Shown one piece after another: positions 1 through 41,335 of a stretch of DNA of 41,335 nucleotides. The stretch is from Flavobacteriaceae bacterium (GTDB taxonomy: Bacteria; Bacteroidota; Bacteroidia; Flavobacteriales; Flavobacteriaceae), in NCBI GenBank assembly GCA_023700885.1, contig JAMPYA010000002.1, positions 1 to 41,335 of the forward strand. Reading direction: 5' to 3'. Under the pieces are notes generated by a model that ran no database searches, had not been told where the DNA came from, and saw only the letters and a list, made by a program, of their open reading frames with translations. Both the position numbers and the translations under genes were made by a program. Numbering within the stretch: the first letter of the stretch is position 1; every line of letters starts with the position of its first letter.

Positions 1-1055
1 AAATAAAAGTGCCAATTGCCGCTTTAGGCAATTCAATTGCAACTCCGAAAAAAGGATTGGAAGCCGAAATTATTGAAGTTAAAAGTATTGAAGAAGCAGA
101 AAGATTAGGGAATTTGCTTAAAGGAAAAATTGTTTTCTTTAATGTTCCGATGAAGACTTCTAATTTACGAACCGGAACAAGTTATGGAGAAACTGCCGGA
201 ATTAGAGTTAACAGCGCAAGAATTATTGGTAAATATGGAGCATTAGGAGTCATTATTAGATCGCTTACAACAAACTTAGATGATTTTCCGCATACCGGCG
301 TTATGAGTTACCGATCAATACCCGAACACGAGAAAATTCCTGCAGCTGCTATTAGCACTAACGCAGCAGAATTATTGAGCAAACACTTAAAAGAAAATCC
401 CAAATTAAAATTCTATTTCAAACAAAATTGTCAAAATTTTGAACCAAAACAATCGTATAATGTCATTGGTGAAATAACAGGAAGTGAACATCCCGATAAA
501 TATATTGTTGTTGGGGGTCATCTAGATTCTTGGGATTTAGGTCAAGGATCACACGATAACGGTACCGGAGTGGTGCAATCTATAGAAGCTGTAAGACTTT
601 TTAAAGTCAACAATATTAAACCTCGAAATACCTTAAGAGTCGTACTTTTTATGGATGAAGAAAATAGTGGTACCGGTAGTATTAAATACGCTGCCGATGT
701 TAAAGCCAAAAATGAACCTCATTTAGCTGCTTTAGAATCTGATTCTGGCGGATTTTCACCCAGAGGATTTTCAATTGATAGTAATCAGAAAAATTTTGAT
801 TTGATGCAATCTTGGAAACCGCTTTTTGAAAAGTATGGAATTTATGAATTTCATAAAGGCGGAAGTGGCGCCGATACCAGCGATTTAAAAAATGAAGACA
901 TTTTATTGGTTGGCTACAAACCCGATTCGCATCGTTATTTCGATTATCATCACGCTGCAAACGACACTTTTGATAAAGTTAATAAACGTGAGTTAGAATT
1001 AGGAGCTGCCGCAATGGCCTCTCTTTTATATTTAATGGATACGTATTTACACTAA
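1..1055 (+). CDS. M28-family metallopeptidase with PA-type domain (5' truncated by window edge)
   Basis: Frame is open to the window start (..IKVPIAALG). Motifs GGHLDSWDLGQGSHDNGTGV and FMDEENSGTGS fit M28 zinc peptidases. Confidence 0.88.
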   Translation, partial: IKVPIAALGNSIATPKKGLEAEIIEVKSIEEAERLGNLLKGKIVFFNVPMKTSNLRTGTSYGETAGIRVNSARIIGKYGALGVIIRSLTTNLDDFPHTGVMSYRSIPEHEKIPAAAISTNAAELLSKHLKENPKLKFYFKQNCQNFEPKQSYNVIGEITGSEHPDKYIVVGGHLDSWDLGQGSHDNGTGVVQSIEAVRLFKVNNIKPRNTLRVVLFMDEENSGTGSIKYAADVKAKNEPHLAALESDSGGFSPRGFSIDSNQKNFDLMQSWKPLFEKYGIYEFHKGGSGADTSDLKNEDILLVGYKPDSHRYFDYHHAANDTFDKVNKRELELGAAAMASLLYLMDTYLH

Positions 1056-1062
1056 CAATAGT

Positions 1063-2679
1063 ATGAAAAAATTAGCACTTTTTACGATAATAGCAACCTT
1101 ATTATCATGTTCTAAAAAAGAAATGGTCGATTTAATTGTTACCAATGCTCAAATTTATACCGTTAATGAAAATTTTGATACCGCTCAAAGTTTTGCCGTA
1201 AAAAACGGAAAATTCATTGCTGTTGGAACTGCTCAAGAAATTCTTGCCAAGTATAAATCCGATAACCTCATCGATGCCGAAGGTAAAACCATCGTTCCCG
1301 GATTAATTGACGCGCATTGCCATTTCTACGGATTGGGATTACAACAACAAAAAGTAGATTTAACAGGCACCAAAAGCTTTGATGAAGTTATTGAACGCAT
1401 TGTCAATTTCCAAAAAGAAAAAAATGTGAGCTATATTACCGGTCGTGGTTGGGATCAAAACGATTGGGACATAAAAGAATTTCCATCCAAAGAAAAATTA
1501 GATGCCTTATTTCCAACTACGCCCATTGCCATAACGCGTATTGATGGGCATGCCTTATTAGCCAATCAGGCAGCTATAGACTTAGCTGGTGTATATGTTA
1601 ATACAAAGGCAATTGGTGGATTTATCATCAAAAAAGACGGAAAGTTAACAGGTGTTTTTATTGATGGCCCGATGGATTTAATTGAAGCTAAAATTCCCGA
1701 ATACACTAAACAAGAACAGATCAATGCCTTGCTCGATGCAGAGAAAATATGTTTTAAAAATGGACTAACTACCGTTGTTGATGCCGGTTTAAATAGAGAA
1801 GTTATTGAGTTGATTGATGAAATGCATCAAAAAAATCAACTAAAAATTAGGATTGATGCTATGGTTTCTGCTACTGAATCTAACTTAGAATATTACCTTG
1901 ACAAAGGCATCATCAAAACAGACAGACTTCATGTACATTCGTTTAAATATTATGCTGATGGAGCTTTAGGTTCAAGAGGCGCTTGCCTAAAAGAAGCTTA
2001 TAGTGATATGCCAAATCATTTCGGAGCATTGGTTAATTCATTAGATAATTTTAACAAAACTGCTGATAAAATTATTGCTTCTCAATATCAAATGAATACA
2101 CATGCCATTGGAGATTCTGCTAATTATGTGGTATTGAAAAAATATAATGAACTTCTAAAAGATGTTAAAGATAGACGTTGGAGAGTAGAACACGCTCAGG
2201 TTGTAGATAAAAATGATTTTGATTATTTTAAAAATATTGTTCCGTCGGTTCAGCCTACCCATGCTACTTCTGATATGTATTGGGCTCAAGATCGGTTAGG
2301 TAAAGAACGAGTGAAAGGAGCGTATGCATATCAAGATTTATTAAATCAGTACGGAAAAATTGCACTTGGAACCGATTTTCCAATAGAACAGGTAAATCCG
2401 TTATTAACTTTTTATGCGGCTGTCGTTCGAAAAGATTTGAATCATTATCCGGAAAAAGGTTTTCAAACAGAAAATGCTATAAGCAGAACCGATGCTTTGC
2501 GCGGAATGACCATTTGGGCAGCTTATGCTAGTTTCGAAGAGCAAGAAAAAGGCAGTATTGAAGTAGGAAAAGTGGCAGATTTTGTATTCTTAGATGCTGA
2601 TTTGATGCGTGTTGAAGATGCTAAAATTCCGCAAATAAGAGTATTGCAGACTTTTGTTAATGGGCAAAAAGTATTTTAA
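1063..2679 (+). CDS. YtcJ-like amidohydrolase, predicted lipoprotein
   Basis: Lipobox-like N-terminus (ATLLSCSKK), VPGLIDAHCHFYGLG metal motif, C-terminal DFVFLDADLM typical of YtcJ-type amidohydrolases. Confidence 0.9.
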   Translation: MKKLALFTIIATLLSCSKKEMVDLIVTNAQIYTVNENFDTAQSFAVKNGKFIAVGTAQEILAKYKSDNLIDAEGKTIVPGLIDAHCHFYGLGLQQQKVDLTGTKSFDEVIERIVNFQKEKNVSYITGRGWDQNDWDIKEFPSKEKLDALFPTTPIAITRIDGHALLANQAAIDLAGVYVNTKAIGGFIIKKDGKLTGVFIDGPMDLIEAKIPEYTKQEQINALLDAEKICFKNGLTTVVDAGLNREVIELIDEMHQKNQLKIRIDAMVSATESNLEYYLDKGIIKTDRLHVHSFKYYADGALGSRGACLKEAYSDMPNHFGALVNSLDNFNKTADKIIASQYQMNTHAIGDSANYVVLKKYNELLKDVKDRRWRVEHAQVVDKNDFDYFKNIVPSVQPTHATSDMYWAQDRLGKERVKGAYAYQDLLNQYGKIALGTDFPIEQVNPLLTFYAAVVRKDLNHYPEKGFQTENAISRTDALRGMTIWAAYASFEEQEKGSIEVGKVADFVFLDADLMRVEDAKIPQIRVLQTFVNGQKVF

Positions 2680-3254
2680 GTTTTTATTGAAATAAATACA
2701 TTTCTTAAGATTTGTTCGCCATCAGGAGTTAAGATAGATTCCGGATGAAATTGAACTGCATAAATGGGTAATGATTGATGTTCAATAGCCATAATTTTAT
2801 TGTTTTTATCAACAGCAGTAATTTCAAATTCTGACGGAAAATCTGTAAATGATGCCACCCAAGAGTGATACCTACCAACCATTAAGTTTGTATTCAAGTT
2901 TTTAAATATTTTGGAATTTTTATCGATTATATCAATTTCTGTTGAAACTCCGTGATACACTGTTTCCAGATTTTCTAGCGTTCCGCCAAAAACCTCAACA
3001 ATGGCCTGCAAACCCAAACAAACTCCAAAAATTGGTTTAGTTAAGTAATATTTTTGGATGATTTCACATAATTTTCCGGCTTCAGACGGAATTCCCGGTC
3101 CGGGAGAAAGCACTATTAAATCGTAGGCTGCAAGTGCATCAATACAAACCTCATCATTACGAATAACAACCGGAATGACATCAGTAACTTTTTCTATTAG
3201 ATGCACCAAGTTATAGGTAAAAGAGTCGTAATTATCTATTAATACAATTTTCAA
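2676..3254 (-). CDS. Glutamine amidotransferase subunit of anthranilate / aminodeoxychorismate synthase (TrpG/PabA type)
   Basis: IDNYDSFTYNLVHLIE start, LSPGPGIP, GVCLGLQAI nucleophile motif, QFHPESILTPDG. Confidence 0.93.
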   Translation of the reverse strand: MKIVLIDNYDSFTYNLVHLIEKVTDVIPVVIRNDEVCIDALAAYDLIVLSPGPGIPSEAGKLCEIIQKYYLTKPIFGVCLGLQAIVEVFGGTLENLETVYHGVSTEIDIIDKNSKIFKNLNTNLMVGRYHSWVASFTDFPSEFEITAVDKNNKIMAIEHQSLPIYAVQFHPESILTPDGEQILRNVFISIKT

Positions 3255-3280
3255 GTGATTATTTATTAACTATTCCTTTG

Positions 3281-3288
3281 CAAAGATA
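3281..3288 (-). promoter_or_regulatory. Candidate Bacteroidota -7 box (TATCTTTG on minus) upstream of the TrpG/PabA-type gene
   Basis: Plus strand reads CAAAGATA; matches TAnnTTTG ~27 bp upstream of the start codon. Confidence 0.6.
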
Positions 3289-3496
3289 TTACAATATCCC
3301 TTGAAGTGGTTATCACCTAAATAATAACAACTTTCAATTTATAAGTAAAATCAACTTTAAAAGAATAAACTACTTACATTTTATATGTTTTATATTATTT
3401 ATTATTATTATTTATAATTAAAATATAATTACAACAATCTTTTTATAAGTTTATTTGTTCTTTTGGATTTCAATTATCAACCAAAACAATTTATTT

Positions 3497-5119
3497 ATGT
3501 GTGGAATTTTAGCCATTATAGGAAAAGATATAAATCTCAAAAAAGCTCAAAAGTATTCTAAACTTATGTCGCATCGCGGACCAGATGAAAGCAATATTAT
3601 TCAAACTGAAAAAGGTCATGTATTAAGTCACGAACGACTTTCAATTATTGATATCCATACCGGAATTCAGCCAATTAAAGGAACTTCAACTGCTTATATG
3701 ATTCATAATGGCGAAATATATAACCATCAAGAATTAAGAGACACCATTTTAACTCATCATCAATTTAGAACCAAATCAGATTCTGAAGTCATTGTACATT
3801 TATACGAAGCATTTGGTTATAATTTTTTAGATAAATTGGACGGCGATTTTGCGTTTGTTGTTATTGATGGTGATGATTTTATTGCAGCAAGAGATCCTAT
3901 AGGCGTAAAACCCTTGTATTTTGGATTTGATAAAGAAAATCGAATTTACTTTTCATCTGAAATGAAAGCTATTTTAGAACCATGTGAAGAAGTTAAAGCA
4001 TTTCCTCCAGGATATTATTACACTCCACAAATGGGATTTGTACCCTATTATCAACCTGACTGGTTTGATGAAACTAAAGCTGTTAAACCATTATATTTGG
4101 AAAAAATTAGGGAAGCTTTAATAGCTGCAACCCAAAAAAGATTGATGACGGATGTTCCTTTAGGGGTTTTACTTTCAGGCGGATTAGACTCTTCATTAAC
4201 CTCAGCTATTGCTAAAAGACTTTTAAAAGGTACTGACCAAAAACTTCACTCATTCTCAATTGGATTAGATGCTGATGCACCAGATTTAATTGCTGCCAGA
4301 AAAGTGGCTAAATTTCTAGGAACCGAACACCATGAAATTCATTTCACAATAAAAGAAGGAATTGCAGCCCTAAAAAAATTGATTTGGCATTTAGAAACCT
4401 ACGATGTAACCTCCATCAGAGCCAGCACTCCGATGTACTTTATGAGTAAATATATTACAGATTTAGGTGTAAAGGTTGTTCTATCTGGTGAAGGAGCTGA
4501 TGAAATTTTCGGTGGTTATCTGTATTTTAGAAATGCTCCTAGTACTTTTGAATTTCAAAAAGAAACCATTAGAAGAGTTCAGTTACTATCTACTTCAGAT
4601 TGTTTAAGAGCCGACAAATCTACCATGGCTTTTGGTTTAGAAGCAAGAGTTCCTTTTTTAGATAAAAGTTTTTTACAAGTTGCTATGAATATTAAACCTG
4701 AAGAAAAATTACCAAAAACTTATCAGGGAATTGAAAAATATATTTTGAGAAAAGCTTTTGACACACCAGAAAACCCGTTTTTGCCAACTGAAATATTATG
4801 GAGACAAAAAGAACAATTCTCAGACGGAGTTGGATATAACTGGATTGATGCTTTAATTGCATATACAGAATCACAAGTTACTGATGAACAATTAGAAGCG
4901 GCAAGCGAAATTTATCCACATAATACACCAACAACTAAAGAAGCTTATTTTTATAGAAGTATTTTTAACAAACATTTTCCACAAGAAACCGCTGCTAAAA
5001 CAGTTTTAAAATGGATACCCAAGTGGCAAGAAAATACAGATCCATCAGGAAGGGCAAATGCAGCACATTCGCAATCTGACACCTCTATCGCTTTAAAAAA
5101 GACAAAATTAAGTGCTTAA
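3497..5119 (+). CDS. asnB: Asparagine synthase B (glutamine-hydrolysing)
   Basis: The ORF track starts at 3455, but the class II GATase requires MCGILAIIG, placing the start at 3497. SHRGPDES, LSGGLDSSL and LSGEGADEIFGGY are present. Confidence 0.95.
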   Translation: MCGILAIIGKDINLKKAQKYSKLMSHRGPDESNIIQTEKGHVLSHERLSIIDIHTGIQPIKGTSTAYMIHNGEIYNHQELRDTILTHHQFRTKSDSEVIVHLYEAFGYNFLDKLDGDFAFVVIDGDDFIAARDPIGVKPLYFGFDKENRIYFSSEMKAILEPCEEVKAFPPGYYYTPQMGFVPYYQPDWFDETKAVKPLYLEKIREALIAATQKRLMTDVPLGVLLSGGLDSSLTSAIAKRLLKGTDQKLHSFSIGLDADAPDLIAARKVAKFLGTEHHEIHFTIKEGIAALKKLIWHLETYDVTSIRASTPMYFMSKYITDLGVKVVLSGEGADEIFGGYLYFRNAPSTFEFQKETIRRVQLLSTSDCLRADKSTMAFGLEARVPFLDKSFLQVAMNIKPEEKLPKTYQGIEKYILRKAFDTPENPFLPTEILWRQKEQFSDGVGYNWIDALIAYTESQVTDEQLEAASEIYPHNTPTTKEAYFYRSIFNKHFPQETAAKTVLKWIPKWQENTDPSGRANAAHSQSDTSIALKKTKLSA

Positions 5120-5148
5120 AAAAATCCTGCAATTAGCAGGATTTTTTG
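5119..5148 (+). terminator. Intrinsic terminator after asnB
   Basis: AAATCCTGC-AATTA-GCAGGATTTTTT hairpin plus T-run. Confidence 0.85.
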
Positions 5149-5448
5149 ATTAAAATCAATATTGAAATTGATGCAAATCATTTGATAAGCTCATTTTACA
5201 ACTTAACTTTAAGTATATCAATTTAATATGAAATAGTCATGTTTGAAAAAATACAATTGCGAAGCAATCACTGAACACAGAAACAAATAAAATTTGGTGA
5301 AGTAAACTTTGATGAAAATATTTTAATCAAACTGGCGAAACGTTAGTTCGTGAATACCAAAAAGAAAATAAATAAGGAATGAAAAATTCCATATGACAAA
5401 TGAAATTTATAGTGAGCTTGTCGAACTAAACAAATAAAATATTCACTT

Positions 5449-6108
5449 ATGAATATAAAAATTACTTTTTTAAGTTTTTTATTAATTAGCTGTACTCTTT
5501 TACCAATAGAATATCATCAATTTAATTCAGTTGATTCTAGTTGGAAGAATCCGAAGTACATCAATTTTAAACCTTCAAAAGTTCTTGTTTTGGCTATCTG
5601 CAATGATGTAATTAATAGAAAAAAATTTGAGGAGTGTTTTAATATCGAATTTAAAGAAAGAGGATTAACCTCCTATTCTTGTAGTAAAAAATATGATAAT
5701 CATTTTATTATCAACTTAAAATCAGAGAAAGAATTAAAAGATTTTGATGAAGAATTATTGGCTGATGGTTTTGACGCAATTTTTGTGACCTCAATTAAAG
5801 GTGTAGCAAAACAAATTAATTACAAAAAAGATTATTATAAAATTTACCATGATTGGTATCGGTTTAACAACTATTTTACTTACAATCAAGACGCTATAAT
5901 TTTTCCAAATTATTATACTGATTTTAAATATTACAACTTAGAAAGCTCACTATACACTTTAAACAACAAATCTGATAAAACTTTGGTTTGGGCTGGAGTT
6001 ATAAAAATAATTGATCCGTTAAAATTGAATGAAACAATAACTCATCATTCAAAGTCTATTATAAAAGAATTAGAACTTCATCATATTATACCAAAAAAAT
6101 CAACTTAA
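5449..6108 (+). CDS. Hypothetical lipoprotein
   Basis: 219 aa ORF with short signal peptide and lipobox-like LISC; no family recognised. Confidence 0.6.
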   Translation: MNIKITFLSFLLISCTLLPIEYHQFNSVDSSWKNPKYINFKPSKVLVLAICNDVINRKKFEECFNIEFKERGLTSYSCSKKYDNHFIINLKSEKELKDFDEELLADGFDAIFVTSIKGVAKQINYKKDYYKIYHDWYRFNNYFTYNQDAIIFPNYYTDFKYYNLESSLYTLNNKSDKTLVWAGVIKIIDPLKLNETITHHSKSIIKELELHHIIPKKST

Positions 6109-7083
6109 TATTTTAAATAATAATACAGTAATATTACGGTTATTATTATAATTGGGCCAACAATACCAATAAACAAACCGCCACCTCTAAAGTCTTTTTG
6201 ATCAATCTTACCTGTACTAAATGCAATTGCATTTGGCGGAGTAGATATAGGAAAAAACAAAGCAGTTGAAGCGCTAAATCCAATGATCAAAGAAAATATA
6301 AGTGGCGATGAATTGGATGCTAAAATAATGACTATCGGAATTAATAAGTAGGAATCCAAATTGAATACCATGACTAGTTAAAGCTTCAACTGCTATAGCA
6401 TTACGAGTAGAGCCAATAATTGTTCCCATACCGCCGAAAGAAGCTGCCGCAGGAATACCAATTAAAATTGCTTTAGAAAAGGGAGCATTATCTTCTAAAG
6501 CATTGATAAAAGGAAGCGCAGAAGCTATCATCATAGCTGTAGTGGTCGTATTAGACATCAACATTGAGAATAATGCTGTTGTAAGCATAATCCCTAATAA
6601 TACATATTTTGGTTTTGTACCTAATTTTAAAATTGATAACTTAAATTTGAGTTTATCTAAATTCACTTTTTGAAGTGCTTCTGCAATAAAAAATCCACCT
6701 AACATCAACCATATAAAACTGTTAGACTACATTTAAATATATTTTTGAACATATAATGCTACACTTTCAGAATTCATATCACTATAAAAATGACCCAAAC
6801 CTAAAACTAAAAATCCAAAAATTATTAAACTCACAGCAAAAGGAGGAACAGCTTCAGACAACCACAAGCCAATGGCTAAAAAAAGTAGAACTAACACATA
6901 AATTTGAGCTTTATTTAAATCAGGATTATCAAGCATGTATGTGATTCCAAAAGCAAATATAATACTGATTAAAAAGTAAATTATTTTAGTTTGAATATCA
7001 ACAACTTTTTGAATTTTATCATAATAAAGTCTTGAAGCGGATCTAAACTCTGACATTATAACATATTTAATAATTTGAAGCAC
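6105..7083 (-). pseudogene. Degenerate SLC13/DASS-family anion:Na+ symporter
   Basis: Three ORF fragments read in order as one transporter: MSEFRSASRLYYDK..VALYVQKYI * M * SNSFIWLMLGGFFIAEALQ..SNTTTTAMM..GTIIGS..GIQFGF // LLIPIVI..PISTPPNAIAFSTGKI. There are two in-frame stops (TAA and TAG, ~6729-6737) and a frame change near 6345-6370. The assembled length (~310 aa) is well below the usual ~450-490 aa. Confidence 0.85.
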
Positions 7084-7135
7084 ATATTTATATTATGATT
7101 TTAATTAAATAAAACAAAATCATCAATATTTTAAT

Positions 7136-7352
7136 AATATCATAACCCGTTGGGTGCAATTATTAAAAACGTCAGTGTTTTTTGCGGAGTAAAACGGAAC
7201 AAAACTTCTCGGTACGCTTTGCTACTCGAAGTGACGTGTATCGAGAACCGTTTTTAACAATAATTTTTCTATTCTCGATACAATTTTCTATCGAAAATCA
7301 CTGACGAAAAATTAACATCCAAAACTAATTACACCTAACGGGTTAATATCAT
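7136..7352. mobile_element. MITE-like non-autonomous element with TIRs and candidate TSD
   Basis: 19-nt TIRs AACCCGTTGGGTGCAATTA (7144-7162) and TAATTACACCTAACGGGTT (7326-7344), 2 mismatches, flanked by identical AATATCAT (7136-7143 and 7345-7352). Internal nested inverted repeats: CGTCAGTG/CACTGACG, AAAACGG/CCGTTTT, TTCTCGGTAC/GTATCGAGAA. Confidence 0.75.
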
Positions 7353-7452
7353 AATAATTATTTAATCAGTAAACTATACTTATTGCTATTAAATTGTTGA
7401 TAACTTATAATGATATTGAAATTGAAAATCCTATAAAAACATAGACTTTTCG

Positions 7453-7460
7453 TATATTTG
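7453..7460 (+). promoter_or_regulatory. Candidate -7 box TATATTTG upstream of gyrB
   Basis: Matches TAnnTTTG 38 bp before the gyrB ATG. Confidence 0.65.
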
Positions 7461-7470
7461 TACGTTTTAA

Positions 7471-9438
<1,968 letters not shown>

Positions 9439-9460
9439 TTAATATTCAAGTAAATGACTA

Positions 9461-9500
9461 AAAAGGATTGTTTTTGATGAAAATAGTCCTTTTTTTTATT
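9461..9500 (+). terminator. Intrinsic terminator after gyrB
   Basis: AAAAAGGA..TCCTTTTTTTT inverted repeat with T-run. Confidence 0.6.
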
Positions 9501-9532
9501 AAATTTATTCATTAATTCTTAAACCCCATTAT

Positions 9533-10561
9533 ATGAAAAAAATCTCATTAACAATTCTATTACTATCTTTCATTTTTAATATGAAAGCTCAAGATGGTCT
9601 AGAAGCTATTATATTAGCCAGTAAACAAGATGCTAACAAATTAACCGAAGCTTATTTGAATCCTGCAATGAAAGGATTAGTATACGGAATGAATAGCGGC
9701 TGGTATCATTCTGCAAAAACGCACAAGAAATTTGGCTTTGATATTTCAATAAGCTTAAGCGCTTCAATGGTGCCATCCAAAGATGAAATTTTTAAATTTG
9801 CAGACCTAGGTTTATCAACTTCAACAACTTCAACATCTCTTACAGGAGCAACCGTAGCGGGCTCAAATAACCTAGAAGCTCCTGTTAAAGTTAGCACAAC
9901 TATTGACGGACAAACAGTTACTGCTCAATTTAATATGCCTGGAGGTATAAAAGAAGATTTACCGTTAAACGCAGTTCCTTCCCCATCCGTTCAATTTAGT
10001 TTGGGATTACCAAAACAATTTGATGTCATGATCAGGTTTGTACCAGAGGTTAGGTCTGATGATGTAACAGGTAATATATTAGGTATAGGTTTAAAAAAAG
10101 AAATAACCGATTGGTTTGGTATCATTGGAAAAACACCATTGCATATTTCTTTATTAGGCGCTTATACCAAAATGGATGTAAATTATAATATTCAAAATAG
10201 CAGTTCAATTCAAGGCTCAAACCAAGAAGCCAGCTTTAGTTTAAATTCCTATACTATACAGGCAATTGCTTCATTAAACTTTCCTATCATTAATTTTTAT
10301 GGTGGAATTGGGTATAGTGCAGGAACATCTGATTTAAAAATGAAAGGAACATATAACTTAAATTACAACACAAGCTTGCCAGCTCCTAATAATACAAAAC
10401 AAGTAATTTTAACCAATCCGTTAAATATAGATTTTAAAGCCAGCGGAATGAGAGCAACTTTAGGAACCAGATTAAGTTTAGGATTCTTTAAAATTTTTGG
10501 AGATTATACTATTCAAGATTATAACACCATATCTGCAGGTATTGCTTTCAGTTTTAGATAA
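9533..10561 (+). CDS. Secreted/outer-membrane-type protein, DUF6588-like
   Basis: Signal peptide (..FIFNMKAQ), repeated amphipathic beta segments and terminal aromatic residue (FSFR); resembles the DUF6588 group from memory. Confidence 0.6.
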   Translation: MKKISLTILLLSFIFNMKAQDGLEAIILASKQDANKLTEAYLNPAMKGLVYGMNSGWYHSAKTHKKFGFDISISLSASMVPSKDEIFKFADLGLSTSTTSTSLTGATVAGSNNLEAPVKVSTTIDGQTVTAQFNMPGGIKEDLPLNAVPSPSVQFSLGLPKQFDVMIRFVPEVRSDDVTGNILGIGLKKEITDWFGIIGKTPLHISLLGAYTKMDVNYNIQNSSSIQGSNQEASFSLNSYTIQAIASLNFPIINFYGGIGYSAGTSDLKMKGTYNLNYNTSLPAPNNTKQVILTNPLNIDFKASGMRATLGTRLSLGFFKIFGDYTIQDYNTISAGIAFSFR

Positions 10562-10615
10562 ATAGACTTGTTTTTTATTAATTTAAATATTCGATAATTT
10601 TTGATATAAAAATTA

Positions 10616-10647
10616 AAAGGATTGCAAAAAAAGCAATCCTTTTTTTG
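10616..10647 (+). terminator. Intrinsic terminator
   Basis: AAAGGATTGC-AAAAAAA-GCAATCCTTTTTTT. Confidence 0.85.
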
Positions 10648-10682
10648 TCACAATTAATACATCCTATTCATCTTAAATATTG

Positions 10683-10690
10683 TATTTTTG
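10683..10690 (+). promoter_or_regulatory. Candidate -7 box TATTTTTG upstream of mdh
   Basis: Matches TAnnTTTG 31 bp before the ATG at 10721. It lies at the 5' end of the ORF-track extension, supporting the 10721 start. Confidence 0.6.
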
Positions 10691-10720
10691 AGTATAAAAA
10701 ATCAAACAAAATTTAATTAT

Positions 10721-11653
10721 ATGAAAATAACAATAGTTGGAGCAGGTGCTGTAGGTGCTAGTTGCGCTGAGTACATTGCCATTAAAAACTTCGCTTCAGA
10801 AGTAGTATTAGTAGATATTAAAGAAGGTTTTGCTGAAGGAAAAGCAATGGATCTTATGCAAACAGCCACTTTAAACGGTTTTGACACAAAAATTACAGGC
10901 ACTACAGGAGATTATTCAAAAACAGCAGGTAGTGATGTAGTTGTAATTACAAGTGGAATACCAAGAAAACCTGGTATGACTCGTGAAGAATTAATCGGAA
11001 TTAACGCAGGAATTGTAAATACTGTAAGTTCAAGTTTAATTCAATATTCACCAAATACAATTATCATTGTTGTGAGCAACCCTATGGACACTATGACCTA
11101 TTTAGTTCATAAAGCAACTAAATTACCAAAAAATAGAATTATAGGTATGGGTGGTGCTTTAGACAGTGCTCGTTTTAAATACAGATTAAGTGAAGCTTTA
11201 GATTGCCCGTCTTCTGATGTTGAAGGATTAGTAATTGGAGGTCACAGTGACACAGGAATGATTCCACTAACTAGATTAGCGGTTAGAAATGGAGTGCCAG
11301 TAAATCAGTTTTTAAGTGCAGAACAATTAGAAAAAGTAAGCAATGAAACCATGGTTGGAGGCGCAACTTTAACTAAACTTTTAGGAACCAGTGCTTGGTA
11401 TGCGCCAGGTGCAGCAGTTTCTGTTTTGGTACAATCTATTGTAAATGATCAGAAAAAATTAATTCCTTGTTCTGTTTTATTAGAAGGAGAATACGACCAA
11501 AACGATATTTGTTTAGGTGTGCCTTGTATTATAGGAAAAAATGGAATTGAACAAATTGTTGATATCCAATTAAACAATGCCGAAAAAGCTTTATTTAAAA
11601 AAAGTTCGGATGGCGTTAGATCTATGAACGATGATTTAAAAAATGTATTATAA
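10721..11653 (+). CDS. mdh: Malate dehydrogenase
   Basis: MKITIVGAGAVGASCAEYIA Rossmann start, GIPRKPGMTREELI, VSNPMDTMTYL, GGHSDTGMIPLTR. Confidence 0.94.
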   Translation: MKITIVGAGAVGASCAEYIAIKNFASEVVLVDIKEGFAEGKAMDLMQTATLNGFDTKITGTTGDYSKTAGSDVVVITSGIPRKPGMTREELIGINAGIVNTVSSSLIQYSPNTIIIVVSNPMDTMTYLVHKATKLPKNRIIGMGGALDSARFKYRLSEALDCPSSDVEGLVIGGHSDTGMIPLTRLAVRNGVPVNQFLSAEQLEKVSNETMVGGATLTKLLGTSAWYAPGAAVSVLVQSIVNDQKKLIPCSVLLEGEYDQNDICLGVPCIIGKNGIEQIVDIQLNNAEKALFKKSSDGVRSMNDDLKNVL

Positions 11654-11667
11654 ATCTTATAAACTAT

Positions 11668-11699
11668 AAAAAAGAGGCTGCAGTTGCAGCCTCTTTTTG
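11668..11699. terminator. Bidirectional terminator between convergent mdh and fhs
   Basis: AAAAAGAGGCTGCA-GT-TGCAGCCTCTTTTT perfect stem. Confidence 0.88.
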
Positions 11700-11701
11700 T
11701 T

Positions 11702-13378
11702 TTAAGACAAACCTGAAATTACTCCATTATCATCTATAGTCATCCCTTCAGATGCTGGGATTTCTGGTAATCCGGGCATACGCATCATTTCACCTAATAT
11801 TGGAATAATAAATTGCGCACCTGCTGCTATTTCAATTTCACGTACAGTTACTCTAAATCCTCTTGGTCTTCCTCTTTTAACTTCATTATCAGAAAAAGAT
11901 TTTTGTGTTTTAGCCATACAAATAGCAAAATGATCAAATCCTAAACGAGTTATTCTTTTTAAATTTAACTCCGCTTTTTTCTCATAATCAACACCATCAG
12001 CACCATAAATTTCACGAGCAATAGTTTCAATTTTTTCTTTTACTGGACTATTCCAATCATATAATGGTTTGTATTGAGTTGCTTTAGTTTCAACAACATT
12101 TACAACTGCTTTTGCTAATTCTTGGGTTCCTTCCCCTCCTTTTGCCCAACCGTTAGAAACAACTGCTTGAACACCTAAATCAGCACATTTTTGAATTACA
12201 AAATTAACTTCATCGTCAGAATCACTAACAAATGAATTAATAGCTACAACTGGTTCAATATTAAATTTTCGAATGTTTTCAATATGTTTTTCAAGGTTTT
12301 CAAATCCTTTTTGAACAAACTTCAAATTAGGTGTATTATATTCTTCTTTTTTAGCACCACCATGATGTCTTAATGCTCTAATAGTTGCAACTAAAACAAC
12401 TGCTTTTGGATTTAAACCTGCATAAGCTGATTTAATATTTAAAAACTTTTCTGCACCTAAATCTGCACCAAATCCTGCTTCTGTAACAACATAATTAGAT
12501 AAAGATAATCCCATTTTTGTAGCAATAATTGTATTGGTTCCTTGTGCAATGTTAGCAAATGGTCCACCATGAATAATTGCTGGATTTTCCTCTAAAGTTT
12601 GAACTAAATTAGGTTTAATTGCTTCTTTTAATAAAATTGCCATTGCATTTTCAGCTTTCAAATCACGTGCGAAAATTGGCTTATTATCAAAAGTAAATCC
12701 GATAAAAATATCGCCTAAACGCTTTTTTAAATCTTTTAAATCTTTTGACATACATAAAATTGCCATTACTTCAGATGCCGGAGTAATATTAAATCCATCT
12801 TCACGCGGAATCCCGTTTGCTGTTCCTCCTAATCCAATGGTAATATCTCGCAAAGCACGATCATTCATATCAATAACACGCTTCCAAAGAACTGTTCTTG
12901 CATCAATATTTAGATTTTGGGTTTTACTTTGCAGATTATTATCTATTAAAGCTGATAATAAATTATTGGCTTTTTCAATAGCGTTAAAATCGCCAGTAAA
13001 ATGAAGATTGATATCTTCCATTGGCACCACTTGTGAATAACCACCACCAGCTGCACCACCTTTTATTCCAAAAACCGGCCCTAAAGAAGGCTCTCTTAAA
13101 ACAACAGTCGCTTGTTTTCCAATTTTATTTAAGCCTTCAGTTAATCCTATAGAAACAGTTGTTTTTCCTTCTCCAGCCGGAGTTGGAGTTAAAGCTGTAA
13201 CTAAAATTAAATTATTAAGCTTAATTTTCTCATCATCAATTAAATTTAAAGGCAACTTGGCTTTATATTTTCCATATAATTCAAGATCATCTTCAGTAAT
13301 ATTAAGTTTTTGAGCAATTTTTTTAATCGATTTTAGCTCTTTACTTTGAGCTATTTCAATATCTGTTTTATATTTCAT
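11702..13378 (-). CDS. fhs: Formate--tetrahydrofolate ligase
   Basis: TPTPAGEGKTTVSIGLTEGL, REPSLGPVFGIKGGAAGGGYSQV; start trimmed from the ORF track to MKYKTDIEIAQ. Confidence 0.95.
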   Translation of the reverse strand: MKYKTDIEIAQSKELKSIKKIAQKLNITEDDLELYGKYKAKLPLNLIDDEKIKLNNLILVTALTPTPAGEGKTTVSIGLTEGLNKIGKQATVVLREPSLGPVFGIKGGAAGGGYSQVVPMEDINLHFTGDFNAIEKANNLLSALIDNNLQSKTQNLNIDARTVLWKRVIDMNDRALRDITIGLGGTANGIPREDGFNITPASEVMAILCMSKDLKDLKKRLGDIFIGFTFDNKPIFARDLKAENAMAILLKEAIKPNLVQTLEENPAIIHGGPFANIAQGTNTIIATKMGLSLSNYVVTEAGFGADLGAEKFLNIKSAYAGLNPKAVVLVATIRALRHHGGAKKEEYNTPNLKFVQKGFENLEKHIENIRKFNIEPVVAINSFVSDSDDEVNFVIQKCADLGVQAVVSNGWAKGGEGTQELAKAVVNVVETKATQYKPLYDWNSPVKEKIETIAREIYGADGVDYEKKAELNLKRITRLGFDHFAICMAKTQKSFSDNEVKRGRPRGFRVTVREIEIAAGAQFIIPILGEMMRMPGLPEIPASEGMTIDDNGVISGLS

Positions 13379-13396
13379 GTTAACTATTTTTCGATG

Positions 13397-13404
13397 CAAA
13401 TATA
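13397..13404 (-). promoter_or_regulatory. Candidate -7 box (TATATTTG on minus) upstream of fhs
   Basis: Plus strand CAAATATA, ~19 bp upstream of the MKYK start. Confidence 0.6.
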
Positions 13405-13509
13405 ATAATTAGAAAATTATAGACTTAAATTCTATTTAATGTATTGATTATTTTAATACTAAATTGGTATAATTTCTCTAAAAGAATTGGCTTTTCGTGT
13501 TTGAAATTA

Positions 13510-13517
13510 TATATTTG
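13510..13517 (+). promoter_or_regulatory. Candidate -7 box TATATTTG upstream of secDF, with upstream TTG
   Basis: TTGGCTTTTCGTGTTTGAAATTATATATTTGCACG matches the TTG-N(17-23)-TAnnTTTG layout. Confidence 0.65.
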
Positions 13518-13556
13518 CACGTTCAGAAAAAAATTAAGATTTAAAATTTTAACATA

Positions 13557-16535
13557 ATGCAAAATAAAGGACTTATTAAAGCTTTTGCTATTCTTTTCGG
13601 AATAGTAAGTTTGTATCAATTGTCATTTACTTGGTTCACTAAGAATGTAGAAGAAAAAGCCAGCGTTTATGCACAAGCTCACTTAAAAAATAATGATGTT
13701 CGCGAGAAATCAACACTAGAGAAAATTTATTTAGACTCCGTAGCTAATGAACCTGTTATTGATTTAGGATTCGCCCAATTTAGTTATGATGATATCAAAA
13801 ACAAAGAAATCAACTTAGGATTAGACCTTAAAGGTGGAATAAATGCTATTCTTCAGGTTTCTGTAAAGGATATTCTTATCGGATTGTCAAATAATTCTAA
13901 AAACCCGGTTTTCAATAAGGCATTAGCCGCTGCTTCAGAAGCACAAAAAAAGAGCGACGAAACATACTTAAACCTATTCTTTCAAGAGTTTGATAAATTG
14001 AGTAACGGAACGGTTAAATTAAGTGATCCAAGTATTTTTGGAAACAAGTCTCTTCGCGATAAAATTAACTTCAAACTTACTAATGAAGAAGTTAAACCAA
14101 TTATTGCTGATGAAGTTTCAGGATCAATTAGTACTGCATTTGAGGTTTTAAGAAGTCGAATTGATAAATTTGGTGTTACTCAACCAAACATCCAAAGAAT
14201 TGGAAATTCTGGACGTATTTTAATTGAATTACCTGGAGCTAAAGATATTGAGCGTGTTAAAAAATTATTACAAAGTACCGCTGAATTACAATTTTGGGAA
14301 GTTTATAGCAACCAAGAAACAGCTAATTTTTTAATTCAGGCCGATGGTCTATTAACAGAACTTCTTAAAAATGAAACTGAAACTGCGGCAAGTTCTAAAT
14401 CATCAGAATTAGATGCCTTATTGGGTGATGTAAAAGATTCTATAGCTAAAACACCATCAACTACCAACAAGTTGTTTGCTGTTTTATCTCCAAATATTCC
14501 ACAGGATGCCAATCAATTAAGCTCATTAATTGCTACTTCATCAGCAAAAGATACGGCTACTGTTAACAGATATTTATCAATGCCAGAAGTAAGAGCTTTA
14601 CTTTCTGATGAAATGAGATATGCAAAATTCTTATGGGATGCAAAGGCTCAAAAAGGAACTGATGTAATTTCATTATATGCAATAAAAGGAAATCGCGAAA
14701 ATATTGCTCCGTTAGAAGGTGACGTTATAGAAGATGCTTCTCAACAATACGATCAACTTGGGGCAAATCCAGAAGTGAGCATGACCATGAATAGTCGTGG
14801 TTCAAAAATTTGGGGGAAAATGACTACTGAAAATGTAGGAAAATTTGTAGCAGTTGTCTTAGATGATCAAGTATATACAGCGCCTAGAGTTAATGATGCA
14901 ATTACAACTGGCAGAACTTCAATCTCTGGAAATTTTACCGTAGATGAAGCTCAAGATTTAGCAAATGTTTTAAAAGCAGGTAAATTACCTGCTGCAGCTC
15001 ATATTATTCAGTCAGAAATTGTTGGACCTTCATTAGGTCAGGAATCTATTGATAGTGGTTTAAGTTCCTTCTTAATTGCATTTATTCTAGTGTTAACTTG
15101 GATGTTATTTTATTATGGTAGAGCTGGCTGGTACGCTGATATTGCATTAGCTGTAAACTTACTATTCATCATGGGAATCTTAACTGCCTTTGGAGTAGTA
15201 CTTACTTTACCTGGTATTGCAGGTATCGTTTTAACAATTGGTATGGCAGTTGATGCCAACGTCATTATTTTTGAACGTATCAAAGAAGAAAAAGAAAAAG
15301 GAAAAGCAACTAAAGAAGCGATAAAAGATGGTTTTCAAAATGCACTTTCTTCAATCATTGATGGTAACGTAACAACACTTTTAACAGGAATTATTTTATA
15401 TGTATTTGGAACCGGTCCTGTTAAAGGATTTGCTTACACCTTAATTATTGGTATTTTAACATCTTTGTTTACAGCTATTTTTATAACAAGATTGTTAATT
15501 GAAGCATATTCAGCAAAAGGAAAATCATTAAAATTTTCAACTAAATTTACTAAAAAATGGTTTGCTAATATTCATGTTGAATTTGTTAAGAAAAGAAAAT
15601 ATGCCTATATACTTTCGTCAACTGTAATCATTGCCGGATTAATTTCTCTTTATGTAAATGGATTAAACTATGGAGTTGATTTCGTTGGAGGTAGATCCTA
15701 TACCGTACGTTTTGAAAACGCTGTAAAACCAGCTGAAGTTTCTAATCTGTTAAAAAATGCTTTTGGAAGTTCTCCCGAAGTTAAAACTTATGGTGATGAT
15801 AATCAATTAAAAATTACAACTAAGTATAAAATTGATATAGAAGGTAGTGAAATTGATGATGAAGTAATGAACTTGCTCTATACTAACTTAAAATCTACGC
15901 TTCCTGCTAATATGACTTTAGAGCAATTTAAAGGTGGGTACGATGGACAAACTATTGGGATAATGAATGCCATTAAAGTAGAACCTACTATGGCTACGGA
16001 TATTAAAATCGCAGCACAATGGTCAATTTTCGGATCATTAATTGTGATTTTTATATATATTCTTTTAAGATTTAAAAAATGGCAGTACAGTTTAGGAGCT
16101 GTTATTGCTTCATTCCACGATGCTTTAATTGTTATTTCTGTATTTTCACTATTCTATAAATACTTACCATTTAATACCGAAATTGATCAATCTTTTATAG
16201 CTGCCATATTAACAATTATTGGATATTCTTTGAACGATACCGTTGTTATTTTTGATAGAGTTAGAGAATATGTTGGGGAACATAAAAATTGGAAATATGC
16301 ACGCATTATTAACGAAGCACTCAGCTCTACGTTAAGCAGAACTATAAATACTGCATTTACAACATTAATAGTTTTGTTCGCTATATTCATTTTTGGTGGC
16401 GACTCTCTAAAGGGTTTTATGTTTGCTTTAATTGTAGGTATTTTGGTAGGAACTTACTCTTCTTTATACGTAGCAACTCCAATTTTATACGATACTATTA
16501 ATTTTGTAAAAAAAGGTAAAGTAGAAAAAGAATAA
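13557..16535 (+). CDS. secDF: Protein translocase subunit SecDF (fused)
   Basis: LGLDLKGGINAILQV, VLRSRIDKFGVTQPNIQR, AVDANVIIFERIKEE (SecD) followed by VDFVGGRSYTVRF and GYSLNDTVVIFDRVRE (SecF). Confidence 0.96.
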   Translation: MQNKGLIKAFAILFGIVSLYQLSFTWFTKNVEEKASVYAQAHLKNNDVREKSTLEKIYLDSVANEPVIDLGFAQFSYDDIKNKEINLGLDLKGGINAILQVSVKDILIGLSNNSKNPVFNKALAAASEAQKKSDETYLNLFFQEFDKLSNGTVKLSDPSIFGNKSLRDKINFKLTNEEVKPIIADEVSGSISTAFEVLRSRIDKFGVTQPNIQRIGNSGRILIELPGAKDIERVKKLLQSTAELQFWEVYSNQETANFLIQADGLLTELLKNETETAASSKSSELDALLGDVKDSIAKTPSTTNKLFAVLSPNIPQDANQLSSLIATSSAKDTATVNRYLSMPEVRALLSDEMRYAKFLWDAKAQKGTDVISLYAIKGNRENIAPLEGDVIEDASQQYDQLGANPEVSMTMNSRGSKIWGKMTTENVGKFVAVVLDDQVYTAPRVNDAITTGRTSISGNFTVDEAQDLANVLKAGKLPAAAHIIQSEIVGPSLGQESIDSGLSSFLIAFILVLTWMLFYYGRAGWYADIALAVNLLFIMGILTAFGVVLTLPGIAGIVLTIGMAVDANVIIFERIKEEKEKGKATKEAIKDGFQNALSSIIDGNVTTLLTGIILYVFGTGPVKGFAYTLIIGILTSLFTAIFITRLLIEAYSAKGKSLKFSTKFTKKWFANIHVEFVKKRKYAYILSSTVIIAGLISLYVNGLNYGVDFVGGRSYTVRFENAVKPAEVSNLLKNAFGSSPEVKTYGDDNQLKITTKYKIDIEGSEIDDEVMNLLYTNLKSTLPANMTLEQFKGGYDGQTIGIMNAIKVEPTMATDIKIAAQWSIFGSLIVIFIYILLRFKKWQYSLGAVIASFHDALIVISVFSLFYKYLPFNTEIDQSFIAAILTIIGYSLNDTVVIFDRVREYVGEHKNWKYARIINEALSSTLSRTINTAFTTLIVLFAIFIFGGDSLKGFMFALIVGILVGTYSSLYVATPILYDTINFVKKGKVEKE

Positions 16536-16554
16536 TATTTTAAGATTTAATAAT

Positions 16555-16588
16555 AAAACCGTTCCAATAAATTTGGAGCGGTTTTTTC
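16555..16588 (+). terminator. Intrinsic terminator after secDF
   Basis: AAACCGTTCCA..TGGAGCGGTTTTTT hairpin. Confidence 0.82.
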
Positions 16589-16598
16589 TATTTAAAAG

Positions 16599-17135
16599 AT
16601 GTTTAATTTAAAAATACTTCAAAGCACAACGATTTCAGAAAATGAAATTGAGCAATTAACAGCGTTAATAAATGCTGTTTACAAGGCTTCTGAGGGAGAA
16701 TTCTGGCCTTCTGATGGGAGCTACTCTAGAACAAATATTGATGAAATAACTAACTTCATTTCTAAAGAAGAAATGATTGTAGCTTATTTTAATAGTGAAA
16801 TAGCGGGTTGTGTACATATTTATCCTCTTAATAATACCACTCTTGGATTTGGGATGTTAACATGCTCATTAAGCCATCGAAAAAAAGGGATTGGAAACTC
16901 TTTGTTAAAAGCAGTTGAATCATATGCTAATGAAAACAACTATTCAGTCATTCAATTAGAATTATTAAAACCCATTGCATTTAATCATCCAGAAAAAGAA
17001 TTTTTAGAGTTTTGGTATCAAAAATGGGGATACAAACATCATGAAACAATACCTCATGAAAAATTATATTTTAAACAAGCAACAATGTTAAAATTTCCTT
17101 GTAAATTTGACATCTTTCAAAAACTATTGCAATAA
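16599..17135 (+). CDS. GNAT-family N-acetyltransferase
   Basis: Acetyl-CoA-binding-like stretch LTCSLSHRKKGIGNSLLKAVESYA, followed by YQKWGY. Confidence 0.8.
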   Translation: MFNLKILQSTTISENEIEQLTALINAVYKASEGEFWPSDGSYSRTNIDEITNFISKEEMIVAYFNSEIAGCVHIYPLNNTTLGFGMLTCSLSHRKKGIGNSLLKAVESYANENNYSVIQLELLKPIAFNHPEKEFLEFWYQKWGYKHHETIPHEKLYFKQATMLKFPCKFDIFQKLLQ

Positions 17136-17175
17136 TAAACAATATATTACCTTATAAAATACCAAAAATACAACG

Positions 17176-18288
17176 ATGAATACGATTAAATTACACGATA
17201 AATATTTTAAAAATTTCATTTCAAAAGATGAAATTGATATTGCTATTAAGTCTGTTGCATTACAAATACATAAAGATATAAAAGGTGAAATTCCTTTGTT
17301 TATCGCTATTCTAAACGGATCTTTTATGTATGCTGCTGACTTGCTAAGACACTATCCTGGACAGTGCGAAATATCTTTCGTAAAATTATCTTCATACGAA
17401 GGCACTAATTCATCAGGCTCTATCAAAAGTCTTATTGGTTTAAATGGAGAGGTAAAAGACAAAACTGTTATTATTTTAGAAGACATTGTAGATACCGGTA
17501 ATACGCTTCAAGAAATATTCAATCTTTTTGAAGATAAAAATGTAAAACAACTTAAAATTGCCACTTTATTCTTAAAACCGGATGTGTACAAAAAAAAATT
17601 ACCTATTGATTATATAGCTATTTCTATCCCTGATAAATTTATTGTAGGATACGGTTTAGATTATGATGATTTGGGCAGAAACCTTTCTGATGTATATCAA
17701 CTTACTACTTTAAATATGAAAAATATAGTTTTATTCGGACCTCCTGGCGCCGGTAAAGGAACACAAGCAGAATTTTTAAAAAATATTTTCAATTTGATTC
17801 ACATATCAACAGGTGATGTTTTTAGACAAAATATTCAAAATCAAACTAAACTAGGTAAATTAGCAAAATCATATATGGATGCCGGTAATTTAGTTCCTGA
17901 TGAAGTTACCATTGATATGTTAAAAGCTGAAGTAGAAAAAAATTCAACTGCAAAAGGATTCATTTTTGATGGTTTCCCAAGAACTGAATCACAGGCAAAG
18001 GCACTCGATTTATTTCTAAATGAAAAAGGTGAAACAATTAACGGAATGATAGCGTTGGAAGTTGAAGAAGATATTTTGGTTACTCGTTTATTAGAGCGAG
18101 GAAAAATAAGTGGAAGACCTGATGACCAAGATGAAGAAAAAATAAGAAATAGATTTAATGAATATCACACTAAAACAGCAATATTAAAAGAATACTACGC
18201 AGCTCAGGGAAAGTATTTTGGTGTTAACGGTGTTGGATCTATTGAAGAAATTACTGAGCGTTTAAAAGTTGTTTTTAACCAACTTTAA
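17176..18288 (+). CDS. adk: Hypoxanthine phosphoribosyltransferase - adenylate kinase fusion
   Basis: N-terminal PRT with [14 protein letters not shown], then with no stop [46 protein letters not shown] (Adk). Confidence 0.92.
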
Positions 18289-18320
18289 AAACTAAAATAA
18301 AAACAAACAAGAGAGAAATA

Positions 18321-19316
18321 ATGACTGAAGGAAATTTTGTTGACTATGTAAAAATCTACGCATCTTCTGGAAAAGGTGGTAAAGGATCTGCTCATCTCCA
18401 TAAAGAAAAATTTATCTTAAAAGGAGGTCCAGACGGTGGTGATGGAGGAAGAGGTGGTCATGTAATTGTACGTGGCGATAAAAATTTATGGACTTTATTT
18501 CATTTTAAATTCAAAAAACACTTTAAAGCTGAACACGGAGGTGACGGAAGTAAAAGTAGAAGTAGTGGTAAATTTGGCGAAGATGTTTATATGGATGTTC
18601 CTCTTGGAACCATCATAAGAGATATTGAAACCAATGAAATTCTTTTTGAAATAACACAAGATAAAGAAGAAAGAATTTTAATTCAAGGTGGTAAAGGAGG
18701 TTTAGGAAACTGGCATTTTAAAACTTCTACAAACCAAACTCCGCGCTATGCTCAACCCGGAATGCCAAGTGAAGAAGGTGAGTTTTTACTAGAACTTAAA
18801 GTATTGGCAGATGTTGGCTTGGTTGGATTTCCTAATGCGGGTAAATCTACTTTATTATCCGTAATAACTTCTGCAAAACCAAAAATTGCCGATTATCCTT
18901 TTACAACATTAAAACCTAATTTAGGAATTGTTAAATATCGTGATTTTAGAACATTTGTTGTTGCAGATATTCCTGGAATTATTGAAGGTGCAGCTGACGG
19001 AAAAGGCTTAGGAATTCGCTTTTTGCGTCATATAGAACGCAATTCAACACTATTATTTCTTGTTGCTGCCAATTCAGAAAATATCAAAAAAGAATATGAA
19101 ATTTTGTTGAATGAGCTCAAACTCCACAATCCCGAGTTATTAGATAAAAGTAGATTATTAGCTATTACAAAAATAGATTTATTAGATGATAAAGAGCTTA
19201 CAAAGATTAAAAAGAAACTTCCAAAAGATGTTCCACATATATTTATTTCATCAGTAGCCCAACTAGGTTTAACTGAATTGAAAGATAAATTGTGGGAAAT
19301 GCTTAATCCGTCTTAA
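18321..19316 (+). CDS. obgE: GTPase ObgE/CgtA
   Basis: Gly-rich Obg fold ([26 protein letters not shown]), G1 [20 protein letters not shown]. Confidence 0.96.
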
Positions 19317-19779
19317 TTACAATTGGTAAAGAAAATTCTGCACTAACTGGTATTCCTCTTTTAATGGCGGGTTGTAATAACGGTAATTCTTGTAATCCTG
19401 CATTAATTATACTATCCAGTTTTGGTAAATTTTGACTTATTTTATCAGATTTTTGAATAGAGGAAAGTTTTGTTTTTCCAACTTTATCCACTATTATTTT
19501 AACTATTATTGTATCATTAAAGTATGTTTTGGTATTTATATTCAACTGATTTAAAGACAGGTAAATGTATTTTGACATTTTTATTTGAAAACAAATACGC
19601 TGTTTTTCTTCAGATGGTATACTGTCACATTCAGGAAAAATAGGATAATCATCAAGTTTAGCATAATCTATCGTATCCTTTTCGGGAATGTCTGCTTGCA
19701 TCGGTTTTTTAAAACTTAAATACTCACAAGATGTTAAAAACATCAACCACAAAATAGGGAAGAAAAATATTTTTTTCAT
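19303..19779 (-). CDS. Hypothetical lipoprotein with TonB-C-like C-terminus
   Basis: Lipobox LTSCEYLS; C-terminal [17 protein letters not shown] resembles TonB-C/energy-transducer repeats. Confidence 0.65.
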
Positions 19780-20100
19780 TAAATCCTAATTACTGCCTAA
19801 AATTACTATTTTTTAAGTCTTTACAAATATCTTTTTAACAAAAATCTTGTCTTTATTTATTAAAATTAAATAGGTTGTGTAATTGACTTTAGCTCATTTC
19901 TTTTAGATTGATAATTATAGATTAATCTAATCCTATTTCATTTAGAAAAAGCTCTTCATTAAACTATAATTATCGATCTTAAAAATTTAAGCAGTACTGT
20001 TTAAACCAAGATTTACAAAAGCAAACTCATTTATATTACATTATATATAATAAATATAAATTAAATAATTAATATTATTTTTTTGTTAACACAAACTTCA

Positions 20101-20108
20101 TATATTTG
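20101..20108 (+). promoter_or_regulatory. Candidate -7 box TATATTTG upstream of the S8 peptidase
   Basis: Matches TAnnTTTG, with TTG at 20083-20085. Confidence 0.6.
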
Positions 20109-20142
20109 AAACTATTTTAACAATAAAATTAACAGTTTCATC

Positions 20143-21522
20143 ATGAAATCAAATTATTTTACAATTCTATTAGCTGTATTGCTAATCACAGTATCTTGTG
20201 AAAACGACATCAACGAAATTCCAGAATCAGTTCAAAACTTTGAACAAGGAAGATTTGTACCAAATCAAGTACTTATTAAGTTTAAAGACGGGGATAAATC
20301 AACCGGAAGAACAGTTGAAAATGCCTTGTCGCTAATTAATGGCGATGTCATCGAATTAATTAATACAAGTGCAATGAGAACCGACAATGCTAGAAAAGGA
20401 AGTAAAAGTGGTGAACTTTTGCTAGTGACCTCAAGTTTAGGAACTATCGAAGCTATCGAAATCTTGAAAACCTTATCTGAAATAGAGTATGCAGAACCTA
20501 ACTGGATATATCAACATTTTGCAACTTCTAATGATACTTACTTTACAAATGGATCTCTGTGGGGCATGTACGGTGATACTTCCTCACCAGCTAACCAATT
20601 TGGCAGCCAAGCAGCAGAAGCCTGGGCTAATGGAAAAATTGGTTCAAACACTGTTTATATCGGGATTATCGATGAAGGTTATATGTACACCCACGAAGAT
20701 TTAGCCGCCAATGCCGGTACTAATACTGGAGAAATTCCAAATAATGGAGTTGACGATGATCGTAACGGACTTATTGATGATGTATATGGATGGGATTTTG
20801 ACGGCAACAACAATACCGTTTTTGATGGTGTAGATGATGACCACGGAACACATGTTGCAGGTACAATTGGTGGTGTTGGAGGAAACGGAAAAGGAGTTGC
20901 AGGTGTAGTGTGGAATGTTAAATTGATGAGTGCTAAATTTTTAGGCAATACTGGTGGTACAACTGTAAATGCTATTAAAGCAGTTGATTATTTTACCGAT
21001 TTAAAACAACGCGGTATCAATATCGTGGCAACAAATAACTCTTGGGGCGGAGGCGGATTCTCTCAAGGATTATATGATGCTATTGAAAGAGCTAATTTGC
21101 AAGGTATTCTTTTTGTTGCTGCTGCGGGTAATGCAACCAATAATAATGATACAACACCTTCTTATCCTGCTTCTTATCTAAATTCAAATATTATTGCTGT
21201 GGCCTCTATTACCAATACCGGAGCATTAAGTAGCTTTTCTAATTGGGGTGCAAATAGTGTTGATCTTGGCGCTCCCGGATCAGGCATTTGGTCTACAGTT
21301 CCTGTAAGATCTAAAGGAAAAGTAGTATCTGGTTATGCCAGCTATAACGGAACTTCAATGGCAACACCACATGTAGCCGGAGCAGTAGCTTTGTATGTAT
21401 CCTCTAATCCTGGAGCTTCTGTAAGTACTGTTAAAAATGCCATTTTAAACAGTACTGTTCCAAATACTTCATTAAGTAATAAATGTGTTACAGGAGGTAG
21501 ATTAAATGTAAGTGGGTTTTAA
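20143..21522 (+). CDS. S8 (subtilisin-like) serine peptidase, predicted lipoprotein
   Basis: Lipobox VSCEND; prodomain NQVLIKFKDGD; catalytic motifs GIIDEG, DDHGTHVAGTIGG, NGTSMATPHVAGAVAL. Confidence 0.92.
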   Translation: MKSNYFTILLAVLLITVSCENDINEIPESVQNFEQGRFVPNQVLIKFKDGDKSTGRTVENALSLINGDVIELINTSAMRTDNARKGSKSGELLLVTSSLGTIEAIEILKTLSEIEYAEPNWIYQHFATSNDTYFTNGSLWGMYGDTSSPANQFGSQAAEAWANGKIGSNTVYIGIIDEGYMYTHEDLAANAGTNTGEIPNNGVDDDRNGLIDDVYGWDFDGNNNTVFDGVDDDHGTHVAGTIGGVGGNGKGVAGVVWNVKLMSAKFLGNTGGTTVNAIKAVDYFTDLKQRGINIVATNNSWGGGGFSQGLYDAIERANLQGILFVAAAGNATNNNDTTPSYPASYLNSNIIAVASITNTGALSSFSNWGANSVDLGAPGSGIWSTVPVRSKGKVVSGYASYNGTSMATPHVAGAVALYVSSNPGASVSTVKNAILNSTVPNTSLSNKCVTGGRLNVSGF

Positions 21523-21543
21523 TTAATTTAAGAACATTTTTTC

Positions 21544-21577
21544 AACAAGAGTCTTAAATTGAGACTCTTGTTTTTTT
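21544..21577 (+). terminator. Intrinsic terminator after S8 peptidase
   Basis: CAAGAGTCT-TAAATTG-AGACTCTTGTTTTTTT. Confidence 0.88.
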
Positions 21578-21693
21578 ATGTCCCAAACCATTATTTTTTG
21601 GATTTGCAAATTGATTATTTAACAAGCTTCTATTATTGTTTTAACTTGCAATTTATAAGTTGTACACATTATTTAAATTAAAACTTAATTAAA

Positions 21694-22200
21694 TTGGATA
21701 TTTTACTATTAATTGTCGGATTTCTATTTCTTGTAGTAGGATTATTTGGAGCGATTTTGCCCATATTACCTGGACCTCCACTAAGTTGGATTGGCTTATT
21801 ATTAATTAATTTAACATCTATAGTACCTATAAATTATACTTTATTAGGAATAACATTATTTATAGCCATATTAGTTACAATTTTAGATTATGTTATTCCG
21901 GCTTGGGGAACCAAAAAATTTGGAGGTTCTAAATATGGTGTGATAGGAACCACTTTAGGATTATTTATAGGCTTAATAATTCCTATTCCTTTTGGAATTA
22001 TTATCGGAGCATTTTTGGGAGCATTTATTGGCGAACTTTATAATGAAAGGAGAAATACCCAAAAAGCGCTAAAAGCATCGTTTGGATCTGTTGTTGGATT
22101 TTTCATTTCAACAGGTTTAAAACTATTAGTTTCAATTGTATATTTAGTAATGTTTATTAAAATATTTTGGGAAAATAGAACCTCATTTATAGGTTTCTAA
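21694..22200 (+). CDS. DUF456-family integral membrane protein
   Basis: LFGAILPILPGPPLSWIGLLLI and repeated Gly-rich TM segments typical of DUF456; TTG start inferred (in-frame stop just upstream). Confidence 0.82.
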   Translation: MDILLLIVGFLFLVVGLFGAILPILPGPPLSWIGLLLINLTSIVPINYTLLGITLFIAILVTILDYVIPAWGTKKFGGSKYGVIGTTLGLFIGLIIPIPFGIIIGAFLGAFIGELYNERRNTQKALKASFGSVVGFFISTGLKLLVSIVYLVMFIKIFWENRTSFIGF

Positions 22201-22204
22201 AATC

Positions 22205-22235
22205 AAAAAAAGCATCCCGAACTACGGGAAGCTTT
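22205..22235 (-). terminator. Intrinsic terminator of the candidate ncRNA
   Basis: Minus strand AAGCTTCCCG-TAGTT-CGGGATGCTTTTTTT; the long T-run is on the minus strand only. Confidence 0.78.
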
Positions 22236-22310
22236 TCATTGGTTACTTAAAACCGTGACATCTCTTTCGAAATGCCAACAACACAACTAAACTGTATTTT
22301 TCAATACAGC
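22205..22310 (-). ncRNA. Candidate free-standing structured small RNA
   Basis: Minus strand: GCTGTATTGAAAAATACAGTTTAGTTGTGTTGTTGGCATTTCGAAAGAGATGTCACGGTTTTAAGTAACCAATGAAAAGCTTCCCGTAGTTCGGGATGCTTTTTTT. Hairpin CTGTATT-GAAA-AATACAG (22292-22309), hairpin GGCATTTC-GAAA-GAGATGTC (22257-22276), then a terminator. Confidence 0.65.
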
Positions 22311-22313
22311 AAA

Positions 22314-22321
22314 CAAATATA
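22314..22321 (-). promoter_or_regulatory. Candidate -7 box (TATATTTG on minus) of the ncRNA
   Basis: Plus strand CAAATATA, placed 4 nt before the first hairpin; TTG (CAA on plus) at 22338-22340. Confidence 0.6.
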
Positions 22322-22405
22322 CATCTTTTTTCAAATCAACTTTCTTTTAACAACAATTAAAACAACTTTTTAGCTTAAAGAATTCCATTATTTTTGAATT
22401 GATTG

Positions 22406-22413
22406 TATCTTTG
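22406..22413 (+). promoter_or_regulatory. Candidate -7 box TATCTTTG upstream of lysS
   Basis: Matches TAnnTTTG 27 bp before the ATG. Confidence 0.65.
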
Positions 22414-22439
22414 CGACTTTAAAATTTAAGACATTTTAC

Positions 22440-24137
22440 ATGCAATTATCAGAACAGGAAATTATTCGAAGAGAATCTTTACTTAAATTACGTGAATTAG
22501 GTATTGATCCTTATCCAGCTGCAGCGTTTAAAACAACAGCATATATTCATGATATATTATCCAATTTCTCAAAATTTGAAGGTACGGAGGTTATACTTGC
22601 TGGAAGAATTATGAGTAGAAGAATCATGGGTAAAGCCTCTTTTGCTGAATTGAAAGATTCATCTGGTAGAATGCAAATTTATATCAACAGAGATGAAATT
22701 GCTCCTGGAGAAGATAAAGAACTTTACAATACTGTCTTTAAAAAATTATTAGATATCGGAGATATTATAGGAATTAAAGGTGAGGTTTTTAAAACTCAAG
22801 TTGGCGAATTCTCTGTAAAAGTTAAAGAACTTACTATTTTAACAAAATCTTTACGTCCGCTTCCGGTGGTAAAAATTGATGCAGAGGGTAAAGTTCATGA
22901 CGCATTTAGTGATCCTGAAATGAGATATCGCCAGCGATATGTAGATTTAATTGTAAATGATCACGTAAAAGATACTTTTCTAAAACGAACCAAAATAACT
23001 AACTCAATTCGTAATTTTTTTAATGATAGAAATTATTTGGAAGTTGAGACACCTATTTTACAACCAATCCCTGGAGGTGCAGCTGCAAGACCATTTTTAA
23101 CACATCACAATGCATTAAATATTCCTTTGTATTTGAGAATTGCCAATGAATTATATTTAAAAAGATTAATAGTTGGTGGTTTTGATGCTGTGTATGAGTT
23201 TGCAAAAGATTTTAGAAATGAAGGAATGGATAGAACTCACAATCCAGAATTTACTGTTATGGAACTCTATGTTGCATACAAAGATTATAATTGGATGATG
23301 GAAATGACGGAGCAATTACTAGAAAAAGTGGCTATTGATTCAAATAAATCTACAGAAGTTACTGTTGGTAAAAATATCATCAATTTTAAAGCTCCTTATA
23401 AAAGAATTCCTATACTTGATGCAATTAAAGAGCACACAGGTTTTGATATTGCAGGAATGAATGAAAATCAACTGAAAGAAGTGTGCAAAAAATTACATAT
23501 TGAAGTAGAAGATTCTTACGGAATAGGAAAAATGATTGATGAAATCTTTGGTTCAACATGCGAACATCATTACATTCAACCTACTTTTATTATAGATTAT
23601 CCTAAAGAAATGAGTCCTTTAACTAAAGAACATCGTTCTAATCCAGCATTAACAGAGCGTTTTGAATTGATGGTTAATGGAAAAGAATTAGCTAATGCTT
23701 ATTCTGAGTTAAACGATCCTATAGATCAACGTGAACGTTTTGAAGATCAACTTAATCTTTCAGCTAAAGGTGATGATGAAGCCATGTTTATTGATCAAGA
23801 TTTTTTAAGAGCTTTAGAGTACGGCATGCCTCCTACTTCAGGAATCGGAATTGGAATTGACCGATTAGTGATGTTAATGACCAATAATAGCTCTATACAA
23901 GAGGTATTATTCTTTCCACAAATGCGTCCGGAAAAAAAAGCAGTTGAATTAAGTGAAGAAGAAAAAGCGGTGCTTGAAATTATAAAAGCAAATGCTCCTA
24001 TCGATTTGAATGATCTAAAATCACAATCAGAATTGAGTGGCAAAAAATGGGATAAAACCATTAAAGGATTGACTAAAAACAATTTAGTAAAAGTTATTCA
24101 AACTGAGAGCGGATTAATTGTAGAATTAAGCAATTAA
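22440..24137 (+). CDS. lysS: Lysine--tRNA ligase (class II) with C-terminal extension
   Basis: [40 protein letters not shown]; motif 3 [23 protein letters not shown] followed by ~65 additional residues. Confidence 0.96.
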
Positions 24138-24176
24138 TTATTAAAATTAAATATTTCAACAGCACAAATAGAAACT

Positions 24177-24866
24177 ATGAAAAAGCACGATTTCATCTTT
24201 ATAAGTTTATTTGTGCTGTTGTTTTTTCCTTTTTTCGTTTCAAAAGATCTTTATCATTATTATAAAGAATTCAATCAACTTCATTCACTCATAGCTAGTT
24301 TTCTCAAGTTTGCCATTTTAGCAACTTTAGGAGAACTAATAGGTTTGAGAATAAAAACCGGAAATTATTTTCAAAAAGGGTTTGGAGTTTTACCAAGAGC
24401 TATTGTTTGGGGTTTTCTTGGTATTACCATTAAAATTGCTTTTGTAATTTTTGCTATTGGAACACCTATATTTTTAGAATCTATCGGATTTGAAGGAGTT
24501 AAACAAGCTATGTCTAATCCTATTACTTTACAAAAAATTGGAATATCTTTTTCAATCAGTGTAGCCATGAATTTAGTTTATGCACCTGTAATGATGACGC
24601 TTCATAAAGTTACAGACACGCATATTCTGAACAATCATGGAACTTTAAAAGGCTTCTTTACACCTATAAAATTTGGAGCAATATTTTCAAATTTAGATTG
24701 GAACACTCAATGGAATTTCACTTTTAAGAAAGCCATACCTTTTTTTTGGATTCCAGCTCATACCATTACTTTTTTATTGCCCGTTGATTTTCAAGTCTTA
24801 TTTGCTGCACTTTTAGGTATTGCACTTGGTGTTTTATTAGCATTTGCTAATTTAAATAAAAAATAA
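24177..24866 (+). CDS. Integral membrane protein, possibly Mpv17/PMP22-like
   Basis: Multiple TM segments; NLVYAPVMMTLHKVTD and KKAIPFFWIPAHTITFLLPVDFQVLFAALLGIALG resemble the Mpv17/PMP22 C-terminal pattern. Confidence 0.5.
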   Translation: MKKHDFIFISLFVLLFFPFFVSKDLYHYYKEFNQLHSLIASFLKFAILATLGELIGLRIKTGNYFQKGFGVLPRAIVWGFLGITIKIAFVIFAIGTPIFLESIGFEGVKQAMSNPITLQKIGISFSISVAMNLVYAPVMMTLHKVTDTHILNNHGTLKGFFTPIKFGAIFSNLDWNTQWNFTFKKAIPFFWIPAHTITFLLPVDFQVLFAALLGIALGVLLAFANLNKK

Positions 24867-24892
24867 AAAAAAGAGCCAACCAGCTCTTTTAA
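24867..24892. terminator. Bidirectional terminator between convergent genes
   Basis: AAAAGAGC-CAACCA-GCTCTTTT. Confidence 0.8.
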
Positions 24893-24893
24893 T

Positions 24894-26555
24894 TTATTCT
24901 TCAGTTTTATAAGGATAATCTGCTAAACTATTTTTAAAATGTTCTTTTGATTTATCTATGGCTTTCATAATTTTTTCCTCCGATAAATTGTACTTCATAT
25001 CAGCACCTTTTTTTTCTGGAAATTGTTCAATAATAACAGTAGATGAAGGAAATGCAAACTCAACGCCCAATTCTTTAGCCAATCTAACAATGGCCATATG
25101 TAATCTATGTTTAGACGATTGCTCAACATTCCAATCTAACTCAATAAAAAACACATTTAATAAAATCAGTAATGAAGAGTTTCCAAAACCGGTGAACTCT
25201 ACATTGTATTGATCTGACAAAGTATCTGGATGTAAAACAATTAATGCTCTAACACCTTTTACAAAGGCCTCTATTAATTCTGGCGGGGTATCATATCTAA
25301 TTGTTAATTCTGTTTTATAGCGTCTATAATGTCGTAATCCTTTGTTATTAACAACTATCTCTGCTAATTTACTGTTCGGAATTTGAAATATAGAAGTGTC
25401 AAAAGCTCTAATTCTAGTAGATCTAAATCCGACTTCTTCTACGGTACCCTCTACTCCTTCAGCAACAATCCAATCACCAATATGGAAAGGCTTATCTAAG
25501 AAAATCATAAAAGTGCCTATCAAATTTTTTACCGTATCCTGTGAAGCAAACGCTATAGCAATACCTCCAATAGAAGCTCCTGCAATTACGGTTGTTGGAT
25601 CTAATCCAAAAACGGTAAGAAGCTTTAAAAATCCGACAAATAAAACGATACCTCTTAAAAAGTTTTTAAGAATTGGCACTAATTGATCATCGAGTTTACT
25701 TTGAGTCCTCTCAGTATATTCCTCATAAAAACTCATGATTACCTTAACTAAATTTAGAAAAACTATAATCCAATATATAGTTGCAACAATTTCTAATGCT
25801 CCTAATAAAAAGTAATTTATGGTAGTCGTAAATTTTAAAGAAGGAATTAATTTTTCAATAAAAAATATCAATAGCAACATCACTATTGGTCTAGCCATGT
25901 GGCTTAAAGCGACATTGATATTGCTATTTCTTTTATGAAATACCATAAACTGTACTTTTCTAAGTATGAATGATAGTATTTCTCTGAATATAAAATAAAG
26001 TAAAGTAGTTCCTAAAATAATTATACCAACAGCAATTAATTGCCATAACTCAAAATTTAAAATCTTTTGATTGCTAATATTGGGTGTTAACTCATGAATC
26101 CATTGAGTATACCATGGATATACTTCGTTGTATAACACATCAATTTCACTAACAGTTTCTTCAGAATAGTACCATTTATTATCAATTTTGACCAAATATA
26201 CTTGAGGCAATTGTTTTGAAAACAACAAATATTTATGAGGTTTATTTACAATGGTAGTGTCTATATAATTAGGATTATTAGGAATTTTATCATAATCAAC
26301 TATTAAGCCTTTACCGGTTAAAATCATTTTTAATTTTTTGGCATTTTCTTTAGCCTCAGAAGGGTCTAAATTATAAAAAGCTTTAGCTGATTTTTCTAAG
26401 GAATAATTTTCATCACTTAAAAACTTTAAATGTGTAGAAACAGTTGCTTTTGGATTGGATAAATCAACTTTTATATTTTTTTGTGAATAGCTTATAAAAG
26501 TAACAAACACAAAAAAAGGCAACAATAACTTTTTCATCTGTATAGATTTTGGCAT
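24894..26555 (-). CDS. MscS-family mechanosensitive ion channel
   Basis: GASIGGIAIAFASQDTVKNLIGTFMIFLDKPFHIGDWIVAEGVEGTVEEVGFRSTRIRAFD. Confidence 0.93.
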   Translation of the reverse strand: MPKSIQMKKLLLPFFVFVTFISYSQKNIKVDLSNPKATVSTHLKFLSDENYSLEKSAKAFYNLDPSEAKENAKKLKMILTGKGLIVDYDKIPNNPNYIDTTIVNKPHKYLLFSKQLPQVYLVKIDNKWYYSEETVSEIDVLYNEVYPWYTQWIHELTPNISNQKILNFELWQLIAVGIIILGTTLLYFIFREILSFILRKVQFMVFHKRNSNINVALSHMARPIVMLLLIFFIEKLIPSLKFTTTINYFLLGALEIVATIYWIIVFLNLVKVIMSFYEEYTERTQSKLDDQLVPILKNFLRGIVLFVGFLKLLTVFGLDPTTVIAGASIGGIAIAFASQDTVKNLIGTFMIFLDKPFHIGDWIVAEGVEGTVEEVGFRSTRIRAFDTSIFQIPNSKLAEIVVNNKGLRHYRRYKTELTIRYDTPPELIEAFVKGVRALIVLHPDTLSDQYNVEFTGFGNSSLLILLNVFFIELDWNVEQSSKHRLHMAIVRLAKELGVEFAFPSSTVIIEQFPEKKGADMKYNLSEEKIMKAIDKSKEHFKNSLADYPYKTEE

Positions 26556-26575
26556 TAATAATATGGTTTGTAGTT

Positions 26576-26583
26576 CAAATATA
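26576..26583 (-). promoter_or_regulatory. Candidate -7 box (TATATTTG on minus) upstream of the MscS gene
   Basis: Plus strand CAAATATA ~20 bp upstream of the annotated start. Confidence 0.55.
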
Positions 26584-26625
26584 AGGCAATTTTAAGGAAG
26601 CTAATCCTATTAAATTATAGAAATT

Positions 26626-28536
26626 TTATTGTTTTTTAGACTTAAATTTATTTTTAAAACTATTTTGGTTTTTATTTTTATGTTGAGATGGAGCAGAATT
26701 TACAAAACCAGGAAGTAAATTTTTTAATAAATCGGGTCTAGAAAGTTTTTCTAACACATTTTTAATCCAAGCCTGATTTTCTTTTTTATACCAAAAGAAA
26801 AAGCGATGTTGTTCTAATTTTTCCTTTTTGGTCTTTGGGGTATGAATTTCTTTAAGGCTATACGGATGATATCCACTATAATAAATTACAGTAGATAAAG
26901 TCATAGGTGTTGGGGTAAAATCTTGCACTTGCTCTAACTTAAAACCCATATCCTTTGTTTCGGCTGCTAAATTTGCCATATCTTCAAGTGCACAATCTGG
27001 GTGACTAGATATAAAATAAGGAATTAACTGCTGATTTAAGTTATTTTTTTTATTCACCAAATCAAATTGATTTTTAAACAGATGAAAATTACTAAATGAG
27101 GGCTTACGCATTAGTTTCAACACTTTATCTGATGTGTGCTCTGGAGCCACTTTTAATCTACCAGAAACATGTTTTGTTATAACTTCTTTAGTAAAATTTT
27201 CTAAATCTTTTGGATCTGCTTTTTTATTAAATTCAGGAACTAATAAATCATATCTAATTCCGCTTCCTATATGCGATTTTTTAATCCCAGGATGCTTATC
27301 AATAGCTTGATATAAATCTATCATGGGTTGATGAGCGGTGTTTAAATTATAGCATACGGTTGGAGAAATACAAGAAGGTGCTATACATTTTTCACAAATG
27401 CTCATGTCTTTTCCATGCATTTTATACATGTTTGCAGAAGGACCTCCAACATCAGATAAATAGCCTTTAAAATCTTCCATTTTTGTAAGTGCATCTACTT
27501 CTTTCAAAATAGACTCCTTACTTCTACTTGCAATAAATTTTCCTTGATGCGCAGAAATCGTACAGAAACTACATCCACCAAAACATCCTCTATGAATATT
27601 TACAGAGAATTTTATCATTTCATAGGCAGAAATTAGCCCTCTATTTTTATACTTTGGATGTGGGAGTCTTGTATAAGGCAAATCAAAAGAAAAGTCAATT
27701 TCAGCTTCAGTCATGGTTTTAAAAGGCGGATTGATTACCAACTTTTTATTGCCAATATTTTGTAAAATTCTTCTTCCATTTAATTTATTTGACTCTTGCT
27801 CAATAATTTTAAAATTGGCAGCATAAGCTTTTTTATCTTCTAAACATTGTTGATGTGAATTAATAATAACATCTTCCCAATTTTTATTCTTAGGTAAATC
27901 GCTTTCATCATCTATTAGAAATGCAGTCTGATTTATAGTTTTCAATGAAGTAAATGGAACTCCTTTTTGCAATAAAGTGACAATCTCGCGTAGTGGCTGC
28001 TCTCCCATTCCGTAAACCAATAAATCGGCGCCAGAATCTGCTAAAATAGAAGGTTTTAAATGATCACATAAATAATCATAATGAGTAACTCTTCTTAACG
28101 AAGCTTCAATTCCACCAATTACAATAGGCACATCAGGGTAAAATTGCTTTATTATTTTAGAATACACAATTGTAGGATAATCTGGTCTGTGCCCAATTTC
28201 TCCACCAGGTGTATAAGCATCATTATCTCGTCTATTTTTGTTAGCGGTATAATGATTCACTAAAGAATCCATACTTCCTGCAGTAACACCAAAAAATAAT
28301 CTAGGTTTACCTAATTTGGTAAAATCTTGAAGATTATCATTTACATTGGGCTGTGGAACTATGGCCACTTTTAAACCGTAACTCTCTAATATTCTACCAA
28401 TTACAGCAGGTCCAAATGCAGGGTGATCAATATAAGCATCACCACTAAATAAAATGACATCAAGCGCTTCCCATCCCCTAATGGAAACTTCTTTTTTGGT
28501 TGTTGGTAACCAATCTGAAAGCAGGTAATTTTTCAT
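26626..28536 (-). CDS. YgiQ-family radical SAM protein
   Basis: VNIHRGCFGGCSFCTISAHQGKFIASRS cluster motif; LSDVGGPSANMY; KVAPEHTSDKVLKLMRKP. Confidence 0.94.
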   Translation of the reverse strand: MKNYLLSDWLPTTKKEVSIRGWEALDVILFSGDAYIDHPAFGPAVIGRILESYGLKVAIVPQPNVNDNLQDFTKLGKPRLFFGVTAGSMDSLVNHYTANKNRRDNDAYTPGGEIGHRPDYPTIVYSKIIKQFYPDVPIVIGGIEASLRRVTHYDYLCDHLKPSILADSGADLLVYGMGEQPLREIVTLLQKGVPFTSLKTINQTAFLIDDESDLPKNKNWEDVIINSHQQCLEDKKAYAANFKIIEQESNKLNGRRILQNIGNKKLVINPPFKTMTEAEIDFSFDLPYTRLPHPKYKNRGLISAYEMIKFSVNIHRGCFGGCSFCTISAHQGKFIASRSKESILKEVDALTKMEDFKGYLSDVGGPSANMYKMHGKDMSICEKCIAPSCISPTVCYNLNTAHQPMIDLYQAIDKHPGIKKSHIGSGIRYDLLVPEFNKKADPKDLENFTKEVITKHVSGRLKVAPEHTSDKVLKLMRKPSFSNFHLFKNQFDLVNKKNNLNQQLIPYFISSHPDCALEDMANLAAETKDMGFKLEQVQDFTPTPMTLSTVIYYSGYHPYSLKEIHTPKTKKEKLEQHRFFFWYKKENQAWIKNVLEKLSRPDLLKNLLPGFVNSAPSQHKNKNQNSFKNKFKSKKQ

Positions 28537-28543
28537 GTCGATG

Positions 28544-28551
28544 CAAAAATA
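28544..28551 (-). promoter_or_regulatory. Candidate -7 box (TATTTTTG on minus) upstream of the YgiQ-like gene
   Basis: Plus strand CAAAAATA. Confidence 0.5.
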
Positions 28552-28658
28552 CGATTATTATTCTGTTTGTGTGAAAGTTAAAATTTTGTTAAGTACAATT
28601 TTGAATTAAACCATAAAGATTTTTGATAGTCAAAAAGGTAAATTAAATCTTAAATTTT

Positions 28659-29117
28659 ATGAGAACTTTATTAAGCCTTTTTGCATTTACCATACTTTTT
28701 AATGTAAACGCACAACAAAAGAATTTACAGGAACAAAAACAGCAATTTTCTCCTGAACAAATTGCAGAACTTCAAACTAAAAAAATGGAGTTAGATTTTG
28801 AGCTAAACGAAAAACAACGTAAAGAGATTTATAATTTAAATCTTGAATTAGCTCAAAAAAGACAACAAAACTTAGCAGAAATGAAAGCTAGAAAATCTGA
28901 AAATAAAGCTTTTACTTCTGATGAAAAATATGAAAAAGAATTGAAAAGATTAGATGAACAAAAAAATCATCAAGCTGAAATGAAACGCATTTTGGGCGAA
29001 GAAAAATACAAAGTTTGGAAAGAAAATCACAGAGAAGAACAGTTAAATAGAAAAAAATTATTTCAAAATAAACGTTCAGAGTATCGCCAAAAAGGAGCTC
29101 TGCGTAAGCAAAATTAA
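28659..29117 (+). CDS. Small secreted Spy/CpxP-like or DUF4890-like protein
   Basis: Signal peptide (..NVNAQQ), charged helical repeats ELQTKKMELDFELNEKQ and ILGEEKYKVWKENHRE. Confidence 0.55.
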   Translation: MRTLLSLFAFTILFNVNAQQKNLQEQKQQFSPEQIAELQTKKMELDFELNEKQRKEIYNLNLELAQKRQQNLAEMKARKSENKAFTSDEKYEKELKRLDEQKNHQAEMKRILGEEKYKVWKENHREEQLNRKKLFQNKRSEYRQKGALRKQN

Positions 29118-29155
29118 AATAAAGTTAGTTAATTAGTTAATAGGTTTTTTGATTG

Positions 29156-29184
29156 AAAAACTCAGAGAAATCTGAGTTTTTTTA
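29156..29184. terminator. Intrinsic terminator
   Basis: AAAAACTCAGA-GAAA-TCTGAGTTTTTTT. Confidence 0.85.
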
Positions 29185-30024
29185 TTTAGATACCTTTAAT
29201 TTTTGACCAATTGACAGTTGATTTCCATTTAAATTATTAAGCTTTATCAACTCCTCTACCGTAAAATTATATTTTTTTGAAATGGAATAAAGCGTGTCTC
29301 CTTTAATAACTTCGTGCTCTATAACAGCAATAACATCAGGGGTTTGAACTTTTGTTGAATATCCTAAAACCTGTTCATCAAAGCGATATAACTCATAGTC
29401 TTCTATTAATTTAATCAATTTTAAAGGATATAATTTATCTGTAGCGTAACCGGCTTCCTTTAATCCATAAGCCCAAGAAATATAATCATTCTCTTTAAAA
29501 GTAAATAATTTACTATAACGCGAACGGCTTGTTAAAAATGCTGAGTGATCTATAAAAGAAAGTTTAGGGTCATCATATTTTCTAAAACATTCGCCTAAAG
29601 AATCGTCATCATGAGAAACAGATTGACCTTCCCATTCTTTATGACATTTTACTCCAAAATGATTATTAGATTTAAGTGATAAATGACTTTGACCACTATT
29701 AGATTCTACAATTGCCTGAGCCAATTTTATACTTGCTGGTATTTTAAATTTTCGCATTTCTGCCATAGCTTCTCCAGAAAATACATCTATGTATAAAAGT
29801 GTCGCTATTTTTAACTGAGGTTTACGTTCTAATATTTCTCTGGCATAACCGCTATTTCTTACTTCAGTTTTTACATCTTCTTTTGTAGAAATAACAGATT
29901 CTACAGGTTTTTTGGTAACTGATTTATTTGTCGTTTGTTGCGGATAATACACCTGTTTTTTAGAATAACAACTAGACACCAGAACTGATAAGCAAATGCT
30001 ATATAAGAATATTTTAATTTTCAT
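29182..30024 (-). CDS. Glucosaminidase-domain lipoprotein with C-terminal LysM
   Basis: Lipobox VSSCYSKK; FKIPASIKLAQAIVESNSGQSHLSLKSNNHFGVKC; LysM HEVIKGDTLYSISKKYNFTVEELIKLNNLNGNQLSIGQKLKV. Confidence 0.9.
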   Translation of the reverse strand: MKIKIFLYSICLSVLVSSCYSKKQVYYPQQTTNKSVTKKPVESVISTKEDVKTEVRNSGYAREILERKPQLKIATLLYIDVFSGEAMAEMRKFKIPASIKLAQAIVESNSGQSHLSLKSNNHFGVKCHKEWEGQSVSHDDDSLGECFRKYDDPKLSFIDHSAFLTSRSRYSKLFTFKENDYISWAYGLKEAGYATDKLYPLKLIKLIEDYELYRFDEQVLGYSTKVQTPDVIAVIEHEVIKGDTLYSISKKYNFTVEELIKLNNLNGNQLSIGQKLKVSK

Positions 30025-30134
30025 GTTAACTATTTAAAGTATGTTCTCTTTCAATTTTTTGCTAAAAATAACTAATTCCGCTATTAAAAGCCATTTTTAG
30101 CACCTCGAAAAGTGTTAATTATTTCAAAATAAAT

Positions 30135-32039
30135 TTAACTAAGTAAATCTGCGCACAATGTCCAATCATCCATTAACTGCTCTAGTTGATCTTTTTTAGT
30201 CTGATATTTTGCAAAGAATTCTGGAGTTACCTCAACTAAATTTTTAGCTAACTGTGTTTCAATATTTTTTATTTCTTCTTCAATTTTAGCAATTTCTTTT
30301 TCAAACTTATTCAGCTTATTTTTGAGTTGTTTAATTTCCTTCTCAGATTGCTTATTTTGAATATAATTTTCTTTACCACTACTATTTTCTTGAATGTTTA
30401 TGACAGTTTTCTTTTCAGCTTCTCTAAAATTATTTAAATTTTGTTGCATTAAAAACTCATTGATATTGCCTAAATATTCAATAATTTTTTGATCTTTAAA
30501 AAAATATACTTTATTGGTAAGTCCCTGTAAAAAATCTCGATCATGAGAAACTAAAATCAGTGTGCCTTCAAAATTAATAAGAGCTTGTTTTAAAACATTT
30601 TTAGAAGCAATATCTAGATGATTTGTAGGTTCATCCATTATTAAAACATTAAACGGAGAAAGCAACATTTTGCATAAGGCTAATCTGTTTCGCTCTCCAC
30701 CTGATAAAACTTTTACTTTTTTATCGGCTTCTTCACCTCCAAATAAAAATGCACCAAGCATATCACGCACTTTAGATCTATTACTTTCGTTAGCTGCGTT
30801 TTCCATCGTTTCTAAAACTGTAATATTACCATCCAAATAATCTGCCTGATTTTGAGCAAAATATCCAATTTGAACATTATGTCCATGAATAATTTTACCA
30901 TGAAACGCTACTTCTTTTACTAACATTTTTGCAAGAGTTGTTTTTCCTTGCCCGTTTTGACCTACAAAAGCAATCTTACTGCCTCTATCAATTAACATAT
31001 TAACATTGGTTAATACTTTTTTATCGCCATAATTTTTAGAAGCATCGACCACTTCGAAAACCACTTTTCCAGGCTGAATTGATAAAGGGAACTTAATATT
31101 CATTACCGAATTATCTTCATCATCTACTTCAATTCGTTCAACTTTATCTAACTTTTTAATTAAAGACTGCGCAAATGCTGCTTTTGAGGCTTTATATCTA
31201 AACTTTTCTATAAGTTGTTCTGTTTGTTTTATTTCCTTTTCTTGATTTTTTTGGGCCTGTAATTGCTTTTCTTTAATGTCACTTCTTAAAAGAAGATATT
31301 CTGAATAAGGTTTTTTATAATCATATATTTGACCTAATGAAATTTCTATGGTTCGATTGGTAACATTATCTAAAAACATTTTATCGTGTGAAACTAAGAT
31401 TACAGCACCAGGATAAGTCTTTAGAAAATTCTCAAACCACACAATTGATTCAATATCTAAATGATTTGTAGGTTCATCTAAAAGTAAAATATCATTATTT
31501 TGTAATAGTAGTTTTGCTAATTCAATTCTCATACGCCAGCCACCCGAAAAAGTGTCTGTTTGCTTATCAAAATCTTCCCGTTTAAAACCCAATCCAATTA
31601 AAATTCTTTCCGTTTCACCTTGGTATTTATAACCTCCTAATAATTCAAATCTATGATTTAAATCACTTAAATTATCTACTAATTGATTGTAATAATCACT
31701 ATTATAATCTTGATTAACAGTAAGTTCTTTGTTAATTGCATTAATTTCAGATTCAAGTTTTTCTAACTTTGTAAATGCTTTATAAGATTCTTCTAAAATG
31801 GTAAATCCTTTTTCAAAATCAATATCTTGTTTTAAAAATCCAATACATATTTCTTTATCTATTGCTATACTTCCGGCATCATATTCTTGTTCCCCTGTAA
31901 TAATTTTTAAAAGAGTAGATTTCCCTGCTCCATTTTTACCAATTAAACCAATTCGTTGACCACGATCAATTTTAAAAGTTATCTCTGAGAATAAATCTTC
32001 TCCACTAAATGAAATCGTTAAATTGTGAATATTCAGCAT
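30135..32039 (-). CDS. ABC-F family ATP-binding cassette protein
   Basis: Two Walker A motifs (GKNGAGKSTLL, GQNGQGKTTLA), two signature motifs (FSGGWRMRIELA, LSGGERNRLALC), no TM segments. Confidence 0.93.
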   Translation of the reverse strand: MLNIHNLTISFSGEDLFSEITFKIDRGQRIGLIGKNGAGKSTLLKIITGEQEYDAGSIAIDKEICIGFLKQDIDFEKGFTILEESYKAFTKLEKLESEINAINKELTVNQDYNSDYYNQLVDNLSDLNHRFELLGGYKYQGETERILIGLGFKREDFDKQTDTFSGGWRMRIELAKLLLQNNDILLLDEPTNHLDIESIVWFENFLKTYPGAVILVSHDKMFLDNVTNRTIEISLGQIYDYKKPYSEYLLLRSDIKEKQLQAQKNQEKEIKQTEQLIEKFRYKASKAAFAQSLIKKLDKVERIEVDDEDNSVMNIKFPLSIQPGKVVFEVVDASKNYGDKKVLTNVNMLIDRGSKIAFVGQNGQGKTTLAKMLVKEVAFHGKIIHGHNVQIGYFAQNQADYLDGNITVLETMENAANESNRSKVRDMLGAFLFGGEEADKKVKVLSGGERNRLALCKMLLSPFNVLIMDEPTNHLDIASKNVLKQALINFEGTLILVSHDRDFLQGLTNKVYFFKDQKIIEYLGNINEFLMQQNLNNFREAEKKTVINIQENSSGKENYIQNKQSEKEIKQLKNKLNKFEKEIAKIEEEIKNIETQLAKNLVEVTPEFFAKYQTKKDQLEQLMDDWTLCADLLS

Positions 32040-32064
32040 TTACTGTTAATTGAATCCTTTTTTG

Positions 32065-32072
32065 CAAAAGTA
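32065..32072 (-). promoter_or_regulatory. Candidate -7 box (TACTTTTG on minus) upstream of the ABC-F gene
   Basis: Plus strand CAAAAGTA. Confidence 0.5.
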
Positions 32073-32110
32073 TTGAATTTAAATTTATTGAAAGAAGAAT
32101 GAATAGATAT

Positions 32111-32139
32111 AAAAAAACTCTCGACCAGCGAGAGTTTTG
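32111..32139 (-). terminator. Intrinsic terminator after gldN
   Basis: Minus strand AAAACTCTCG-CTGGT-CGAGAGTTTTTTT. Confidence 0.85.
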
Positions 32140-32152
32140 AATTTATTAGGAA

Positions 32153-33055
32153 TTAATAATTCCACATATCAAGTTCCTTATTTCGAATTCCATCTTTAAT
32201 TTTCTCAGCCTCTAAAACTTGGAATAATGAATTACCTCTTATGTAATCAGATATTTTACGATTGCCATAAATATTTTCTTCTCTTGTAATTACTGCACTA
32301 AATCTGCGTGAATTTAGAACGTGATCAAAAGAAATTGGATACGCAGAATTTTTTGGATTGAAAATTTTCATACGATGTAGAACATCTCTAGCATCTGGAT
32401 AATAAACCCAAAATACGGGTATTTTCTCGTTTGGATCACCTCCTCTTCCGATTCGTTGAATATCTGGTGCCATAGGAGCAATACCTAATAATCTATATTT
32501 TAATTCACCTAGTTTCTTATCAAAGTACCAAACACCTTTAATCTCGAAGCCTATAATACTTTGTGATGTCAATGCAGTTCTATCAATATACTCTTCAATA
32601 TTAGCATTAGGGTTCGTATTTAAAACCGCAAATCCACCATCTGCAGTATCAACTCTTACTAATCTTTTTGAAATATTTGCAGCAGTTAATTTTTGAGTAA
32701 AATAATCATCATCATATACCTGTGTAATTTTCCCAGTATTTATACCATTTAACAAAGTTTCAAAAAGTGATCGTCTGTCAGAACTTATCTGGTTACTTTC
32801 GGTTGGGTAATATAAAGGCAAATTTAATCGCTCATTTAAATCAATATACTCCCAAACAACTTTAGACCAAAGAATATCTCTATCATCGACAAAACCATAA
32901 GGTAATGGCTCATCATTATCTGCAATTAATTGTTTTTGATTCTTTTTTCCAATTTCACTAGGATCTTTAGCATTTAATAAATTTGCTTGAGACCACAAAC
33001 TATTGGTTGTGATGAATAAAATTAAAATCAGGATTATATTTTTAATAAACTTCAT
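32153..33055 (-). CDS. gldN: Gliding motility / T9SS protein GldN
   Basis: DRDILWSKVVWEYIDLNERLNLPLYYP; position immediately after gldM. Confidence 0.94.
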   Translation of the reverse strand: MKFIKNIILILILFITTNSLWSQANLLNAKDPSEIGKKNQKQLIADNDEPLPYGFVDDRDILWSKVVWEYIDLNERLNLPLYYPTESNQISSDRRSLFETLLNGINTGKITQVYDDDYFTQKLTAANISKRLVRVDTADGGFAVLNTNPNANIEEYIDRTALTSQSIIGFEIKGVWYFDKKLGELKYRLLGIAPMAPDIQRIGRGGDPNEKIPVFWVYYPDARDVLHRMKIFNPKNSAYPISFDHVLNSRRFSAVITREENIYGNRKISDYIRGNSLFQVLEAEKIKDGIRNKELDMWNY

Positions 33056-33059
33056 TTTT

Positions 33060-34604
33060 CTAATTTGTTAATTCAATACTAACTGGCAAAACATTTTTTA
33101 ATTTATAAGATGAATTGTTTTGAATTTGGGCTTTAACGTCAAAAATGAGAATAATATCACCAATTTTTGCACGTTGTAAGGCTTTTTGAGCTTGATCATC
33201 AAATTTGCTACCATTAACAATTACAGTAGCTTGACCTGGAACTTTAACTTTAAATCCACTAATTACTAAATTTAAATCAAATTCAAAATCTGGAATTGCT
33301 GCTCCTATTGTTGCTTTTGCTAAACTTTCTCTAGGCATTCTTAATGATCCATATTCCATACGAACACTTCCAGTTGGAGCAGGAATGTCTTTAATTCTAA
33401 AGGTTTGACCTGAAGAAACAACAGAACCATCAGGTAGTTTTCCTGATACTTTTATTGAAACTTCACTTCCTGTTTCAGGGCTTAAAATATACTTTCCTAA
33501 ACCAGTTGATTTTCTTAAACCAGGGGCAGAAGCAGTTACATTATTATCATGAACACCAGGAATTGATATGGTAATCGGATTCTCAACACCTCTATACACA
33601 ACATTCATTTTATCTGCAGAAACTACGGCACTATTTGGTTTGGAAACAACTGCATAAGTGCTTAAAATAGGAATTTCTACTGGTTTTCCATTTTCCATGA
33701 AAACAAATTTTCCCCTTATGGTATTTTCTCCAACATTACCAGAGGGGAATTCAAGTAAAACTTGACCTGCTTCTATTTTATTTTCAGGTATATTTCTACC
33801 ATTTATTTCAACACTAGTAGGTTTTAAAGTTGGATCAACTTTTCCAAGAACAATTTTACCCTTAAACATTTCTCCTTGGAAAAAGGCCGTTTTTTCAGGA
33901 ATTACAATTGCTTCATACTTAGTCATAGAAACATCGCTAATTAATTGACCTTGAAGCAATTCACTTAATACCTCAGTTTCAGTGGTTTTAATATCCATCT
34001 GTATTTGAGTTAAGTTTGTCAAAGATGCTATTAGTGGAAATGCTTCAAAATGATATTTTAACCATTTTTTACTTTTACCTTCTCTTGTAGTAACATCTGA
34101 AGTATTAAATCTTTCATTAGATACATTAGTTAAATGCTTGGCATCTGGTCCCAATATTTTTTCTAAAGAAGTTCTATAATTATCAATTTTAGCTACAAAT
34201 TCATCTCCATTTTTACTATATCCATCACCATCAAAAAAATATTCATCTAAAAATGCACTTTGGTCCATTACTTCATAATCCTTTTTATCAGGTAATTTTT
34301 CAGTCATTTGAGATTTAAGCGCTTCAATATCATTATAAAGATCTGTAGATAACTTTCTAATATTTTCAGCTTTTACTCTTAAAGGTTCATATTTTTCTTT
34401 TTGTTCAGCTGCTTTCTGAGATAACCCATTAAATGCAACGGTATTTTTAAGGTCTGATTTTATATTTGCTTCTACTAACTTCTCATTAAGAAAACCAAAA
34501 GATGATAGCACCTCTTTAGACATATTCATTGCAAGCATTGCAATAAACACAAGGTACATAAGATTAATCATCTTTTGCCGTGGTGATAATTGTCCTCCAG
34601 CCAT
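33060..34604 (-). CDS. gldM: Gliding motility / T9SS protein GldM
   Basis: MAGGQLSPRQKMINLMYLVFIAMLAMNMSKEVL N-terminal TM; ~514 aa. Confidence 0.95.
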   Translation of the reverse strand: MAGGQLSPRQKMINLMYLVFIAMLAMNMSKEVLSSFGFLNEKLVEANIKSDLKNTVAFNGLSQKAAEQKEKYEPLRVKAENIRKLSTDLYNDIEALKSQMTEKLPDKKDYEVMDQSAFLDEYFFDGDGYSKNGDEFVAKIDNYRTSLEKILGPDAKHLTNVSNERFNTSDVTTREGKSKKWLKYHFEAFPLIASLTNLTQIQMDIKTTETEVLSELLQGQLISDVSMTKYEAIVIPEKTAFFQGEMFKGKIVLGKVDPTLKPTSVEINGRNIPENKIEAGQVLLEFPSGNVGENTIRGKFVFMENGKPVEIPILSTYAVVSKPNSAVVSADKMNVVYRGVENPITISIPGVHDNNVTASAPGLRKSTGLGKYILSPETGSEVSIKVSGKLPDGSVVSSGQTFRIKDIPAPTGSVRMEYGSLRMPRESLAKATIGAAIPDFEFDLNLVISGFKVKVPGQATVIVNGSKFDDQAQKALQRAKIGDIILIFDVKAQIQNNSSYKLKNVLPVSIELTN

Positions 34605-34647
34605 TTCTATTTTGTTTTTATGAATACCAATGTTCTATCTACTTATA

Positions 34648-35280
34648 TTATTTGTTGGACATAGCCGACAACATTTTACCATAAACAGCATTTAGTGATT
34701 CCATGTTTGCTGATAACGATTCCATTTGTTCTCTTAATCGTTCTGCATTTGCTGCAGAAGTATTATTTATTTCAGCTTGACGAGTAGCATTTTCTACCTG
34801 TGAACTATATAACTTGTTTAAAGCTTCCATTTGAATTGCTGCTAAAGTTAATTGTTCACTGTACTTACTTGTTGCTGATATTGAGTCATGGGTTGTTGCA
34901 ATTTCTTTTGCAGCACCCTCTAATTTTTGAATGCTGGCTGTAAATCCTTTCAATAAATCTGCATCAACCTTAGCATCTTTAAGTAAATCATCTAACTTAT
35001 GTGCTAATATACCTTCAACATCATCAGATTCATATGAAGATCTTTTTCCTGTTTTATCCTTCCCCAATTCAGGAAAAACTAGAGACCAATCCATGTCCTC
35101 TTCAATGGGTTCAAAAGCAGAAATAGCGAATACTATTGCTTCTACAATCATTCCTATTGTTAATATTATTGTACCGTAAGGCCAGTGGGCAATTTTAAAT
35201 AGAGCTCCAATAATTACTACAGATGCACCTAACCCGTAGGCCATGTTAAACATTTTTTTAGTTGATTTTGCTTGTGCCAT
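34648..35280 (-). CDS. gldL: Gliding motility / T9SS protein GldL
   Basis: Two N-terminal TM helices (MAYGLGASVVIIGALFKIAHWPYG..), long helical C-terminus; between gldK and gldM. Confidence 0.95.
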   Translation of the reverse strand: MAQAKSTKKMFNMAYGLGASVVIIGALFKIAHWPYGTIILTIGMIVEAIVFAISAFEPIEEDMDWSLVFPELGKDKTGKRSSYESDDVEGILAHKLDDLLKDAKVDADLLKGFTASIQKLEGAAKEIATTHDSISATSKYSEQLTLAAIQMEALNKLYSSQVENATRQAEINNTSAANAERLREQMESLSANMESLNAVYGKMLSAMSNK

Positions 35281-35305
35281 AAACTTTAAAATTTAATGAT
35301 TGGGG

Positions 35306-36700
35306 TTATTTATTTTTTCTAGTTTTTGTTTTTTTTCCCGTTAAATTAGTTCCTAAATAATCGTGAACAGTTCTAAAACCTATATAACTTCTTGCTGAAT
35401 CACCATATTCAAAATCTCTTGTACTTACTTGTAAAAAGTACGCAACATCTTTCCAGGAACCTCCTCTTATTACTTTTCTATTATTTTTAGCATCTTCTAC
35501 GTTTGGATTCATGGTGGCTCCAAAGTTATAAGATGATTCCTGATAGGCAGAATTTGTCCATTCAGAAACATTTCCAGCCATATTATAAAGCCCAAATCCG
35601 TTAGGGTTATATGATTTTGCTTCCATAGTATAAAGAGCTCCATCAACGGCATAATCACCTCTACTAGGTTTAAAATTTGCTAAGAAGCATCCTCTGTCTG
35701 TAGTTGTATAAGGGCCTCCCCAAGGATAGATGGCAAAATTCAATCCTCCTCTTGCTGCAAATTCCCATTCAGCTTCGGTTGGAAGTCTGAATTGCGGAAC
35801 AGTACTTGGATGTTTTTTAGATTTTAAATAATCATTTTTCTTTTTAGTTCTCCAATTAGAAAAAGCTTTTGCTTGTTTCCAACTCACACCAACAACTGGA
35901 TAATCTGCATAGGCTTCATGCCAAAAATAATCTTGATGCATTGGATCATTATATGAATAATTAAAATCTTTTACCCATACAGTAGTGTCTGGATAAATAT
36001 TGACAACTTCTTTTCTAATAAAATCTTTTCTGTTACCGGTACTTTTTGCGGCAGACTCAATATCTAACCATGCGTAACTATATTTAAGTTTTTTAACATC
36101 AATCATTTTGCGTCCATTGATGCTTTCATCAATTGGAACAAACATAGTGTCCATTACTTCTGCATAGTATTCATCAGTAAAACGATTTGGACTCCAATCT
36201 AGTTTTTCTTTCCAATTAAGTACTTTTCCTTGAGTTGGTGAATTAAAATCTCCTAAACTTCCATAGTATTTCAACATATATTTAACATAAGGAGAAGCTT
36301 TTGTGGTATCAATGTTCATAAACTGAAAACGTTGAATTCCTTCTTTAGAAGGCTCTTTTCCATAAGCTAATTCTTCAGCTAATAATGCCAATTTAGTTCT
36401 TACAACTGAATCACGAACCCAAAAAACGAATTCTTTATATTCGCTATTAGTAATTTCGGTTTCATCCATATAAAATGGTCTAACTGTTACGGTTCTTGTA
36501 GGTGTATTAAATGCATTAGAAACATCTTCATCTTGACTACCCATTGTAAATGACCCTCCAGGTATTAGCACCATTCCATAAGGTTTTTCTCCATACCATT
36601 TGGTTTTGGTTTTAGCCCCTACTAATTCTCCTCGATCATTTGAACCACAACTATAAAAAAACGCTACTATAAGCAACAGATAAACTGTATTTCTCCTCAT
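35306..36700 (-). CDS. gldK: Gliding motility / T9SS lipoprotein GldK
   Basis: Lipobox FFYSCGSND; FGE-sulfatase-type domain (GMVLIPGGSFTMGSQDED, RLPTEAEWEFAARGG, VIRGGSWKD). Confidence 0.95.
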   Translation of the reverse strand: MRRNTVYLLLIVAFFYSCGSNDRGELVGAKTKTKWYGEKPYGMVLIPGGSFTMGSQDEDVSNAFNTPTRTVTVRPFYMDETEITNSEYKEFVFWVRDSVVRTKLALLAEELAYGKEPSKEGIQRFQFMNIDTTKASPYVKYMLKYYGSLGDFNSPTQGKVLNWKEKLDWSPNRFTDEYYAEVMDTMFVPIDESINGRKMIDVKKLKYSYAWLDIESAAKSTGNRKDFIRKEVVNIYPDTTVWVKDFNYSYNDPMHQDYFWHEAYADYPVVGVSWKQAKAFSNWRTKKKNDYLKSKKHPSTVPQFRLPTEAEWEFAARGGLNFAIYPWGGPYTTTDRGCFLANFKPSRGDYAVDGALYTMEAKSYNPNGFGLYNMAGNVSEWTNSAYQESSYNFGATMNPNVEDAKNNRKVIRGGSWKDVAYFLQVSTRDFEYGDSARSYIGFRTVHDYLGTNLTGKKTKTRKNK

Positions 36701-36763
36701 AATTAATTTTTATCTTATACTAAAATACAACTCTTTATTTAATCTAAAGCCAGTATTAACTCA

Positions 36764-36771
36764 CAAATATA
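36764..36771 (-). promoter_or_regulatory. Candidate -7 box (TATATTTG on minus) upstream of gldKLMN
   Basis: Plus strand CAAATATA 64 bp upstream of the gldK start. Confidence 0.55.
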
Positions 36772-36828
36772 AAATATATTTTGAAGTAATAACTATACTT
36801 AGTCGTTATATATACAACTTAAATCAAC

Positions 36829-37986
36829 TTAAATTATCTTTCTTATCGTTTTGTACCAACGTTCAGGAATTTCTTGATTGGTTGCATTTACATATTCCTG
36901 ATAAGTACATGGTATTAACGATTTTCTTTTAATATTATTATTTTCGTTGATATTAATTTCAAACCACCAACGTCCACTTTTAATACTTTTAAAAAAAATC
37001 AAATCTTCATCTTCTACAGGAACTATATATTTTTGATAGTTTTCTTTTAATCCAAAAGGATAATCGTTAGCTCTAAAATTAACTCCTTCAATAAAATACC
37101 AAATCATTTGAGCTATTAATTGTGCGGTCTGATTATTTCTATCAAAAATAGGATTATATTCATAAATTCCAAATGAAGTTACTTTATCACTAATACCTGC
37201 ATAACGAGCTACGGCACAAATTTCATCTCCATAAAAACCGTTTGGAGTAGCATTTTGATTGGCAGGTGCATCAGATTGACGAACAACACTCAAATCAATG
37301 CTCACAATATCTGCATCGCGAAGCAAGGGTTCTACATTTTCAATTTTTTTGGCTTCACCTAAACGAATACTATCAAAATACATAGAATCTAACAAATCAA
37401 TTTCATCTTGGGGAACGAAATAAGATTGATAACCAATATTGCTATAATTAAATAAGTTATTAGGTTGCTCCATAATTATCTTACTTAAATAAGATTGAGA
37501 GTTAATTTCACCAGAAATTACACCCAAATCAAATTTATGATCAACAACGGCCAAATTAACCATTTGTTCAAGCAAATCGTATGCTCTGTAATTAGCATAA
37601 GTTAAATCATGCTCGCCACCAATAATGATTGGAATTATATTTCGTTTTAATAAAAAACGAAGAACTTCAATTAATGCAAAATAAGTATCAGAGACCTCAG
37701 CTCCTTGATTAATGTTTCCTAAATCCACCACTGAACTAGTCCAATTTCCTTGATATAATTGATAAAACTCTTTTCGAATTATATCCAATCCTTCTCCTGT
37801 TGTTTCGTTATTAACAGCTAACCTACCTTCTTGTACACCAATAATAGCAAGTTTAGCATGATTCAAATCGGGGAGCCCGTTTTTAACGGAATGAATCTTT
37901 ATTGATTTCCCAATAGATTGACTGTGAAGATGTTTAATTTCATCACATAAAGAATCTGAAACAGGCGATAAATAATCAACAACCAT
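36829..37986 (-). CDS. Arginase/formimidoylglutamase-fold protein with non-canonical metal-ligand motifs
   Basis: IIIGGEHDLTYANYRA, VVDHKFDLG and IVSIDLSVVRQSDAPA occupy the GGDHS, DAHxD and SxDxDxxDP positions of ureohydrolases. Confidence 0.85.
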   Translation of the reverse strand: MVVDYLSPVSDSLCDEIKHLHSQSIGKSIKIHSVKNGLPDLNHAKLAIIGVQEGRLAVNNETTGEGLDIIRKEFYQLYQGNWTSSVVDLGNINQGAEVSDTYFALIEVLRFLLKRNIIPIIIGGEHDLTYANYRAYDLLEQMVNLAVVDHKFDLGVISGEINSQSYLSKIIMEQPNNLFNYSNIGYQSYFVPQDEIDLLDSMYFDSIRLGEAKKIENVEPLLRDADIVSIDLSVVRQSDAPANQNATPNGFYGDEICAVARYAGISDKVTSFGIYEYNPIFDRNNQTAQLIAQMIWYFIEGVNFRANDYPFGLKENYQKYIVPVEDEDLIFFKSIKSGRWWFEININENNNIKRKSLIPCTYQEYVNATNQEIPERWYKTIRKII

Positions 37987-38021
37987 ATTATCAAGTTAAT
38001 TTCTAATGGTGTTAAGATATA

Positions 38022-40511
38022 TTATTTTTTCTTTTTAGCAGCAGGTTTTTTTGCTGTTTTTTTGTTCGATTTAAACTCTTGGAGTATTTTTTCTGCATCA
38101 TCCAAAGTCATCGTTTCAACTTTCACATTTTTAGATAGTTCTATTTTTAATTTCCTTGAGTGAAGATAAAAACGTCCCCAACGACCTTTTTGTATCGAAA
38201 TACCTTTATTTTCCCAATTGTGTATAAATTTATCTTTTTCTTTTAAAAGTTTATCATCAATTAAAGATTCTATATCTGATTGAGAAAGATGCTCAAAATC
38301 ATATTTTTTACTTACATTGATGAATAAATCATTCCATTTAATAAAAGGCCCAAAACGACCAACACCTTTTTGAACTGGCAAATTTTTATAAGTTGCAATT
38401 GGGGCATCTGCTTGTTGTTTTTCTTGAATCAATTCAATAGCTCTATCTAAACTTACTTCATGTATATCTTCACCTTTGGGTATTGAAATAAATTTCTCAT
38501 TATACAATAGATAAGGTCCAAAACGACCAGAAGATAATATTACATTTAAATCTTTATAAATTCCTAAATCTTTTGGTAATTTAAATAATTTTAAAGCGTC
38601 GTCTAAGTTAACATCATTTATTGATTGACTTTCTAGTAAACTGGCAAATCGAGGTTTTTCATCATCTGTAGCTTCACCTATTTGTATCATTGCGCCATAT
38701 CTACCTAATCTTACATACACATTTTTACCACTGTCTGGATCTGTACCTAATAATCTTGAACCTGTAGCGCGCTCTGCGTTAGCTTCAACATTTTCTACCT
38801 GTGGATGAAATTGTTTGTAAAAGTTTTTAATCATGGAAATCCAATCCTTTTTACCGTCGGCTATATCATCAAAATCTTCTTCTACATTCGCTGTGAATTG
38901 ATAATCAAGAATTTCTTTAAAATTCTCACACAGAAAATCGTTTACGATGTACCCAATATCTGTTGGCACTAATTTTCCTTTATCAGAACCAATTTTCTCT
39001 GATAAAGTACTTTTTGAAATATGATTATTTTGAAGCAATAATTGTTGATATTCTCTTACTTCACCATCAATACTTCCTTTTTCTACGTATGTTCTTTTTT
39101 GAATAGTAGAAATAGTTGGTGCATAAGTAGATGGACGACCAATACCTAACTCTTCTAATTGTTTTACCAAAGATGCTTCAGTATATCTATAAGGAGGTTT
39201 AGTATATCTTTCAGTAGCAGTGATATAATTGTTTAACAGAATTTCATTAACCGTTAAGTTTGGCAACATTCCTTCTTGTTCTTCATCATCAAAATCAGAA
39301 CTTTCCAAATATACTTTTAGAAAACCATCAAATTTTACCACTTCACCATTAGCAATAAATTCATATTTATTGTTATTGTTAATAATTTTAACCGTTGTTT
39401 TTTCTAAAATGGCACTACTCATTTGTGAAGCAATAGTTCGTTTCCAAATTAATTGATACAAACGATCTAAATCTCTATTCTCATGAATAACACTTACACT
39501 AATATTAGTTGGTCTAATAGCCTCATGAGCTTCTTGCGCTCCTTTTGCTTTAGACTTATAAACTCTTGGTTTGCTATATTTTGCACCAAAGTTATTGATA
39601 ATTTCTGCTTGAGTTGAGTTAACTGCTTCGTTTGATAAATTTAAACTATCGGTTCTCATATATGTAATGTAACCTTCTTCGTACAATCTCTGTGCAACTT
39701 GCATAGTTCTTGCCACAGAATAACCTAATTTTCTCGATGCTTCTTGTTGTAAAGTTGATGTTGTAAACGGAGGCGCAGGTGATTTTTTAGCAGGTTTTGT
39801 TTGTAAATCTGCTACTTTAAATTGAGTGCCGAAACAGCTTTTTAAAAAATCTTGGGCTTCTGTAACTGTTTCAAAATTCTTTGGCAATGATGCTGTAAAT
39901 TTTTTCTTATCTGAATTTTCAAATTCTGCAACAACTTTATAAGATGCTTTTGTTTTAAAAGCTTGTATTTCTCGTTCTCTTTCAACAATTAATCTAACAG
40001 CAACAGATTGTACACGTCCTGCTGATAATCCGCCTTTAATTTTTTTCCATAAAACCGGAGATAGCTCATAGCCCACAATTCTATCTAAAACTCTACGCGC
40101 TTGTTGCGCATTCACTAAATTGATGTCAATAGATCTTGGATTTTCGACAGCTTTTACTATCGCATTTTTAGTTATTTCATGAAAAACAATGCGTTTAGTT
40201 TTTTCTTTCTTCAGTTTTAACTGATTAAACAAATGCCACGCAATTGCCTCTCCTTCACGATCTTCATCACTTGCCAGCCATACTGTTTCGGATTTATCTG
40301 CTAAATCTTTTAGTTTCTTTACAACCGCTTTTTTATCGGTAGAAACAATATATTTTGGTTCAAAACTATGTTCTAAATCAATTCCTATTTCTTTGGAAGG
40401 TAGGTCTGCTATATGTCCAAAACTAGACTCAACTTGAAAGTCTTTTCCTAAAAATTTTTCGATTGTTTTTGCCTTTGCCGGCGACTCAACTATAATTAAA
40501 TTCTTTGCCAT
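38022..40511 (-). CDS. topA: DNA topoisomerase I
   Basis: MAKNLIIVESPAKAKTIEKFLG, ASDEDREGEAIAWHL, YITYMRTDSLNLS active-site Tyr, Lys-rich C-terminus. Confidence 0.97.
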   Translation of the reverse strand: MAKNLIIVESPAKAKTIEKFLGKDFQVESSFGHIADLPSKEIGIDLEHSFEPKYIVSTDKKAVVKKLKDLADKSETVWLASDEDREGEAIAWHLFNQLKLKKEKTKRIVFHEITKNAIVKAVENPRSIDINLVNAQQARRVLDRIVGYELSPVLWKKIKGGLSAGRVQSVAVRLIVEREREIQAFKTKASYKVVAEFENSDKKKFTASLPKNFETVTEAQDFLKSCFGTQFKVADLQTKPAKKSPAPPFTTSTLQQEASRKLGYSVARTMQVAQRLYEEGYITYMRTDSLNLSNEAVNSTQAEIINNFGAKYSKPRVYKSKAKGAQEAHEAIRPTNISVSVIHENRDLDRLYQLIWKRTIASQMSSAILEKTTVKIINNNNKYEFIANGEVVKFDGFLKVYLESSDFDDEEQEGMLPNLTVNEILLNNYITATERYTKPPYRYTEASLVKQLEELGIGRPSTYAPTISTIQKRTYVEKGSIDGEVREYQQLLLQNNHISKSTLSEKIGSDKGKLVPTDIGYIVNDFLCENFKEILDYQFTANVEEDFDDIADGKKDWISMIKNFYKQFHPQVENVEANAERATGSRLLGTDPDSGKNVYVRLGRYGAMIQIGEATDDEKPRFASLLESQSINDVNLDDALKLFKLPKDLGIYKDLNVILSSGRFGPYLLYNEKFISIPKGEDIHEVSLDRAIELIQEKQQADAPIATYKNLPVQKGVGRFGPFIKWNDLFINVSKKYDFEHLSQSDIESLIDDKLLKEKDKFIHNWENKGISIQKGRWGRFYLHSRKLKIELSKNVKVETMTLDDAEKILQEFKSNKKTAKKPAAKKKK

Positions 40512-40529
40512 CTCTCTATTTTACAACGA

Positions 40530-40537
40530 CAAAAGTA
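40530..40537 (-). promoter_or_regulatory. Candidate -7 box (TACTTTTG on minus) upstream of topA
   Basis: Plus strand CAAAAGTA ~19 bp upstream of the start. Confidence 0.55.
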
Positions 40538-40764
40538 TATAGTTTTTTTGAGTAATTGGTTTAATACTCGTTAAAATTTAAGTCAAATTATTTCTCAACA
40601 AGATTACTAAGCATTGATTATCTGTATTTTAAGTTAATGTAAGACATAATAAAAAAGATTATTTATTTCTTTCCACTTAATAATTCGAACAGAAAAACAT
40701 CAAAAATGTTCACTTTTCAATATTTTTTAAGCCTGACATATTGGCAGAAAATAAAAAATGATTG

Positions 40765-40772
40765 TATCTTTG
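40765..40772 (+). promoter_or_regulatory. Candidate -7 box TATCTTTG upstream of miaB
   Basis: TTG at 40741-40743, 21 bp spacer, TATCTTTG; 20 bp before the ATG. Confidence 0.65.
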
Positions 40773-40791
40773 CCCCCTAAATGATTTAAAA

Positions 40792-41335
40792 ATGTCGAAC
40801 GAAAAATATATTGATGAGAAAATTCAAGGAAGTGCCTTGTTAACGATTTCCAAAAAAGAAAATATTAAAAAATTATATATTGAGAGTTACGGTTGCCAGA
40901 TGAATGTAAATGACAGCGAAATTGTAGCTTCTATTTTATCTGATTTAGGATACAATACCACACCACATCTAGAAGAAGCAGATTTAGTTTTAGTTAACAC
41001 CTGTTCTATACGCGAAAAAGCAGAATTGACCGTAAGAAAACGATTAGAAAAATTCAATTCTATCAAAAAAATAAACCCAACCATGAAAGTTGGTGTATTG
41101 GGTTGTATGGCAGAACGATTGAAAAAACAATTTTTAGAAGAAGAAAAAATTGTTGATTTAGTGGTGGGACCTGATGCCTATCGCGATTTACCCAATTTAT
41201 TAGAAGAAATTGAAGATGGAAGAACTGCAATTAACGTATTGTTATCTAAAGAAGAAACCTATGCAGATGTTGCTCCGGTTAGGTTAAATTCTAACGGAGT
41301 AAGTGCTTTTGTATCAATTATGAGAGGTTGTGATA
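40792..41335 (+). CDS. miaB: tRNA-2-methylthio-N6-dimethylallyladenosine synthase MiaB (3' truncated by window edge)
   Basis: Not in the ORF track because no stop lies in the window. Reads [97 protein letters not shown]. Confidence 0.93.

Follow-up and report, generated by a model that had tools for sequence, protein, structure and literature searches.

A structured small RNA gene of the Flavobacteriaceae and its predicted pairing with the pnp leader

Does the short interval between a DUF456-family gene and lysS encode an RNA of its own, and on which molecule would such an RNA act? The question arises from a 41,335-nt stretch of Flavobacteriaceae DNA (hereafter the window, by which we mean the stretch at its full length), for which a preliminary description had proposed a structured, standalone RNA on the minus strand between the two genes and no target. 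The link to pnp is new here. We consider it likely that the RNA is a trans-acting, base-pairing small RNA (sRNA) of the Flavobacteriaceae with the pnp mRNA as its main conserved target, and that the pairing lowers the synthesis of its product, the polynucleotide phosphorylase PNPase.

Gene anatomy and conserved structure

The features of the locus are listed in Table 1. The -7 box, the hairpins, the GGTT..AACC pairing and the terminator with seven Ts are all present on the minus strand as previously described, the DUF456 gene is convergent relative to the RNA, and the length of the predicted transcript agrees with the ~100 nt suggested before. The TTG that had been read as a -33-like element has fared less well. 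Promoters of the Bacteroidota have a spacing of 17-23 nt between the -33 and -7 elements, and the TTG precedes the -7 box by just 15 nt, which makes a -33 element doubtful; nor is it conserved in sister species. An AATG lies between the GGTT/AACC hairpin and the terminator, and segment B spans the 3' edge of hairpin 3 and the 5' edge of the terminator. The 5' hairpin has differing sequences with a like fold in other genera.

Table 1. Features of the RNA locus and its neighbours in the window.
Feature	Position	Strand	Basis
-7 promoter box TATATTTG	22314..22321	-	Bacteroidota TAnnTTTG type
TTG, possible -33 element, weak (15-nt spacing)	22337..22339	-	sequence reading
Predicted sRNA transcript, ~100-110 nt	22205..22313	-	from the -7 box to the last T of the terminator; family-wide homologues
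5' hairpin CTGTATT-GAAA-AATACAG, 7 bp, optional, lysS-type loci only	22292..22309	-	fold
Segment A AGUUGUGUUGUU, unpaired, GU-rich, near-invariant	22277..22288	-	column conservation
Hairpin 2, GGCATTTC-GAAA-GAGATGTC, 8 bp with G-U pairs	22257..22276	-	fold and covariation
Hairpin 3, GGTT..AACC	22241..22254	-	fold and covariation
Segment B CCAAUGAAAAG, conserved	22232..22242	-	column conservation; pairing predictions
Intrinsic terminator AAAAGCTTCCCG-tagtt-CGGGATGC + T7	22205..22236	-	sequence and fold
DUF456-family protein gene, convergent neighbour	21694..22200	+	family name from the preliminary description
lysS (lysyl-tRNA synthetase), divergent neighbour	22440..24137	+	name from the preliminary description and sequence reading

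The RNA of the window folds with an energy of -38 kcal/mol, as compared to -20.6 ± 3.3 kcal/mol in 200 dinucleotide shuffles (z = -5.4), none of which equalled it, and the fold is thus far beyond chance. Covariation was measured in 46 sequences aligned to the covariance model R2 (alignment A7), with 500 shuffles and slid-partner controls for comparison. In this alignment, which was fitted to the structure and therefore inflates the values somewhat, 94% of the cells were in standard pairs, versus 82% in the shuffles and at most 57% with slid partners, and the covariation score was 0.405 versus 0.156 in the shuffles; the folds of the individual sequences are independent of A7. Compensatory changes, which had been put forward as a test of the structure, were found at 14 of the 20 pairs, altered on both sides, and none of the 500 shuffles reached the observed value on any of five covariation measures. 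All 6 modelled pairs of hairpin 2 were altered on both sides (96.6% of cells paired), as were 6 of 9 pairs in the terminator (97.5%) and 2 of 5 pairs in hairpin 3 (84.4%). The MAFFT alignments A4 and A5 were dropped because hairpin 2 was misplaced in them.

Fold energy and covariation both uphold the view of a structured RNA under selection. Two GAAA loops of the GNRA type had been offered as a sign of that selection; these are incidental and lack conservation, hairpin 2 of a sister species being GCATTTC-AAAA-GAAATG and the loops of other genera quite different. A peptide encoded by the small ORF ATG-AAA-AGC-TTC-CCG-TAG was also considered and rejected, as homologues lack the ATG or the stop at that place, and no conserved start codon was seen when the coding potential of the homologues was judged by eye. 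Next to the DUF456 gene is an ORF for a subtilisin-like serine protease (20143-21522, plus strand), in which a signal peptide and the catalytic-looking motifs DDHGTHVAGT and GTSMATPHVAG were recognized by eye.

The RNA is absent from Rfam. A search of the whole window with the Rfam 15 covariance models identified no family at or above its gathering cutoff, in line with the earlier statement that no signatures of SRP RNA, tmRNA, 6S RNA and RNase P were recognized, and the matches at lax thresholds were at chance level. The best of these was Phe_leader (21.8 bits versus a gathering score of 55); the GcvB model scored 14.4 bits versus 42, below the level of homology, and the 6S-type motif Bacteroidales-1 scored 14 bits only, on the wrong strand. 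Membership in flavo-1, which had been suggested, found no match even at E up to 10. Flavo-1 and Bacteroidales-1 are RNA motifs of the Bacteroidota too, but do not match the RNA of the window.

Distribution and genomic arrangement of the homologues

Plain BLAST recovered near relatives only, plus matches to the terminator alone (L006-L009), which were discarded as generic GC-hairpin terminators. The near relatives served to build the first covariance model, with R2 and R3 as later models. A degenerate DNA pattern made from the conserved parts of the sRNA, GTTTAGTTGTGTTGTTN{15,45}CCAATG, was scanned against 85,462 species genomes and returned 37 loci, namely 28 sRNA genes and 9 pnp leaders, and nothing else. 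The 28 homologues were from Lutibacter, Tenacibaculum, Polaribacter, Aureivirga, Mangrovimonas, Zhouia, Capnocytophaga, Myroides, Pustulibacterium and others. Hairpin 2 and a second hairpin before the terminator were present in every homologue inspected, with the exception of L026, which has hairpin 2 only; the sequence of hairpin 2 differs almost everywhere while its structure is kept.

Matches to R3 were obtained in 256 of 301 Flavobacteriaceae genomes (E ≤ 0.01), and in 2 of the ~143 genomes searched outside the family, both marginal. The figure of 27/301 given by model R1, which was built from one alignment and lacked hairpin 2, was a model artefact. A more sensitive search of the genomes negative for R3 and of one weak match revealed variant copies in many of them. 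The sRNA gene, ~100 nt in length and structured, is thus carried by nearly all Flavobacteriaceae. The variants L333, L335, L338, L344 and L345 have a larger hairpin 3 or an extra stem in its place and keep GTTGTGTTG and CCRATG; they score poorly with R3, and a second model is needed for them. Some genomes contain two copies and one (G124) has six R3 matches, and tRNA-Asp and the sRNA were seen tandemly duplicated as a unit (L020/L037/L075 in Pustulibacterium, L036/L038 in G102, and L181/L196); the copy number of the pair therefore varies.

The homologues fall into two locus types. Lutibacter, Tenacibaculum, Polaribacter, Aureivirga and the lineage of the window have lysS-type loci, at which the RNA adjoins lysS, usually with DUF456 on the opposite side; 28 of 29 such loci, the window included, have a TAnnTT(T/C)G box no more than 45 nt ahead of the seed. 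At tRNA-type loci, the RNA is directly downstream of tRNA-Asp(GTC) and the promoter box is absent (33/33 loci). In some of these loci about ten bases separate the RNA from the tRNA, which suggests that it has to originate from the tRNA transcript. Many genomes (L029, L034, L174, L182, L188 and others) have a GC hairpin and T run, like those of a terminator, between tRNA-Asp and the RNA, so that read-through or an unseen promoter would be needed there; no promoter box was observed after the spacer hairpin in these loci. By prediction, the gene is short and non-coding and has a promoter of its own and an intrinsic terminator; the tRNA-linked copies are without the box. Of the standalone RNA gene proposed previously, the gene itself is borne out by the conserved -7 box, the family-wide homologues and the covariation, whereas the independent arrangement holds for the lineage of the window only, since the RNA follows tRNA-Asp in most genera examined. 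The two types offer a clean case of an sRNA gene that switches its mode of expression while the seed is kept.

The position behind tRNA-Asp in many genomes and the strong terminator at the end would also fit an RNA that does not act in trans, and that serves as a structured terminator or trailer of the tRNA-Asp transcript or as an insulator of the DUF456-lysS interval. We regard this as highly improbable, because the invariant unpaired segment GUUGUGUUG and the complementarity to pnp would be superfluous for a terminator, many tRNA-Asp copies already have a terminator of their own ahead of the RNA, and the lysS-type copies have their own promoter.

In E. coli, the tRNA-trailer sRNA 3'ETS-leuZ acts as a sponge of other sRNAs. 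The RNA studied here resembles it in many genera by its location directly behind a tRNA gene with no promoter box of its own, and by analogy the tRNA-linked copies may be released by tRNA processing. It differs from 3'ETS-leuZ by its three hairpins, by a terminator belonging to the RNA itself, by the mRNA-like target and, in the lineage of the window, by a promoter of its own.

Complementarity to the pnp leader

The pnp leader contains two conserved segments to which AGUUGUGUUGUU and CCAAUG(A/G)AAAGC of the RNA are reverse-complementary, and the two matches are arranged in antiparallel order. Segment A is predicted to pair with AACAACACAAC, an unstructured C/A-rich stretch, and segment B with CUUUUCAUUGG, or over a longer site with GUUUUUCAUUGG, just upstream of the A site; the two predicted contact sites in the leader are AACAACAC and CAUUGG. 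By prediction, the RNA thus exposes a conserved seed that is complementary to an mRNA from another locus. TTGTTGG and CCAATGA had earlier been interpreted as an alternative pairing within the RNA. This intramolecular pairing is not conserved, most homologues reading GTTGTTTTG or GTTGTTTGAC; what is conserved in both segments is their match to another RNA.

All 9 matches of the blind pattern scan that were not sRNA genes lay antisense in pnp leaders, directly ahead of a gene that begins with MIPKVTQEIIDLGDGR and is placed after rpsO, and each of the 8 pnp-matching genomes searched also contains the sRNA. Further pnp genes were recognized by a match to NCBIfam TIGR03591. The leaders in the family carry AGTTTTTCATTGGtc...ACAACAACACAAC...GACCATTGTTTAA, and that of the window's own genome reads ACTTTTCATTGGAAACCGTAACAACACACAACTAC. 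The exact sequence AACAACACAACTAA occurs nowhere in this genome besides the sRNA gene, with no enrichment over a reversed control; an interrupted version, AACAACACACAACT, stands in its pnp leader.

Of 201 family genomes, 131 contain the antisense motif TTTCATTGGN{4,34}ACAACACAAC, and none of the 201 contains the reversed control of this motif. Among 30 motif loci inspected, at least 27 belong to pnp leaders, at 62-133 nt ahead of the AUG, and 2 are the sRNA gene read antisense. By a hand tally of the 201 genomes, the strict leader motif was present in 121 of 175 genomes with an R3 match versus 10 of 26 without, and a closer search identified a variant sRNA in 9 of these 10. Both motifs were found at 13 of 15 evaluable pnp loci inside the family versus 0 of 14 outside it. 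The two family genomes without both motifs, G019 (L107) and G013 (L110), have no recognizable sRNA, and are candidates for joint losses of leader motif and sRNA. In a group of longer leaders, ~96-133 nt (L202, L209, L215, L217, L225, L228), a second hairpin region, likewise conserved, separates the C/A stretch from the start codon; this group possibly represents a different regulatory layout.

The best A site was downstream of the best B site, as expected for antiparallel order, in 31 of 32 genomes, and the joint pairing energy was matched by at most 4 of 200 shuffled leaders in any of the 32. An unconstrained cofold of the window sRNA with its own pnp leader gave a bipartite complex with hairpin 2 intact and a gain of about -18 kcal/mol, for which none of 100 shuffles was as good. 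The contacts were segment A with the C/A stretch, CGGUUU with AAACCG, and CCAAUGAAAAG with CUUUUCAUUGG. Because segment B reaches into the base of the terminator and into hairpin 3, these must open before it can pair. With full intramolecular competition, the cofold gain exceeded that of more than 95% of the shuffles in 23 of the 32 genomes and was not significant in nine (median z of -2.3 over the 32).

Target ranking was performed in a relative, G165, and covered 1.95 of its 2.74 Mb (71%). The pnp leader was first of 1510 ORF-upstream regions by the joint score and second by segment B alone. Segment A alone was rejected as a target predictor, its complexity being too low, and ranks pnp only 32nd. 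The many better partners of segment A, together with the GU-rich seed, which is typical of multi-target sRNAs, would fit a pnp leader that is a sponge or decoy tuning the sRNA, with other C/A-rich 5' UTRs or protease mRNAs of the Rfp18 type (see below) as the main targets. We consider such a role improbable, since the bipartite motif is found essentially only at pnp, and pnp is first by the combined score.

We also compared the pairing of sRNAs to leaders swapped among the species. The pairing energies were similar for matched (-34.8 kcal/mol) and mismatched (-35.0 kcal/mol) pairs in the 32 genomes, and there was no overall preference for the own leader because both sites are nearly invariant. 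Changes in the core of segment B at CCAAUG are mainly A-to-G (CCGAUG, CCAGUG), whereby G-U pairing with the leader is kept. Compensatory coevolution of sRNA and mRNA is hinted at in single genomes only, G280, G271 and G247; segment A is changed to UGUGUGUUGUUUU in G280, the pnp leader of which reads AAAACAACACACACA.

Proposed effect on PNPase synthesis and comparison with known RNAs

From these sequence relationships, the sRNA probably sets how much PNPase is made. Segment A would pair with the C/A-rich stretch and segment B with the site just upstream, while hairpin 2 would remain folded as a spacer between the two duplexes; site B would be part of the pnp mRNA only if transcription starts upstream of CAUUGG. 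The predicted sites are too far from the AUG for simple occlusion of the ribosome. Pairing may mask a C/A-rich region, ~50-80 nt ahead of the AUG, that enhances translation or serves as a standby site, and/or the duplex may be a substrate for RNase III, in either case with less PNPase as the outcome. PNPase is a 3' exonuclease and a major RNA-degrading enzyme, and it may itself degrade the sRNA, which makes a homeostatic loop plausible. Duplex cleavage by RNase III and sRNA decay by PNPase are plausible additions to the model. In the case of GcvB and gltI, a C/A-rich element 45 nt upstream of the start codon is a translation enhancer, and ACAA repeats are cited there as elements that favour initiation where a Shine-Dalgarno sequence is lacking (PMC3879156). 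The site in the pnp leader is similar to the GcvB target in nature and position, and masking of an enhancer or standby region is thus the most economical model.

The sRNA might alternatively pair with pnp and activate or protect it, by freeing the 3' arm of a leader hairpin and thereby exposing the start region, or by blocking decay. Such a hairpin, CAUUGGUC...GACCAUUG, is predicted just before the initiation region, the sRNA would pair with its 5' arm and loop, the 3' arm GACCAUUGUUUAA is conserved in many leaders, and the pairing site is upstream of the ribosome footprint. However, several leaders have no 3' arm (G174, G247), and C/A-rich leaders under GU-rich sRNAs are enhancers, the masking of which represses in the case studied best (PMC3879156); activation is therefore unlikely in our view.

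A wider circuit can tentatively be outlined for the family, in which the sRNA, made together with tRNA-Asp in most genera examined, would pair twice with the pnp leader and set the level of PNPase, and PNPase would degrade or mature the sRNA. Such a circuit is possible rather than probable; it would couple the supply of an RNA exonuclease to tRNA output, and autoregulation would proceed from a separate RNA in place of the enterobacterial cis-duplex. Few sRNAs with conserved targets are known in the Flavobacteriia, and the present one occurs almost throughout a large environmental family, is outside Rfam and has a single, sharply defined candidate target. With pnp, which encodes a central RNA-decay enzyme, as this candidate, PNPase control in flavobacteria becomes directly testable.

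In the open-access papers, we found no link between an sRNA and pnp in the Bacteroidota. The transcriptome of Flavobacterium psychrophilum includes 85 new sRNAs (Rfp1-89), some of which are conserved in other species, and the main text of that study makes no mention of pnp (PMC9723704). Rfp18 is described there as a structured, trans-acting RNA with several stem-loops that is conserved in the genus Flavobacterium, and in these respects is like the sRNA of the window; it affects protease mRNAs, and its reported targets, metalloproteases and an adhesin paired via the third stem-loop, differ from the candidate target pnp (PMC9723704). The RNA of the window may be the same as one of the Rfp sRNAs, such as Rfp18.

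The RNA is like GcvB of the enterobacteria in the GU-rich unpaired seed between hairpins, the intrinsic terminator and a predicted C/A-rich target well upstream of the start codon. The seed of the window sRNA is, in contrast, bipartite, and its candidate target is an enzyme of RNA degradation rather than the amino-acid transporters targeted by GcvB. In E. coli, the amount of PNPase is controlled via an RNA duplex in the pnp leader, with PNPase itself as the regulator. The duplex is intramolecular in that system, whereas in the Flavobacteriaceae the partner strand would be provided by a separate sRNA.
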